Source: Tyzzerella sp. (GTDB lineage Bacteria; Bacillota; Clostridia; Lachnospirales; Lachnospiraceae). From it: a stretch of 64,000 nucleotides of DNA. A program made the position numbers and the translations under genes. Positions 1-64,000 of the stretch are shown here, piece by piece (the first letter of the stretch is position 1; every line of letters starts with the position of its first letter). The DNA is taken from positions 1-64,000 of the forward strand of contig JAFTWA010000062.1 in assembly GCA_017465565.1 (NCBI GenBank), in the 5' to 3' direction. The notes beneath the pieces are model-generated. The model saw only the letters and a list, made by a program, of their open reading frames with translations, did no database searches and was not told the origin of the DNA.

Positions 1-123
1 CATTTCTGCTTCCCCTGTTAGCACATTACCTAACTGTCATTTCCTACAGTTCCTAATCGTGTAATGCACACCCTAGATTTCTAGGTTCACGAGGTTTTAG
101 ATGGGCAGTAGTGTATTTTATTT
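1..123 (-). ncRNA. Group I intron, 5' part, interrupting nrdD (runs off left edge)
   Basis: The nrdD reading frame stops abruptly here, just after its conserved Ile-Ser-Pro-Met-Gly. On the minus strand the last seven exon bases (130-124, GATGGGT) pair with GCCCATC (106-100). This forms a P1 helix with a U-G wobble exactly at the predicted splice site, between 124 and 123, as group I introns require. Downstream the RNA is highly structured: hairpins at 72-85 and 32-51, and a 9-bp stem (two wobbles) joining 61-69 to 21-29. The segment CTAACAGGGGAAGC near 8-21 resembles the P3-P4 5' strand of T4-type introns such as td. The catalytic core, any homing endonuclease and the 3' splice site lie outside the window. 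A degenerate sequence or a simple truncation is the alternative. Confidence 0.72.
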
Positions 124-1284
124 ACCCATCGGACTAATAATCTTGCCATATTGCTTGTACATACTTGCAACATAGCCTTTTCCAGTCAAGCTTAACCAGT
201 CTGGATACATGGTCTTACTTGAACATTCAATACCTGCCTCAAATACATCTTCTAATTCTTTTCCAGGTCCGTGAAGATTTTCATCATATAAGAATACAAT
301 CTTAGGGAATAATACCGGTTTCTTGTGTCCTTCTTTTCCCTGCCCCTTCTGGCGAACCTCTAACATCTTAATGGTTGCTAATTTACCATATTTCGATGTA
401 TTTGTTCCTGCAGTTACTGTAATAAATGGATAGTCTCCACGGCTGGAAGATACGGAATTGAACTTGTACTCCCATCCCTGGAAGCCCTGTTCCATTTCTT
501 TTTCCAAATCAGCCCATGCAACTTCTTCTACTTTCTCATCAGAAAGACCTAAGTCTTTATATTTCTTAATCAATTTCATATGAGATTTTTCTGCAAATGG
601 TTCTAAAATATCATCTACGCTAGGCACTGTAAAACCGCCGTATTGCTGGCTCGCTGCACTGAGTACGATATCTCCGATAACGTCAAATGCAGTATCCAAA
701 GTCTTTGGCTCATTATACCAGAGATTTCCCATCTCGAAACCTCCTGTCAAGACGTTTTTAACGTCAAAGAGACAACAGTTCATAGTATCTCTTCTTGCAG
801 ACATATCATGGATGTAGATATAACCTTCGCGGATTGCCTGAATTTCTTCCACAGTGAGGAAGAACTTCTTATAAAGCTCTTTATTCAACTCATTGAAGAT
901 AAGGCTTCGCTTCGTAGAAACAAGGGCACTGTCTGTATTACTGTTCTCTTTATCTCCAATATACATGATAGACTGGCTCTTTTTGTAAACATCATCAAGC
1001 ATCTGAACGAAATCCTGCTTATAGTTTCTATAATCACGATAGCTCTTTGCTACGATTGGATTTACTTTTTCAAGTGCGCCTTCCACAACATTGTGCATCT
1101 GCGCAATCTGGATATCCTGAATACCCATCTTCTGCACTTCTTCCTCTACAAATTTACAAATGAAGTCTAATTCTTCCTGTGTAAACTTGATAAGTGCACG
1201 ATATGCCGATTTATTCACAGCCACCACTATCTTTTGTACATTAAAATCTTCTTTTGTACCGTCTTTTTTCACAACTCTAATCAT
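124..1284 (-). CDS. nrdD: Anaerobic ribonucleoside-triphosphate reductase, 5' exon (partial)
   Basis: Class III ribonucleotide reductase, which makes dNTPs from NTPs under anaerobiosis with a glycyl radical installed by NrdG. The N-terminal ~90 residues are an ATP-cone regulatory domain (starting MIRVVKKDGTKEDFNVQKI). The catalytic barrel follows, with the radical-site cysteine region MNCCLFDV near residue 170. The family is normally about 700 residues. Here the frame reaches ISPMG and then reads one intron codon (Lys) and a TAA stop at 120-118. The next expected residue is the Cys of the MGCR motif, so the rest of the enzyme should lie in a second exon beyond the left edge. ATG 1284 is chosen over GTG 1290 because AGGAG sits about 10 nt upstream of it. 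Two NrdR boxes precede the gene. Confidence 0.88.
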
Positions 1285-1318
1285 TTTCACTCTTCTCCTT
1301 TCGTATTATTTATATTTA

Positions 1319-1366
1319 CAACTATATTTAGTGCTTTCACATTATTTAAATCACTAAATACAGTGT
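1319..1366 (-). promoter_or_regulatory. Pair of NrdR boxes upstream of nrdD
   Basis: Two 16-bp near-palindromes match the NrdR consensus (ACAC-W-ATATAT-W-GTGT): one at 1319-1334 with core CTATATTTAGTG, one at 1351-1366 with core CACTAAATACAGTGT. Their starts are 32 bp apart, about three helical turns, which is the usual tandem arrangement for this repressor. The near box starts only about 35 bp before the nrdD start codon, so NrdR would bind over or just after the promoter. NrdR is known to repress ribonucleotide reductase genes when dATP is high. The nrdR gene itself is not in the window. I could not assign -35/-10 elements with confidence. Confidence 0.7.
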
Positions 1367-1471
1367 TTCTCATACTTAACTAATATTAGCATTCCCACAT
1401 ACCGCCGTCAATAAAATTCCATCTAAAATAATACACAAATTTTCACCGCCAAAAGCCCTTGATTTTTGGTC

Positions 1472-1523
1472 AAAAAAACAGACTGCCAAATCCTTAACAA
1501 ACTCAAGTGCCTGACAGCCTGTT
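1472..1523 (-). terminator. Intrinsic terminator after metA
   Basis: On the minus strand an imperfect stem (AACAG-R-CTG-Y-CA arms at 1513-1523 and 1478-1488, with G-U pairs) is followed by a run of seven T residues. It begins a few bases past the metA stop and should end the AI-2E/metA transcript before nrdD. Confidence 0.6.
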
Positions 1524-1529
1524 CTTTCC

Positions 1530-2447
1530 TTATTCGTCATCCTTCAAGATATAATCTGTTTCTTGATATACGTAGTAATTTGCCCAGTTAGTATACAAAT
1601 TATTTGCGTTTGAGCGCCAGATTAAAAGCGGCTTTTCCTCGCAATTATCATTTGGATAATAGTTCTTTGGGACCGCAATTGGAAGTCCCTTATTTTTGTC
1701 TCGCATATACTCATTATGTAGCGTCACACGGTCATATTCTGGATGACCCATAACGTAAATCTGTCTTCCATCCTTTGACATAACAAGAAATACACCGGCC
1801 TCTTCCGATTCCGCCAAAATCACAAGGTCCTCCACCTTACGGATTTCTTCTGCAGGAATGGTTGTATGGCGGGAATGCGGCGCATAGAACACATCATCAA
1901 AGCCTCTCACGAGCGGAGTCTTGCGGTTCTGCACACGGTGTGGAAATACACCAAACATTTTTGCATCCAATGGCACCTTATCGATTCCATAATGATAGTA
2001 AAGACCTGCCTGTGCTCCCCAGCAAAGATGCATGGTAGAGGTTACATGAGTCTTGGTCCATTCCATAATCTGTTTTAACTCTTCCCAATAATCCACCTCT
2101 TCAAAAGGCATCTGCTCCACTGGTGCACCTGTGATAATAAATCCATCAAATCTTTGTTTTTTGATGTCTTTAAATGGTACATAAAACTTATTAATATGGC
2201 TTGTAGATGTATTTTTAGATTCGTGACTCGAAACTGTCACAAACACTACGTCAATCTGTAATGGTGTATTGGAAAGCGAACGTAAAATCTGCAATTCCGT
2301 GTCTTCTTTTAACGGCATCAGATTGAGGAGTCCAATCTTCAGTGGACGAATGTCCTGCGACATGGCACGAGATTCATCCATGACAAATATATTTTCACGT
2401 TCAAGAATTTCTCTTACTGGCAAATCATTTTGCACCCGAATTGGCAT
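1530..2447 (-). CDS. metA: Homoserine O-acetyltransferase (MetA family)
   Basis: Acylates L-homoserine in the first committed step of methionine synthesis. The length (305 aa) is typical. The catalytic triad is visible: Cys142 in HLCWGAQAG, and His235 and Glu237 in GHPEYD. Residue 111 is Glu (GAPVE). In this family Glu111 goes with acetyl-CoA use and Gly111 with succinyl-CoA use, so I infer acetyl specificity despite the usual 'succinyltransferase' label. The gene begins 1 nt after the stop of the upstream membrane-protein gene, and its AGGAGG ribosome site lies inside that gene's last codons, which points to translational coupling. There is no room for a SAM riboswitch directly in front of it. 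Confidence 0.93.
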
Positions 2448-2448
2448 C

Positions 2449-3765
2449 TTATTTTTCCTCCTCTATTTTAGTTTCTGATGAAATATAATTTCCCTCATTA
2501 TCCACATAACTCATATCTGTATAACAAGCTGTGGATACTGGCAATTTCTTCTGCTCCAGCTTCTGATTGACTATCATCTTAAAAATATAGTAGAACAATG
2601 CAAACGTTGGAACTCCAAGAAGCATTCCCAATACTCCAAATAGTCCACCTCCTACTACAATTGATGTCAGCACCCAGAATGGAGACAAACCGGTAGAATC
2701 TCCAAGAATTGTCGGTCCAATTACATTTCCATCTAATTGTTGCAATAATATAATGAAAATAATAAAATAGAGCCCTTTTATCGGGTCTACCAACAAAATC
2801 AAAATAGCACTTGGAACCGCACCAATGTATGGTCCGAACACTGGAATTACATTTGTCACACCTACGATTACACTGACCAATAATACGTATGGCATTTTAA
2901 GAATCGATAACCCAATAAAACAAAGCACCCCAATAATTGCAGAATCAATAATCTTTCCAATAATAAATCCGCTAAAAATCTCATTCGCTTTTCTGCCAAT
3001 GTGAATCAAAAGATTCGCACGTTTTGGTTTTAATAAGGCATAAACAATCTTCTTAACCTGTGCCAGAAATTTTTCTTTACTGAATAAAATATAGATGGAT
3101 GCCATGATTCCAACTAAAATATTCACAAGTCCATTTACAACACTGATTACCCCTGTTGTAACATTGGTTAGAAGTGTATCTGTGGTTGCAAGCAGGTCAT
3201 TCTTTACCCAATTCTCTAACATCTGACTTCCTTGGACAAGCACATTTTGCCAAATCTTTTGAACGGTAGTATTGTCACTGCCTGCCATTGCATTCAATTC
3301 CTCTATGGCATCGCTGATTTCGCCTGGAAGCGTAACAACCAGATTGCGGATACTGTTGTATAGTTCTGGAATTAACATGTTCAGCAATGCTGAAATAAGG
3401 GCAATTGCAAAAACAAGTGCAGAAAATACACCAACCGTTCTAGCAGTCTTATCAACAAGCGTTTCCTTCTTTAGCACTTTTCCTAAAACAGGTTTTGTCC
3501 ATTTCTCCACTTTTTTCATAATTGGATTTAACAAAAACGCAAATGCAAATCCATAAATAATTGGCTTTAGAACACCTAACACCGTGCCTATAACTCCTGA
3601 AAGCTCTGTAAAACGAAGCAACACAAAGAAGAAGATAATCGCTCCTACAATTACCAAAAAGGCGGTCATCCCCCTACTAAAATGTTCACGTAATTTTGAT
3701 GGTTCACTTTTTAAAAGCTGTGGCTGTTTATCATAATATGTTGTCTTATCACTTGACTTTTCCAT
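2449..3765 (-). CDS. AI-2E family (UPF0118) membrane permease-like protein
   Basis: A 438-residue polytopic membrane protein. A short soluble N-terminus with several basic residues is followed by paired hydrophobic segments near residues 35-85. A large loop (about 130-215) comes next, then a cluster of transmembrane helices through about residue 400 containing [19 protein letters not shown] and [20 protein letters not shown]. Both are signatures of the AI-2E/TqsA/YdiK family. Members export small molecules or exchange ions, and the substrate here cannot be told from sequence. The C-terminal tail is acidic. It is cotranscribed with metA (1-nt spacing), a pairing I do not recognise as functionally meaningful. 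Confidence 0.85.
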
Positions 3766-3847
3766 GTTGTCCTATCCTTTCACACATATCTATCATTATA
3801 CAACCCTTTTCCGAATACCGTCAACTACATTCCCCTTAAGATTTTAT

Positions 3848-3880
3848 GTAAAAAACGGTATAGCAGACACTATACCGTTT
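3848..3880 (-). terminator. Intrinsic terminator after the DUF1540 gene
   Basis: Perfect 11-bp stem (AAACGGTATAG at 3853-3863 with its complement at 3870-3880) followed on the minus strand by a T run. It lies directly after the DUF1540 stop codon. Confidence 0.85.
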
Positions 3881-3890
3881 AAACCTGAAT

Positions 3891-4202
3891 TTATTTCTTG
3901 AAGGTTGCACATTCTGTCTCATCGCTGCGGCTTGCGCTGCTTCCTACAACGTTGATTTTGCCTGCATAGCATTTGTATTCATCGTTATACTTACACTCGC
4001 GAGCGTGGCATTTGATTTCACTTGTAACACTTGCATCCTTCGCCCTGTTTTTGTACTCATTATCTTTTATCTCCACGAAGCTTCCACAGCTTGTTTCCTC
4101 AGAAATATTTGCTGTGTTTCCCATAACCTCAATGGCATCCAGTTCACAATAGTTTTGTGTATTATGAACACAGGTAACTACCGAACATTTTAACTCTGGC
4201 AT
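3891..4202 (-). CDS. Small protein with two DUF1540 cysteine-rich domains
   Basis: 103 residues built from two copies of the DUF1540 module (about residues 4-45 and 62-101). Each has the pattern C...C.(H/E)N or C.YN, then YC or YKC, a short I-x-V-x-G stretch, and ET/DETxC-x-(S/T)-F. Four conserved cysteines per module suggest a metal-binding knuckle, but no biochemical role is established for the family. DUF1540 proteins are common in spore-forming Clostridia. The gene has its own terminator and a GGAGG-type ribosome site just before ATG 4202, so it looks monocistronic. Confidence 0.85.
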   Translation of the reverse strand: MPELKCSVVTCVHNTQNYCELDAIEVMGNTANISEETSCGSFVEIKDNEYKNRAKDASVTSEIKCHARECKYNDEYKCYAGKINVVGSSASRSDETECATFKK

Positions 4203-4266
4203 ACTTTTTCCTCCTTTATTTTTACTAGCTAAACATTATTAGTATGCGTCAAAGCCTTTTTTCTAT

Positions 4267-4298
4267 GCAAAAAGAGTCCTTATTTTCTAAGGACTCTT
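4267..4298 (-). terminator. Intrinsic terminator overlapping the end of the YdcF-type gene
   Basis: 11-bp stem (AAGAGTCCTTA at 4272-4282 with TAAGGACTCTT at 4288-4298) followed on the minus strand by TTTTT. The upstream arm encodes the last codons of the YdcF-like gene, and the stop codon is inside the hairpin. Confidence 0.85.
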
Positions 4299-5014
4299 AC
4301 ATACATTATAATAAGTGCAAAAAATTCGCGCACCATATAGTTTAGAAACATTACTGGATTACAGCTTGCTGGAATTGCATAAATTTTTCGATATCCCACG
4401 CGTCCTGCCAGCTTCATAGAACGATAAATGTGAAAGTTATTGGTGACAACTCCAACTTTTTCCTTCTTTTTTCGCTGCAAAAAGAGCATTGATTTTTCCA
4501 AATTCTCATTGGTATTTCTGGATTCACTCTCCAAGCATATTCTCTCTTTCTCGATTCCGCATGCCATCAGATACTCTGCCATTGCAGCTGCTTCAGAGAT
4601 ATCTTCTCCTTTTCCCTGACCACCTGAAACAATGCAAAACGTCCCTGGATTCTCCTGGAGATAACGAAGCCCTCTGTCAAGACGGCGTTTTAACGCTTCA
4701 CTAACCCTTTTCCCCCGAATCTGCGCTCCAAGAATGATAATGCAGTCCAGATTCTTAGGTACCAGTGACACCATAGCACACAAAATCAAGATTTCGATAG
4801 CAACAAATAGAAGTCCGCATACCATACTGATTCCTATAATCATGTAATCAAACCAGTCTGGAGTGACACTCACAATCAGTCCCCAAACCATATTGTATGC
4901 ACCAAACGCAATCCAAAACCATGAAAATGTGCTATTCCATCTCTTTGTATACCAGAAAATCAAAAAATAATATACAAAGCTTAGTATTCCCAATGCGTAT
5001 AATCCTGATTCCAT
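4280..5014 (-). CDS. YdcF/SanA-like membrane protein with DUF218 domain
   Basis: 244 residues. The first ~95 hold three hydrophobic segments. They are followed by a cytosol- or envelope-facing DUF218 domain (about 98-235) with the family signatures DCIIILGAQIRG, IVSGGQGKGEDISEA, ESRNTNENL and VVTNNFHIYRSM. DUF218 proteins (YdcF, SanA, ElyC) bind nucleotide-like or polyprenyl ligands and affect envelope integrity, but no reaction is settled. The stop codon lies within a terminator hairpin. The gene follows the SEC-C protein gene by 3 nt, so the two are probably cotranscribed. Confidence 0.82.
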   Translation of the reverse strand: MESGLYALGILSFVYYFLIFWYTKRWNSTFSWFWIAFGAYNMVWGLIVSVTPDWFDYMIIGISMVCGLLFVAIEILILCAMVSLVPKNLDCIIILGAQIRGKRVSEALKRRLDRGLRYLQENPGTFCIVSGGQGKGEDISEAAAMAEYLMACGIEKERICLESESRNTNENLEKSMLFLQRKKKEKVGVVTNNFHIYRSMKLAGRVGYRKIYAIPASCNPVMFLNYMVREFFALIIMYVRVLRK

Positions 5015-5017
5015 AAA

Positions 5018-5518
5018 CTATCTACCACAACATTTTTTATACTTTTTACCACTACCGCATGGGCAAGGATCATTTCTTCCAATTTTCTTTTCTTTACGAA
5101 TGGTTCCTGATTCTTTTTGTTCTTTGTATAATTCTTTTCTCTTTTCTTCTGTGAAAATAGCATCCCACTGTGGTAATTCATATAACCAGTCAGCCTTTGC
5201 AGCAACCATATTCTTATATAAACTTTCTTTATCAAATGCAAGACTTACAACTGTATCCTCTTCCATTTCTTCAATTGGATTTGGAACCTTTAAGCTGTCA
5301 TTGATTCCATCTAAGAAACCTGTCATTGTAAATACTTCAACCTTGTATTTTTCTGCAAGTTCTTTTACAGTTCCCTTTACTTCTTCGTCTGGATTTTCTA
5401 ATAACTCAGCATAAATATTTTTTTCAATTTCAAAGTATGTTCCCCAGAATCTTTGGATTTCTCCTCTATCCATGCTTTCTGAATAAGCTGTATCTCTCCA
5501 TGTTTGTAATAAAGCCAT
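5018..5518 (-). CDS. SEC-C motif protein
   Basis: 166 residues ending in a textbook SEC-C zinc-binding motif ([18 protein letters not shown]), as found at the SecA C-terminus and on many stand-alone proteins. The N-terminal ~140 residues are helical and acidic, and I recognise no enzyme motif in them. The upstream ATG at 5548 has only a poor ribosome site, while ATG 5518 (MALLQTWRD) has GGAG 8-9 nt upstream, so I use the latter. It probably binds a metal and perhaps ribosomes or SecB-like partners. That role is inference from the motif only. Confidence 0.8.
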
Positions 5519-5584
5519 TTGTGTATCTCCTTTGTATTTATAATTCAATCTGCCTTTGTATCATACCATTCGCCAGAATTTTGG

Positions 5585-5731
5585 TCAATACTTTACATTT
5601 GTATTTTCAATAATCAATCCGCGATTGATATATAAATAAGTTCTTCTTTTCCGGTTCTTATTTTTCACCTTTTGTATCCTCAAATACTCTTCCAGTGATA
5701 TTGTATTACGGCTTTTCTCATTCTTTTGCAT
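5585..5731 (-). CDS. Small basic hypothetical protein (48 aa)
   Basis: A 48-codon frame with a strong GGAGGGAG ribosome site 5-8 nt before ATG 5731. The peptide starts MQKNEKSRNTISLEEYLRIQ and continues with a very basic stretch (KVKNKNRKRR near 21-30) and a short hydrophobic end. I do not recognise the family. Ribosome-site quality and lack of competing features argue for a real gene. The short length and the AT-rich divergent region around it leave room for chance. It reads away from asnA. Confidence 0.42.
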   Translation of the reverse strand: MQKNEKSRNTISLEEYLRIQKVKNKNRKRRTYLYINRGLIIENTNVKY

Positions 5732-5762
5732 CCATACTCCCTCCGTTCTTGAAAATACCGAC

Positions 5763-5848
5763 TATACTAGTATATTCAACTTTTTGCATAAAAATATCCT
5801 TTTTGCTTGACATAGTGCATAAAATACTACTACACTAATACTAATTGC
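5763..5848 (+). promoter_or_regulatory. Divergent control region of asnA: palindrome and promoter
   Basis: A perfect 12-bp palindrome, TATACTAGTATA, lies at 5763-5774. A TTGACA -35 hexamer follows at 5807-5812 with a weaker -10 about 18 bp on (TACACT). The asnA leader is short, so no T-box fits. The palindrome could be an operator serving asnA and the small minus-strand ORF, or a chance AT-rich symmetry. Confidence 0.4.
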
Positions 5849-5865
5849 TAAAGGAGAGATGACAT

Positions 5866-6876
5866 ATGGAACATTTAATGATACCTGAAGGCTACCAGTC
5901 ACCGCTTACTATCCGCGAGACCGAGGTTGCCATCAAAGAAATCAAAGACCATTTCGAAAGGGCTCTTGCAAAATCACTACACTTGACACGTGTTTCTGCA
6001 CCTCTTTTTGTAAAGCCAGAATCAGGACTGAATGATAACCTGAATGGTGTAGAAAGACCAGTTGCTTTCGGAATTAAAGAACAAAACGATGCTGAAGTAG
6101 AAATCGTTCATTCTCTTGCTAAATGGAAACGTTATGCATTAAAACGCTATGGATTCCACTCAGGAGAAGGACTCTATACAGATATGAATGCGATTCGCCG
6201 CGATGAAGATACCGATAACATCCACTCTCTCTACGTGGACCAGTGGGACTGGGAAAAGGTAATCTCCAGGGAAGAACGCAATACAGAGACCTTACAATAT
6301 ACCGTTCGTAAAGTATATGCTGCTTTAAAAGAAACAGAAAACTTTATTTCCAGAAGATATAACTACATAGAACCACTGCTTCCTGATGATATTACTTTTA
6401 TTACCTCTCAGGAATTAGAAAATTTATATCCTGGATTGACACCAAAGGAAAGAGAATACACCATTGCCAAAGATAAAGGGGCTGTATTCATTTCACAGAT
6501 TGGGAAACGCCTGATTTCTGGGGAAAAGCATGACGGTCGTGCACCAGACTATGATGACTGGGAATTAAACGGCGATATTATTGTGTACTACCCTGTACTC
6601 GATATTGCTTTGGAATTATCTTCTATGGGTATCCGTGTAGATGAAGAAGCATTGAAGAAACAATTGGATTTGGCTGGCTGCCCAGAAAGAGCTGAGCTGG
6701 AATTCCAGAAAGCACTTTTAAATCATGAGCTGCCATATACAATCGGCGGCGGACTTGGACAGTCACGTATCTGTATGTACTGTCTTAGAAAGGCACACAT
6801 TGGAGAAGTACAATCTTCTACATGGCCAGAAGAAATTGTAAAAACAGCATTAGAAAATGGTATTCAATTATTGTAA
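5866..6876 (+). CDS. asnA: Aspartate-ammonia ligase
   Basis: Makes asparagine from aspartate, ammonia and ATP (AMP-forming). The 336 residues match the usual AsnA length. The fold is a class II aminoacyl-tRNA synthetase-like catalytic domain. Signatures are the N-terminal PEGYQSPLTIRETEVAIKEI, DGRAPDYDDWELNGDI in the middle and the C-terminal IGGGLGQSRICMYCLRKAHIG, where the GGGxGxSR motif 3-like arginine lies. AGGAGAG lies 7 nt before the ATG. Transcribed alone, between a divergent control region and a bidirectional terminator. Confidence 0.96.
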   Translation: MEHLMIPEGYQSPLTIRETEVAIKEIKDHFERALAKSLHLTRVSAPLFVKPESGLNDNLNGVERPVAFGIKEQNDAEVEIVHSLAKWKRYALKRYGFHSGEGLYTDMNAIRRDEDTDNIHSLYVDQWDWEKVISREERNTETLQYTVRKVYAALKETENFISRRYNYIEPLLPDDITFITSQELENLYPGLTPKEREYTIAKDKGAVFISQIGKRLISGEKHDGRAPDYDDWELNGDIIVYYPVLDIALELSSMGIRVDEEALKKQLDLAGCPERAELEFQKALLNHELPYTIGGGLGQSRICMYCLRKAHIGEVQSSTWPEEIVKTALENGIQLL

Positions 6877-6889
6877 ACATTTACAAATA

Positions 6890-6922
6890 AAAAGTTCAAG
6901 GCTATCAATGCCTTGAACTTTT
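6890..6922. terminator. Bidirectional terminator between asnA and the CofE-like gene
   Basis: A 13-bp perfect stem (AAAAGTTCAAGGC with its complement at 6910-6922) and a 7-nt loop. A T-rich tail follows on the plus side, and the mirrored A-run gives a T tail on the minus side. It separates two converging genes. Confidence 0.85.
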
Positions 6923-6958
6923 ATTTTTACACTGAAAATATAATTTCGTTAAGTTAAA

Positions 6959-8149
6959 TTAGTTTGTGTAGTTATCAAAGTATCCTTGTACTAATACGAC
7001 TGGAGTTCCTTTGTCACCAGAACCGCTTGTAAGGTCACATAATGAACCGATTAAGTCTGTAAGCTGTCTAGGTGTCGTTCCTTGAGAAGCCATGTTACCT
7101 ACAAGGTTTCCATCTTTTTCTTTGATTGCCTGTGAAATTGCCTCTTTCAAAGCTTCTCCACTTAAATCTGCAAAATCATTATCTGCAAGATATTTTAATT
7201 TCAATTCGTTAGGTGTTCCCACCAAGCCAGATGTGTATGCTGGTGATACAACCGGGTCAGCAAGTTCCCAAATCTTTCCTTGTGGATCTTTGAAGGCACC
7301 GTCTCCATAAACCATTACTTCAACATGTTTTCCTGTTTTATCCAAGATTTGTTTCTGAATATTTTCTACTAAATCAAAGCATTCATTTGGGAATAACTTG
7401 ATTGTATCTTCTGTAGATTTGTTTGAACCTAAAAGACCATATTTTGTATTATAACCGCTGCCATTTACTGGAGCTGTTAAGATGTCGTCTAAGCTGCAAA
7501 CCTTTTCTGCGCCATTTGCTAATAAGATACGTTTTGTTCTTGCACGTGTATGAATATCACAGTTCAAAACGTTCTTTGTGTAATCCAAGATTACTTTTGG
7601 GTTGTTTGCAAAAATAATTTCCACTTCTGCACCAGACTCTTTGATTAAGTTTCCATAATAGTCAACGTAATCAACGCCTGTAAATTCATGTTTATTTTCA
7701 CCAAATAATTCTCTGTATTTATCTAATGTAAGCACATCACTGTATGGATTAATTTCGGCATCATCTAATTGGTCGTAAGTTAATAATGCATTACCCACTT
7801 CATCGCTTGGATAGTTGAGCATTAATACAACCTTCTTAGCGCCCATTGCAATACCTCTTAAGCAGATTGCAAATCTATTTCTTGATAAAATTGGGGAAAT
7901 AACACCAATTGTTTCTCCTCCCAATTTTGCTTTAACATCTTCAGCGATTGCCTGAATTGATGCATAGTTGCCTTGTGATCTTGCAACGATAGATTCTGTA
8001 ACAGCAATAACATCTCTGTCTCTTAATTCGAATCCTTCACTTTCAGCTGCTTCCAGAACACTTTTTACTACAATGTCTGCAAGGTTATCGCTTTGTCTGA
8101 TGATTGGGCATCTAATACCTCTTGAAATTGTTCCCACTTTTCTTTCCAT
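6959..8149 (-). CDS. CofE-like gamma-glutamyl ligase family protein
   Basis: About 396 residues resembling coenzyme F420-0:L-glutamate ligase (CofE, F420_ligase family): N-terminal GIRCPIIRQSDNLADIVV, a helix-rich early section with AVTESIVARSQGNY, and a later GDGAFKDPQGKIWELADPVV segment. In archaea and actinobacteria CofE adds glutamates to F420. Lachnospiraceae are not known F420 producers, and no other F420 gene is seen here, so the real acceptor is probably different. ATG 8149 (MERKVG) is preferred to ATG 8164 because GGGAG lies 8-9 nt before it and nothing suitable precedes the longer start. Confidence 0.75.
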   Translation of the reverse strand: MERKVGTISRGIRCPIIRQSDNLADIVVKSVLEAAESEGFELRDRDVIAVTESIVARSQGNYASIQAIAEDVKAKLGGETIGVISPILSRNRFAICLRGIAMGAKKVVLMLNYPSDEVGNALLTYDQLDDAEINPYSDVLTLDKYRELFGENKHEFTGVDYVDYYGNLIKESGAEVEIIFANNPKVILDYTKNVLNCDIHTRARTKRILLANGAEKVCSLDDILTAPVNGSGYNTKYGLLGSNKSTEDTIKLFPNECFDLVENIQKQILDKTGKHVEVMVYGDGAFKDPQGKIWELADPVVSPAYTSGLVGTPNELKLKYLADNDFADLSGEALKEAISQAIKEKDGNLVGNMASQGTTPRQLTDLIGSLCDLTSGSGDKGTPVVLVQGYFDNYTN

Positions 8150-8287
8150 GTGATCGTCTCCCATCTGTATGTTTTATATTTAAAACTTTTTTCGTTTTGT
8201 GACCTCAATAAATCACAGAAGAATTATACTACTTTTTGCTTGAATGCACAATATTTTTTTTACATATATGTCATGCAAATTTTCCCA

Positions 8288-9856
8288 TTACATAAGCGGT
8301 GCTATGAGTCTAAGCACGCTTCCCACAAGGCGTTCTGCCAAACTTATGGACTTCAAATCCTCCATCGTGATTAATTGACACTCTGCCAGAGTATTCTGAA
8401 AATCCTTTTCCACATCCCAGACAATAGTATTATTGTAGATAAAGGCTCCACACTCAAAATGATGATAGAGGCTTCTGTAATCAAGATTGACGGTTCCTAC
8501 AGTCGCTGTATCGTTATCCGACACAAACACCTTTGCATGGACAAATCCTGGTGTGTACTCATAAATCTTAACTCCTGCTTCCATTAACTTTTGATAGTAT
8601 GTTTTCGCAACAACGAATGCATACTTTTTATCTGGTATATGTGGCATAATAATGATGACTTCGATACCACATTTTGCAACATAGGTCAGCGCATCCATCA
8701 TTTCGTTGTCCACAATTAAATATGGTGTCATAATATGCACATATTTCTTTGCATGGTTTAAGATATGAAGATAAACCTGTTTTCCGATATTTTCGTTGTC
8801 AAACGGACTGTCTGCATACGGAAGGACAAAACCAAGCTCCCGTTTCACTTCAGCTGATTTTGGAGTTAGATATTTTGCAAAGCTCTCCTGCCGTCTTTCA
8901 TTTACATTCCACATCTGCAAAAACATCATCGTGAAGCTCTGAACTGCTTCTCCCTCCAGCATAACTGCTGTGTCTTTCCAGTGTCCAAAGCGCTCTTTCA
9001 CATTGATATATTCATCTGCCAGATTGATACCTCCGGTAAAAGCAACCTTGCCATCCACAACACATATCTTTCGGTGGTCACGGTTGTTCTGGTAAGAAGA
9101 CAGTACTGGACGAATAGGACTAAAGAGCTTACACTTGATGCCCGCCCGTCTCATTTCCTTTTCGTACCCATATGGCATCTGAATCATGCTGCACATGCCA
9201 TCGTACATAAAACGTACTTCTACACCTTCCCACACTTTATCTTTTAAAATAGAAAGTATCTCATTCCACATTGTTCCTTTTTCTACAATAAAATATTCTA
9301 GAAAAATAAACTTTTCAGCTTTCCGAAGTTGTTTTTTCATTTCTTCAAACTTTTCTTCTCCGGATGCGAAATATTTTACCGCTGTATTTCTATGAACAGG
9401 AAACGATACCTGATTATTTAAATACGTTGCAAGATTTGCGTTTGCCGGTTTTGAAAGCCTAAGTGCTTCCAGAATCTCCTCGTCCTGCTGCATGTATGGC
9501 ATCGTCTTCTTTGCCATATCTTTGAGCCTGTATTCCAGAAATTTTATCCCTGGCTGGAGCTTCACGAACACGTAAAATGCTGTTCCGAAAATCGGAAGCA
9601 TCAAAATAACCAATATCCAGGTAATCTTAAATGCTGGATTACTGCTGCTATTAATAACATAAATAATAGAAACGACTTCCAGTATCAAAAAACTGGCATA
9701 AATTGCAGTCGCATAATCTTTCAAATAGGTGACAGTTGAAGCCAGTACAATGATTTGAATCAAGAGTAATAATACCACTACAAATGCCCTGCTGAACACA
9801 ATATGAAAAATTCCTTTTTTTGCTTTTTTTACTGGTGGCATCTGACTCACTTTCAT
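8288..9856 (-). CDS. cls: Cardiolipin synthase, phospholipase D type
   Basis: Joins two phosphatidylglycerol molecules into cardiolipin and glycerol at the membrane. 522 residues: two N-terminal transmembrane helices (about 20-45 and 50-95 with an intervening turn), then two PLD domains with complete HKD motifs, HRKICVVDGKVAFTGG in the first half and HAKVFVSDNDTATVGT near the C-terminus. Length and layout match bacterial ClsA-type enzymes. It stands between a CofE-like gene and glnS, with its own non-coding gaps on both sides, and no operon partner is evident. Confidence 0.92.
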   Translation of the reverse strand: MKVSQMPPVKKAKKGIFHIVFSRAFVVVLLLLIQIIVLASTVTYLKDYATAIYASFLILEVVSIIYVINSSSNPAFKITWILVILMLPIFGTAFYVFVKLQPGIKFLEYRLKDMAKKTMPYMQQDEEILEALRLSKPANANLATYLNNQVSFPVHRNTAVKYFASGEEKFEEMKKQLRKAEKFIFLEYFIVEKGTMWNEILSILKDKVWEGVEVRFMYDGMCSMIQMPYGYEKEMRRAGIKCKLFSPIRPVLSSYQNNRDHRKICVVDGKVAFTGGINLADEYINVKERFGHWKDTAVMLEGEAVQSFTMMFLQMWNVNERRQESFAKYLTPKSAEVKRELGFVLPYADSPFDNENIGKQVYLHILNHAKKYVHIMTPYLIVDNEMMDALTYVAKCGIEVIIIMPHIPDKKYAFVVAKTYYQKLMEAGVKIYEYTPGFVHAKVFVSDNDTATVGTVNLDYRSLYHHFECGAFIYNNTIVWDVEKDFQNTLAECQLITMEDLKSISLAERLVGSVLRLIAPLM

Positions 9857-9899
9857 CTACATCACGTCCTTCTTCTCATATCTATTCTATTACAAACAA

Positions 9900-9924
9900 G
9901 GGACGAAAGATGCTCTCTCGTCCC
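9900..9924 (-). terminator. Intrinsic terminator after glnS
   Basis: GGGACGA (9900-9906) pairs with TCGTCCC (9918-9924). On the minus strand it is followed by the T-rich TTGTTTGT. It lies 10 nt past the glnS stop. Confidence 0.6.
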
Positions 9925-9933
9925 CCCCTGTAA

Positions 9934-11601
9934 TTATTTTGGTAATTTAAATGAGCTCTTCAATGACACTATACGGTTAAATACTAATGCATCCGGTTTT
10001 GAATCTTTTGCATCCACACAGAAATATCCATGTCTTACGAATTGGAAACTGTCGTACGCTTTAACATCATCAAAGCTTGGTTCCAAATAGCATTCTTTTA
10101 ATACTGTCAATGAATTTGGATTCAGGTTCAATGAACCATCTTCCTTATTATATACTCCCTTTTCTTCGTCTACAATATTTTCGTAGAGACGAACCTCTGC
10201 TTTTGTTGCGAAAGGTGCTGGCACCCAATGAATAGTCCCTTTTACTTTACGTCCAGTAAATCCAGTTCCACATTTTGTCTCTGGATCATAAGTACAGTGG
10301 ATTTCCGTTACTTTTCCAGTTTCGTCCTTCACATAGCTTTCACATTTTACAAAGTATGCATGCATTAAACGAACTTCATTTCCCGGGAAAAGTCTGAAGT
10401 ATTTCTTAGGTGGTTCTTCCATAAAGTCCTCTCTGTCGATATATAGTTCTCTGCAGAATGGAATTTTTCTGGAACCTAATTCTTCATTTTCCATGTTGTT
10501 CGTCGCATCAAGGTACTCAACCTGTCCTTCTGGATAGTTGTCAATGATTAACTTGATTGGATCTAAAACTGCCATCATACGCGACTTCTTGAGTTTCAAG
10601 TCTTCACGAATACAGTACTCAAGCATTGCATAATCCACAGAACTATTGCTCTTTGATACACCACAAAGCTCTACAAACATTTTTAATGATTCTGGAGTAA
10701 ATCCACGTCTTCTTAATGCTGCAATCGAAACAAGTCTTGGGTCATCCCAACCGTCCACGATGCCTTCTTCTACTAATTTCTTAATATATCTCTTACCTGT
10801 TACAACATTTGTGAGATATAATTTTGCAAATTCAATCTGTCTTGGTGCCGGATCAAATTCACATTCTTTTACTACCCAGTCATAGAGTGGTCTGTGGTCC
10901 TCAAACTCTAATGTACAGATTGAGTGTGTGATTTTTTCCACAGCATCTTCAATCGGATGGGCAAAATCGTACATCGGATAAATGCACCATTTATCTCCCG
11001 TGTTATGGTGAGTCATGTGAGCCACGCGATAGATGATAGGGTCACGCATGTTGATGTTAGGTGATGCCATATCAATCTTCGCACGAAGCACCTTTTCACC
11101 GTCTTCATACACACCATCTTTCATTTCCTCAAACAACTGTAAATTCTCGTCTACAGTTCTTTCACGATATGGACTGTCCTTTCCAGGCTCTGTTAAAGTT
11201 CCTCTGTATTCGCGGATTTCTTCTGGCGAAAGGTCACATACATATGCTTTTCCTTTCTTAATCAGCTTCACTGCACATTCATACATGATTTCAAAATAGT
11301 CTGACGCGAAGAATAAGTTTTCTTTCCAGTCTGCGCCAAGCCACTTAATATCCTCTTTGATTGATTCGACAAATTCAATCTTTTCTTTTGTAGGGTTGGT
11401 ATCATCAAAACGCATATGGAACTTTCCATTGTATTTCTGTGCCAAACCGTAATTTAATAAAATAGATTTAGCGTGTCCGATGTGAAGATAACCATTTGGC
11501 TCTGGTGGAAATCTTGTAACAACTGTGTCATACACGCCTTCTCTTAAATCTTTGTCAATTTCTTGTTCTATAAAATTCTTTGAAACTACTTCTTTTTCCA
11601 T
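9934..11601 (-). CDS. glnS: Glutaminyl-tRNA synthetase
   Basis: Charges tRNA-Gln directly with glutamine. 555 residues from ATG 11601, which has a perfect AGGAGG 7 nt upstream; the longer start at 11646 has none. Class I signature [15 protein letters not shown] near residue 35, a GlnRS catalytic domain, VSKSN as the KMSKS-type loop near residue 315, and the C-terminal beta-barrel anticodon-binding domains ([13 protein letters not shown]-like and [11 protein letters not shown]). Many Firmicutes lack GlnRS and use GatCAB, while several Lachnospiraceae carry it. A GatCAB operon is not in this window. Confidence 0.94.
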
Positions 11602-11672
11602 AGTAGACCTCCTCAAGTTGTTTGCATATATTGTATATATTAACACAATTCAGAAATGAGGACAAGATTTGA

Positions 11673-11701
11673 TTGACAGATTTTAAAAGATATTGTATTA
11701 T
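11673..11701 (+). promoter_or_regulatory. Sigma-A type promoter for tRNA-Thr
   Basis: TTGACA at 11673-11678, exactly 17 bp spacer, TATTAT at 11696-11701, and the tRNA begins 20 bp later. Near-consensus, as usual for stable RNA genes. Confidence 0.75.
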
Positions 11702-11721
11702 ATTCGAGTAACAAATTTTAT

Positions 11722-11794
11722 GCTGCTGTGGCGCAGTCGGTAGCGCGTCGCCTTGGTAAGGCGGAGGTCACGGGTTCAAGTCCCGCCAGCAGCT
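11722..11794 (+). tRNA. tRNA-Thr (anticodon GGT)
   Basis: 73-nt cloverleaf: acceptor GCTGCTG pairs with CAGCAGC (11787-11793), D-arm GCGC...GCGC, anticodon loop TTGGTAA with GGT at 11755-11757, T-arm with GTTCAAG. Discriminator T, CCA not encoded. It has its own promoter and terminator. Confidence 0.95.
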
Positions 11795-11795
11795 G

Positions 11796-11827
11796 AAAAG
11801 AGCTCTCTTTCCTAAGAGAGCTCTTTT
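11796..11827. terminator. Bidirectional terminator between tRNA-Thr and sigH
   Basis: 14-bp perfect stem (AAAAGAGCTCTCTT with its complement at 11814-11827) and a 4-nt loop, with T runs available in both directions. It ends both the tRNA and the converging sigH transcript. Confidence 0.85.
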
Positions 11828-11828
11828 A

Positions 11829-12443
11829 TTATTTCTCTATTAACTGGCTGACCTTTGCCTTAATTCTCTGAAGTGCATTATCGATTGACTTTGGACTTTT
11901 ATCCAATAATCTTGCAATCGTCTGATAATCCTCACCCATGAGATGCAGATACAGCACCCTGCTTTCCAAATCACTCAGCCGATTCTTCAATTCCTGCTCA
12001 ATGGTTTCAAAATATTCCTTATTCAGAAACAATTCCTCCGGATTATTATCTTTTGTAGCCTGGAGCATATCGATTAATGGCTGTTGCTTTTCTTCTGCCA
12101 TTTCATCTCCCTGTTCATACAGAGAAACATAGGAATTCAGAGGCATATGCTTCTGTCTCTGGGAATTCTTAATCGCCGTATACATTTGTCTGGAAATGCA
12201 TAAATCCGCAAAACTTTGGAAAGAAGTCTCCTGCTCTATATCATAGTCTCCAATCGCCTTAAAAAGGCCAATCATCCCTTCTTGAATCAGATCGTCATTT
12301 TCTCCACCGAGAAGAAACATAGCCTTGGCTTTCTTCTTTACCAGAAACTTGTACTTATCCATAATATAATCCGTGATTTCCTTTTCTCCCTTACGAAGAC
12401 GGCGGATTAACTGTTCATCGGATATTTTCTTATAATCGTTCAT
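11829..12443 (-). CDS. sigH: RNA polymerase sigma factor SigH
   Basis: Alternative sigma-70 family factor of the transition to stationary phase and sporulation (Spo0H). 204 residues: region 2 with DDLIQEGMIGLFKAI and the DNA-melting segment around SFQSFADLCISRQ, and region 4 with QTIARLLDKSPKSIDNALQRIK as helix-turn-helix. It is the last gene of the cysS-mrnC-rlmB-sigH operon and starts 2 nt after the rlmB stop. The neighbourhood matches Bacillus subtilis except that yacP, which sits between rlmB and sigH there, is missing. Confidence 0.93.
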   Translation of the reverse strand: MNDYKKISDEQLIRRLRKGEKEITDYIMDKYKFLVKKKAKAMFLLGGENDDLIQEGMIGLFKAIGDYDIEQETSFQSFADLCISRQMYTAIKNSQRQKHMPLNSYVSLYEQGDEMAEEKQQPLIDMLQATKDNNPEELFLNKEYFETIEQELKNRLSDLESRVLYLHLMGEDYQTIARLLDKSPKSIDNALQRIKAKVSQLIEK

Positions 12444-12445
12444 AC

Positions 12446-13180
12446 TTACTTCAAACGTTGTCTCACGATTTCATATGCGAGTACACCTGCTGCCACAGAC
12501 GCATTCAATGAATCGATATCACCTTTCATTGGAATAGATGCGATAAAATCACAATTTTCTTTCATGAGACGGCTTACACCTTCGCCCTCATTTCCAATCA
12601 CAAGTCCGATTGGTCCAGTGAGATTTAAGCGGTACATAGACTCTCCTCCCATATCAGCACACACGAACCAAAGTCCCCGTTCCTTTAACTCCTCCATGGT
12701 CTTTGCAAGGTTTGTAACCTTTGCAACCGGTGTATAATTCAATGCGCCTGCAGATGTTTTTGCCACCGTTGCGGTAAGTCCAACCGCGCGGCGCTTTGGA
12801 ATAATCACACCATGTGCACCTGCAAGATTTGCCGTACGGATAATTGCTCCCAGATTGTGTGGATCCTCAATATTGTCGAGCAGAATAATGAATGGGTCTT
12901 CCCCCTTCTTTTCTGCAAGCGCAAACATATCTTCCACCTCTGAGTACTCATATGCTGCAGCATACGCAATAACTCCCTGGTGTTTCTTTGTCTCAGACAG
13001 CTGGTCAAGCCTTTCTTTTGTTACAAAGTTAATGATTGTATCATGCTTTTTTGCCTCTCTGACAATGGTTCGAACAGGTCCATCCTGGCATCCATCAAGC
13101 ACAAACAGCTTGTCCACCGGTTTTCCCGAGCGAAATGCTTCAATCACCGCATTGCGTCCTTCTATAATAAGATTTTCCAT
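12446..13180 (-). CDS. rlmB: 23S rRNA 2'-O-methyltransferase (TrmH/SPOUT family)
   Basis: RlmB-type enzyme that methylates a conserved 23S rRNA guanosine using SAM. 244 residues. The N-terminal ~75 form the substrate-binding domain (IEGRNAVIEAFRSGKPVDKL). The C-terminal SPOUT knot domain has the three motifs: LDNIEDPHNLGAIIRTANLAG, LVIGNEGEGVSRL and IPMKGDIDSLNASVAAGVLA. The start codon overlaps the mrnC stop (TAATG). Cotranscribed with cysS, mrnC and sigH. Confidence 0.93.
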   Translation of the reverse strand: MENLIIEGRNAVIEAFRSGKPVDKLFVLDGCQDGPVRTIVREAKKHDTIINFVTKERLDQLSETKKHQGVIAYAAAYEYSEVEDMFALAEKKGEDPFIILLDNIEDPHNLGAIIRTANLAGAHGVIIPKRRAVGLTATVAKTSAGALNYTPVAKVTNLAKTMEELKERGLWFVCADMGGESMYRLNLTGPIGLVIGNEGEGVSRLMKENCDFIASIPMKGDIDSLNASVAAGVLAYEIVRQRLK

Positions 13181-13629
13181 TATTCTTCTCCTTTTTCTAA
13201 ACTATCGAGTCCTATTTTCACCAAATCAAGTAATCGCTTCCAGTCTTTTTTAAGATACAAATATCCAAGAAGGGCTTCGAATCCTGTTGCCCTCCGGTAA
13301 TCTGTAATGGTCTGGTTTTTTGCAGGTGTCACCGTTTTCGAATTACGTCCACGTTTATAAACAGTGTGTTCTTCCTCCGTCAGATGCTCCTGCATAGTCC
13401 TCATCATCAGAGACTGGGTTGAAGCCTGCACCAGCTGCGATGTATCTCTGTGCAGCTTATTTACCTGCTTATTCCCGTGATTTATCACAAGGCTTTTGAT
13501 AATTAAATCGTAAATGCTATCTCCTATATACGCCAATGTAAGAGGTGAATAGCTATGAATATCCACCTCTTCCATTTGAAATATTTCTTGCATATAGGAA
13601 TCAAATTCAAATCCTACGCTTTTCTCCAT
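13180..13629 (-). CDS. mrnC: Mini-ribonuclease III (23S rRNA maturation)
   Basis: Dimeric RNase III-like endonuclease without a double-stranded RNA binding domain. It matures 23S rRNA. 149 residues. The RNase III signature is seen as [19 protein letters not shown] near residue 30 (acidic catalytic residue in GDSIYD) and [13 protein letters not shown] near residue 118, which carries the second catalytic acidic residue. Its start lies inside the 3' end of cysS (16-nt overlap) and its stop overlaps rlmB, a tightly coupled operon conserved across Firmicutes. Confidence 0.93.
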
Positions 13630-15020
13630 TTTACTCCTTCACGAGTATCTTCTAAGATAATACCCTTTTCTAACAATTCATTACGAATTTCATCTGCTCT
13701 TTGGAAATTCTTTGCTTTTCTCGCAGCCTGACGTTCTTCGATTAATTTTTCAATGTCTTCTGCAAGTAATTCTTCCTCTTTTTCCACAATGAGACCAAGT
13801 ACATCTGTTAATTTTACAATCAATGCAAGTAAGCTGTCTAAATACTCTTTTGAGTTTGCCGCACTTGCTGTTGTGTTCGCATATTTTACAAGCTCAAATA
13901 CAGAAGAAACTGCATCTGCTGTGTTGAAGTCATCTTCCATTGCAGCTTCAAATCCAGCTACAAATTCATTTGTCTTTTCAAATGCTGCTTTTTCTTCTTC
14001 TGTCATCGTTTCTACTGTTGCTGCACCTGATAAATGTTTTAAGTTCGCCACTGCTGTAACAATACGCTCTAAACCATTTTTCGAAGCTTCCATTAAGTCT
14101 GCACTGAAGTTGAGCGGGCTTCTGTAGTGCGCACTTAACATAAAGAAACGAAGAACCTGTAAATCATATTGTTCGCTGATTTCACGTACGGTAAAGAAGT
14201 TGCCGAGTGATTTTGACATCTTACGATTGTCAATATTTAAGAATGCGTTGTGCATCCAGTATTTTGAAAATTCTTTTCCATTTGCAGCTTCACTCTGTGC
14301 AATTTCATTTTCATGGTGTGGGAAAACCAAATCTTCTCCACCAGCGTGAATATCGATTTGTTCGCCCAAATATTTCTTAGACATTACCGAACATTCAATA
14401 TGCCATCCCGGACGGCCATCGCACCATGGTGATTTCCAAGCTGGTTCCCCTTCTTTTTTCGGTTTCCACAATACGAAGTCTAAAGAATCCTCTTTTTCAT
14501 CTTCACCAGTTACTAAAAGCGAACGTCCGCCTGACTGCAAATCGTCTAAGTTCTTATGCGATAATTTGCCGTATTCTTTGAATCTTCTTGTACGGAAATA
14601 TACGGTTCCGTTCTTTTCATACGCATAACCGTCATCGATTAACTTTTGAATCATTTCAATCATGCCATCAATTTCTTCTGTTGCCAATGGATGCTTTGTA
14701 GCCGGTTTAACATTCATGCCAGCCATATCTTTTTTACATTCTTCGATGAATCTTTTTGAAATCACATCTGAAGTTGTTCCTTCTTCATTTGCTTTTTTGA
14801 TAATCTTATCATCTACGTCTGTAAAGTTTGATACATAGTTTACATCGTATCCCTTATATTCGAAATAACGTCTTACTGTATCAAATACGATCATTGGACG
14901 TGCATTTCCAATGTGAATAAAGTTGTATACAGTAGGACCACATACATACATCTTTACCTTTCCTTCTTCTACTGGAATAAATTCCTCTTTCTTTCTTGAT
15001 AATGTGTTAAATACTTTCAT
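13614..15020 (-). CDS. cysS: Cysteinyl-tRNA synthetase
   Basis: Charges tRNA-Cys. 468 residues. The class I motifs are complete: [20 protein letters not shown] (HIGH as HIGN) near residue 27 and MSKSLGNFF (KMSKS) near 270. Zinc ligands are the N-terminal Cys in the CGPTVY motif, [10 protein letters not shown] and [20 protein letters not shown]. The C-terminal helical bundle is complete. It is preceded by a T-box leader, so expression should rise when tRNA-Cys is uncharged. First gene of the cysS-mrnC-rlmB-sigH unit, which ties sigH expression partly to cysteine supply. Confidence 0.96.
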
Positions 15021-15043
15021 ATTGTCCTCCTTTTATACTGGAA

Positions 15044-15312
15044 ATAAAAAAACTTCATCTCTATTCATATAGAGACGAAGTTATATCCGCGGTTCCACTC
15101 TAATAAAGAAATCTTTTATACTAAATTTCTTCACTCGAAGCACGTAACGTGTGCGATACGTATTCGACTACTAATTTGTCTTGTTCGCCGAATCGACTCC
15201 CGAATGCACTTCATATATTCTTTCCTTGGGATTGCTTTCAGCCGGTGACATTCCCTCTCTGGCAGTTCCAAATATATTACTCTTTTCGTTCCCAGTCTTT
15301 ATCATCATTATT
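15044..15312 (-). promoter_or_regulatory. T-box leader of cysS
   Basis: The minus strand carries the T-box consensus AGAGTGGAACCGCG (about 15089-15102) and an AGAGAGGGAA/CTGAAAGC stem I element near 15230-15265. It ends in an intrinsic terminator with a stem around 15047-15081 and a seven-T tail, just before the cysS ribosome site. A TGC triplet at 15208-15206 is a plausible Cys specifier codon, matching the downstream gene. Uncharged tRNA-Cys should pair with the leader and favour the antiterminator. Confidence 0.92.
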
Positions 15313-15317
15313 TATAC

Positions 15318-15346
15318 AGTTTATTCAAAATCTGGCATTTTGTCAA
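15318..15346 (-). promoter_or_regulatory. Promoter of the cysS T-box transcript
   Basis: TTGACA (15346-15341), 17-bp spacer, TAAACT (15323-15318) on the minus strand. It sits directly downstream of the GNAT gene stop, so the cysS operon starts here independently of ispF-GNAT. Confidence 0.65.
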
Positions 15347-15349
15347 CCT

Positions 15350-16207
15350 TTATACCACTTCATTTAGAAAAACTTTCGCGTTTTTAAGGTCCACTTGGAA
15401 TGTTGGCTCTAGAATTTTCGCCATTATTATTGGCTTTGACTTTTCATTACCATAGCCCATACATAATACTTTATCTGTTTCATTGCCTGTCAATGTGAAA
15501 ATTGCATGTTGCAACTCTGTCTCTTTATAAAATAGCGGCTCCATACACATATACTGCTCTTCTTTGGCGTAACACAAAACACCAACAATCTTGCCTTCTC
15601 TCCTTGCTACAAGAATTCCACCATTCTCACTTGTGTATTCTTTTAATAAAGTTTCATAATAAGAAGCGTTGCGGTAATTTACTACATCATATTTCCCTAG
15701 AAAATCATTGGCAAACTCTGCGATTTCCTTGGAATCTTTTTCCTCTGCTTTTATGATTTTGAGAGACACATCATCCAATCTTTTTCCGAACACCTTTACC
15801 CTTGACTGAGTATAAATAAATTCAAAACCAAACGGCTTATAGATTGCTTCCGAAGCTGGCATAAGAAATGTAAATGGTTCTCCCCTATCCTTCATCACCT
15901 GCATCGCGTGATTCAGCAGTGCGGCCATATAGCCACGTTTACGATAGTGCTCATCAGTTGCAACTGCCACAATGTAATGCGTCTTATATATTTTATTATT
16001 AACACGTATGTCATAAGGGTTTAAATGTAGCATAGAAATAATCTTATCTCCATCCTCCATGACGTAGATTTCATTTTCTAATGTTTTCACTGAGTAATAG
16101 TAGTCCAAAAATTCCTTTGTATCCTCTGTGAATATTTCTTCCCAGAGTTTTCTTGTCTTACTATGCTCTTCTTTCGCTAATTTTCTTGGTCCTGTGATAT
16201 TATTCAT
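15350..16207 (-). CDS. GNAT family N-acetyltransferase (two-domain, Eis-like)
   Basis: 285 residues. The N-terminal half is a complete GNAT domain with the acetyl-CoA loop seen as [25 protein letters not shown] (residues about 78-102), followed by [17 protein letters not shown]. The C-terminal half resembles a second, degenerate GNAT/SCP-type domain, as in Eis-like proteins. The acceptor is unknown. Its ATG overlaps the last 8 nt of ispF, so the two are translationally coupled. Confidence 0.8.
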
Positions 16208-16748
16208 GTCTCTTGCATCCCTGACAGCCAGCGCATCTTTCTTCGCTGTCTGCTACTTTGTAACTATTTAAATTTGTAATTTTTTCGATGGCACAGATTG
16301 CCTGTGAAGAAATTCCTTCTCCAGTTCCTGTGAATCCAAGGCCTTCTTCTGTAGTTGCCTTTACATTTACCTGGTCAACTTCAATCCCCAGTACTTCTGC
16401 AATATTTTCTCTCATTTTTTGAATATGTGGTGCCATCTTTGGACGCTGTGCAATAATCGTCGCATCAATATTTTCAATGACATATAAATGCTTGTCCAAG
16501 AGCTTCCCTACATGTCCTAATAATTTCAGACTGTCAATCCCTTTATACTGTGGGTCTGTATCTGGAAAATGCTTTCCGATATCTCCAAGGGCTGCTGCAC
16601 CAACAAGTGCATCCATGATTGCATGCACAAGTACATCTGCATCTGAATGTCCAAGGAGTCCTTTCTCATATGGGATGTTAACACCGCCGAGAATCAAATC
16701 GCGGCCCTCTACTAATTTATGAACATCGTATCCTAATCCAACTCTCAT
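16200..16748 (-). CDS. ispF: 2-C-methyl-D-erythritol 2,4-cyclodiphosphate synthase with Cys-rich tail
   Basis: MEP-pathway isoprenoid enzyme that forms the cyclic diphosphate from CDP-ME 2-phosphate. The metal ligands are visible: GYDVHK near residue 7 and the [26 protein letters not shown] block. The C-terminal [15 protein letters not shown] completes the fold at about residue 157. Unlike typical 155-160 residue IspF, this protein runs to 182 with a tail ending [13 protein letters not shown], containing three cysteines spaced C-x2-C-x2-C. The tail is not part of the known catalytic core and may bind metal. IspD is not adjacent. Confidence 0.94.
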
Positions 16749-16790
16749 AATGATACCTCTCTTAACCTAGTTTTCTATAGTATAGCACAA

Positions 16791-16817
16791 AAGGGTAAAT
16801 GCTACTAGCATTCACCC
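16791..16817 (-). terminator. Terminator hairpin after the HelD-like gene
   Basis: AAGGGTAAATGCT (16791-16803) pairs with AGCATT-C-ACCCT around 16807-16817, leaving one mismatch, with TTTTG following on the minus strand. It lies in the 81-nt gap between the HelD-like gene and ispF. Confidence 0.6.
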
Positions 16818-16829
16818 TCTTATTTAGAT

Positions 16830-18869
16830 TTAAATTAATTTTGTCACATCTTCTCCGTGCACAATTGCTAACTCATGAAGTGCACGTGTCGCCGCAACAT
16901 AAAGCATACGTGCATGTCCTGCATCTAATGGATAATCCGCCTCAGTCGGGTCGTAAATCAGTGCCGTATCAAATTCGAGCCCTTTGGTGTATTCCACCGG
17001 AAGCACTAGTATTCCATTTGTAAATTCTGCTTTTTCCAAATCACTCTCAGCAATTTCAATGTGCTTGCTCAATTCCTTCGCCACCTTTTCTGCCTGCTTT
17101 GAAGTTCGGCAAATAACTGCCATCGTGTCATACCCTTCCTGTTTCCAGTTTTTAAGATATTTTAGCGTTCTGTCAAGCATCTCTTCTGTACCACAACTGC
17201 TGACACTCACTTCTTTTCCATGGCGAATAATCGGTTCAATCTTATAACCCTTAAAAGAGCCCTTCTCCAGGATTCTTTGCGCGAATTCTGATATCTCAAC
17301 TGTGTTACGATAGCTTTTTGAAAGAACCTCAAATCCCTCATTCCCATCAACAAGCAGTAATTGTTTTAGTTCCTCCCAGTCATATAATCCTGAACCGAAC
17401 CTAATATTTTGCGAAACATCTCCCATAATCGTCCATGTGCATCCCGGAATACAAAATCTTAACACCGTATAAGCCATCATTCCATAATCCTGCGCCTCAT
17501 CTACTACAATGTGATGCGCCTCTTGAATTGGGTCTGTCTCTTTGATACGCTTGTAAAGATAAGCCAATGCAGCCAAATCATATACATCTAACTCCTTGCG
17601 TTTTCCTTTGCATTCTAGATTCTGTGTTTCCATAAATTCTTCGTATATATCATAAATGGAATGCTTCCATTTCTTTGCACCCAACAGCCCCGTGTATTCT
17701 TTTATAATCTGCCTTCTTTGCTCTGCAGTATAGCTGATATCCCATCCGTTAATTACATTGCGCAGGCGTGCCAGCACCCTCGCATTTAACATATCTATTT
17801 TAGATTGCACAGAAATCGTTTTGTTATCCCTAATATAGTTTTCAATCTGCTCTGTAGATAGTAACTCTGTATCCTCAAACTGAATACTGCCCCTTGGAAT
17901 CACTTCCCATTCCAGCTTGTTGCAATAAGCTTCCAGTTTTCGAAACCATTCCATCGTTCCCTTTTGGAGTTCCTCTTTTTTACATGAAACGATTTTATAT
18001 TTATTTTCCTTCCATTCTTCATATAGGAGGCGGACAAATAATTCTTCCATCATCATTTGCTTGATACCGTGAACATCCAAATCTGGCAGCACCCCAGTGA
18101 TATAATTCAAAAGAATTCGGTTACTTCCAATAATATAGAAATCTTCTGGTCTGAATCTCTTTTCATAATTATATAGAATATAGGAAATTCGGTGCATCGC
18201 CACTGTCGTTTTACCACTCCCTGCAACTCCCTGCACAATGATATTTCGATGTGGTGATTTTCGTATAATATCGTTTTGTTCCTTTTGAATGGTTGCAACA
18301 ATTTCCCCCAGCACAGCTTCTTTATTCTTCATTAAATATTTTGTCAGCAATTCATCGTTTGCAATCACTTCTGAATCGTAATAGTCGATTAACCTTTCAC
18401 CTTCAATTTCATAAGTTCTCTTTTGTTTTAATTCCACTGGAATCTCGCTTCCCCCTGGAACTGAGTAACTACATTTCCCCAATCCATTTTCATAATAAAT
18501 TGCTGCTATCGGTGCGCGCCAATCCACTACTAAGATGGTAGTGCTATCTTTCATAACTCCACCTTTTCCAAGATAGAATTGCTCCTTTTTCCCCTTTTCA
18601 GAAAGGATATCGATTCTCCCAAAATACGGTTTTTTCAAAGCACGCTGATTCTTATGTAGGAAGATTTTCATATTTTCATTCATGGTAATTGTATTGGACA
18701 GCTCGACAAATATCTCTGGGTCATTATCGTGGTAACGTTTGTACATCTCCTTAATATCAGCACTCATGACGGCAATTTCGCGTTCATAAAATGCTATATT
18801 GTCTTTGATTACTTGCACACAGTTATCTAGATTTTTTTGTTCTTTTTCCCATTCCTTATCGTATCTCAT
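16830..18869 (-). CDS. HelD-like UvrD-family ATPase (RNA polymerase recycling factor)
   Basis: 679 residues of superfamily 1 helicase type. An N-terminal coiled-coil (about 1-75) and an FGRIDILSEKG/VDWRAPIAAIYYEN segment (about 85-130) are hallmarks of HelD. Walker A follows in VQGVAGSGKTTVAMHR near 215, then DEAQDYG (Walker B) near 455, and C-terminal motifs VEYTKGLEFDTALIYDP and YVAATRALHELAIVH. HelD of B. subtilis releases stalled RNA polymerase from DNA. A general UvrD-like helicase is the alternative. The gene is monocistronic with a promoter region before ATG 18869. Confidence 0.85.
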   Translation of the reverse strand: MRYDKEWEKEQKNLDNCVQVIKDNIAFYEREIAVMSADIKEMYKRYHDNDPEIFVELSNTITMNENMKIFLHKNQRALKKPYFGRIDILSEKGKKEQFYLGKGGVMKDSTTILVVDWRAPIAAIYYENGLGKCSYSVPGGSEIPVELKQKRTYEIEGERLIDYYDSEVIANDELLTKYLMKNKEAVLGEIVATIQKEQNDIIRKSPHRNIIVQGVAGSGKTTVAMHRISYILYNYEKRFRPEDFYIIGSNRILLNYITGVLPDLDVHGIKQMMMEELFVRLLYEEWKENKYKIVSCKKEELQKGTMEWFRKLEAYCNKLEWEVIPRGSIQFEDTELLSTEQIENYIRDNKTISVQSKIDMLNARVLARLRNVINGWDISYTAEQRRQIIKEYTGLLGAKKWKHSIYDIYEEFMETQNLECKGKRKELDVYDLAALAYLYKRIKETDPIQEAHHIVVDEAQDYGMMAYTVLRFCIPGCTWTIMGDVSQNIRFGSGLYDWEELKQLLLVDGNEGFEVLSKSYRNTVEISEFAQRILEKGSFKGYKIEPIIRHGKEVSVSSCGTEEMLDRTLKYLKNWKQEGYDTMAVICRTSKQAEKVAKELSKHIEIAESDLEKAEFTNGILVLPVEYTKGLEFDTALIYDPTEADYPLDAGHARMLYVAATRALHELAIVHGEDVTKLI

Positions 18870-18998
18870 AATTGCCTCCTTGCATGCTTTTTCTTTTCAC
18901 TCACAATTATAGAGACAAAATAAAATATTACTAGACTTATATTTTTGTTTGTGTTAAACTACATAATGAACTGGGGTCAAAATTTCATTTTCACAAAT

Positions 18999-19023
18999 AA
19001 AGCTCTCATTCGAGAGCTTTTTT
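18999..19023 (+). terminator. Plus-strand-oriented intrinsic terminator with no obvious gene before it
   Basis: AAAGCTCTC-ATTC-GAGAGCTTT (18999-19020) followed by a run of T residues on the plus strand. The 130 nt upstream on that strand contain no convincing ORF or RNA gene, so it may serve an unannotated short transcript or shield the region from readthrough. Confidence 0.55.
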
Positions 19024-19043
19024 CGATGTTTTTTTCATGAAAC

Positions 19044-19072
19044 GAAAAAAAGAACATCTGATAAGATGTTCT
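19044..19072 (-). terminator. Terminator of the tRNA cluster
   Basis: 9-bp stem AGAACATCT/AGATGTTCT (19051-19059 and 19064-19072) followed on the minus strand by a T run. It lies 8 nt after the last tRNA of the Val-Met-Val-Met cluster. Confidence 0.85.
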
Positions 19073-19079
19073 TCTCAAG

Positions 19080-19153
19080 TAGCGGGAACTGGATTCGAAC
19101 CAGCGACACTACGGGTATGAACCGTATGCTCTAGCCAACTGAGCTATCCCGCC
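19080..19153 (-). tRNA. tRNA-Met (anticodon CAT, elongator type), copy 1
   Basis: 74-nt cloverleaf starting GGCGGGATAGCTCAG. Anticodon stem TACGG/CCGTA encloses loop TTCATAC. T-loop GTTCGAATC, 3' end CCCGCTA, no encoded CCA. It matches elongator tRNA-Met rather than initiator by its GGCGG start and G1-U72 pair. The modified tRNA-Ile2 with the same anticodon cannot be fully excluded. Confidence 0.92.
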
Positions 19154-19183
19154 ATATGCAATTGTCCTAGATTTCTCTAGTAA

Positions 19184-19256
19184 TGGGACCAACAGGGCTC
19201 GAACCTGTGACCCCCTGCTTGTAAGGCAGGTGCTCTCCCAGCTGAGCTATGATCCC
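19184..19256 (-). tRNA. tRNA-Val (anticodon TAC), copy 1
   Basis: 73-nt cloverleaf starting GGGATCATAGCTCAG. Anticodon loop CTTACAA gives TAC, and the T-arm is ACAGGTTCGAGCCCTGT. Acceptor GGGATCA pairs with TGGTCCC (one T-G). No CCA encoded. Confidence 0.95.
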
Positions 19257-19264
19257 AAGAAAAG

Positions 19265-19338
19265 TAGCGGGAACTGGATTTGAACCAGCGACACCACGGG
19301 TATGAACCGTGTGCTCTAGCCAACTGAGCTATCCCGCC
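19265..19338 (-). tRNA. tRNA-Met (anticodon CAT, elongator type), copy 2
   Basis: Same as copy 1 apart from compensatory changes in the anticodon stem (CACGG/CCGTG in place of TACGG/CCGTA) and one T-loop base (TTTGAAC on the plus strand). The compensatory pair shows that both copies are under selection to fold. Confidence 0.92.
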
Positions 19339-19368
19339 ATATGTAGTTATCCTAGATTTCTCTAGTAA

Positions 19369-19441
19369 TGGGACCAACAGGGCTCGAACCTGTGACCCCC
19401 TGCTTGTAAGGCAGGTGCTCTCCCAGCTGAGCTATGATCCC
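19369..19441 (-). tRNA. tRNA-Val (anticodon TAC), copy 2
   Basis: Apparently identical to copy 1 over its 73 nt. It is the first gene of the cluster in transcription order (Val-Met-Val-Met). Confidence 0.95.
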
Positions 19442-19477
19442 ATGTCGCTAACCGACTTGCTTAGTATACTATTTCTT

Positions 19478-20042
19478 TTATATTTTGTCAACACCTTTTT
19501 TATTCTCTATTTGTATATTTTTTCTTATACTTTCCGAAATTGGCAATTTCTGAATTTCTTGACCTTTAGAAAGATATGTACATTCGGTGTAATTTTGCTG
19601 TTGATAATTCTTCACGAAAATTGCAAGAACTTTATTTGTTGGCTTAGATAATTTCCTAACATCTTCATTGTATAATGATACAGGAAAATCTACACTTTTC
19701 CCTGTTCTGAAGCCAACACTCAGGACTGCCTTCGTATTCCCTACAAAATAATCTGCCTTAATACAAATACCACTGTTGATAAAATTTCCAATCATGCAAT
19801 TATTGTATAATAACTCTGAAAGAACAGGAAGAACTATCAACTTTTGCTGTACTTTACCTTTATTATCAATTTCAAAGTCACTTTCAGAAAGTTTTCCCTC
19901 AAGACAAGCAGAATAAAACTGTTTTGCTATTTCCATCTTCCTGATAAACAATCATAAAATGCTTATTATTCAATTTTATATCGTATTCTTTAGCCGCCTT
20001 CACAATAATTTGCAGGGCAGTTTTCTTATCATATTTCGCCAT
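19478..20042 (-). pseudogene. PBECR4-like gene broken by an internal deletion and frameshift
   Basis: Two frames abut. The first starts at ATG 20042 behind AGGGGAG and reads MAKYDKKTALQIIVKAAKEY through NKHFMIVYQEDGNSKT before a stop at 19899. The second, shifted frame runs from about 19930 to 19478 and contains AKQFYSACLEGKLSESDFEI, SELLYNNCMIGNFINSGI, SVGFRTGKSVDFPV and KLSKPTNKVLAI. Together they match my memory of PBECR4 proteins (phage Barnase/EndoU/colicin/RelE-like nuclease family), minus a stretch with the LHLTGV-type motif. The break falls at GCAAAACAG (19919-19927), which reads sensibly in both frames, as expected for a deletion between short repeats. The family assignment is from memory and should be searched. 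Confidence 0.65.
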
Positions 20043-20060
20043 TCTTACTCCCCTAGTCAC

Positions 20061-20259
20061 AAAAAGGTTGCCCTTTCGGACAACCCTTTCTATTTCTTTT
20101 GACGCTGATTTTTCTGTTGTCTGCCAACTGTCCGCCCTTCTAATATGCGGCTTAAATGTGGAGTTTTTCTGTTGCTCCCCAACCTGCCAGCCTACGAACT
20201 GGCTAAGATGTCAGATTTTTAAGGTGTCAGCACACCCAGATAGACACATCTATCTTGTT
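20061..20259 (-). ncRNA. Structured RNA leader with terminator, upstream of the PBECR4-like gene
   Basis: From a consensus promoter, about 200 nt are transcribed without an ORF. Hairpins in order: 20255-20238 (AGATAGA/TCTATCT), 20236-20223 (GGTGT/ACACC), 20203-20186 (GCCAG/CTGGC), 20183-20171 (GTTG/CAAC with loop GGGAG), 20150-20132 (CCGC/GCGG), 20128-20116 (GTTG/CAAC). It ends in a GAAA-capped terminator stem at 20085-20066 followed by TTTTT. Loop GGAG (20178-20175) can pair with CTCC (20163-20160), an H-type pseudoknot. CAACAGAAAAA occurs twice (20174-20164 and 20119-20109), each after a GTTG-x5-CAAC hairpin preceded by TGGCAG. The terminator lies just before the ribosome site of the ORF. 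Confidence 0.6.
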
Positions 20260-20265
20260 AATATT

Positions 20266-20294
20266 ATTATATGAAATCCGGCTTTTTATGTCAA
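20266..20294 (-). promoter_or_regulatory. Perfect-consensus sigma-A promoter for the structured RNA
   Basis: On the minus strand TTGACA (20294-20289), exactly 17 bp, then TATAAT (20271-20266). Both hexamers are perfect, which is rare for ordinary mRNA and suggests high-level transcription of the RNA downstream. Confidence 0.85.
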
Positions 20295-20336
20295 GCACAC
20301 TAAACGTTTTTCGAAATTTTACATATGAAATACATT

Positions 20337-21683
<1,347 letters not shown>

Positions 21684-21783
21684 CTAAAATAAAATCTGCC
21701 GTATAGAAGGAACCTCTGTACGGCTCTTTTTACACTCTGTCATTATAAAGCGATGTAGTGCGGAAGTCAATATTTTTTTACAA

Positions 21784-21819
21784 AAAACAGAATGCACTCT
21801 ATTTTACTAGAGTGCATTC
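21784..21819 (-). terminator. Intrinsic terminator after purL
   Basis: 12-bp perfect stem GAATGCACTCTA (21790-21801) with its complement at 21808-21819, followed on the minus strand by TGTTTTTT. It lies 14 nt past the purL stop. Confidence 0.88.
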
Positions 21820-21832
21820 ATAAAAATGAATC

Positions 21833-24800
21833 TTATTTAAAATAATTCACACCTGATTCAAATATCTTAAGGTCTTGTTCCCCATAGATATTGATTGCAA
21901 CAGAATCACCGCGTCGTTCAGAGTGAGCCATCTTACCAAGCACACGTCCGTCTGGACTTGTGATACCCTCGATTGCTCTGTACGAACCGTTTGGATTCCA
22001 TTCCTCATCCATGGTAATTACACCATCAAGGTTACAGTATTGTGTTGCAACCTGACCATTTGCAAAGAGTTCATTCAATACTGCCTCTGGTGCAACAAAA
22101 CGTCCCTCACCATGCGATGCTGGGTTTGTATAAACTCCGCCAAGCTGTGCACCTTGTAACCATGGTGATTTGTTTGTCACAACTTTTGTATAAACCATCT
22201 TTGAAATATGGCGGCCAATTGTGTTATATGTAAGCGTTGGAGAACCTTCTGTCTGTCCACAAATCTTTCCATATGGAACCAAGCCTAACTTAATTAATGC
22301 CTGGAAGCCATTGCAGATACCAAGTGCAAGACCATCACGTTCATTTAATAATTTTTCCACTGCTTCTTTTAATTTTGCATTCTGGAAAGCAGTTGCAAAG
22401 AATTTCGCAGAACCGTCTGGTTCATCTCCTGCGCTGAATCCACCTGGGAACATAATCATCTGCGCCTGTGCGATTGCTTTTTCAAATTCTGCTACTGATT
22501 CACGAATATCGTTTGCATCTAAATTCTTGAATACTTTTGTGATTACATTTGCACCAGCACGTTCAAAGGCTTTTCGGCTGTCATATTCACAGTTGGTTCC
22601 TGGGAATACAGGAATAAATACAGTTGGTTTTGCGACCTTATTCTTGCATACATAAATGCTGTCTGCTTTATATAACCTTTCCTCTACTGGAGTTGGCTCA
22701 TAAGCACCTGCAACCGTGGCAAATACTTTTTCCAATGGCGCTTTCCATGTTTCTACAGCTTCATTTAATGAGATAACAACATCACCGTATGTGATTGTTT
22801 CATCTGCTGCCACTTCACCAATTACAGTGTGTGCAATGGTAAGTTCTGCAACCTTATCTGCTGGAACTTCTGCAATAATGTCTCCAAATGCTGGACTAAA
22901 TAAGTCTGCTTTATCAACAGTTACTTCAATCTTTGCTCCCATGTGGTTACCAAATGCCATCTTGCTCACTGCTGCTGCAATACCATGTCTGTCTAATGTG
23001 TATGCAGATACAATATTTCCATTTTGGATATCATTGCGGAATTTTCCATATTGTTCCATAACCTGACTGTATACTGGTAAATCGTAGCCATCCTTTTCGA
23101 TGCGCATCCATACCAGTTTATTTCCAGCCGCTTTGAACTCTGGGGTAATGATATCTTTCTGTGTTGCCACATCAACCGCAAATGAAACCAATGTTGGTGG
23201 AACATCGATATCCTGGAATGTACCTGACATACTGTCTTTTCCACCGATTGATGGCAGTCCAAGTCCAAGCTGTACATCATAAGCGCCAAGGAGTGCTGCA
23301 AATGGCTGGCTCCATCTTGATGGGTCTTCTGTCATACGTCTGAAGTATTCTTGGAATGTCAGACGAATCTTACTGTAATCTCCACCGTTTGCTACAATTT
23401 TTGCAACTGATTCTAATACAGCGTATACAGCTCCATGATACGGGCTCCAGCTTGATAAATATGGGTCAAAGCCGAAACTCATCATAGTAACTGTATCACA
23501 TTTTCCAGTTAATACAGGTAATTTTGCTACCATAGCCTGCGTTTCTGTCATCTGATATTTTCCACCGTGTGGCATAAATACAGAACCGGCACCGATAGAG
23601 CCGTCAAACATTTCAACAAGCCCTTTTTGAGAACATACATTTAAATCAGAAAGTGTCTCAAGCCATTTTGCTTTTACATCTTCTACTTCTACTTTTGCTA
23701 AAATGCTGTCTTCTTTATTTGGAATATCCACAGCAACTGTTGTCTCTTGATGAGCACCGTTTGTATCAAGGAATGCACGAGAAATATTTACGATTTCTTT
23801 GCCTCTCCATGATAATACTAATCTTGGATCTTCTGTAACAACAGCAACTTCTACTGCCTCTAGGTTTTCTTCTTTTGCATAGCCCATAAATTCTGCAACG
23901 TCTTTTGGATCAACAACAACAGCCATACGTTCCTGAGATTCTGAGATTGCAATTTCAGTTCCATCAAGACCTGCATATTTCTTTGGCACTTTGTCTAAAT
24001 TAATTTGGAGTCCGTCTGCCAACTCACCGATAGCTACAGATACTCCGCCCGCACCAAAATCATTACATTTCTTAATTAATTTACTTACTTCTTCTCTTCT
24101 GAACAAACGTTGAATCTTTCGTTCTGTTGGCGGATTACCTTTTTGTACTTCTGCACCGCAAGTTTCGATTGATTCCTCCGTATGTACTTTAGATGAACCA
24201 GTAGCGCCGCCACAACCGTCACGACCTGTACGTCCACCTAATAAGATGATGATATCGCCTGGGTCCGATGTTTCACGGATAACTGCTCTTCTAGGAGCTG
24301 CACCAAGTACCGCCCCAATTTCCATACGTTTTGCGACATAGTTTGGATGATAGATTTCTTTTACAGCGCCCGTTGCAAGACCAATCTGGTTACCGTATGA
24401 GCTGTAGCCGTGGGCTGCTTCACGAACTAATTTCTTCTGTGGAAGTTTTCCCTTCAAAGTATCTTTTACAGATACTGTAGGGTCTGCTGCACCTGTTACA
24501 CGCATAGCCTGGTATACATATGTACGTCCAGAAAGTGGGTCACGGATACATCCACCAAGACAGGTAGCCGCACCACCGAATGGTTCGATTTCTGTAGGAT
24601 GGTTGTGGGTCTCATTTTTGAAGTTTACCAACCACTCTTCCTCTACGCCATCTACTACTACAGGCACCACAATGCTACATGCGTTGATTTCATCTGATTT
24701 TTCCTGGTCTTCTAATTTACCTTCCAGTTTTAATCTGCGCATTGCCATAAGCGCTAAATCCATTAAGCAAACGAATTTATCCTCTCTTCCAGCAAAAATT

Positions 24801-25588
24801 TCACTGTGGTCCTTTAAATATTGTTTATATGAATTTACGATAGGTTCCTTGTAATCACCTTCACCAAATGTTACATCTGTAAGCTCTGTAGCAAAGGTTG
24901 TATGACGGCAGTGGTCTGACCAATAGGTATCAAGCACACGGATTTCTGTCATAGATGGGTCTCTATCTTCTTCATTTTTAAAGTAGTTTTGAATATGTAA
25001 GAAATCCTTGAATGTCATGGCCATTCCAAGAGAATTGTATAATTCTTTTAATTCTGCTTCTGACATATCTTTAAAACCATCAAAAATTATCACATCTGCC
25101 GGTTCATCAAATACTGTGATTAATGTTTCTGGCTTCTCCATTCCTGTTTCTCTTGAGTCTACAGGATTGATGCAGTGTGCTTTGATTGCATCAAATTCTT
25201 CATCTGTAATTGCACCTTCAATTACATAAGTTGTTGCAGATTTAATTATAGGAAGCTCATCTTCTTTAATAAACTGCACACACTGAACCGCAGAGTCTGC
25301 TCTCTGGTCGAACTGACCTGGCAAGTATTCAACTGAGAAAACTCTATCCCCTTCATTCATTGGGAAGCTTTCTCTATATAAACTGTCAACTGGTGGTTCT
25401 GAAAAGATTCCATTGCATGCAGTTTCAAATGTAGCATCCGAAATATTTTCCACATCATATCTAATTAATACACGAACATTTTCTACTGTTTTGATTCCTA
25501 AATAGCTTTTTACTTCATGTTTCAAAGATTTTGCCTGTACTGCATATTCTGGCTTCTTTTCTACATAGACGCGTTTTACTCTACTCAT
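21833..25588 (-). CDS. purL: Phosphoribosylformylglycinamidine synthase, single-chain PurL
   Basis: Converts FGAR, glutamine and ATP to FGAM in purine synthesis. At 1251 residues it is the large single-chain form, not the split PurS/PurL/PurQ set. The N-terminal PurS-like region is followed by two AIR-synthase-type halves, with KNETHNHPTEIEPFGGAATCLGGCIRD and GGRTGRDGCGG in the first and MSFGFDPYLSSWSPYHGAVY in the second. The C-terminal class I glutaminase domain shows MFPGGFSAGDEPDG, nucleophile Cys in LALGICNGFQALI and the His-Glu of ASHGEGRF. Monocistronic, ending at a strong terminator; no purine riboswitch is evident in the 89-nt upstream gap. Confidence 0.96.
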   Translation of the reverse strand: MSRVKRVYVEKKPEYAVQAKSLKHEVKSYLGIKTVENVRVLIRYDVENISDATFETACNGIFSEPPVDSLYRESFPMNEGDRVFSVEYLPGQFDQRADSAVQCVQFIKEDELPIIKSATTYVIEGAITDEEFDAIKAHCINPVDSRETGMEKPETLITVFDEPADVIIFDGFKDMSEAELKELYNSLGMAMTFKDFLHIQNYFKNEEDRDPSMTEIRVLDTYWSDHCRHTTFATELTDVTFGEGDYKEPIVNSYKQYLKDHSEIFAGREDKFVCLMDLALMAMRRLKLEGKLEDQEKSDEINACSIVVPVVVDGVEEEWLVNFKNETHNHPTEIEPFGGAATCLGGCIRDPLSGRTYVYQAMRVTGAADPTVSVKDTLKGKLPQKKLVREAAHGYSSYGNQIGLATGAVKEIYHPNYVAKRMEIGAVLGAAPRRAVIRETSDPGDIIILLGGRTGRDGCGGATGSSKVHTEESIETCGAEVQKGNPPTERKIQRLFRREEVSKLIKKCNDFGAGGVSVAIGELADGLQINLDKVPKKYAGLDGTEIAISESQERMAVVVDPKDVAEFMGYAKEENLEAVEVAVVTEDPRLVLSWRGKEIVNISRAFLDTNGAHQETTVAVDIPNKEDSILAKVEVEDVKAKWLETLSDLNVCSQKGLVEMFDGSIGAGSVFMPHGGKYQMTETQAMVAKLPVLTGKCDTVTMMSFGFDPYLSSWSPYHGAVYAVLESVAKIVANGGDYSKIRLTFQEYFRRMTEDPSRWSQPFAALLGAYDVQLGLGLPSIGGKDSMSGTFQDIDVPPTLVSFAVDVATQKDIITPEFKAAGNKLVWMRIEKDGYDLPVYSQVMEQYGKFRNDIQNGNIVSAYTLDRHGIAAAVSKMAFGNHMGAKIEVTVDKADLFSPAFGDIIAEVPADKVAELTIAHTVIGEVAADETITYGDVVISLNEAVETWKAPLEKVFATVAGAYEPTPVEERLYKADSIYVCKNKVAKPTVFIPVFPGTNCEYDSRKAFERAGANVITKVFKNLDANDIRESVAEFEKAIAQAQMIMFPGGFSAGDEPDGSAKFFATAFQNAKLKEAVEKLLNERDGLALGICNGFQALIKLGLVPYGKICGQTEGSPTLTYNTIGRHISKMVYTKVVTNKSPWLQGAQLGGVYTNPASHGEGRFVAPEAVLNELFANGQVATQYCNLDGVITMDEEWNPNGSYRAIEGITSPDGRVLGKMAHSERRGDSVAINIYGEQDLKIFESGVNYFK

Positions 25589-25677
25589 ATTGACCTCCGT
25601 TTTTCTCTCTGGTTTATGTATTGTATATATCTTAGCACAATTTTCATCATTAGTATAATTAATATATTTAAAAAGTT

Positions 25678-26373
25678 TTATAAGATTTTCTTATTTTTCT
25701 GCTTTATAAGAGCAATGATGCCCAAAATTAGCAGAGCCGCCATCAGCAAAAGGAAAATTATCCCGATTCGAATGACCATATCTAGGAAAAATCCCTCTGG
25801 CAGCATACGAATCAGCAAATCTGTCCTTGGATTCAAAATCCACAGGTCATTATCAAAGAATATCTCATGGAATAAAGTAAAATATTTATTAAAGTCCGTC
25901 ATAGCTACCATGCCAAATATTGCTGTGATTCCAATAAATGTCCCAGTTCCTATGAGGAAAGTCTTTGGAATCAGTTTCTTCCAATCTCCTTTTGTCAGAA
26001 TGATTACTGCAACAGCCGTCAAAAGCACAACTGCTGAGATGCGGCGCAATTGTAAACCACCTAGGAAAAGATTCAAAACATCTACCATGTGTGCCTTTTC
26101 TCTATCATTGAAGAATTCGCGTTCTTCTCCATCTACAATCGTATGTACAACTAAATCTGCGCGGTCACCACGAAGATATTCCATCATTTCCCTGGTTACT
26201 TCCATTGCGTCTGACATTTCCATTTCCAAATCATCAAGCACTTCATATTTCGCATATTCCTTTTCATACCACCCAAAGTCACTATATGCTCCAATCTCAA
26301 AACTGGAAATTAATAAAACGACAATCATAGCCAAACTGGCTGCAATCCCAAGTACATGATGTAAAATTTTCAT
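25678..26373 (-). CDS. DUF1461 / TIGR01906 family integral membrane protein
   Basis: 231 residues with four hydrophobic segments (about 7-27, 110-127, 136-160 and 205-228). A hydrophilic region rich in Asp/Glu (about 35-105) lies between the first two and contains MMEYLRGDRADL. This layout and the RxDLxxxxPEGFFxDM element near 185-200 match the TIGR01906/DUF1461 family, a clostridial membrane family of unknown role. It is divergent from a LysR regulator across 86 nt, so LysR might control it. That is inference from position only. Confidence 0.75.
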   Translation of the reverse strand: MKILHHVLGIAASLAMIVVLLISSFEIGAYSDFGWYEKEYAKYEVLDDLEMEMSDAMEVTREMMEYLRGDRADLVVHTIVDGEEREFFNDREKAHMVDVLNLFLGGLQLRRISAVVLLTAVAVIILTKGDWKKLIPKTFLIGTGTFIGITAIFGMVAMTDFNKYFTLFHEIFFDNDLWILNPRTDLLIRMLPEGFFLDMVIRIGIIFLLLMAALLILGIIALIKQKNKKIL

Positions 26374-26459
26374 TTTTATCTCCTCTTTTCACATTTTTAT
26401 TGTAATCTTTTTTATATTCCCTTATAATTAACTCAGTATTTATAAGGAGGTCTAATGAT

Positions 26460-27335
26460 ATGGATATTAATTATGAATTATATAAAGTATTTTTCTATGT
26501 CGCAACCACATTAAGTTTCTCTGAAGCTTCCAAGCAACTATTCATTTCACAATCAGCTGTCAGCCAGTCCATCAAAGCTTTGGAAAAAAAATTAGACCAA
26601 ACGCTATTTATCCGAAGCACTAAGCGCGTACAATTAACCCCAGAGGGGGAAATTCTTCTTCGCCATGTGGAACCTGCTATGAACTTAATCAGACGCGGCG
26701 AGGCACAGCTTACTGATGCCGCTTCCACCGGCGGACAAATCCGTATTGGTGCAAGTGACACTATTTGCCGATACTTTTTAGTTCCTTATCTGGAGCGTTT
26801 CCATAAAGAATTTCCAAATGCACATATTTCTGTTACGAACCAGACATCTATTCGGTGTGTAGAATTGTTAGAGACTGGACAAGTGGATTTAATTGTAATC
26901 AACTATCCAAATTCTCATTTGAGCAATTTATATTCCATGAAAAAAATCAAGAAATTTCAAGATGTTTTTGTAGCAAACCATTCTTTTTCTGAATTAAAGG
27001 ACAAGAAAGTTACCTTACAAGAATTACAGAAATATCCCATTTTAATGTTGGGCAAGCAGTCTACTACCAGTGAATTCTTACACAGCCTCTTCCAGCAAGA
27101 ACAACTGGATTTAGTTCCTGAAATTGAACTAAGCAGTAACGATTTATTAATCGATTTGGCAAGAATTGGTCTCGGTATTGCATTTGTTCCTGACTTTTGT
27201 ATCACGAACAAATTAGACAACCTATTCTGTCTCAATTTGGAAAGCAATCTTCCAGAAAGAGAATTAGCTGTGGTATACAACAATCACGTGCCTATTTCAA
27301 AAGCAACTGTAGAATTTCTAAAATACTTTGAGTAA
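26460..27335 (+). CDS. LysR family transcriptional regulator
   Basis: 291 residues with the standard LysR layout: an N-terminal winged helix-turn-helix (YKVFFYVATTLSFSEASKQLFISQSAVSQSIKALEKKL, residues 6-43) and a periplasmic-binding-protein-like effector domain from about 90 onward (GQIRIGASDTICRYFLVPYL). The effector is unknown. LysR proteins often regulate the divergent neighbour, here the DUF1461 membrane protein. A GGAGG ribosome site lies close upstream of the ATG, and a bidirectional terminator follows the gene. Confidence 0.93.
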   Translation: MDINYELYKVFFYVATTLSFSEASKQLFISQSAVSQSIKALEKKLDQTLFIRSTKRVQLTPEGEILLRHVEPAMNLIRRGEAQLTDAASTGGQIRIGASDTICRYFLVPYLERFHKEFPNAHISVTNQTSIRCVELLETGQVDLIVINYPNSHLSNLYSMKKIKKFQDVFVANHSFSELKDKKVTLQELQKYPILMLGKQSTTSEFLHSLFQQEQLDLVPEIELSSNDLLIDLARIGLGIAFVPDFCITNKLDNLFCLNLESNLPERELAVVYNNHVPISKATVEFLKYFE

Positions 27336-27340
27336 TTTCT

Positions 27341-27394
27341 AAAGAGCGATTGTAAAGACAGATTTATCTTCTGTCATTACAATGGCTCTTTTTT
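27341..27394. terminator. Bidirectional terminator between LysR gene and helicase operon
   Basis: A long stem, AAAGAGC...ATTGTAA...GACAG with CTGTC...TTACAAT...GCTCTTT (27341-27390, small internal loops), followed by T on the plus strand; the A-run gives a T tail on the minus strand. The last codons of the minus-strand helicase lie inside it. Confidence 0.75.
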
Positions 27395-29740
27395 ATTGAT
27401 ACCATCTTTCCAGAATTTTTCTACTCTTTCACTTACATTCATTATATTACAGTAACTTATATTTTTCCATTCTCTTGGAAAGTTCTCTATATATCTTCGT
27501 TCTTGAAATCTGTCATCCAGCAAGGCAACTACACCAATATCATTTTCTGTACGAATTACACGCCCTGCCGCCTGCAGCACTTTGCTCATTCCCGGATAAA
27601 GATAAGCATAATCGAACGCACTCTCATTTTTCTTTTCAAAGTATTGCTTTAAAATTTCCCGCTCGTTGCAGACCTGTGGAAGTCCCGTTCCTACCACGAT
27701 TGCCCCAATCAGACGCTCCTCTGTCAAATCAATTCCTTCTGAAAACACTCCTCCAAGAACACAGAATCCGATAAGGCTCTCCTTTCTTTCTGCTTCGAAT
27801 TCTTGCAAAAATGCTTCTCGCTTTTGCTCATTCATGTTCTGTTCCTGCATGATGCATAACATATCTTCTGACTTATATTCTTCAAATGCTGCTTCCACTT
27901 CTTCCATAAAGCGATAGGATGGGAAGAATACCAGATAATTTCCTTTTCTCGCCCGAACAATATTTGCAATATACTGAGCATATTTGTGATACATGGATTG
28001 GTTTCGCTTTGTATACTTCGTACTCACATCATTTCCAACTAGCACCAGACGGTGTGTTTCATCAAATGGCGACTGCGCGTAAACCGCATAATCATCTTTT
28101 TCGACACTCAAAAGCTTTTTATAATAAGTGATTGGAAGTAGAGTTGCTGAGAAAAAGACTGTACTATTTCCAAAACTCAAATAGCTTTCCAGGTTCACCG
28201 CCGGGTTTACACAGAATAGTTTTATCTTAAATCTTCCATCCTCTTCCATTTCCGTATAAATCACATAATTCTCATCGAGTTCTTCGTACACGCTTAGGAA
28301 AGAACGGACATGAAAATAAAACTCCAGCACCTCATCATCCACCTGCTTCTTTTCTTCCAGCATCTTTTCCATATAGCTTAACACATTCATTAATTTCAAA
28401 CTGAAATGCGAAACGCTGTTATGCACCTGATAAGTCTCACATTCCCGCTTCATCTCTAGCAGAATCTTATTGCAGGCATCTAACTGACGCGCTAATTTCG
28501 GATAATCCTTTACCTTCTTTTTCGCACTCAAAAATTCTTCTTTATATAAAATTGCACTATACATCTCCCGGCCACGCTCGACCAGATTGTGTGCCTCGTC
28601 AATCAAAAATAGATAGTTTCCCTTTTTCCCTTCTGAGAAAAACCTCTTCAGATGAGCATTCGGGTCAAACACGTAATTATAATCACAGATGACAGCATCC
28701 ACCCAGAGCGAAAGGTCCAGTGCCATTTCAAACGGACATACCTGATACTTTTCTGCATGCTGCTCGATATTCTCACGACTCATATCACTGGTTGTCGTAA
28801 GCATTTCATAGACAGCATCGTTTACACGGTCAAAATGCCCTTTCGCATACGGACAATTGTCCGGATTACATTCGGTTTGCCCACAAAAACATATCTTTTC
28901 TTTTGCAGTCAGCGTTATCGTCTTCATCTGCAGACCTTTTTGTTTCAGATGCTCAAATGCCTGCTCTGCGACCGTTCTCGTGATGGTCTTTGCTGTCAGA
29001 TAAAAAATCTTCTCTCCCAAACCTTCACCCACTGCTTTTACTGCCGGAAATACCGTCGCCATGGTCTTTCCGACACCTGTCGGCGCTTGTATAAACAGTT
29101 TCTTCTTCCGCAGAATCGTTCGATATACAGACGTAACAAGTTCTTTCTGCCCTTCTCTATACTCATATGGAAATTCCGTCTTTTTAATAGAATTGGTTCG
29201 TATATCTTCCCATTCCACTTGAAAACGTGCCCATTTTTCATATAACTTAATTACATTCCAAAACCATTCTTCTAATTCCGTCATCTCATATTCGTTTTGG
29301 AATCTTCTAATATCTTCTGTCTCCATCTGACAATAAGTCATCTGGACAGTAACTTTTTCTAACCCTTGCTCTTTTCCGTAAATATAAGCATAGCACTTTG
29401 CCTGTGCCAAATGAACATTCACAGGTTCTTCTATGTGCTCCAGTTCTCTTAAAACGCCCTTAATCTCGTCAATCAGCACACCGTTCTCATCTTCCTGTAT
29501 TCCATCTGCCCTGCCTTCTACCTGCAAAACAAATTTATCATATGGAATCTGCAACTTTAACGAAACTTCTGCACGATAATTAGAACCCATCTGACGCTGT
29601 ATCTTTCGATGGATTCTGCTGCCCAGCTGCATCGCTTCTTTATCAGGCGTTCCTGCTCTTCTATTGTCGATATCTCCCTCCCGTAACACAAATTCTACTA
29701 AATTACGGACGGAAATGCGGATAAGTTTTGTCTGTTCCAT
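27377..29740 (-). CDS. XPD/DinG-like iron-sulfur helicase with N-terminal nuclease-like domain
   Basis: 787 residues. Residues 1-165 look like a RecB-family PD-(D/E)XK domain: EGRADG (Asp79), IDEIKG (Asp91, Glu92, Lys94) and QAKCYAY (113-119). The superfamily 2 helicase follows: Walker A APTGVGKT (219-226) and DEAH (381-384). Between them lie cysteines at about 284, 286, 291, 296 and 335, the XPD-type 4Fe-4S domain. The C-terminal motifs are GVFSEGIDL and QAAGRVIRTENDIG. It likely unwinds 5'-3' damaged or branched DNA, with possible cleavage. It is the third gene of an operon with the radical-SAM repair pair, 55 nt after TIGR03915, and shares their candidate LexA control. Confidence 0.87.
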   Translation of the reverse strand: MEQTKLIRISVRNLVEFVLREGDIDNRRAGTPDKEAMQLGSRIHRKIQRQMGSNYRAEVSLKLQIPYDKFVLQVEGRADGIQEDENGVLIDEIKGVLRELEHIEEPVNVHLAQAKCYAYIYGKEQGLEKVTVQMTYCQMETEDIRRFQNEYEMTELEEWFWNVIKLYEKWARFQVEWEDIRTNSIKKTEFPYEYREGQKELVTSVYRTILRKKKLFIQAPTGVGKTMATVFPAVKAVGEGLGEKIFYLTAKTITRTVAEQAFEHLKQKGLQMKTITLTAKEKICFCGQTECNPDNCPYAKGHFDRVNDAVYEMLTTTSDMSRENIEQHAEKYQVCPFEMALDLSLWVDAVICDYNYVFDPNAHLKRFFSEGKKGNYLFLIDEAHNLVERGREMYSAILYKEEFLSAKKKVKDYPKLARQLDACNKILLEMKRECETYQVHNSVSHFSLKLMNVLSYMEKMLEEKKQVDDEVLEFYFHVRSFLSVYEELDENYVIYTEMEEDGRFKIKLFCVNPAVNLESYLSFGNSTVFFSATLLPITYYKKLLSVEKDDYAVYAQSPFDETHRLVLVGNDVSTKYTKRNQSMYHKYAQYIANIVRARKGNYLVFFPSYRFMEEVEAAFEEYKSEDMLCIMQEQNMNEQKREAFLQEFEAERKESLIGFCVLGGVFSEGIDLTEERLIGAIVVGTGLPQVCNEREILKQYFEKKNESAFDYAYLYPGMSKVLQAAGRVIRTENDIGVVALLDDRFQERRYIENFPREWKNISYCNIMNVSERVEKFWKDGINKKEPL

Positions 29741-29795
29741 ATGCCTCTTAACACCTTTCTGGTGCTATTATATAACAATTCTGATACAAGAACAA

Positions 29796-30569
29796 TTATT
29801 GAAATTCGGTAACATGTTTCCGGTAATGAAGCGGCAAGTGCTGCCTCTGCCTGTCATAGCTTTTTCTCTCCTCGATTGCAACGCTCTCAAAAAAGCCCTT
29901 CCACAGTTTCTCATACGTCTTTTCCTTCACACTGACCTTCTTAATCGCCTCTTCATTCACAACCTCATCTAACACAAGCACCCAATGCTTACTTTCTGGA
30001 TGCACTAAAAACATCTTATGGGTTCTATCATAAATCATCCAATTTTCTAACGGAAAGCGATCCGTAAAATGGTCACCCAAACAAGTTAAAATCTGGCTTT
30101 TTGGCTCTATCTGAGAAAAAAGGATTCCATTATCCAATTCACGAAAACGTATGATTTCACGATAATAGTGCGCTTCATTCGAAACATTACGGCTCAGTTC
30201 AAACACCTTTCGCACTTTCGGATGGGATAAATGCTGCATAATCTTTTTACTCTGCGGAATGTTTCGAGCCTCTAACATCATTCCGAGAATCGCATCTCCC
30301 TTTTCTTTGTCACTTGAAAGAACAGCGTGATAAATCTCCCAATACGCCTCATATCCCATATGCTTCTTAATTAGGTTTTCCACCGCAATCGTCTTCTTCT
30401 CGCTTTCTACTACCTCCGCATACTCACAAAAAAGTTCCTGGTCAATACAACCTTTCAGTACAATTCCAAGCTGTTCCTGTCCCAGTTTCGTCTTCCATGC
30501 ATCATAAATTCCAGAAAAAATTCCTGTAATAGTATCATTGCAAACATATACTCTCTTCACACAGCTCAC
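29796..30569 (-). CDS. TIGR03915 family putative DNA repair protein
   Basis: 257 residues starting CVKRVYVCNDTITGIFSGIYDAW, typical of TIGR03915 (DUF4130). The family is nearly always encoded beside a TIGR03916 radical-SAM protein, as here (2-nt gap). It is thought to be a DNA glycosylase-like or photoproduct-repair partner, but no activity is proven. The conserved central stretch HYYREIIRFRELDNGILFSQIEP and the C-terminal QRQHLPLHYRKHVTEF are visible. Cotranscribed with the radical-SAM gene and the iron-sulfur helicase. Confidence 0.9.
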   Translation of the reverse strand: MSCVKRVYVCNDTITGIFSGIYDAWKTKLGQEQLGIVLKGCIDQELFCEYAEVVESEKKTIAVENLIKKHMGYEAYWEIYHAVLSSDKEKGDAILGMMLEARNIPQSKKIMQHLSHPKVRKVFELSRNVSNEAHYYREIIRFRELDNGILFSQIEPKSQILTCLGDHFTDRFPLENWMIYDRTHKMFLVHPESKHWVLVLDEVVNEEAIKKVSVKEKTYEKLWKGFFESVAIEERKSYDRQRQHLPLHYRKHVTEFQ

Positions 30570-30571
30570 CT

Positions 30572-31927
30572 CTATCCTATAATCTTTTCTATCGGTGCTT
30601 TCTTTCCTGCTTCAGCCATGAATTGTTCCTGCCTAAAATGGTAATCATCAAACAAAGACAGCTGCTTATAATTCATCTGCGTCACAGAAATCGGCAGTTT
30701 TTCTCCTACGTTCAATAAGTTACGTAAAATATAATCCTGCTCTATTTTCGTCGGGTACATCATCTTTCCATTACAGGTAATAAAGTATAATGCCCGTTTC
30801 AAAACCACACCCATCTTCTTCAGATCTTCAAAATTCAATACTCCCATTCTTCTTGCTTTCACAATTCTGGAAGCCGACTTATATCCAATCCCTGGTACGC
30901 GCATCAGCGTATAATAATCTGCCCGATTTACCTCCACAGGAAATACTTCCAGATGTTCTAATGCCCAGTTACACTTCGGATCAATGAGCACATTAAAGTT
31001 CGGATTCATTTCGGACAATAACTCCTTTGCTTCAAATCCATAAAAACGAAGCAGCCAATCCGCCTGATACAATCGGTGTTCCCGAAGTAACGGCGGTCCC
31101 TCGTCTCCTCTTGCAGGCAGATTCGAATCCTCATTCACATGGACAAAGGCTGAGTAAAACACTCTCTTCAGCTCAAACTTCTTATACAAAGCCTCTGCTA
31201 CATTCAGAATCTGAAAGTCATTCTCTGGCGTCGCTCCAATAATCATCTGGGTGCTCTGTCCCGCTGGTACAAATCGCGGGGCATTCCGATAGGCAACGAG
31301 CTCCTGCTTATTTTCAGCCATGCCGTTCTGAACCAACCGCATCGGCGTCAATATATTTTTACGATTCTTGTGCGGGGCTAGTTTCCGGAGGCTCTCAGCT
31401 GTGGGAAGTTCTAGATTCACACTCATTCTGTCTGCAAGAAATCCTACTTTTTGTATCAACTCCGGCGACGCGCCTGGAATCGCTTTCACATGAATGTAGC
31501 CTTGAAAACGATACTCCGTGCGAAGCTTGTACAGCGTCTGATATAGCATCTCCATGGTGAAATCCGGACTCTTCCACACACCAGAACTCAAGAACAACCC
31601 TTCGATGTAATTTCTTCGGTAAAATTCGATTGTCAGGTTACAGACTTCGTCAGGCGTAAAAGATGCCCGCTCCACATCATTAGAGGTACGGTTAATGCAA
31701 TACTTACAATCAAAAATGCATTCATTTGTAAATAGAATCTTAAGCAGCGAAATACATCTGCCATCTGCCGAAAAAGAATGGCAGATTCCTGCTTTCACAC
31801 AATTTCCGATTCCTGTACCGTCGTTATGTCGGTCTGTGCCACTGGAGGTGCAGGCCACATCGTACTTGGCCGCATCGGACAAAATATTTAGTTTTTTTGA
31901 AAGTGACATATTCTCTGTAATTCTCAT
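30572..31927 (-). CDS. TIGR03916 putative DNA modification/repair radical SAM protein
   Basis: About 451 residues. The radical-SAM cluster motif CxxxCxxC lies in NECIFDCKYC near residue 74, after an unusual Cys-rich lead (GNCVKAGICHSFSADGRC). The C-terminal region carries a helix-hairpin-helix DNA-binding motif (RVPGIGYKSASRIVKARR), which supports a DNA substrate. The 2-residue-shorter start at ATG 31927 is chosen because GAGG lies 6 nt before it, too close to ATG 31933. First gene of a three-gene operon with TIGR03915 and an XPD-like helicase, behind a promoter with two LexA-box matches. Confidence 0.92.
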   Translation of the reverse strand: MRITENMSLSKKLNILSDAAKYDVACTSSGTDRHNDGTGIGNCVKAGICHSFSADGRCISLLKILFTNECIFDCKYCINRTSNDVERASFTPDEVCNLTIEFYRRNYIEGLFLSSGVWKSPDFTMEMLYQTLYKLRTEYRFQGYIHVKAIPGASPELIQKVGFLADRMSVNLELPTAESLRKLAPHKNRKNILTPMRLVQNGMAENKQELVAYRNAPRFVPAGQSTQMIIGATPENDFQILNVAEALYKKFELKRVFYSAFVHVNEDSNLPARGDEGPPLLREHRLYQADWLLRFYGFEAKELLSEMNPNFNVLIDPKCNWALEHLEVFPVEVNRADYYTLMRVPGIGYKSASRIVKARRMGVLNFEDLKKMGVVLKRALYFITCNGKMMYPTKIEQDYILRNLLNVGEKLPISVTQMNYKQLSLFDDYHFRQEQFMAEAGKKAPIEKIIG

Positions 31928-31941
31928 AGCCATCCTCTTTT

Positions 31942-31989
31942 CGAATGTATGTTCTATTTTATTTTAACACACCAAACATATGTTTGCAA
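31942..31989 (-). promoter_or_regulatory. Promoter with two LexA (SOS) boxes for the repair operon
   Basis: On the minus strand TTGCAA (31989-31984), 17-bp spacer, TAAAAT (31966-31961). A perfect 14-bp palindrome CAAACATATGTTTG (31973-31986), 13/14 to the Firmicutes LexA consensus CGAAC-RNRY-GTTYG, covers the -35 and spacer. A second match CGAATGTATGTTCT (31942-31955, 12/14) lies near the expected start of transcription. Centres are 31 bp apart, three helical turns. Confidence 0.75.
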
Positions 31990-32002
31990 CCATAGAATTC
32001 AC

Positions 32003-32030
32003 AAAAAAAGAAGAGCCATTTCGACTCTTC
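32003..32030 (-). terminator. Intrinsic terminator after the Mrp gene
   Basis: GAAGAG (32010-32015) pairs with CTCTTC (32025-32030), and a seven-T run follows on the minus strand. It separates the Mrp transcript from the repair-operon promoter. Confidence 0.8.
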
Positions 32031-32041
32031 CTTTCACGCTC

Positions 32042-32881
32042 TTATGCCAATGCTTCTACCGCATCTTTCAAATATTCATTTTCTACATCGTAGAATCTCT
32101 CCAACTCTACCATCGCCGCAAGTTCTGGATCTATCGGCATCTTTCCAAGTACCTTCACACCAAGCTCTGCTGCGATTTCATCGATATGACTTTCACCAAA
32201 TACCGAAATCTCTCTTCCGCAGTCTGGGCATTTTAAGTAACTGTAGTTTTCTACAATTCCAAGTACCGGAATATCCATTGCCACCGCCATATTGTATGCC
32301 TTCTTTACAATCATCTGAACCAAATCCTGTGGCGAAGTAACGATAACTACGCCATCTAATGGTAACGACTGGAATACGGTAAGCGGAACATCGCCTGTTC
32401 CTGGAGGCATATCTACGAATAGATAATCAAGGTCACCCCACAATACTTCATTCCAAAATTGTTTTACAACGCCTGCGATAATTGGCCCTCTCCAAATAAC
32501 CGGTGTATCTTCCGTGTCTAACAAGAGGTTTACAGACATAATTCTTGTCTCATCCATGGCAATACACGGAAACATTCCTTCTTCTGTGCCTACTGCATGC
32601 TCATGGATTCCATACATTTTTGGGATTGATGGACCAGTAATATCCGCATCTAAAATACCAACGGAATAACCTTGTTCTCTCATAAGTCTTGCAAGGGAAG
32701 CTGTTACCATAGATTTTCCCACGCCGCCTTTACCACTGACTACACCAATGATTTTCTTCACATGTGTATATGCATTAGCCGGAACCCTCAAATCCACTTT
32801 TTGGCTTGGACAGTTTCCTGCCGACGGACAACTAGAACAGCTTTCTGCGGAACATGAACTGTTTTTTTCTTGTTCTGACAT
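32042..32881 (-). CDS. Mrp/NBP35-type P-loop ATPase, iron-sulfur carrier
   Basis: 279 residues of the ApbC/Mrp/NBP35 family, which bind and transfer 4Fe-4S clusters to apoproteins. The deviant Walker A is GVVSGKGGVGKSMV (residues about 46-59), and the cluster-binding CxxC is in YLKCPDCG near 222. A Cys-rich N-terminus (five Cys in the first 25 residues, CSAESCSSCPSAGNC) recalls NBP35's N-terminal cluster, though the spacing differs. The gene starts 13 nt after ridA ends and runs into a strong terminator, so it is probably cotranscribed with ridA and the OCD gene. Confidence 0.9.
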   Translation of the reverse strand: MSEQEKNSSCSAESCSSCPSAGNCPSQKVDLRVPANAYTHVKKIIGVVSGKGGVGKSMVTASLARLMREQGYSVGILDADITGPSIPKMYGIHEHAVGTEEGMFPCIAMDETRIMSVNLLLDTEDTPVIWRGPIIAGVVKQFWNEVLWGDLDYLFVDMPPGTGDVPLTVFQSLPLDGVVIVTSPQDLVQMIVKKAYNMAVAMDIPVLGIVENYSYLKCPDCGREISVFGESHIDEIAAELGVKVLGKMPIDPELAAMVELERFYDVENEYLKDAVEALA

Positions 32882-32894
32882 GTATACTCACTTC

Positions 32895-33272
32895 CTATTC
32901 TTCTACTACTGCGATTAACTCGATTTCGCAAAGTAAGTTTTTAGGTAATGTTTTCACTGCTACACAGCTTCTTGCTGGCTTTGAAGTAAAGTATTTTGCA
33001 TAAACTTCGTTAAATGCGGCAAAATCACCCATGTCTGCTAAGAAACATGTTGTTTTTAATACTTTGTCAAATGATGTTCCAGCTGCTTCTAAAACTGCTG
33101 CAAGGTTTTTACAAACTTGTTCTGTTTGTTCTTCGATTGTTGTTGCTTCTACTTCATTTGTTGCAGGATTGATTGCGATTTGTCCTGCTGAATAGAACAT
33201 ACCGTTGTGCACATATCCTTGTGAATATGGTCCTAATGCTTTTGGTGCTTTTTCTGTTGATACTACTTTCAT
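32895..33272 (-). CDS. ridA: RidA family enamine/imine deaminase
   Basis: Hydrolyses reactive enamines and imines made by PLP enzymes, protecting them from damage by 2-aminoacrylate. 125 residues, full length for the family, with GPYSQGYVHNGMFYSAGQI near the N-terminus and RSCVAVKTLPKNLLCEIELIAV at the C-terminus, which holds the substrate-binding Arg and Glu. It sits between an ornithine cyclodeaminase-family gene (37 nt) and the Mrp gene (13 nt). OCD-type enzymes can generate imine intermediates, so the pairing is chemically reasonable. Confidence 0.94.
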   Translation of the reverse strand: MKVVSTEKAPKALGPYSQGYVHNGMFYSAGQIAINPATNEVEATTIEEQTEQVCKNLAAVLEAAGTSFDKVLKTTCFLADMGDFAAFNEVYAKYFTSKPARSCVAVKTLPKNLLCEIELIAVVEE

Positions 33273-33309
33273 GATAAAATTCTCCTTTTCTTAAATATCT
33301 TGTCCGGCT

Positions 33310-34284
33310 CTAGGCTTTTATCTTCTGCCCAATTCCTTTTTCGCCGGCATCATCCACTAATTTTTGTGCTACGCAAAGATCAAAAAGTCCCATTCCTACT
33401 GACTTAAAGTATGTAGTCTTCTTTGTGTTTTTCTCTGCATCTGTTCCTTCTTCCAGAAGATTGTGCATAAGCTTTACTCTGTCCATAGAGAGAATCCCTG
33501 ACTCTAATGGCTGACTTAAATCTCCGCTTTCTTCACATGCGTATTCCAGTTCTGTATATACATTATCAATTAATTCAAAGATAACATCTGGAACTTCACG
33601 CATTTCTGGCTTATATGAACCGATTGCCACAATGCATTTTCCTTCCAGCAACTCCTTGTCCGCTGGAAGCACTGGTGCCTGCGCTGGCGTTGCTGTACAG
33701 ATAATTTCACTGTTTTTCACGAGTTCTTCCACCGTCTTACATTGTACCACTTTTACCCCCGGGTTATCAATTGCTTTTTCCAGTCTGTTTAAATAGTCTG
33801 TCAAATCACGGCTGCTGTGGTTAAATACATACACTGTTTCGATTGGTCTTGCTGCACATGCATAGAGCGCCAAATGGAAACCTTGCGTCCCTGCGCCTAC
33901 GATTCCGACCGTCTTGCAATCTTTTCTTGATAAGTGGCGGATTCCAACTCCACCTACTGCGCCAGTGCGATACGCTGTCACTGATTGACCGTCCAGAATA
34001 GCAAGCGGCTTTCCTGTCTGACGGTCATTCATAATCACAAGCCCATCAATGGATGGCAAACCTAACTTCGAATTCTCTGGGAAGATTGTGAGCATCTTTG
34101 TTCCAAGACTTTTTTCTGTAAAACATGGCATATAGATTAAAGTCTGGCTTCCGTATGTTACGGTTGGCCTTGGAGGCATATAGAATTCTCCCGAGCCAAA
34201 GATACGGTAAGCCTCTTCAATCTGATCCATCATTCCGTTAAGGTCTACGGATTTTGCGATATCTTCTTTATTTAAAAATAACAT
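33310..34284 (-). CDS. Ornithine cyclodeaminase / mu-crystallin family protein
   Basis: About 324 residues with a NAD(P)-binding Rossmann core: TVGIVGAGTQGFHLALYA near 130 and ICTATPAQAPVL near 200. The N-terminal substrate domain contains PRPTVTYGSQTLIYMPCF, ..GTKMLTIFPENSKLGLPSIDGLV and AILDGQSVTAYRTGAVGGVG. Members include ornithine cyclodeaminase, alanine dehydrogenase and imine reductases, and the exact substrate is not decided by sequence. ATG 34284 is favoured over 34290 because GGAGGG would be only 3-4 nt from the longer start. Next gene downstream is ridA. Confidence 0.87.
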   Translation of the reverse strand: MLFLNKEDIAKSVDLNGMMDQIEEAYRIFGSGEFYMPPRPTVTYGSQTLIYMPCFTEKSLGTKMLTIFPENSKLGLPSIDGLVIMNDRQTGKPLAILDGQSVTAYRTGAVGGVGIRHLSRKDCKTVGIVGAGTQGFHLALYACAARPIETVYVFNHSSRDLTDYLNRLEKAIDNPGVKVVQCKTVEELVKNSEIICTATPAQAPVLPADKELLEGKCIVAIGSYKPEMREVPDVIFELIDNVYTELEYACEESGDLSQPLESGILSMDRVKLMHNLLEEGTDAEKNTKKTTYFKSVGMGLFDLCVAQKLVDDAGEKGIGQKIKA

Positions 34285-34382
34285 CCTCATTTCCCTCCGT
34301 TCTAAATTTTCCGACTTTTATTGTATCACAAAGGCAATTATGATACAATATTTTCAACTATTATTCATCTCGGAGGTACTCT

Positions 34383-36452
34383 ATGAAAGCACCTACTTAT
34401 TATCAACACATGGTTCCATTAGACACGCTAGAGGGATTTCGTATCCGCCCTGGCTTTTTTGATGTGAACGGCGCAACAGCACTCTCCGATGGTGTATGCT
34501 TTACCATTCACTCACAAGGAGCAACTTCCTGTGAATTATTACTTTACAAGCCTTATGCCAAAGAGCCTTATGCCGTTTTAAAATACCCAGATAACTATCG
34601 CATTGGAAATGTATTTTCTATGATTGTATTTGATTTAGATGTAACTGATTTCCAATATGCATTTCGCTTAGACGGTCCATATGACCAAAAGAAAGGACTT
34701 CTATTTGACAAAAATAAAATCCTGTTAGACCCTTATGCGAAAGCAGTTATTGGCCGAAGTGAAACGGGATACCGCGGACGTGTGGTACGCAACAACTTTG
34801 ACTGGGGTATTACAAAGCCTTCTACCTCACCTCTCTCTGATTTGGTGATTTACGAAATGCATGTACGTGGATTTACCCAGGATCCTACTTCTGGTGCCAC
34901 ATACCCTGGTACATTTCACGCGATTATAGAAAAGATTCCATACTTAAAAGAGCTCGGTGTAAATGCGGTGGAGCTTATGCCAATATTCGAATTTGATGAG
35001 ATGCGCGACTACCGCATTGTAAACGGCAAAGAGGTTGTGGATTACTGGGGATATAATACAGTTAGTTTTTTTGCACCAAACACCAGCTACGCTTCTGGCG
35101 CAGAAGGCAATCATGTTGGCCTTGAACTCAAAAAATTGATAAAGACATTAAAAGACAATAACATCGAAGTTATCTTAGATGTGGTCTTTAATCATACTGC
35201 GGAAGGCAATGAAAATGGACCTTTCTTCTCATTTAAGGGAATCGATAATAATATTTATTATATGCTGAAACCTGATGGCACTTACTACAATTTTAGCGGA
35301 TGTGGCAACACTATGAACTGCAACCACCCAGTCGTTCAGCAAATGATTCTGGAATGCCTTCGTTATTGGGTAACGACCTACCGTGTGGATGGATTCCGCT
35401 TCGACCTCGCTTCTATTCTTGGACGAAATGAAGATGGCTTACCAATGGAAAATCCCCCACTATTACAGACACTTGCATTTGACCCGATTTTGAAAGACAT
35501 CAAATTAATCGCCGAAGCCTGGGATGCAGGTGGTCTATATCAGGTTGGTAACTTTCCTTCCTGGAAACGCTGGGCTGAGTGGAATGGAAAATACCGGGAT
35601 GACCTTCGCGATTTTCTAAAAGGCGACTACTGGAAGGCGCCAGACGCAGCAAGACGCATCGCTGGTTCTACCGACCTTTACAATCCATTTGAACGCGGAA
35701 CGGATGTATCTGTAAACTTTATCACCTGCCACGACGGTTTTACTCTGAACGATTTATATTCTTATAATGAAAAGCATAACGAAGACAACGGCTGGGATAA
35801 CACCGACGGAACCAATGATAACCGCAGCTGGAACTGTGGCGAGGAGGGCGAAACCTCCAATCCACGTATTCTAAAGCTTCGCCGCAGGCTCATGCGAAAT
35901 GCGTTTGCGGTTCTGATGTGCAGCCGCGGAACGCCGATGTTCTTGTCCGGCGATGAATTTTGCGATACCAGAAACGGAAATAACAACCCATATTGTCAGG
36001 ACAATCCAACCTCATGGCTTGACTGGTCACTATTAGAAAAGAATCAGGATATGTTCGAATTTGCCAAATACATGATTCATTTCCGCCATATACATGCCGT
36101 AATCCGCAAGGATTTGGAGCAGGCAAAATGTGGATTTCCTCATATCAGTCAACACGGAACAACTCCTTGGAACGATTATTTTACAGAAGATTCCAAGGTG
36201 GTCTGCACCATGTATGCAGGATATGACAAAAAGCTTAAAAAAGACGATATTGTGTATCTGGCTGTGAATTCTTACTGGGAACCAATGCAGATTGAACTGC
36301 CAAAGCTGCCTGCGGACATGAACTGGCATCTGGCAGTAGATACGGCTTTATATAAGAGCAAACGATTTGTTTTCGAAGATGCAAAGATGAAAAAAATTAG
36401 GGACGAATATCAACTAGGCTCTAGATCTGTAGTAGTGCTGGTAGCGAAATAA
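34383..36452 (+). CDS. glgX: Glycogen debranching enzyme (GH13 isoamylase type)
   Basis: Hydrolyses alpha-1,6 branches of glycogen or limit dextrins. 689 residues: N-terminal CBM48-like domain (about 15-120), then a GH13 barrel with the four conserved regions. These are DVVFNHTAEGN, DGFRFDLASILG (nucleophile Asp), LIAEAWDAGG (acid/base Glu) and FITCHDGFTLND. A C-terminal beta domain ends at 689. The overall pattern fits GlgX/isoamylase rather than pullulanase. No other glycogen gene is adjacent. It stands alone on the plus strand with an AT-rich promoter region before ATG 34383 and a CGGAGG ribosome site. Confidence 0.92.
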   Translation: MKAPTYYQHMVPLDTLEGFRIRPGFFDVNGATALSDGVCFTIHSQGATSCELLLYKPYAKEPYAVLKYPDNYRIGNVFSMIVFDLDVTDFQYAFRLDGPYDQKKGLLFDKNKILLDPYAKAVIGRSETGYRGRVVRNNFDWGITKPSTSPLSDLVIYEMHVRGFTQDPTSGATYPGTFHAIIEKIPYLKELGVNAVELMPIFEFDEMRDYRIVNGKEVVDYWGYNTVSFFAPNTSYASGAEGNHVGLELKKLIKTLKDNNIEVILDVVFNHTAEGNENGPFFSFKGIDNNIYYMLKPDGTYYNFSGCGNTMNCNHPVVQQMILECLRYWVTTYRVDGFRFDLASILGRNEDGLPMENPPLLQTLAFDPILKDIKLIAEAWDAGGLYQVGNFPSWKRWAEWNGKYRDDLRDFLKGDYWKAPDAARRIAGSTDLYNPFERGTDVSVNFITCHDGFTLNDLYSYNEKHNEDNGWDNTDGTNDNRSWNCGEEGETSNPRILKLRRRLMRNAFAVLMCSRGTPMFLSGDEFCDTRNGNNNPYCQDNPTSWLDWSLLEKNQDMFEFAKYMIHFRHIHAVIRKDLEQAKCGFPHISQHGTTPWNDYFTEDSKVVCTMYAGYDKKLKKDDIVYLAVNSYWEPMQIELPKLPADMNWHLAVDTALYKSKRFVFEDAKMKKIRDEYQLGSRSVVVLVAK

Positions 36453-36463
36453 ATTTATATAAC

Positions 36464-36495
36464 CAAGGGGCAGTTGCAAAAAACAACTGCCCCTT
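36464..36495. terminator. Hairpin between glgX and rhaD (convergent)
   Basis: AAGGGGCAGTTG with CAACTGCCCCTT (12-bp perfect stem, A-rich loop) between two converging genes. The tail is only moderately T-rich in either direction, but the stem is very stable. Confidence 0.65.
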
Positions 36496-36512
36496 CTGAA
36501 TAGAAATCCAAT

Positions 36513-37340
36513 TTATTTTTCGTATAAAAACTTTTCTGGAAGTTCCACATTAAATTCTACAGCCAAATCTCTAAAATTCTGTGCTGTAATTGTCTGAAGC
36601 TTGTCTGGTCTCATAGAAAGCATTTTTACAAGAATTTCTGCTGCCTTTTCTACCGTGTGCATAAGTCCGAAAGTCAAATCAAAATCTTCTCCAGAACAGA
36701 ACATTCCATGATGTGCCCAGATTGCCACATCGTATTGTTTCATAAGTTCACTTGTAGCCACCGCAATGTCACGTCCGCCTGGAACCATCCAGTCTACCAC
36801 ACCTATGCCTGAAGCAAAAACAATCGGACATTCCGTCATCATTTCCCACAATTCTCTTGTGAATACTTCATCCTTTAATGGAAGAACAAATGTAAGGGCA
36901 ATGATATTTGCCGGATGCGCATGATAAATGACTCTGTGTTTGCCGCCAGAAGCTAACATTTTCACTTCGTGATTCATCAAATGGCTTGGCAATTCACTTG
37001 TTGGACGTCCTCCATTTACAAGTCCCCAACAAATTCTGTAATTCTCTCCCTTTTCGTCTACTTCAATGATACAAATACTGTCTTCTGGGTCTAAAATAAC
37101 GTTGCGGAAATATTTCCCGCTTCCTGTTACCATAAAATATTCTCCGGCAAGCTTTGGTACAGAAGTTCCAATTGGCTTCCATTCTGATTCACTTGCTAAA
37201 TACTCTTTTACTTCTTCCACTTCTTCTGGTTTCATACGGTAAGAGAAATTTCCGCCGTTTCTTTCATGCCAGCCCTGTTCCCAGCCGTCATTACACATTC
37301 TGATAAATCCTTGCACAAATTTTGCATCTAAAATACTCAT
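36513..37340 (-). CDS. rhaD: Rhamnulose-1-phosphate aldolase
   Basis: Cleaves L-rhamnulose 1-phosphate into dihydroxyacetone phosphate and L-lactaldehyde. 275 residues of the class II zinc aldolase/RhaD family: GNFSYRM near 30, the zinc histidines in YHAHPANIIALT (HAH) near 140 and the third in IWAHHGMFCSG near 210, and catalytic Glu in the FTRELWEMM region. Last gene of rhaB-rhaA-rhaD, 22 nt after rhaA. No lactaldehyde reductase, mutarotase or transporter for rhamnose is in the window. Confidence 0.95.
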   Translation of the reverse strand: MSILDAKFVQGFIRMCNDGWEQGWHERNGGNFSYRMKPEEVEEVKEYLASESEWKPIGTSVPKLAGEYFMVTGSGKYFRNVILDPEDSICIIEVDEKGENYRICWGLVNGGRPTSELPSHLMNHEVKMLASGGKHRVIYHAHPANIIALTFVLPLKDEVFTRELWEMMTECPIVFASGIGVVDWMVPGGRDIAVATSELMKQYDVAIWAHHGMFCSGEDFDLTFGLMHTVEKAAEILVKMLSMRPDKLQTITAQNFRDLAVEFNVELPEKFLYEK

Positions 37341-37362
37341 TTTTCATCCTCCTTCTTTTGTC

Positions 37363-38616
37363 TTATCTAGCACTCAGTACTTCTTCTTCGTATTTTTTCA
37401 CATCTTCAAACCATGCGCTTCTTACTGGAACATTTTCTAATTCACAGTAGTAATCCCACACATCTCCCATTGGATATGTCTTTAATTCTTCCTGCAACAT
37501 CATAAGTTCTGTAAACTTTCCCTGGTCTTGAAGTTCTTTTAATTTTTTGTTTGGAGAAAGTAATGCATAAAGGAGTGCTTTTTGCATGTTTCTCATTCCT
37601 ACAACCCATGCAGAAATGCGGTTGATACTTGCATCAAAATAATCCAGCGCGATAAATACTCTGTCGATTGCATCGTTTCTTACGATTTCTTTTGCAATTT
37701 CTTTTGTCTCATCATCCAGAAGCACCACATGGTCACTATCCCAGCGCATTGGTCTTGTCACGTGAAGTGCCACCTTTTCGTTAAATAAAAGCATAGAAGA
37801 AATCTTGTCCGATACCATTTCTGTTGGATGATAATGTCCGTTGTCCATAAGAGGAATCGTTCCTTCCGTCTTTGCAACATAGTTCTGTGCAAATTCTGCG
37901 GATCCAGCTGTATATGCTTCTAAACCGATACCGAATACCTTTGATTCTACACAAACATATACTTTTGACTTATCATAATCAATGCTTAAAATCTGGTCTA
38001 AAGAATCTTTATATCTTACTCTAGGCCCCAATCGGTCCGCTGGGATGTCTTTAAATCCATCTGGAATCCAAACATTCATAACACAAGGAATTCCTGTTTC
38101 CTCTGCAAAATATTGTGAAATTCTGATGCATGCTTGTCCGTGGCGAATCCAAAACTGACGGATTTCTTCATCAGGGCTTGTGAGCGTATATTCATCTGCC
38201 TTTGGATGTGAGAAGAATGTTGGGTTGAAATCAAGTCCCATTCCTCTTTCCTTTGCGAATTCCACCCATTTTGCAAAATGCTTTGGCTCTAAAGCATCTC
38301 TATCTGCCTTTTCTCCATTTTCAAAAATGGCATAACATGCATGGATATTGATTTTCTTTGCACCTGGAATCAGCTTTAACGCCATATCAATATCGTTCAT
38401 TAATTCTTCTGGTGTGTGAGCCTTTCCTGGGTAGTTACCTGTTGTCTGAATTCCGCCTGTAAGTGGTCCGTCCTGGTCAAATCCCACAACGTCATCTCCC
38501 TGCCAGCAGTGCATAGAAACTGGAATACTCTTTAAGGTTTCCACTGCCTTGTCTACCTCTACTCCCAACTCTGCATACATATGCTTTGCATATTCGTATC
38601 GTTCTCTTGTTGTCAT
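37363..38616 (-). CDS. rhaA: L-rhamnose isomerase
   Basis: Interconverts L-rhamnose and L-rhamnulose with divalent metals. 417 residues, standard length. Family signatures: SMHCWQGDDVVGFD near residue 35, GGIQTTGNYPGKA, the metal-binding FNPTFFSHP and MDNGHYHPTE segments, and HVTRPMRWDSDHVVLLDDE. Sits between rhaB (22 nt) and rhaD (22 nt), both with clear ribosome sites, so all three should be one transcript under the divergent AraC regulator. Confidence 0.96.
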   Translation of the reverse strand: MTTRERYEYAKHMYAELGVEVDKAVETLKSIPVSMHCWQGDDVVGFDQDGPLTGGIQTTGNYPGKAHTPEELMNDIDMALKLIPGAKKINIHACYAIFENGEKADRDALEPKHFAKWVEFAKERGMGLDFNPTFFSHPKADEYTLTSPDEEIRQFWIRHGQACIRISQYFAEETGIPCVMNVWIPDGFKDIPADRLGPRVRYKDSLDQILSIDYDKSKVYVCVESKVFGIGLEAYTAGSAEFAQNYVAKTEGTIPLMDNGHYHPTEMVSDKISSMLLFNEKVALHVTRPMRWDSDHVVLLDDETKEIAKEIVRNDAIDRVFIALDYFDASINRISAWVVGMRNMQKALLYALLSPNKKLKELQDQGKFTELMMLQEELKTYPMGDVWDYYCELENVPVRSAWFEDVKKYEEEVLSAR

Positions 38617-38638
38617 TTTTACATTCTCCTTTTCCTTT

Positions 38639-40045
38639 TTATTGTGGTTTAAATTCTTTTATGTTAAATGAATTAAACACGCATTTTCTTGCTTCTTCTA
38701 GTCTCTCCATCTCTCCTGACTGAATCATTTGCGCCATCAGATTTCCGATAGCAGTTGCTTCCCCAGGTCCTGCATAAACTGTCTTTCCTGTTGCATTCGC
38801 AGTTAATTGATTGAGATATGCCGCATTGGAACCTCCGCCAATCACATGGATTCCATCATAGGTTCGTCCTGTGTTACTTTCAATTTCATGCACTGTCTTT
38901 CCGTAGCAATCTGCTAAGCTCTGATAAATCACAGTTGCAATCTCACCAATGCTTTCTGGAACCTGCTGATTGGTTTTTCTGCAGTAATCTTTGATTGCCT
39001 CTGTCATATTTTCTGGTGCAAGAAATGCGTCATCATTTACATCTACCCGGCTTTTGAAATCCTTATGTTCTTCTGCCATCCCACATAACTCAGCAAATGA
39101 ATAGGCGTCATTTAGTTCATGGCGTACAGACTGAATCATCCAAAGACCCATGATATTTTTCAAATAACGGAAATGGTACTCATATCCGCCTTCATTTGTG
39201 AAATTCGCCTTCTGGCTTTCTTCATTGCAAAGAGCCTCACTTAGCTCCACTCCCATGAGTGACCAGGTTCCTGAACTGATATAAAGTCCATTTCCCTCTT
39301 CACGAGGCATTGCCATGACTGCTGATGCAGTGTCGTGGCTTGCACAGAGCACAACTTTACAAGCAAAGCCGACCTCTTTTTGAATTTCTTCTTTTAAACT
39401 TCCAACCTCATATCCTGGCATCTGCAAAGGCAGAAACATTTCCTCATTATATCCTAATTGGGAAATCAGCGACTTATCCCACTGCTTCTCTATTGGACTA
39501 ACTAGCTGCGTGGATGTCGCATTGGTGTATTCCGAAACCTTATTTCCTGTCAAAAGGAACTGGAAATAGTCAGGCAGCATTAAAAATGTCTTTGCTTTCT
39601 CCAGAATGTCTGGTGTCTGCTTTTTCACCGCCATCAATTGATAAATCGTATTGAAAATCTGTTTCTGAATTCCTGTTTTCTCATACAGCTCAGATTCTGC
39701 AATCACTTCATACACTTCTTTATCCATTCCGTTTGTTCTGGAATCTCTGTATCCATATGTATCACCGATCACTTCATCATTTTCATCTAATAAAACATAA
39801 TCTACCGCCCAGGTGTCAATGGACATACTTTGAGGAATTTTTCCTATTTCTGCACACTTTTTCATTCCATTTACAATTTCCGTAAACAAATGCTCAGTAT
39901 CCCACAAAAGCTTATTACCCTGCTTTTTCATACCGTTTTCAAAGCGGTAAATTTCTTCCAGCCGCATTTGTCCATCTTCCAGATGTCCTAAAATATGGCG
40001 TCCACTGGATGCTCCAATGTCTATCGCCAAATAATATTTCTGCAT
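38639..40045 (-). CDS. rhaB: Rhamnulokinase
   Basis: ATP-dependent phosphorylation of L-rhamnulose at O-1. 468 residues of the FGGY sugar-kinase family: N-terminal phosphate loop YLAIDIGASSGRHILG, SIDTWAVDYVLLDENDE near 88, ASHDTASAVMAMP near 237, SSGTWSLMGVE near 256 and the C-terminal adenosine-binding VIGGGSNAAYLNQLTANATGK near 400. First gene of the rha operon, divergent from an AraC-type regulator. Confidence 0.95.
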   Translation of the reverse strand: MQKYYLAIDIGASSGRHILGHLEDGQMRLEEIYRFENGMKKQGNKLLWDTEHLFTEIVNGMKKCAEIGKIPQSMSIDTWAVDYVLLDENDEVIGDTYGYRDSRTNGMDKEVYEVIAESELYEKTGIQKQIFNTIYQLMAVKKQTPDILEKAKTFLMLPDYFQFLLTGNKVSEYTNATSTQLVSPIEKQWDKSLISQLGYNEEMFLPLQMPGYEVGSLKEEIQKEVGFACKVVLCASHDTASAVMAMPREEGNGLYISSGTWSLMGVELSEALCNEESQKANFTNEGGYEYHFRYLKNIMGLWMIQSVRHELNDAYSFAELCGMAEEHKDFKSRVDVNDDAFLAPENMTEAIKDYCRKTNQQVPESIGEIATVIYQSLADCYGKTVHEIESNTGRTYDGIHVIGGGSNAAYLNQLTANATGKTVYAGPGEATAIGNLMAQMIQSGEMERLEEARKCVFNSFNIKEFKPQ

Positions 40046-40190
40046 ATTGCTGCTCCTTTCTCATTTCATTTTTATCCTATATACATCATAGGCAAATATT
40101 TTTCGTATTTTTAGGACTTTCCTGAAAAAGAAATAGGACCTTATTTGCAATTTTGTGTTATACTGTTTTTAAGGAATGGGAGGACTTGAT
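40046..40190. promoter_or_regulatory. Divergent rha control region
   Basis: 145 nt between rhaB (minus) and the AraC regulator (plus). It holds ribosome sites for both and AT-rich promoter-like stretches (for example TTGTGTTATACTGTTTTT at 40151-40168). I could not define a repeated AraC-family operator. Confidence 0.45.
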
Positions 40191-41159
40191 ATGCAGAAAG
40201 AATTGTTAACTCATCTTCAAAAAATCACACCAGAAGAACAGGAAATCTTAAATGGCTTGCAAAATATCCGCAAGGACCTATATACATCACGCAAAGACTT
40301 CGTCATTGACAGCCAGAAGCTTTTAGAAAAAGGACGCTTAATTGAAATACGTCCTCATACCAGATTTGCACACTTTCCAAAGCACCGCCACAACTATGTG
40401 GAAATGGTCTATATGTGCAGCGGTACTACTACGCATATCATTAACGACACAGACCGTATTGTGCTAAAAGAAGGGGATTTACTTTTCTTGAACCAGAATG
40501 TGACACAGGAGATTCTCCCTGCAAATGAACAGGATATCGCAGTCAATTTCATTATTCTTCCAGAATTCTTTGACCGCTCTATTTCCATGATTGAACGTGA
40601 AAATGTCTTGCGTAACTTTTTGATATCCACCCTCTCTCAGGATAATTCTATGTCCAGCTATCTGCATTTTGAGGCAAAAGACATCCTTCCTGTACAGAAC
40701 CTCATTGAAAACATGGTATGGACACTGATTAACCAAAAAAGAGGGACAAATACCATTAATCAGACAACCATGGGACTTTTATTCATGAACCTATCGCTGT
40801 TTGCAGACACCATCAATCAAAATGACGAAAACCAATATGAACAGAATTTGGTTTTTACTGTTTTAAAGTATATTGAGACGAATTATAAAAATGGAACACT
40901 TGCGGATATCGCAAAAGAAACAAAGCAGCCTACGTATTACGTAAGCCGCTTATTGAAAAAACATACTGGTTCAAATTTCAAAGAATTGCTGCAGGAACGA
41001 AAGCTCCAGCAGGCTTCGTATCTGCTGTCTCAGACGCCTCTATCGACCGAAGCCATTATTGAGGCGATTGGGTATGATAACAGCAGTTACTTTTATCGGA
41101 AGTTTAGGGAGAAGTATGGTTGTTCACCGAAGGAATATCGGAAGAATGAAATGAACTAA
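40191..41159 (+). CDS. AraC family regulator, probably of rhamnose genes
   Basis: 322 residues from ATG 40191, where GGGAGG lies 8 nt upstream; the ATG at 40176 lacks a good site. N-terminal cupin sensor (HFPKHRHNYVEMVYMCSG near 60) and C-terminal double helix-turn-helix (LADIAKETKQPTYYVSRLLKKHTG and TEAIIEAIGYDNSSYFYRKFREKYGCSPKEYR). The divergent position next to rhaBAD suggests an L-rhamnose-responsive activator, as RhaS/RhaR in other bacteria, but sugar specificity is inferred from context alone. Confidence 0.9.
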   Translation: MQKELLTHLQKITPEEQEILNGLQNIRKDLYTSRKDFVIDSQKLLEKGRLIEIRPHTRFAHFPKHRHNYVEMVYMCSGTTTHIINDTDRIVLKEGDLLFLNQNVTQEILPANEQDIAVNFIILPEFFDRSISMIERENVLRNFLISTLSQDNSMSSYLHFEAKDILPVQNLIENMVWTLINQKRGTNTINQTTMGLLFMNLSLFADTINQNDENQYEQNLVFTVLKYIETNYKNGTLADIAKETKQPTYYVSRLLKKHTGSNFKELLQERKLQQASYLLSQTPLSTEAIIEAIGYDNSSYFYRKFREKYGCSPKEYRKNEMN

Positions 41160-41166
41160 ATGCTTT

Positions 41167-42348
41167 TTAATCTTCAAAAGCCTCTTTCACTTTATCCATA
41201 AAGCCTTTTTTCTTTTTCTTCTCTTGTTCTGCATTTTCGCCTTGCTTTAATGTATTTCCAGTCAGTTCATCGAACTTGCGAAGTGCTTCTTTCGCCTCAG
41301 CGCTTAAGTGTTCTGGGGTCTGAATAACGAGTGTTACATAATGGTCACCTCGAACCTTTTTGTCTCTGAGTGAAGGCACACCTTTTCCTCTCAGACGCAC
41401 TTTTGTATCTGTCTTTGTACCTGGTGCAATTGTATAAAGTACATCTCCATCCACAGTCTTGATACGTACATCACCGCCAAGTGCTGCCTGTGCAAATGAA
41501 ATTGGTGCTGTTGAGAAAATATGCATATCCTGACGTCCAAAGATTGGATGTCTTGAAACAGTTACTTCCACTAACAAATCGCCTCTTGGGCCACCATTTG
41601 TACCCGGCTCGCCTTTATCGCGGATGCGAATGCTCTGGCCATTATCGATACCAGCTGGAATCGTAACTGCAATCTTCTTCTTAGACGCAACATATCCCGT
41701 ACCCGCACAGTCTGAACATTTTTCTCTGACAATCTTTCCGCTTCCGTGACAGTCTGGACATGTCTGCACATTCTGTACTGTTCCAAAGAAAGATTGCTGT
41801 GTATATACAACCTGACCACGTCCGCCACATTTTGGACATGTCTCTGGTGCAGTACCTGGTTTTGCACCCGAACCATTACAGGTCTTACATGGGTCTTTGA
41901 TAACCACTTCTAATTCTTTTTCACAGCCAAAAACAGCCTCTTCAAATGTAATACGAATACCTTTGCGGATGTTTGCGCCCTGCATTGGTCCGTTGTAAGC
42001 ACTTCTTCTGCTGCGTCCACCGCCGAACATATCTCCGAAAATATCTCCAAAGATATCTGTGAAATCCATTCCACCAAAATCAAAGCCGCCGTATCCGCCA
42101 GCTCCGCCTGCGCCTCCATCAAAGGCCGCGTGACCGAACTGGTCATATTTGCTGCGCTTGTCTGGGTCGCTAAGTACTGCATATGCTTCTGAAAGTTCTT
42201 TGAACTTTGCTTCCGCCTCTTTGTCTCCTGGATTTGCATCTGGATGGTACTTCTTTCCTAAGGCTCTATATGCTTTTTTGATTGCTGCAGCATCGGCATT
42301 TTTATCGACGCCCAGCACCTCATAATAATCTCTTTTTGTCTCAGCCAT
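41167..42348 (-). CDS. dnaJ: Chaperone protein DnaJ
   Basis: Co-chaperone that delivers substrates to DnaK and stimulates its ATPase. 393 residues: J domain (1-70) with the HPD motif in [11 protein letters not shown]; a Gly/Phe-rich linker (about 75-125); four CxxCxGxG zinc repeats ([32 protein letters not shown]); then C-terminal substrate-binding domains and a Lys-rich tail. Last gene of hrcA-grpE-dnaK-dnaJ. Its stop is only 7 nt from that of the converging AraC gene, so transcripts probably overlap at their ends. Confidence 0.97.
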
Positions 42349-42382
42349 AATATTTTGCCTCTCTACTTATATTACAATGAAA

Positions 42383-42416
42383 TTCTGCGAACCCCGATTC
42401 CTCGGGTTCCGCAGAA
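42383..42416 (-). terminator. Stem-loop between dnaK and dnaJ
   Basis: TTCTGCG-AACCCC (42383-42395) pairs with GGGTT-CCGCAGAA (42404-42416), a 12-13 bp stem with one bulge and a short loop. The downstream minus strand is TTTCATTG, a weak T tract, so partial termination or mRNA protection that lowers dnaJ relative to dnaK is plausible. Confidence 0.55.
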
Positions 42417-42441
42417 CATTTCTCTTTTATTAGATTTCTAA

Positions 42442-44319
<1,878 letters not shown>

Positions 44320-44338
44320 CTAAAATATGTGTGAAATA

Positions 44339-44941
44339 TTAGTTTGCTACCTTTACCATGCTGTATCTCACAACGGAGTCACGGTATGTGTAGCCTTTTT
44401 GAAATTCTTCTACAATAATATTATCTCCAACCTCTTCGTCTTCCACATGCATGACTGCGTTGTGAAGGTCCGGATTGAATTCTTGACCTACTGCTTCGAT
44501 TGGTTTTACGCCAACGCTTTCCAGCATTGTCATAAGCTGCTTGTAAACCATTTCCATTCCTGTTACAAAAGCATCTTCTTTGTCCTCTTCTGCCACTGCT
44601 GAGAAACCTCTTTCGAAATTATCAACGACCGGTAATAATTTTTCGATAATGCTCTTTGCACCGATTTCGTACATCGCAGATTTCTCTTTCTCTGTACGTT
44701 TGCGGAAATTATCGAACTCTGCCATCTGTCTTAAAAGCTTATCAGACAGTTCTTCGATTTTTTCATCTCTTTCATCTTTTTTCTTCTTGAAAAACTTTGT
44801 TTTTTCTTTTGTAGCTTCCTCTGCCTCAGTTGCTTCTGATTCTTCTGTCTGAACTTCCTGCTCAGTCGTTTCTTCTATAACTTCTTCTGCAACTTCTTCC
44901 ACAGTTTCTTCCACTACTTCTTGATTCTTGTTTTCTTCCAA
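44339..44941 (-). CDS. grpE: Nucleotide exchange factor GrpE
   Basis: Releases ADP from DnaK. 200 residues: a long acidic, Glu/Thr-rich disordered N-terminus (about 1-45), a Lys-rich patch, the dimeric coiled-coil helix (KIEELSDKLLRQMAEFDNFRKRTEKE) and the C-terminal beta domain with the family signature ending VVRYSMVKVAN. Placed between hrcA (17 nt) and dnaK in the usual Firmicutes order. Confidence 0.96.
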   Translation of the reverse strand: MEENKNQEVVEETVEEVAEEVIEETTEQEVQTEESEATEAEEATKEKTKFFKKKKDERDEKIEELSDKLLRQMAEFDNFRKRTEKEKSAMYEIGAKSIIEKLLPVVDNFERGFSAVAEEDKEDAFVTGMEMVYKQLMTMLESVGVKPIEAVGQEFNPDLHNAVMHVEDEEVGDNIIVEEFQKGYTYRDSVVRYSMVKVAN

Positions 44942-44958
44942 TGGATGTATCCACCTTT

Positions 44959-46002
44959 CTATTCTTCTTTATGGAAAATCTCATCCAGCTCTGTCATCAG
45001 AGTTTTCAGAGTCTTCATTACATGCTCATAATCCATTCGTTTTGGTCCGATAATACCTATCGTTCCCTGCATTCCTTCACCTAATTCATAGGTTGCTGTC
45101 ACAACACTGCAGTCCTTCATGGATTGTACCGGAGTTTCATTTCCGATATAAACCTGAATTCCTTTGTTCTCTTCCTGTGAAAGAGTCTGTGTAACAATTT
45201 CCTGAAGTAATTGCTTCTCCTCAAAGGCATTGATGATTTCCTGGGCACTTTGATTGTCGCTCAGTTCTGGATACTTAAATACATTTGTTGCACCACTTGT
45301 ATAAATCTCCATGTCATTATCCAACTGGATTGTAGCTGCAACTGCATCAAGCACATCCCCGATTACTTCACTGTGAATTCCTGCCTGTTCCTTTAATCTT
45401 GCTATCATTCCAAGATTAATCTCTTCAATGGACATGCCAGTCAAGGTAGTGTTCAGCAGCATGTTAAGCTTAAGAATGATTTCGTTGCTGAGTGTCTCCG
45501 CAACAGTTACTATCTTATTCTTAATAATGTTGCCTTCCATTACGATAACTGCAATAATCTGATGGTCATCAACCTGAGACAATTGAATAAATTTCAATTT
45601 GTTACGATTGATTGTTGGAGCAGAAATCATGGTTGCGTAATTTGTATTTACCGCAAGTACCTTCGCAGCCTGCTTTAAGATCTTATCCATCTTATCGGCT
45701 TTCTCCAGCATCGCTTCCCGCATCTCAATGACTTCCTGTTCCTTCTCCTCCATCAGTAAATCAACGTAGAGACGATATCCCTTATCCGACGGAATACGTC
45801 CTGCTGATGTGTGAGGCTGCATGATGTATCCCAAATCTTCCAGGTCTGCCATCTCATTACGAATGGTAGCGGAACTTAAGTTCAAGTCTGTGTATTTTGA
45901 AATTGTTCTTGAACCAACTGGTTCGCCTGTTTCCAAATATGTTTTGATAATCGTCTGCAAGATTGTTAACTTACGATTATCCAATCCGTGATCCAGTGCC
46001 AT
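44959..46002 (-). CDS. hrcA: Heat-inducible transcription repressor HrcA
   Basis: Repressor of class I heat-shock genes; binds CIRCE and needs GroE for activity. 347 residues from ATG 46002, which has AAGGAGG 6 nt upstream; the longer frame starts with GTG inside the CIRCE itself and is unlikely. N-terminal winged helix (LTILQTIIKTYLETGEPVGSRTISKYTDLNLSSATIRNEMADLEDLG) is followed by the HrcA dimerisation domain (MQPHTSAGRIPSDKGYRLYVDLL). First gene of the operon, so the system is autoregulated. Confidence 0.96.
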   Translation of the reverse strand: MALDHGLDNRKLTILQTIIKTYLETGEPVGSRTISKYTDLNLSSATIRNEMADLEDLGYIMQPHTSAGRIPSDKGYRLYVDLLMEEKEQEVIEMREAMLEKADKMDKILKQAAKVLAVNTNYATMISAPTINRNKLKFIQLSQVDDHQIIAVIVMEGNIIKNKIVTVAETLSNEIILKLNMLLNTTLTGMSIEEINLGMIARLKEQAGIHSEVIGDVLDAVAATIQLDNDMEIYTSGATNVFKYPELSDNQSAQEIINAFEEKQLLQEIVTQTLSQEENKGIQVYIGNETPVQSMKDCSVVTATYELGEGMQGTIGIIGPKRMDYEHVMKTLKTLMTELDEIFHKEE

Positions 46003-46025
46003 ACAAACCTCCTTCTTTTTCTTTA

Positions 46026-46052
46026 TTAGCACTCTTTTATTTCGAGTGCTAA
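46026..46052 (-). promoter_or_regulatory. CIRCE operator of the hrcA operon
   Basis: Perfect match to the CIRCE consensus: TTAGCACTC (46026-46034), nine bases, GAGTGCTAA (46044-46052). It lies 24 bp before the hrcA start codon and just downstream of the promoter. Confidence 0.97.
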
Positions 46053-46065
46053 CATCTACGTTATT

Positions 46066-46094
46066 AAGATAGCATTAGAGGATTTATTTGTCAA
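46066..46094 (-). promoter_or_regulatory. Sigma-A promoter of the hrcA-grpE-dnaK-dnaJ operon
   Basis: Minus strand TTGACA (46094-46089), 17-bp spacer, TATCTT (46071-46066). The CIRCE begins 14 bp downstream, so HrcA would block the start of transcription. Confidence 0.82.
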
Positions 46095-46299
46095 CCATGT
46101 TTATATATTTTTTAGATTTATTAGGATTTATTCATAAAGAAGGGAGATTTGTTAGATGAGATGTTCTTACAACTTCTTCCGCCTTGCATATTTTCTATAA
46201 TGGATGAAAATATGGCTCCTATACCCAAGACTATCCCAAATCTTGTGATTTTCTCTGTCTTTAACTAAGTAATTTTCTATATTTTGCAATTTTGAGCTG

Positions 46300-46440
46300 T
46301 AATACCCCGTTTTTTCTTGAAAGTCGGGTATTATACGACTTTTTGTAATTATATAGAAAAAACCTCTTGAAAAATCTATAAATTTCTTTGTTTTCTGTTA
46401 GATTAGGGTATATATAAAGACTTGTTGCCATTTATACCCT
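46300..46440. repeat. GGGTATA-armed hairpins, left cluster
   Basis: Two inverted repeats in the gap between hrcA and the pseudogene: TAATACCCCG/CGGGTATTA (46300-46333, one bulge) and AGGGTATA/TATACCCT (46405-46440, 8 bp). A related single-strand motif, TATACCCAAGACTATCCCAAAT, lies at 46220-46241 and resembles 48355-48377 in the right cluster. The remaining ~250 nt of this gap (46095-46498) is AT-rich with no ORF or RNA gene that I can support. Confidence 0.55.
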
Positions 46441-46498
46441 CGTTGCCATATTTCGAGGCATTATCAAACTACAGATAGAATTGCTAATATTCCTTTTC

Positions 46499-46787
46499 CT
46501 ACAAGAGAAAATACTCTTCCACAATTTTCTCTACTGTTTCTGCACTTAAGGGATTCTCTTTTGTTTCATATGTTGTAATTAATTGAATAGTTGGAATAAT
46601 TCCGTTTGAAATATAGAATTGAAGTTTCGACAGCATTTTGTTGCAATAGATTGGATTATCCATCATTCCGATACCATTTATACCCCTTACCGTTTGCGGC
46701 ACAGATGAGATTTCCATCTGGCAATTTGTCAATTTGCGTTTGCAAGTTTACTATTTGTTTTTCTATTTTTTGCTTTTTATTAATCAA
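46499..46787 (-). pseudogene. Remnant of a clostridial nuclease-like protein, core deleted
   Basis: The N-terminal piece starts at TTG 46787 behind AAAGGAGG and reads INKKQKIEKQIVNLQTQIDK, then LPDGNLICAANGKGYKWYRNDG, and stops at 46656. A shifted frame then reads GMMDNPIYCNKMLSKLQFYI, SNGIIPTIQLITTYETKENP and LSAETVEKIVEEYFL to 46499. Both ends match a common ~300-residue clostridial family (N-terminal LPxGxLxC...YYKWY, C-terminal YYWEHxGMMDD...) that I recall from memory. Its missing middle would hold a PD-(D/E)XK-like core. The frames meet at GGAATGATGGA (46669-46659), which can encode both RNDG and GMMD, so a deletion between copies of that short repeat is likely. Confidence 0.68.
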
Positions 46788-46813
46788 TATATATCGACCT
46801 CCTTTTTCAGTAT

Positions 46814-47974
46814 TTATCCAAATAATATTTCTGCGAAAACATAGTTACTGATATCGATTCCTCTCTTTGTTAATCGTATATAACCATCTTTTTCTTCTAT
46901 TAATTCTTCTTGTTTCATGCGTTCTATATTCTTGCCATAGCAATCATATATACTTTTTCTAAATGCTGCTTCGAATTCTTGCACGGAAATTCCTTTCATT
47001 TTACGCATGCCAAGAAACACAAACTCTTCCATTTGTGCTGTCTGGCTTAATTTTTCTTCGTCACATTGAATTGCTTTTAAATCCGATGCCTTTTCCATGT
47101 AAAACTGCAAATCTTCTATATTATGAAACCTCATATTGTCCACCAGAGACGATGCTCCAAGTCCTAATCCAAGATAATTCTTTCTCTCCCAATAACCCAG
47201 ATTGTGCTTGCATTCCATATCCACTTTTGCATAGTTGGATATCTCGTAACGATGATATCCAGCTTGTTCTAGAAGCTCCTCTGTTTTCTTATAGATTGCT
47301 CTTTCCTCTTCTTCAGATGGAAGTTCTTTCTCACCTATTTTTCCCTCTCCGTAAACTTCTGCAAATGGGGTTCCTTCTTCTATAATGAGACTATATGCAG
47401 AGATGTGCGCTGGATTTAATTTGATAATTCTTTTGAGAGTTTCCTCCCAACTTTCCAAAGTTTGCTTTGGAATTGCTGAAATCAAATCTACGTTAACATT
47501 AGCAAATCCACATTCTTGCGCTAATTTGTAACTTTCTAAGAATTCTTCATAGGTGTGAATCCTGCCGAGCATTTTAAGTTCATCGTTGTTTGTAGATTGT
47601 AGACCAAAGCTGATACGATTAATGCCAGCTTGCTTATAAGCTTCCAACTTTTCTTTGGTTACTGTGCCTGGATTCGCTTCAATGGTTATCTCAGCGTTTT
47701 TTGATATTTTGAATGACTCGCGTAATGCTGTGATGATTTGTTGGATGTGAGTAGGTTCTAGTATAGACGGAGTTCCACCACCAAGAAAAATAGTGGTTAC
47801 ATAGCAGCTTGCGTTGTACTGATATGAACATTTGTGTGCTTGAATTTCCTGCAATAATGCCTCAACATACTTATCTATGACTTGCTTATTTTGCGAACTT
47901 GATAAGAAATCACAATATGCACATTTTCTTATACAAAATGGAATATGAATATATAATTCTAACTCTTTTTTCAT
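46814..47974 (-). CDS. hemW: Heme chaperone HemW (radical SAM, HemN-like)
   Basis: 386 residues. The radical-SAM cluster motif is in HIPFCIRKCAYCDF (CxxxCxxC) near residue 15, followed by IFLGGGTPSIL and ITIEANPGTVTKEKL. A C-terminal HemN-type domain is present (QMEEFVFLGMRKMKGIS). The residues needed for true coproporphyrinogen oxidase activity are not evident, so the heme-trafficking HemW role known for lepA-linked paralogues is preferred. The start is ATG 47974, with GGAGG about 7 nt before it; ATG 47986 would lie upstream of that site. The order lepA-hemW-hrcA is conserved across Firmicutes. Confidence 0.92.
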   Translation of the reverse strand: MKKELELYIHIPFCIRKCAYCDFLSSSQNKQVIDKYVEALLQEIQAHKCSYQYNASCYVTTIFLGGGTPSILEPTHIQQIITALRESFKISKNAEITIEANPGTVTKEKLEAYKQAGINRISFGLQSTNNDELKMLGRIHTYEEFLESYKLAQECGFANVNVDLISAIPKQTLESWEETLKRIIKLNPAHISAYSLIIEEGTPFAEVYGEGKIGEKELPSEEEERAIYKKTEELLEQAGYHRYEISNYAKVDMECKHNLGYWERKNYLGLGLGASSLVDNMRFHNIEDLQFYMEKASDLKAIQCDEEKLSQTAQMEEFVFLGMRKMKGISVQEFEAAFRKSIYDCYGKNIERMKQEELIEEKDGYIRLTKRGIDISNYVFAEILFG

Positions 47975-48054
47975 GCTAACCTCCATCTACAATATTAATA
48001 ATGGTACAGATATTATGGTAAGAATTGTTTTCAACTCCTTATATTTTATCATTG

Positions 48055-48423
48055 TGGGTATAACAAACATTTCTCGCTCCATGTACCCCCAACAAGTCCA
48101 GAAATCATGCTTCTGGACTATGTTTCGAAGTAATTTTTCTATGTACAAAAATAGCAAACCAAAATACCCTTATTTTTGTGAAATCCAGGGTATTTCGCAC
48201 TATTTTTCTCTTACCTAGAAAAGTCCGCCCTCAAATAATACTAAAACAGTAAAATCTGAATATCTTGAGGGTATAATCAAATTAAAATTCACTACATGCC
48301 CTCACCACTGCCAAAAACAAATTAAAGCGGGTATACACAGGAAAAAATCAACTATATACCCAAATCGTCTCCCAAATTAGAGCAAGATGGGTATATGAAG
48401 ACCAAAGTCTTGCATATACCCAT
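48055..48423. repeat. GGGTATA-armed hairpin array, right cluster (lepA-hemW gap)
   Basis: At least six stem-loops in 370 nt: GGGTATA...TGTACCC (48056-48088), AGTCCAGAA/TTCTGGACT (48094-48119), AAATACCCT/AGGGTATTT (48162-48195), CCCTCAA/TTGAGGG (48228-48271), GAGGGTAT/ATGCCCTC (48267-48303), GGGTATA/TATACCC (48329-48361) and a long ATGGGTATATG-AAGAC/GTCTT-G-CATATACCCAT (48387-48423). Most share GGGTATA arms. The last is 27 nt past the lepA stop but lacks a T tail. No ORF in this gap has codon structure I trust. Confidence 0.65.
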
Positions 48424-48449
48424 ACTTTCCTACCAAAATCTCAAAAATC

Positions 48450-50267
48450 CTATTTCTTATCATCCAATTTCAGCACGCTCATGAATGCCTTCTGCGGAAT
48501 CTCCACATTACCAATCTGGCGCATTCTCTTCTTACCCTCTTTTTGTTTTTCAAGAAGCTTTCTCTTACGTGAGATATCGCCGCCGTAACATTTTGCCAAT
48601 ACGTCCTTGCGCACTGCCTTCACGGTTTCTCTGGCGATAATCTTGCTTCCAATAGCTGCCTGAATCGGAATCTCAAATAAATGTCTTGGAATCTCATCTT
48701 TCAGTTTCTCACACATCTTACGTCCACGTTCATATGCATTTCCCGCAAACACGATGAAAGACAATGCATCCACTTCTTCTCGGTTGATTAAAATATCTAA
48801 CTTCACAAGTTCTGATTTCTCGTATCCTAACATTTCATAATCAAAAGAAGCATAGCCTCTTGAACGAGATTTCAATGCATCAAAGAAATCGTAAATGATT
48901 TCATTGAGCGGCAAATGATAACGAAGCACTGCCCTGGTCTCTTCGATATATTCCATGCCTTGGTAGATACCACGGCGCTCCTGACATAAATCCATAATCG
49001 CACCAATATATTCTGAAGTTACCATAATCTCTGCTTTTACCATTGGCTCTTCCATATAATCAATCTCAGTTGGTTCTGGAAGGTTGGATGGATTTGTAAG
49101 CTCGATGACTTCACCATTTGTCTTGTGCACCTTGTAAACTACGCCAGGGGCTGTTGTCACAAGATCCAAGTTATATTCTCTTTCTAATCTTTCCTGAATG
49201 ATTTCCAAATGTAATAATCCAAGGAAACCGCAGCGGAAACCGAATCCAAGCGCAATCGATGTTTCTGGTTCAAACTGAAGTGCTGCGTCATTTAACTGCA
49301 GTTTTTCAAGTGCCTCACGCAAATCCTGGTATTTTGAACCATCTGCCGGATACATACCACAGTAAACCATGGACTGTACTTTTTTATAACCAGGAAGTGG
49401 CTTTTCACATGGATTGTCCGCGTCTGTAATCGTATCGCCCACACGTGTATCTTTTACGTTCTTAAGGCTGGCTGTGATATAACCTACCATACCTGCGCTT
49501 AATTCTTCACATGGAATGAACTGACCCGCACCAAAATATCCAACCTCAACGACTTCCGCAGTTGCGCCAGTTGCCATCATCTTCATATTGGTTCCTTTTC
49601 TTACAGCTCCTTCTTTGACACGGCAGAATACGATTACACCCTTATAAGAATCATAAACCGAGTCAAAAATCAATGCCTGAAGCGGAGCATCTGGGTCTCC
49701 TGTTGGTGCTGGAATCTTTTGTACAATCTGTTCCAGTACGTCTTCAATATTTAAACCTATTTTTGCGGAAATACGCGGTGCATCTGCCGCTTCAATTCCG
49801 ATTACATCCTCAATCTCTTCAATCGCATGCTCTGGGTCTGCACTTGGCAAATCTATCTTATTGATAACAGGCATAACATCCAAATCATGGTCTAACGCCA
49901 GATATACATTCGCAAGTGTCTGTGCTTCTACACCCTGCGCCGCATCTACAACCAAAATCGCACCGTCACAGGCTGCAAGGCTTCGTGAAACCTCGTAGTT
50001 AAAGTCTACGTGTCCCGGTGTATCGATTAAGTTGAAAATATACTCTTCCCCATCGTTTGCTTTATATACAATGCGTACCGCCTGCGCTTTGATTGTGATT
50101 CCACGTTCACGTTCAAGCTCCATATTGTCCAAAACCTGTGCCTGCATCTCACGGCTGGTAAGTAAACCTGTCTTTTCGATGAGACGGTCTGCCAGTGTAG
50201 ACTTCCCATGGTCAATATGTGCGATAATGCAAAAATTACGAATTTTATTTTGATCTATTCTTGCCAC
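48450..50267 (-). CDS. lepA: Elongation factor 4 (LepA)
   Basis: Ribosome-associated GTPase related to EF-G, affecting translation initiation and back-translocation. 605 residues: G-domain motifs [27 protein letters not shown] and [10 protein letters not shown]; domain II; domains III and V; and the LepA-specific C-terminal domain with [26 protein letters not shown]. Start ATG 50267 follows GGAGG. Downstream lie hemW and the heat-shock operon. Upstream is holA, 61 nt away; rpsT, often nearby in Bacilli, is absent. Confidence 0.97.
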
Positions 50268-50328
50268 TTTTGTTCCTCCAAAAATTTACTCGTATCATTA
50301 TATCATAAATGAACGTCCCGATTCCACA

Positions 50329-51309
50329 TTATTTTGCAGAATACTTCATAATAAAAAGCTCCACGCCCAGCATATCTGTGAGACGCCCAGTCTTCACGCA
50401 TTCTTCGGTATCGACGCTGTCTTCAATGATAGTCCGCAGCTCACTCACTGAAAATGCTTTCGCCTGCGCCTGATACTTTCCTACCACAAATGGATTGAGT
50501 CCTGCCTTTTCCCCAATCTCTTTTCTTGCAAGTCCCAGCCTATCCATCTCTTTTACTTCCAATAATAATTTGAACTGTCTTGCGAGCAGAAAAAGGATTC
50601 GCATTGGCGGTTCCTTTAACGCAATCAAATCATAATAGTAATCCAGCGCTTTCCTTTGCTGCTTTTCTGCCACAGCATTTACCATATCGAAAATCTGATT
50701 TGTAATCTGAGTGGTACAGATTACTTCGACGTCTTCTACCGAAATCACATCTTTCTCCATAGCGTAACAGAATAATTTTTCCAATTCTTTCTGGATATTT
50801 TCCATATCTGTTCCGACCTTCGCAAGAAAATGCCGAATCGTATTTTCTGAAATCTGTTTATTTTCACGCTTTACACTTCCCGCAATCCATCGAAGAAGCG
50901 TTGCTTCATCCTGTCTCCCAAGCTCTACTGCACGGCCCTTGGACTGCACTGCTTTGTATAACTTCCCACGCTTATCTATCTCAGATTCCACAAAAATCAT
51001 GGCTGTCGTTTCCGGCAGTTCTTTGATATAATCAGATAGCTCCGGGGATGCATTTTTAAAGAATCCCGTATCCTCCATGATAATGAGTCTCCGCTCTGCA
51101 AAAAATGGGAGGGTCTCTGCCAAATCAATCACCTCTTTGACATTGATGCCTTTCCCCTCATAATATGCATAATTCATATTGTCATCCGGCGAAAGCATTG
51201 CGTTGCGAAGCTTCTCTTTATACTGCTTTTTCAAATAAGCCTCTTCCCCATATAGCAAATAAACATTATTAAATTGTCCCGTTTTCAAATCTTCGTTCAG
51301 ACTCTTCAT
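50329..51309 (-). CDS. holA: DNA polymerase III subunit delta
   Basis: Clamp-loader delta subunit that opens the beta clamp. About 326 residues with YLLYGEEAYLKKQYKEKLRNAM at the N-terminus, an AAA+-like fold without a Walker A motif as expected for delta, and the C-terminal helical domain (FLLARQFKLLLEVKEMDRLG, LNPFVVGKYQAQAKAFS). I start at ATG 51309 rather than TTG 51315; AAAGG lies about 9 nt upstream. It follows comEC in the order conserved from Bacilli to Clostridia. Confidence 0.93.
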   Translation of the reverse strand: MKSLNEDLKTGQFNNVYLLYGEEAYLKKQYKEKLRNAMLSPDDNMNYAYYEGKGINVKEVIDLAETLPFFAERRLIIMEDTGFFKNASPELSDYIKELPETTAMIFVESEIDKRGKLYKAVQSKGRAVELGRQDEATLLRWIAGSVKRENKQISENTIRHFLAKVGTDMENIQKELEKLFCYAMEKDVISVEDVEVICTTQITNQIFDMVNAVAEKQQRKALDYYYDLIALKEPPMRILFLLARQFKLLLEVKEMDRLGLARKEIGEKAGLNPFVVGKYQAQAKAFSVSELRTIIEDSVDTEECVKTGRLTDMLGVELFIMKYSAK

Positions 51310-51367
51310 TACCAATTGCCTTTCTCGACATACTCTTCTATTAGTCTAAATGGAAGTGACAAAATTG

Positions 51368-53515
51368 TCAATGAAATACCGTGATACTCATATCTTTCCC
51401 ATCCGTTTTCAGATGAATTGCACCGCTTTCACTCGTCTCATAAATGTTACATCCATACTCCATCAGGCGCTGCAGGGTCTCTTCATGGGGATGCCCGTAA
51501 GAATTCTCTGCACCTGCAGAAATCCAGGCTATCTCTGCATCGATTGTTTTTAAAAATGCTTCCGAAGTTGAATTTCTCGAGCCATGGTGCGCAACCTTCA
51601 GTACATCATAATTTTTCCCTTGCACGTTTTTTATAAGCAGTTCTTCTCCTGCTGCTTCAGCGTCGCCGGTACAAAGCATTTCAAACTCCCCATAATCCAG
51701 TTCCAGAACCATGGAACCTGCATTCCCACTTAGCGAAGCTGACGCACTATCTGGCTGCAGACATGTAACCGTGAACTCTTTCTCTTTTAAACTAACTCCT
51801 GCTTTTATCACCTTCACGGCTGTTCCTTCTTGCCTTGCCAAACTTGCCAGCTCCAAGAGCGCTTCATCCTGTTTGTAATTTTCAGGAAGGACCAGATTGC
51901 GAATGTGAATTCCAACCTCTTGACGCCCCAGCATTTCTTTTATTCCACTATAGTGGTCGATATCCCCATGAGAAATAAACACATAATCCAGCGTCCCTGC
52001 CCCCTGTGACTTCAGATATGGTTCTATCCGGTATTTCCCCAGTTCTTCCACATCACTGCTGCCTCCATCAATAAAATACGTTGTTCCAGTTGGCCCTTTT
52101 ACAAAGATTCCATCCCCCTGTCCAACATCCAGCATCGTAACCTGCAGCGAGCCTGTTGGTCTGTACACTAGTAAAAAAATTCCTGTTACAAAAAGCAGAA
52201 TCTGCCTTCTCAGCTTTTTGCAGATTCCAGTTAAAATAACCGCTAATATCATGTAATACAATACCACTTCCCAAATCTCAGGCTGACCTGTCACTACCCT
52301 TGCAAATGGAAGCTTGATTCCCATTTCACTAATCGCTTTATAGAACACCAGGATAAGATGGCATATTTTCAAACAAAGCTGCCCCAGTGGTTTCCACACC
52401 ATATAAATTCCGCTTCCAATCATTCCTGCACCTAACAGCACACTCATAAGTGGAATTACAATCATATTTAACATAACAGAATAAAGCGGAAATTCAAAAT
52501 AATACCAGAGCTGTATTGGAAATAGCGCAATATTAACACAAATTCCAGAGGAACATGCTGAAAGCCACTTCTTTTTTCCCAAAAAGCTTTTCTGAAACGC
52601 AGGCATGATAACTAAAATTCCAAGAATTGCTCCATAGGACATATAAAAACCTGCATCTGTCAAATAGAGCGGCTGATATCCAATGGTGAGTGCTGCAGAT
52701 AGCATTAAGGCAGTCAGCATGTCATACACTCTCCCACTCATATCTGCACCGATTTTCACCAGAAGCATGACATATGCCCGGAACACGGACGTGGAAAATC
52801 CTATCATCGCCGCATATAGACTTAATATCACAATCGCAAATATGCCAGACAGCAAATATGGAATCCCCGTTTTTCGAATTATGCGGTAAATCCCAAGTCC
52901 AATAAATGAAATATGGAGACCGGAAATCGCCAAGACATGCCCGATTCCATTCTTTTGATACAGTTCTTTTACCTCTGCATCCATTTCGCTCTTTTCACCG
53001 AGCAGCATCGCGGAAAGAATTTCTCCATTTTCTTCCCCGACAGTCTCAATGAGCATCTTCTTCCACTTTAACTTCAATTGATATAATGCTTCTTTTATTT
53101 CAGAAGTCTCTCCTTTTATTTCCAGGACCTCCTCACACCATATTGCTCCATATATTTCTTCTTTGGCATAATATAGACTCTGGTCATAATTTCCTGGATT
53201 GTGCGCTGTATCAAAATGGGTTATTGTTCCTTTTAAACGCATTGTTTTCCCGATTGGTATTTCTGTAAAATCTGAATCATAAATTAGAATTTTTGAATCG
53301 TAAAAAGAATTGTTTTTTAGATATAGTATTTGAATATTAGATGTGTTTCTTTTTTTATAAACCTGTCCTTCGACGAAGACTTCCTGTCCCTCCTCTTTCT
53401 GAAAGATAGAGGAAGCGGGCATTTTCACGAGGGACTGCCCGCTTGTCAAAATCAATAATAAGCCTTGTATCAGCAGGAATAACAGGCACGTAAAGCTTAA
53501 TGGCCTTTTTATCAT
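51368..53515 (-). CDS. comEC: ComEC/Rec2 DNA-uptake channel with metallo-beta-lactamase domain
   Basis: Inner-membrane channel that admits single-stranded DNA during transformation. 715 residues: N-terminal membrane segment and OB-like domain (about 40-150), competence domain with at least eight hydrophobic helices (about 175-465, including GIGHVLAISGLHISFIGLGI), and a C-terminal metallo-hydrolase with ISHGDIDHYSGIKEML and KVAHHGSRNSTS, which carries intact metal ligands. ATG 53515 overlaps the stop of gerM (ATGA) and has GGAGGAG upstream. All parts appear complete, so the uptake channel may be functional. Confidence 0.93.
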   Translation of the reverse strand: MIKRPLSFTCLLFLLIQGLLLILTSGQSLVKMPASSIFQKEEGQEVFVEGQVYKKRNTSNIQILYLKNNSFYDSKILIYDSDFTEIPIGKTMRLKGTITHFDTAHNPGNYDQSLYYAKEEIYGAIWCEEVLEIKGETSEIKEALYQLKLKWKKMLIETVGEENGEILSAMLLGEKSEMDAEVKELYQKNGIGHVLAISGLHISFIGLGIYRIIRKTGIPYLLSGIFAIVILSLYAAMIGFSTSVFRAYVMLLVKIGADMSGRVYDMLTALMLSAALTIGYQPLYLTDAGFYMSYGAILGILVIMPAFQKSFLGKKKWLSACSSGICVNIALFPIQLWYYFEFPLYSVMLNMIVIPLMSVLLGAGMIGSGIYMVWKPLGQLCLKICHLILVFYKAISEMGIKLPFARVVTGQPEIWEVVLYYMILAVILTGICKKLRRQILLFVTGIFLLVYRPTGSLQVTMLDVGQGDGIFVKGPTGTTYFIDGGSSDVEELGKYRIEPYLKSQGAGTLDYVFISHGDIDHYSGIKEMLGRQEVGIHIRNLVLPENYKQDEALLELASLARQEGTAVKVIKAGVSLKEKEFTVTCLQPDSASASLSGNAGSMVLELDYGEFEMLCTGDAEAAGEELLIKNVQGKNYDVLKVAHHGSRNSTSEAFLKTIDAEIAWISAGAENSYGHPHEETLQRLMEYGCNIYETSESGAIHLKTDGKDMSITVFH

Positions 53516-54414
53516 TCCTTCTCCTCCATTAAAGCAGAATTCCATTCCAATGGCCTGCTTAAATCTACAGTTCCTTTGTAGAGTGTATCACTAGAACCAT
53601 CGATTAGAATCTGCACTTTCGCTGCCGTTCCATTTTGAATAATGGAATTTACAATTGAATAAATCGTCACTTCCGGATTCTGGTCATAGCCATCGGATGC
53701 AAATTTTGAATCAAAATTCACATAACAGATTCCGTCTTTTACCGATACCCCTAACAGCTTCGTAGTTTTCGGAATGGTTGGCTGTGCACCACTTGCACTT
53801 GTTCCCTTCATAAGCTGCTCAACCACCAATTTTTCAATGGATGTATTCGTATTGTAATGAACACTATTTTTCTTCACCGATTTTAATGTCATCCCATCTT
53901 TGCTCGAAAAGTAGAGTCGCAAATCTGTTGTTTGATACGAATCAGACGTATAACCAACGTTCTGTACAAAATCTTCTGCCCGCATGAGACCAATGGCAGT
54001 TCCATCTGTGTCCTTCAACGGTTCCTCACCTATATAGAACGAAACAAACGTCACACCCTTCACCTGTACCATGGTCTGCACCACAGCTGCGCGGAACAAC
54101 ACCTCTGTGCTCTTTTTCATTTGCAAATATTCATTGTTAAACGTCAATATAAGCTGCCCTTTATTCAACTCATATCTCTCTAATGCAAGTTTTTCTGGTA
54201 TTACAACATTTTGTTTTGTCGAGTTATCCGGTTTCATCAATTTATCCAGAGCACCTTTCACATCGAGCTTCGGATAAATTTCTTGAACCAGAGCATTTCC
54301 TTCTGTATTAATATAGTAAATGTACATTTCATCTTCTGCTTTTTCAGCGGATGTACATCCACATAATATGATACTCCATACAAGACAGAGGATCACACCT
54401 AATCTTTTTCTCAT
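53512..54414 (-). CDS. GerMN-domain lipoprotein (GerM-like)
   Basis: About 300 residues. A lipoprotein signal (KRLGVILCLVWSIILCGC, lipobox LCGC) is followed by two GerMN domains (about residues 45-165 and 175-290), the domain pair of B. subtilis GerM, which acts in sporulation and germination. The start is placed at ATG 54414, with GAGG 6-7 nt upstream. It lies between a histidine kinase and comEC (4-nt overlap). The same order (kinase, GerMN protein) may indicate a cell-envelope signal, but the function here is not proven. Confidence 0.85.
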   Translation of the reverse strand: MRKRLGVILCLVWSIILCGCTSAEKAEDEMYIYYINTEGNALVQEIYPKLDVKGALDKLMKPDNSTKQNVVIPEKLALERYELNKGQLILTFNNEYLQMKKSTEVLFRAAVVQTMVQVKGVTFVSFYIGEEPLKDTDGTAIGLMRAEDFVQNVGYTSDSYQTTDLRLYFSSKDGMTLKSVKKNSVHYNTNTSIEKLVVEQLMKGTSASGAQPTIPKTTKLLGVSVKDGICYVNFDSKFASDGYDQNPEVTIYSIVNSIIQNGTAAKVQILIDGSSDTLYKGTVDLSRPLEWNSALMEEKE

Positions 54415-54430
54415 GTTTTTCCTCATTTCT

Positions 54431-55852
54431 TTATGCAATAAAATTCAATGGCACCCTCACTGTAAATGTGGTCCCTTCGCCTTCCTCACTGTGTACTTTT
54501 ATCGCACCTCTGTGCATAATCACTGCGCCGCGCGCAATTGCAAGTCCAAGCCCCGTTCCACCAATCTCTCTAGAATGAGACTTATCTACACGATAAAAGC
54601 GCTCAAAAATATGCTCCAGTGATTCCTGCGGAATCCCCATTCCTGTATCAGCAACCTTCACATAAAAATACTTATGGTCGGCATTTAATGATACGTTAAC
54701 GGAACCATTTTCCCTATTATACTTGATTGCATTTTCCACCAAATTGGAAATTGCAAGTGAGAATTTTACTTCATCCACTTCTGCCGTAACCGGGCGGAAG
54801 CTCTCAAATATAACTTCTACATTCCGAAGTGCCGCAATTGGTCTTAAGCGCTTCAAAATACGTTCCACCAAATCATTGATATTTTCTGATTTGACATTCA
54901 GGTCCGCAGACGTCTTATCCATTTTTACAAGAGAGAGCAGGTCATTAATAATCTTATTCTCTCTCTCAATTTCTTCTGTGATATCACCCATGAATTCCTG
55001 ATAAAGCTCCACTGGAACATTTTCCTGTGCCAGCAGGGAATCTGCCAGAACTTTCATGGATGTCAAAGGTGTCTTAAGCTCATGGGATACATTCGATACA
55101 AATTCATTTCTCGACTCATCCAATGTTTTCATACGGCTAAACATTTTATTTAAGGCCTCAGAAATGTTCTTCGTTTCGTTATATGTATTCTCAAAAACAG
55201 TAGTGCCTGTGTAGCCTTCTGTCGCATCCTCAATTTTTCTTGCCAGTCTGCCAAACGGCTTCACCATCTGTGTTGCGATGAAACTAGTAATTACAATAAT
55301 CACCAGCATCATAACACCGAAAATTGCATCTGCAGTATTCTTCAATTCTGATACCGTTTCTGCAATAACATCCGTAGAAATACTAACCAGAATTACACCT
55401 TTTACCTGTACTTCATCCTTTGAAGTTACGGTTATCGGTGATGTGATATCAAGGCAGCGGCCATCCCTATTATAGTTACTTGTAGATTTTCCTGCAAAGC
55501 AGGTAATGACATACGGCGAAAGAATCGTTTTTCCATCTTCAATCCCAAATGTATCTTTCACGACACGATAGTCTTCATCAATAATTAAGACGCGTCCATC
55601 ATAGATATTGGAGAGCTGTGTCATCTCAGCATCCAGCACATCTGAAACTGGTTCGTTAAAATAATTTGAGTTCGCCAGCTGATTTGCCAAAATGGTACAT
55701 TGATTCTGGATTTCTGCTGTTCGCCATGCAATTGCTTTGTCTTCGTATCGTTTTAACACGGTTGCTTTGACCATAAGACAAGGTATGCTGCTTACCAAGA
55801 TAAGCAGCACAATAATCTGAAACCGGAGACTTTTAAAAATTTTATCTTTCAC
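54431..55852 (-). CDS. Membrane sensor histidine kinase
   Basis: About 473 residues from a GTG at 55852 that follows the regulator's stop. Two transmembrane helices (about 10-30 and 180-205) flank an extracellular sensing domain. They are followed by HAMP, HisKA (phosphorylated His in FVSNVSHELKTPLTSMK) and HATPase with N, G1 and G2 boxes (NLVENAIKYNRENG, VADTGMGIPQE, GGTGLGLAIARG). The signal is unknown. The longer reading frame upstream overlaps the regulator gene and has no ribosome site. Partner of the adjacent OmpR-type regulator. Confidence 0.88.
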   Translation of the reverse strand: MKDKIFKSLRFQIIVLLILVSSIPCLMVKATVLKRYEDKAIAWRTAEIQNQCTILANQLANSNYFNEPVSDVLDAEMTQLSNIYDGRVLIIDEDYRVVKDTFGIEDGKTILSPYVITCFAGKSTSNYNRDGRCLDITSPITVTSKDEVQVKGVILVSISTDVIAETVSELKNTADAIFGVMMLVIIVITSFIATQMVKPFGRLARKIEDATEGYTGTTVFENTYNETKNISEALNKMFSRMKTLDESRNEFVSNVSHELKTPLTSMKVLADSLLAQENVPVELYQEFMGDITEEIERENKIINDLLSLVKMDKTSADLNVKSENINDLVERILKRLRPIAALRNVEVIFESFRPVTAEVDEVKFSLAISNLVENAIKYNRENGSVNVSLNADHKYFYVKVADTGMGIPQESLEHIFERFYRVDKSHSREIGGTGLGLAIARGAVIMHRGAIKVHSEEGEGTTFTVRVPLNFIA

Positions 55853-55859
55853 TTGTAAT

Positions 55860-56549
55860 TTAGCCTTTAAAATAATAACCCACTCCCCACTTTGTATGAA
55901 CATATTTTGGATTGCTAGGAAGTTTTTCAATCTTTTCTCGAAGTCTTCTGATATGTACATCCACAGTTCTCGCATCACCTGGATATTCATATCCCCATAC
56001 CAGATTGAGCAGCTTCTCTCTGCTGTATACTTTGTCTGGATTTAATGCAAGAAGTTCAAGCACATCAAATTCTTTTGCAGTCAGGTTAATTTCCTTTCCT
56101 TCGATGAAAACTCTTCTGCTTTCGCGGTCAATCTTCATATCATGCTTCTCTAAGATATTGCTCGTATCCGGCTTTTCTTCTTTCTTTCCAGTACGGCGCA
56201 TAATCGCTTTAATTCTGGCTTTTACCTCTAAGATATTAAATGGTTTTGTAATATAGTCGTCTGCGCCATAATCCAAACCTAAAATCTTATCCATATCATC
56301 GCCCTTTGCTGTAAGCATTACGATTGGTACATCCGAGAACTCACGAACCTGCTGACATACTTCAAATCCATCCATTTTAGGAAGCATAACATCTAACAAA
56401 ATCAAATCGTATTTATTTTCTTTTGCTTTCTCCAACGCTTCCTCTCCATCGTATGCACAATCCACTTCCAGTCCGTCCTGTAACAGACTAAAACGAATTC
56501 CTTTCACGATTAACTTTTCATCGTCTACAACCAATACCTTTTTACCCAT
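55860..56549 (-). CDS. OmpR/PhoB family response regulator
   Basis: 229 residues: receiver domain with acidic pair VVDDEK near residue 10, phospho-acceptor Asp53 in LILLDVMLPKMDG, and Lys in MLTAKGDD; then a winged helix (LTAKEFDVLELLALNPDKVYSR and ARTVDVHIRRLREKI). Resembles WalR/PhoP-type regulators. Paired with the kinase that follows immediately. Its place between comEA and gerM-comEC suggests it could time competence or envelope genes, which is inference. Confidence 0.94.
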   Translation of the reverse strand: MGKKVLVVDDEKLIVKGIRFSLLQDGLEVDCAYDGEEALEKAKENKYDLILLDVMLPKMDGFEVCQQVREFSDVPIVMLTAKGDDMDKILGLDYGADDYITKPFNILEVKARIKAIMRRTGKKEEKPDTSNILEKHDMKIDRESRRVFIEGKEINLTAKEFDVLELLALNPDKVYSREKLLNLVWGYEYPGDARTVDVHIRRLREKIEKLPSNPKYVHTKWGVGYYFKG

Positions 56550-56565
56550 GATTGTTCTCCCTTAA

Positions 56566-57111
56566 TCATATTTTAATATAGTCTTTTATTTTATTAAAAA
56601 GTCCTTCTTTAATGCCAGATATCTGCATGATATCTTCAATTGTTTTAAAACCACCTTGTTCTTCCCGATAAGAAATAATACTCAAAGCCTTTGCTTCTCC
56701 TACTCCCGGAAGTGTCATCAGTTCTTCTTTGGCAGCAGTATTTAGATTCACTTTGCCATCGTCTTCCGCCTGGCTCTCTGCTATTTCATAAACTGTTGGA
56801 ACATAAAGTGTCGCTTCATCTTGTAGTATCTCTGCCTGATTAATCTGAGATGTAGCCGCATCGCTGCGAAAACCACCTGCCTTGTCAATCGCCTCGTAGC
56901 CTCTGCTTCCCGCCGGCAGTTCATAAACTCCTTCGCAATTGACTGCGCCACATACATACACAAAAATACTCTCCGGATTCGCTGCTTCGGCCTCTTCTTC
57001 CTCTGCCACTGCATCCTCCAGTAAGGTGAGTTCTGTCCCCTCTTCTTTGCAGGCAGCAAGACAAAACATAATAAATGCCACTACAAATATTATCTTAATT
57101 TTTCTTCGCAT
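56566..57111 (-). CDS. comEA: ComEA-family DNA-binding lipoprotein
   Basis: 181 residues: lipoprotein signal with lipobox LAAC (Cys21), an acidic linker, a SLBB domain (IFVYVCGAVNCEGVYELPAG, residues about 49-110) and a C-terminal double helix-hairpin-helix (VNLNTAAKEELMTLPGVGEA...ISGIKEGLFNKIKDYI). ComEA binds incoming double-stranded DNA at the cell surface. Most ComEA proteins are anchored by an N-terminal helix, so the lipobox here suggests lipid anchoring. First gene of a run that reaches comEC. Confidence 0.88.
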   Translation of the reverse strand: MRRKIKIIFVVAFIMFCLAACKEEGTELTLLEDAVAEEEEAEAANPESIFVYVCGAVNCEGVYELPAGSRGYEAIDKAGGFRSDAATSQINQAEILQDEATLYVPTVYEIAESQAEDDGKVNLNTAAKEELMTLPGVGEAKALSIISYREEQGGFKTIEDIMQISGIKEGLFNKIKDYIKI

Positions 57112-57213
57112 AATTTTCCTCCATAGCTTTCACTACAGATACCCCTCTATGCTTAGATATATCTATTTTAACGAATTTTATTTTAAATTACAACCTGTTT
57201 TTATTTTGTATCT

Positions 57214-57645
57214 TTACTTCCACTGAAATATGGCGATTCCAATGAGTGCAAGCACCAATCCTCCCAGTTTTCTCCACTCAAAAGGCGCCTTATCCATACC
57301 GAAAAGTCCCATAAGCTCTATCAGATAAGATACGGTTAACTGTGCAATTACAATGAGAAGTGCGGACTTTGCCGGTCCCAGCATTTCGATACTTTTAATT
57401 ACCGTCCATGTAATGCCTGCACCGATGACACCTCCGAGCAGCACATACTTCGGCTCTACCTTTGTTAACGCCATAACCGGTTCTCTTCCAGCAAAAAACC
57501 ACGCTACAACGCAGACTGCAAATGCAGTTAACTGTACCCAGCCATTTGAAACCCACATTCCAGTCGTCTTTGTAACCTGTGTATTAAATACTCCCTGCAC
57601 GCTCATAAGTGCGCCTGATAATAATGCAATTAAAAACCCAATCAC
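57214..57645 (-). CDS. Small DMT/DUF606 family membrane transporter
   Basis: 143 residues, almost wholly hydrophobic, with five predicted helices (about 3-18, 35-52, 66-84, 90-112, 125-141). The start MIGFLIALLSGALMSVQGVFNT and GGVIGAGITWTVIKSIEMLGPAKSALLI match the DUF606 (YdcZ-like) branch of the drug/metabolite transporter superfamily. Substrate unknown. A single half-size gene implies a homo-oligomer. No partner gene is adjacent. Confidence 0.8.
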   Translation of the reverse strand: MIGFLIALLSGALMSVQGVFNTQVTKTTGMWVSNGWVQLTAFAVCVVAWFFAGREPVMALTKVEPKYVLLGGVIGAGITWTVIKSIEMLGPAKSALLIVIAQLTVSYLIELMGLFGMDKAPFEWRKLGGLVLALIGIAIFQWK

Positions 57646-57709
57646 TCAGATATCCTCCTAGAATTTAGTATTTCTAGTATATCCAGATGATTGGGTATTA
57701 TACGCTTGC

Positions 57710-58894
57710 CTATTCTGCCAACGCTTTCTTTAATTTATCAATCATTTCATCCACCTGGGCTTCTGTGATGATGAGCGGTGGTACTAATCTTAATACATTT
57801 CCGCCTGCTGAAATCACAATAAGTCCATGCTGCATTGCTTTTACAATTACTTCTCCAACTGGTTTCTTAAGTACAAGTCCCTGCATCAGACCTTTTCCAC
57901 GTCTCTCTGAGACAAATGCATTCTCTTTTGCTAGTTCTTCTAATCTGTTTTCTAAATAGGCCCCTACTTGCTGTACGTGTTCCACGATATTTTCTTCTTC
58001 AAAAATCTGAAGCACTTCCGCTACTGCTGCACATACAAATGGATTGCCGCCATAGGTTGTTCCATGGTCTCCCGGTGCAAGTGAGCTTGCTGCCACCTTC
58101 TCTGTCATTGCAAATGCACCTACAGGAACTCCATTTCCAATTGCCTTTGCCATTGCCATGATGTCCGGCTGTACGCCATATCCCTGCCACGCAAACATAC
58201 TGCCACATCTTCCCATGCCACATTGAATTTCATCAAAAATAAGCAGAATATCATTTTCATCACAGAGCTCACGCACGCCTTTTAAGAAGCTTTCTTCTGC
58301 AGGATAGATGCCGCCCTCTCCCTGTACTGGCTCTAAAATAATTGCACAGGTTTTGTCGGTCACAAGCGCTTTCACACTGTCCAAATCATTGAACTCGGCA
58401 AATTTCACACCACCAATCAAAGGTTCAAACGGTGTACGGTAATGCTCATTTCCTGTTACAGCCACTGCCCCCATGCTTCTTCCGTGGAAGGAATGGTTCA
58501 TTGCGATGAATTCGTATTTCCCAGAACCTTTTGTATACGCATATTTTCTAGCTGCTTTCAGCGCACCTTCGATTGCTTCTGTTCCGCTGTTTGTAAAAAA
58601 GACGCGGTCCATCTGCGCTGCTTCCTTCAGCATATGCGCTGCTTTGGCAACTGGCTTGCTGTAAAACAAGTTTGAAGTATGCATAAGCGAGTCGATCTGA
58701 GTCTTTAATGCTTCTTTATACTTTGGATGTCCGTATCCAAGAGAGCACACTGCAATTCCTGCCGCAAAATCCAGATACTTTTTCCCTTCTATGTCATAGA
58801 GATAAGCACCCTCACCTTTCTCTAAAACAATCTGATAGCGGTTATATGTATGTAAGAGTGCCTCTTCCGCCTGCTTAATATAATTATTCTCCAT
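57710..58894 (-). CDS. argD: Acetylornithine aminotransferase
   Basis: PLP enzyme making N-acetylornithine from N-acetylglutamate semialdehyde. 394 residues of the class III aminotransferase family. [20 protein letters not shown] near 97, [15 protein letters not shown] near 220, and the PLP lysine in [16 protein letters not shown] near 248. Overlaps the end of argB by 11 nt. Last gene of the argC-GNAT-argJ-argB-argD operon. Confidence 0.94.
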
Positions 58895-59783
58895 GATAAA
58901 ACCTACTTCCGTCGTCTTTTAAGATTGCTGTTCCAATACCTTTGTTTGTAAAGATTTCCAGTAACAGACAATGTGGAATTCTTCCATCCAAAATATGGAC
59001 ACGGGAAACGCCACTGTTAATCGCATCAATGCAATTCTGCAATTTTGGAAGCATACCACCGCCAATATATCCATCATTCATCAGACCCTCTGCTTCTGAT
59101 ACAGTAAGTTCTGAAATTAATGTATCTGGGTCTTTTGGATCCTTGTAAACACCTTCAATATCTGTTAAGAAGGCTAGCTTTTCCACCTGCATTGCCTGTG
59201 CAATCGCACACGCTGCATCATCAGCATTAATATTATATGTCTGAAATTCATCATCCAGTCCAATCGGGCACACGATTGGAAGGAAGTCTTTTTCTAACAA
59301 ATCTAAAAGAATCTGACCGTTTACCTCTGTCACTTCCCCTACAAATCCAATATCTTCGCCGTCTGCATATTTCTTCTTAACCTTAAGAAGTGCACCGTCC
59401 TTTCCACTGATTCCGATGGCACGCACGCCAAGAGATTCTACTAATTGAACCAAACTTTTATTTACTTTTCCAAGAACCATTTCTGCTACGTCCATGGTTT
59501 CCTCATCCGTTACACGGAGACCATTTACAAATGTTGATTCTTTGCCTAATCTTTTCAGCATACTGCTAATTTCTTTGCCGCCGCCATGAACAATAATTGG
59601 CTTAAATCCAACAAGTTTTAAAAGAGTAACATCTTCAATGACTCTCTTTTTTAATTCTTCATCCACCATAGCACTGCCGCCATATTTAACCACAATAATC
59701 TTGCGGTTAAATCTTTGGATATATGGAAGTGCTTCGATAAGTACTTCTGCTTTATTTAAATATTTTTCCATGCTTTTATCCAT
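58884..59783 (-). CDS. argB: Acetylglutamate kinase
   Basis: Phosphorylates N-acetylglutamate, usually the arginine-feedback-controlled step. 299 residues from ATG 59783 with CGAGG 8 nt upstream; the longer GTG frame lacks a site. Signatures: [54 protein letters not shown] and [24 protein letters not shown]. The long N-terminal helix ([19 protein letters not shown]) is the type found in hexameric, arginine-inhibited enzymes, so feedback control is likely. Confidence 0.95.
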
Positions 59784-59801
59784 GATAAACACCTCGACAA
59801 A

Positions 59802-61025
59802 CTAGCTTCTATAATCTGCGTTAATTTCAATATATGCGTGTGTCAAGTCGCAGCCCCATGCTGTTGCTTTTGCATCACCCATCTTCACGTCTGCTGTTGC
59901 GATAACAACTGGTTGCGATAAGATTTCGGTCGCTTTCTCTTCGCTGTAATCTACCGCAACACCATCTTCTGCAATTTGGATTTTACCAGCTTCACTTTCG
60001 AAGAACAAGTCTACTTTTTCCGGGTCGAACTGCGCGCCTGAATAACCCATGGCACAGATAATACGTCCCCAGTTTGCATCGTGACCAGCAATTGCTGTCT
60101 TTGTAAGATTTGAGCATGCAATCGCTTTCGCTAATAATTTTGCCTGTTCTTTTGTCTCAGCACCAACGATATTTACTTCAAAGAGGGCTGTTGCGCCTTC
60201 GCCGTCACCTGCAATTTTCTTTGCAAGGTATTCGTTTACTACATGAAGAGCCTCTGCAAATATTTTATAGTCTTCTGAGCCTTCCACAATTTCTGTATTT
60301 TCTGCCATTCCATTTGCGAGAACCAATACCGTATCATTTGTAGAAGTATCACCATCTACTGAGATCATATTATATGTATCATTTACATCATCACTCAATG
60401 CTTTCTGGAGTGCAGATTTTGAAATTGCTGCATCAGTCGTAATAAAGCTGAGCATGGTACACATATTTGGATGAATCATACCTGAACCTTTTGCCATACC
60501 ACCAACTGTTACCGTTTTTCCGCCAACTTCGATTTCCACTGCGATTTCTTTTTCGCACGTATCTGTTGTCATAATTGCTTTCGCTGCTTCAGTTCCTGCT
60601 TCAATAGCAGCTTTTTTTGCTTCTGCAAGCTTTGCTACTCCAGCTTTGATTCTGTTCATTGGAAGCTGCTTTCCAATAACGCCAGTTGAACCAAGAAGTA
60701 CACTGTCTGCTGGAATTCCAAGAATTTCTGCTGCAGTATCTGCAGTCTCTTTACAATATCCATAGCCCTCTGCACCTGTACATGCATTTGCGATTCCTGA
60801 ATTCACAATAATTGCCTGTGCATGGGCCACATCCTTCACTTGTACCTGATCCCATTTTACTGGCGCTGCCTTAGCTACATTTGTTGTAAATGTGCCGGCT
60901 GCCACGCAAGGCTTTTGGCTGTACACGATAGCCATATCTGTACGTCCTTTATACTTAATCTCCGCAGCAATTCCTGCCGCTTCAAATCCCTTTGCTGCTG
61001 TCACGCCGCCTATTATTTTCTTCAT
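59802..61025 (-). CDS. argJ: Glutamate N-acetyltransferase / amino-acid acetyltransferase (ArgJ)
   Basis: Recycles the acetyl group from N-acetylornithine to glutamate, and in the bifunctional form also makes N-acetylglutamate from acetyl-CoA. 407 residues; self-cleaves before a Thr. The conserved block is KGSGMIHPNMCTMLSF near residue 180. The cleavage Thr is present, but the residue before it is Cys, where most homologues have Ala. NDTVLVLANG and GRIICAMGYSGAQ also match. No argA is present, which fits a cyclic, bifunctional pathway. Confidence 0.94.
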   Translation of the reverse strand: MKKIIGGVTAAKGFEAAGIAAEIKYKGRTDMAIVYSQKPCVAAGTFTTNVAKAAPVKWDQVQVKDVAHAQAIIVNSGIANACTGAEGYGYCKETADTAAEILGIPADSVLLGSTGVIGKQLPMNRIKAGVAKLAEAKKAAIEAGTEAAKAIMTTDTCEKEIAVEIEVGGKTVTVGGMAKGSGMIHPNMCTMLSFITTDAAISKSALQKALSDDVNDTYNMISVDGDTSTNDTVLVLANGMAENTEIVEGSEDYKIFAEALHVVNEYLAKKIAGDGEGATALFEVNIVGAETKEQAKLLAKAIACSNLTKTAIAGHDANWGRIICAMGYSGAQFDPEKVDLFFESEAGKIQIAEDGVAVDYSEEKATEILSQPVVIATADVKMGDAKATAWGCDLTHAYIEINADYRS

Positions 61026-61047
61026 AATACATACCTCCTTTTCAATT

Positions 61048-61082
61048 GGGGACGTAGTAAAATTGAATTTTGCAACGTCCCC
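61048..61082 (-). terminator. Stem-loop between the GNAT gene and argJ
   Basis: GGGGACGT (61048-61055) pairs with ACGTCCCC (61075-61082), and an inner AAAATT/AATTTT pair extends it. It lies in the 67-nt gap inside the arg operon and lacks a T tail directly after the stem. It is more likely an mRNA-processing or protective hairpin than a strong terminator. Confidence 0.4.
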
Positions 61083-61092
61083 TGTTAAGTTC

Positions 61093-61536
61093 TTAACGAT
61101 TAAATGCGGTTATATTCGCTTCATTTAATGTAAAATCGTAATAATTCAAATCCTCCCGTTTTGTCCAACCGATTTCTTTCCAGAATGCGTTTCCAACATC
61201 ATTCTTGGTAAATGCTATCAAAGATACTTTATTAATATTTTCTCTCTTTAATGCTTCCATCGCTTCTACGACCATGCTTTTGCCAATTCCCCGAAGTCGA
61301 TATGCTTCGTCAACACACACATGGTAAAAGCATCCTCTTCGACCATCATGTCCACATAAAATGCTTCCTACAATTTTGCCGTCTTCTTCTGCCACGATAC
61401 TGGTCGTTGGATTTCTTTTGATAAAACGTTCTACACCTTCTCTGGAATCATCAATGCTGCGGATTCCAAAACCGTGGATTTTCTTCCACAATGTATAGAC
61501 CTCATCATAATCATCCATTGTCATTATTCTAATCAT
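61093..61536 (-). CDS. GNAT acetyltransferase inside the arginine operon
   Basis: About 147 residues, one complete GNAT domain: TMDDYDEVYTLWKKIHGFG, SIVAEEDGKIVGSILCGHDG, the acetyl-CoA motif VCVDEAYRLRGIGKSMVVEAM, and AFTKNDVGNAFWKEIGWTKRED. It resembles YpeA-type N-acetyltransferases. Its position between argC and argJ invites an N-acetylglutamate synthase role, but sequence alone cannot show that; modification of a peptide or amine is the alternative. ATG 61536 has GGGAG about 9 nt upstream, too close for ATG 61545. Confidence 0.82.
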   Translation of the reverse strand: MIRIMTMDDYDEVYTLWKKIHGFGIRSIDDSREGVERFIKRNPTTSIVAEEDGKIVGSILCGHDGRRGCFYHVCVDEAYRLRGIGKSMVVEAMEALKRENINKVSLIAFTKNDVGNAFWKEIGWTKREDLNYYDFTLNEANITAFNR

Positions 61537-61559
61537 GTTTCTCATCTCCCGTTGTTATT

Positions 61560-62600
61560 TTATGGGAACATTGGAATTAAATCAAGTCCTTCCGTCTCTT
61601 TTAATCCAAACATCAGGTTCATATTCTGAACTGCCTGACCTGCTGCTCCTTTTACCAGATTGTCAATTGCTCCCATCATAATAATACGCCCTGTACGTTT
61701 GTCAATCTTGAAATTCACATCAACATAGTTGCTGCCTTCTACCCATTTTGTCTGTGGGCATACATCCTTATCTAATACACGTACGAATTTTTCTTCTTTA
61801 TAATATTTGTCGTAAGCGGCTCTCACATCTTCATATGTAACGCCTTCTTTTAAAGTTGCATATGCTGTTGCCAGAATTCCCCGGTTCATTGGAACCAAAT
61901 GTGGTGTGAAGTTGAGGAGCACTTTTTCTCCAGATGCATATCCTAATTGTTCCTCAATCTCCGGAGTATGTCTGTGATTTGTAACTCCATACGCCTTGAT
62001 ATTCTCATTTACTTCACAGTACAAATTATCTACCTTTGCCCCGCGCCCTGCACCTGAGGTACCTGATTTTGCATCGATGATAATCGAATTCATATCAATC
62101 AGTCCTTCTTTAGCCAGCGGGTAAATTGTTAAAATCGAACAAGTTGTATAGCATCCTGGATTGGCAACCAATCTAGCCTTCTTTACATCCTCACGATTTA
62201 CTTCGCAGAGTCCGTAAACGGCTTCTTCAATAAACTGCGGACTCTTATGCTCTATCTTGTACCATTCTTCATATGTAGCAACATCCTTAATCCGAAAATC
62301 CGCACTCAAGTCGACGATTTTTACTTTGGATAAAATTTCTTCATTTAATAAGGAAGCGCAAAAGCCTTGAGGTGTCGCCGTGAAAATCACATCCACCTGC
62401 TCTGCCAAAGCTTCCATATTATCATCCATGCAGACTGCATCTACAATCTGGAAAAAATTCTGATATACTTCGTAATATTTCTTATCTATATAACTTCGGG
62501 AACCGTACCATTTAATCTCCACATCCTTATGTCCCATTAAAATACGAACCAATTCACCGCCAGCATAACCTGTCGATCCAATAATTCCTACCTTTATCAT
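61560..62600 (-). CDS. argC: N-acetyl-gamma-glutamyl-phosphate reductase
   Basis: NADPH-dependent reduction of N-acetylglutamyl phosphate to the semialdehyde. 346 residues, the long (type 1) form. Rossmann motif VGIIGSTGYAGGELVRIL at the N-terminus, catalytic Cys in LVANPGCYTTCSI near 150, DAKSGTSGAGRGAK near 185 and HRHTPEIEEQLG near 210. First gene of the arg operon, divergent from argG across about 200 nt. Confidence 0.96.
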   Translation of the reverse strand: MIKVGIIGSTGYAGGELVRILMGHKDVEIKWYGSRSYIDKKYYEVYQNFFQIVDAVCMDDNMEALAEQVDVIFTATPQGFCASLLNEEILSKVKIVDLSADFRIKDVATYEEWYKIEHKSPQFIEEAVYGLCEVNREDVKKARLVANPGCYTTCSILTIYPLAKEGLIDMNSIIIDAKSGTSGAGRGAKVDNLYCEVNENIKAYGVTNHRHTPEIEEQLGYASGEKVLLNFTPHLVPMNRGILATAYATLKEGVTYEDVRAAYDKYYKEEKFVRVLDKDVCPQTKWVEGSNYVDVNFKIDKRTGRIIMMGAIDNLVKGAAGQAVQNMNLMFGLKETEGLDLIPMFP

Positions 62601-62644
62601 GTAAAACCTTCCTTTCTGCTTCCATTTATTGTTAGGAACACTTT

Positions 62645-62775
62645 CGCATAATTATACACCCAACATGAATATCATGCAACAATAAATTTATATTTTTAAA
62701 ATACTTTGCATATTTTTTCATTTTCCTCTTGTATTTCTGCATAAATAGTAGTATAGTATGCATATTGACAATAAA
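62645..62775. promoter_or_regulatory. Divergent argC-argG control region with argG promoter
   Basis: A plus-strand promoter for argG: TTGTAT (62729-62734), 17-bp spacer, TATAGT (62752-62757). Several A/T-rich half-sites resemble ArgR boxes: GCATAATTATAC (62645-62656), TGCATATTTTTTCATT (62707-62722), and TGCATAAATAG inside the -35/-10 spacer. ArgR control of both arms is likely by analogy with other Firmicutes, but these matches are weak individually. Confidence 0.5.
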
Positions 62776-62801
62776 AATACATTTTAGGAGGCATATATAT
62801 T

Positions 62802-64000
62802 ATGAAAGAAAAAGTTGTTTTAGCATATTCAGGCGGTCTTGATACAACCGCAATCATCCCATGGTTAAAGGAGAATTTTGATTACGAAGTAATCTGCTGC
62901 TGCATCGACTGCGGACAGGGTGAAGAATTAGATGGTTTAGAAGAAAGAGCAAAGCTTTCTGGTGCTTCTAAATTATACATCGAAAACATTATCGATGAAT
63001 TCTGTGACGAATACATCGTTCCATGTGTTCAGGCAAATGCCGTTTACGAAAACAAATATTTACTTGGTACATCAATGGCTCGTCCAGCAATCGCAAAAAC
63101 ATTAGTTGAGGTTGCCCGAAAAGAAGGTGCTACTGCTATCTGCCACGGTGCTACAGGAAAAGGAAATGACCAGATTCGTTTTGAGCTTGGAATCAAAGCT
63201 CTTGCTCCAGATTTAAAAATCATCGCTCCTTGGAGAATGACAGATGTTTGGACAATGCAATCTCGTGAAGATGAAATCGAATACTGTAAAGCCCATGGCA
63301 TCGACTTACCATTCGATGCAAGCCACAGCTACAGCCGTGACCGTAACTTATGGCACATCAGCCATGAAGGTCTGGAATTAGAAGATCCAGCACAAGAACC
63401 AAACTATGATAATTTATTAGTTCTTGGTGTTTCTCCAGAAAAAGCTCCAGATGAAGGCGAATACATAACAATGACATTTGAAAAAGGTATTCCAACAAGT
63501 GTTAATGGTGAAAAGATGAAAGTTTCTGAAATCATTACAAAATTAAATGAACTTGGCGGAAAACATGGTATTGGTATCGTTGATATCGTAGAAAACCGTG
63601 TAGTTGGTATGAAATCTCGTGGTGTATATGAAACTCCAGGTGGAACAATCCTTATGGAAGCACACCAACAATTAGAAGAACTTGTTTTAGACCGTGCTAC
63701 AATGGAAGTGAAAAAAGATATGGGTAACAAGCTTGCTCAAATCGTTTACGAAGGAAAATGGTTCACACCACTCTGCGACGCTGTAAAAGCATTCGTAGCA
63801 TCAACTCAAGAATACGTAACTGGTGAAGTGAAATTCAAGCTTTACAAGGGTAACATCATCAAAGCCGGTACTACTTCTCCATATTCATTATATAACGAAT
63901 CACTTGCAAGCTTCACAACTGGTGACTTATATGACCACCATGATGCAGACGGATTCATCACATTATTCGGACTTCCATTAAAAGTTCGTGCAATGAAAAT
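62802..64000 (+). CDS. argG: Argininosuccinate synthase (3' end beyond window)
   Basis: Joins citrulline and aspartate with ATP to give argininosuccinate. The 399 codons visible read MKEKVVLAYSGGLDTTAIIP (ATP-pyrophosphatase P-loop SGGLDT), LGTSMARPAIAKTLVEVA, ICHGATGKGNDQIRFELG and SRDRNLWHISHEGLELEDP, all typical. Family proteins are about 400-410 residues, so only a few codons are cut off at the right edge. AGGAGG lies about 10 nt before the ATG. Probably followed by argH outside the window, which cannot be seen. Confidence 0.95.
   Translation, partial: MKEKVVLAYSGGLDTTAIIPWLKENFDYEVICCCIDCGQGEELDGLEERAKLSGASKLYIENIIDEFCDEYIVPCVQANAVYENKYLLGTSMARPAIAKTLVEVARKEGATAICHGATGKGNDQIRFELGIKALAPDLKIIAPWRMTDVWTMQSREDEIEYCKAHGIDLPFDASHSYSRDRNLWHISHEGLELEDPAQEPNYDNLLVLGVSPEKAPDEGEYITMTFEKGIPTSVNGEKMKVSEIITKLNELGGKHGIGIVDIVENRVVGMKSRGVYETPGGTILMEAHQQLEELVLDRATMEVKKDMGNKLAQIVYEGKWFTPLCDAVKAFVASTQEYVTGEVKFKLYKGNIIKAGTTSPYSLYNESLASFTTGDLYDHHDADGFITLFGLPLKVRAMK

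Follow-up and report, generated by a model that had tools for sequence, protein, structure and literature searches.

Why does a structured RNA with its own promoter and terminator stand directly in front of a PBECR4-family gene? On the minus strand of a 64,000-nt stretch of Tyzzerella sp. DNA, called the window throughout, the order is promoter, RNA of ~199 nt (estimated ends ~20259-20061), terminator and broken PBECR4 (PF18813) gene. The original prediction was that this may be a pairing of RNA and protein built on the general plan of type III toxin–antitoxin (TA) loci, with a different nuclease, an attenuator or a stand-alone small RNA (sRNA) being equally possible. The linkage of RNA and gene, covariation and the lack of an Rfam match support the proposed design, and both alternatives are now rated less likely. 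We propose, with a probability of about 75%, that the RNA is one half of a two-part module and that it binds and neutralises a cognate PBECR4 toxin. The fold and the linkage are firm; from them we strongly infer the function.

A consensus promoter, a structured RNA and a terminator precede a broken PBECR4 gene

The promoter (20266-20294) was described from the sequence as perfect, and indeed a pattern scan found a sigma-70 type site matching 12/12 consensus positions, with TTGACA at 20294-20289, a 17-nt spacer and TATAAT at 20271-20266. Upstream of it lies a gene (20337-21671) which, from its translation, we take to be the glutamate dehydrogenase gene gdhA. The RNA probably starts near 20259 and closes with an intrinsic terminator (20061-20089), a 13-bp hairpin in the computed fold with a GAAA loop and a T run. 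Although this hairpin is present in the fold, the terminator is absent from the pattern-scan output for the window, probably because the stem takes up the T run. The terminator, the ribosome-binding site GGGGAG (20048-20053) and the ATG of the PBECR4 frame at 20042, all on the minus strand, were confirmed as first read.

The PBECR4-like frame is also real, though broken into two frames. Piece 1 (19899-20042) has 47 codons followed by a stop and covers PF18813 positions 1-31 (E 2.7e-4; 21.8 bits, under the cut-off of 27). Piece 2 (19478-19951), in a different frame, covers positions 56-187 with 90.8 bits (E 1.9e-25; gathering cut-off 27). Compared with its relatives, the window gene has a deletion of ~20 codons and a frame change, and the lost codons include a stretch with an HLTG motif that the relatives conserve.

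Directly after the broken gene comes a duplicated tRNA-Met/tRNA-Val pair (19079-19442), with a second promoter-like site, TTGACA-17-TATACT (19491-19463), ahead of it. Elsewhere in the window, a T-box leader (15068-15302) lies upstream of a 468-aa frame (15020-13614) that presumably encodes cysteinyl-tRNA synthetase.

Loop-tail pairing ties the RNA into one interlocked fold

The RNA at 20061-20263 is more stable than expected (folding z = -3.36), and 0/200 shuffles were equally stable. From its 5′ end it comprises hairpin P0 (20238-20255), hairpin H0 (GGTG-TGCTGA-CACC, 20223-20236), tail 0 (TCTGA, 20211-20215), a spacer hairpin A1 of variable sequence (20186-20203), hairpin H1 (GTTG-GGGAG-CAAC, 20171-20183), tail 1 (CTCC, 20160-20163, 3′ of an A-rich linker), spacer hairpin A2 (20132-20150), hairpin H2 (GTTG-GCAGA-CAAC, 20116-20128) and tail 2 (TCAGCG, 20103-20108), all on the minus strand. 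The two copies of a repeated unit that had been described are both present. The nested fold contains P0, H0, A1, A2, H2 and the GAAA-capped terminator hairpin; at H1 it has a competing GGAG/CTCC helix in place of GTTG/CAAC, because a nested model is unable to show both helices. Since the H1 stem is invariant among relatives and the GGAG/CTCC pairs covary, the six hairpins and the H-type pseudoknot that were originally read from the sequence stand.

Two further helices had escaped the first reading. The loop of H0 pairs with tail 2 (GCTGA/TCAGC), and TCTG of tail 0 pairs with the loop of H2 (TCTG/CAGA). By this rule each loop pairs with one of the A-rich tails: loop 0 takes tail 2, loop 2 takes tail 0, and loop 1 takes its own tail 1 to form the H-type pseudoknot. 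The two outer helices tie the RNA into one interlocked fold, and we call this class, three hairpins with reciprocal loop-tail pairing, the ring RNA.

Against Rfam, the window RNA gave no family at the gathering cut-off, so that a match to an unrelated known family, which the original prediction had named as counting against it, was not found. At E up to 5 there were three matches, all far under their gathering scores; the best, MicX (E 0.02, 21.9 bits against a gathering score of 75), was rejected. The drum model (RF02958) did not match the window RNA at either setting.

The loop-tail helices covary among relatives

When 61 genomes were searched at the DNA level, 12 had matches, several of which were short. 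After inspection, 10 of 12 loci had the same motif (the window included, and one partial), and in most of these a PBECR4-like frame follows the terminator. We built a covariance model, R1, from nine sequences, with the loop-tail pairs kept outside the model. R1 found 36 matches in 30 of 299 genomes of the family and 28 matches in 20 of 295 genomes of the order, five other families included; the weakest matches (35-42 bits) may be degenerate copies. The covariation alignment, made with R1, holds 44 distinct sequences (46 matches from 45 hand-chosen sources). Left out were one-unit forms (L109, L110, L113, L118, L161, L166), partial or degenerate copies (L008, L114, L116, L117, L159, L162, L165), the three-unit L108, the divergent L041, L043, L047, L072 and L084, and L039, L112 and L115, which represent the same copies or genes as other loci.

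Across these 44 sequences, 97.1% of the cells at the 14 loop-tail pairs form standard pairs, compared with 82.5% after shuffling. Covarying pairs, whose absence would have spoken against the prediction, are plainly there: both partners vary in 11 of the 14, and double changes occur in 104 cells compared with 31.7 in shuffles (0/500 shuffles reach 104). When the partner was shifted by 1-3 columns, pairing fell to 21-36%. The count of further pair types showed no excess (19 compared with 19.2 shuffled). For loop 0-tail 2, the variants include GCTGA/TCAGC, GGTTGA/TCAACC, GGCTAA/TTAGCC, GTTTGG/CCAAAC and GTCCGG/CCGGAC. With the stems added, 97.3% of the whole structure of 34 pairs, 20 of them stem pairs that were used to fit the alignment, is standard and 22 pairs are changed on both sides; the pairings of spacer hairpins A1 and A2 covary as well. 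The middle unit is an H-type pseudoknot with both-side changes in all four pairs, and the outer two are tail-swapped. A chain arrangement, in which each loop would pair with the tail before it (tail 0 for loop 1, tail 1 for loop 2), reached 77.6% compared with 76.8% shuffled, and was rejected.

Ring RNAs have from one to three imperfect units in addition to H0. There are three units in L108 (1501-1637 and on) and one in L109, L113, L118, L161 and L166, where loops and tails are swapped between just two hairpins. In L173, two different ring RNAs stand in tandem (1501-1645 and 1859-2007) before one PBECR4 gene. In L041, ring-like RNAs face each other (1262-1408, plus strand; 3232-3377, minus strand) across a PBECR4 gene at 1501-2022.

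Ring RNAs are linked to PBECR4 genes

The 299 family genomes hold 75 PF18813 matches in 57 genomes. A PF18813 match follows 19 of the 36 ring RNAs, 85-200 nt further on and in the same orientation; the 17 that have none form a real minority class. Examination of 16 of these 17 loci revealed clear PBECR4 remnants beside the RNA in two (L102 and L108) and perhaps one in L109 (E 0.18); L112 shares its locus with a PBECR4 gene on the opposite strand, and the rest gave no PBECR4 signal. In the order set, a PBECR4 frame lies downstream at 19 of 26 loci (E <= 0.01), where L173 and L174 share one gene and L165 stops at a contig end. The reverse search, in which GTDB loci were fetched by PBECR4 protein with an alignment of four ring-linked proteins as query, found a ring RNA directly upstream at 17/17 loci; four of them (L175, L182, L183 and L188) are the query loci, so the new result is 13/13, all close relatives such as Eisenbergiella tayi DSM 26961 and Anaerotignum sp. 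MSJ-24. The possibility raised at the outset that the RNA occurs mostly without PBECR4 is therefore not what these three sets show, narrowly so in the family set.

These counts bear on the proposal that the RNA is a stand-alone, trans-acting sRNA that lies near PBECR4 by chance. The 17 of 36 copies without a PBECR4 match are what such an sRNA would give, but chance proximity does not lead to an RNA at every locus fetched through its protein (13 of them new), nor to an RNA-PBECR4 pair that recurs on plasmids and phages of Bacilli (see below). It also sits badly with the genes around the pair, which otherwise differ from locus to locus among the 13 fetched loci inspected. We regard a chance neighbour as highly improbable. 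An exception to the variable surroundings is a gdhA-like gene, found upstream in L181, in E. tayi L186 and in the window. Together, the differing neighbours and the carriage on phages and plasmids fit a mobile module.

Two loci have other genes after the ring RNA. In L106 (1819-2544), a ring RNA with no PBECR4 precedes a DUF3791-DUF3990 pair in which the DUF3990 frame is split, and in L113 the RNA precedes a frame that by eye resembles the first (DUF3791) frame of L106, as if another module had taken the toxin's place.

Plasmids and phages carry RNAs that obey the same rule

Protein searches also located PBECR4 genes on plasmids and phages, most of them from Bacilli; from 94 plasmid records, 13 phage records and two further phages, 11 loci were hand-chosen. 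In 10 of the 11, the upstream RNA obeys the ring rule with a different sequence. The plasmid loci are from Enterococcus faecium, Macrococcoides and Pediococcus; the phage loci are Erysipelothrix phi1605, Streptococcus Javan100, Lactococcus D4840, 50101 and PLgT-1, Latilactobacillus TMW 1.1447 P1 and Enterococcus Efs 1-1-1. At the eleventh, a Ligilactobacillus plasmid locus (L200), the element directly upstream of PBECR4 is a protein gene and not a ring RNA.

Over the ten ring loci, loop 0 and the last tail (tail N) form on average 5.9 bp (10/10 with at least 4) compared with 2.82 for non-cognate combinations, and the last loop (loop N) and tail 0 form 4.3 bp (10/10) compared with 2.5. Loop 1 and tail 1 form 3.71 bp (5/7 with at least 4; three loci are one-unit forms) compared with 2.4. 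These values were reached by 0, 0 and 21 of 20000 permutations, respectively, a test that lessens, without removing, the bias towards cognate pairs that comes from hand-picked loop and tail segments. A blind single-sequence scan ranked the expected reciprocal pair first in 7 of the 10 loci; since its score was reached by up to 14/60 shuffles for plasmid and phage loci and by 6/60 for the window, the scan is not specific. When IMG/VR was scanned with five PBECR4 proteins from Lachnospiraceae, by a method that finds close relatives, none appeared, and scans with two phage PBECR4 proteins gave one relative each.

The class of leader RNA follows the PBECR4 protein tree

Ring RNAs are not the only RNAs before PBECR4 genes. 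The drum RNA (RF02958), reportedly from Weinberg et al. 2017, gave 32 matches in 27 of the 299 genomes, and 25 of these copies precede a PF18813 match on the same strand by 14-142 nt. Upstream of the 75 PF18813 matches there are 20 ring RNAs, 26 drum RNAs and 29 cases of neither. The window's own genome has two drum-PBECR4 loci, L020 (G000:C9), with a near-full-length gene, and L046 (G000:C37), with an in-frame stop. A crude test for the ring pseudoknot in drum RNA gave 22/29 usable, with 40/5000 permutations, and we do not extend the ring fold to drum.

By eye, five further leaders (L053, L060, L061, L063 and L066) look like two tandem H-type pseudoknots, for example GGAACAG/CTGTTCC in L060, and the L061 leader has no Rfam match. 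At least three more classes were recognised by eye (L051/L052/L054/L074; L056/L075; L076/L080/L081/L083), and no Rfam match was found for the leaders of L052, L054, L056 and L076.

To relate these classes to the proteins, a tree was made from 52 PBECR4 proteins of at least 170 aa, including 8 of the 11 plasmid and phage loci; L193, L201 and L202, whose frames are split or not set, were left out. Labels for classes other than ring and drum, and for L069 as drum, were assigned by eye. RNA class follows the PBECR4 protein tree: the classes need 11 changes, the minimum for 12 labels, compared with an average of 27.2 for shuffled labels, and 0/200 shuffles were as low, in a test that is inflated by related sequences. 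The drum class (18 rows) falls on one side of a branch supported 98/95 and the tandem class (5 rows) on one supported 100/100. The ring class (19 rows) requires two changes, because the Ligilactobacillus protein that lacks the RNA falls inside the ring clade.

Leader layout and gene decay bear on the remaining readings

We next consider genes near full length, meaning PF18813 matches over the cut-off with no stop, a profile start <= 20 and an end >= 153. There are 38. A promoter matching at least 10/12 positions occurs in 36 of the 38 leaders compared with 6.0 expected from shuffling, and a script found a terminator-like hairpin in 33 compared with 7.4 expected, although for L034 the script picked a hairpin within the RNA itself and for L049 just the inner stem; by eye, each has a fuller terminator. 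The five script-negative leaders (L018, L019, L027, L035 and L036) have a longer hairpin and a T run by eye. By model, 30 of the 38 genes have a ring (12) or drum (18) RNA; of the other eight leaders, that of L069 is drum-like and seven are of other kinds.

Seen from the RNA, 12 of 36 ring RNAs have a near-full-length PBECR4 gene on the same strand and 24 do not. The window belongs to the latter: a deletion has inactivated its toxin gene, and the promoter and all three ring helices are intact. That the RNA outlives the gene, and that the near-full-length genes sampled here have such a leader, is as an antidote predicts, which is not proof.

The layout also suits a cis-acting leader, in which an attenuator or an autoregulatory protein-binding site would set read-through into PBECR4 and nothing would act in trans: RNA and gene share a strand and adjoin each other, the RNA first, and a terminator separates them. 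However, in the window the terminator (20089-20061) is 3′ of the last ring helix, and it shares no bases with tail 2 (20108-20103), so no switch between ring helices and terminator is visible. RNAs without a gene keep their fold (e.g. L013, L007, L096, L098 and L100), and the number of repeats varies from one to three units, neither of which favours a purely cis role. We consider such a leader unlikely.

An effector ribonucleoprotein, in which the RNA would be a cofactor or guide that PBECR4 needs as a defence nuclease, rather than its inhibitor, accounts for much the same genome pattern, since the same linkage and tree congruence are expected. The 24 of 36 RNAs that lack a near-full-length gene fit an antidote better than a cofactor, and by eye the alignment contains no spacer-like variable segment. 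A cofactor role therefore appears rather improbable.

PBECR4 is a predicted endoribonuclease

Ten representative PBECR4 proteins matched PF18813 and no other Pfam family over the cut-off, so that no ToxN homology was found for them in Pfam. Eight had no match in PADLOC, and neither NCBIfam nor PHROGs supplied an informative name. On the strength of the Pfam assignment, PBECR4 is predicted to be an endoribonuclease: the available text of Iyer et al. 2017 (PMC5512222) describes PBECR domains as BECR-fold RNases that occur, sometimes as solo forms, in phages and conjugative elements.

A first AlphaFold2 model was poor at residues 110-158; a second, of the L180 protein, a close relative of the window's, reached pLDDT 82.5 and pTM 0.79. 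Sequence-profile searches of the PDB returned nothing informative, and fold searches with both models found no PDB match at E <= 0.001, so catalysis is without structural support. At the same threshold the second model matched two unnamed viral models, and ToxN was not among the fold matches listed. PBECR4 and ToxN may still have a distant common fold.

A proposed model for the ring RNA module

In the proposed antitoxin model, a strong promoter would drive a ~199-nt structured RNA that is stopped at the intrinsic terminator, and occasional read-through would yield the PBECR4-family protein, a predicted endoribonuclease. Three reciprocal loop-tail helices would close the RNA into an interlocked multi-pseudoknot, which is expected to bind its cognate PBECR4 directly and inhibit it, as ToxI does with ToxN. 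Should the RNA disappear, for example through a phage that shuts down transcription in its host or through plasmid loss, the toxin would be released. Counted against the antitoxin reading are the 17 of 36 ring RNAs without PBECR4 downstream, most of those examined being without a clear remnant, together with the broken window gene, the missing PDB match, the IMG/VR result and the L200 exception.

Taken further, the data would make PBECR4 a large second family of RNA-controlled toxins with its own antitoxin fold in each clade (ring, drum, tandem H-type pseudoknots and others), give drum a function and make the ring RNA a one-piece cage; we put the chances of this wider scheme at about even. In such a cage, the swapped tails would hold the toxin copies in a single molecule, with no need for cleavage into units by the toxin.

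Few RNA antitoxins are known to act on protein toxins. If the model is true, it adds a family of toxins in which no sequence relation to ToxN is detectable, a new RNA architecture backed by covariation and a testable function for drum, an orphan Rfam family. The carriers range from the chromosomes of gut Lachnospiraceae to plasmids and temperate phages from lactic-acid bacteria and their relatives, and the reciprocal pairing rule may reveal members that sequence searches miss.

Comparison with known systems

Within the literature searched, a scope that ended short of many subscription papers and of bioRxiv, PBECR4 was not found by name, and no title or opening of an abstract linked PBECR4 or drum to an RNA antitoxin; an earlier report of the link may exist. 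In front of other PBECR4 genes the place of the ring RNA is taken by drum RNA, whose partners form another clade. The window RNA matches no Rfam family, which sets it apart from the AbiF RNA, and AbiF itself we take to be a protein family different from PBECR4. According to the accessible part of one report, the regulation of a phage-encoded AbiF system in Clostridioides difficile is RNA-based (PMC12373285). RF02958 appears in a note on covariation, the available text of which does not state a drum function (PMC7657543). A microbiome survey of structured RNAs, as far as its accessible text extends, lists ToxI candidates before ToxN and names neither drum nor PBECR4 (PMC8040213), and the available portion of Iyer et al. 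2017 mentions no RNA partner for the PBECR domains of polyvalent proteins (PMC5512222).

The closest comparison is with type III TA systems. In the accessible descriptions, ToxIN, CptIN and TenpIN loci consist of a promoter, a repeated RNA, a Rho-independent terminator and a toxin gene (PMC5086642), and are carried on plasmids, prophages and chromosomes with antitoxins that are H-type pseudoknots (PMC5086642, PMC4627078). The PBECR4 module has the same locus order, the same types of carriage and, in its middle unit, an H-type pseudoknot; the terminator between RNA and toxin gene is likewise present, in 33/38 leaders by script. In AvcID, which shows that authors also apply "type III" where an RNA antitoxin counters a toxin other than ToxN, the toxin is a deoxycytidylate deaminase and, in the text available, no terminator is predicted between RNA and gene (PMC10511110). 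The RNAs themselves differ. A type III antitoxin is a row of independent pseudoknots, with a unit reported, in the part of the source available, as 36 nt in ToxI and 45 nt in CptI (PMC4627078), and the ring RNA is a single interlocked fold whose first and last hairpins exchange tails. Type III antitoxins are encoded as tandem nucleotide repeats, a trait that the ring RNA, with H0 and between one and three imperfect units, may or may not share. Because the toxin here is PBECR4 and not of a ToxN family, we class the module as type III-like in layout rather than as a member of the ToxN group.
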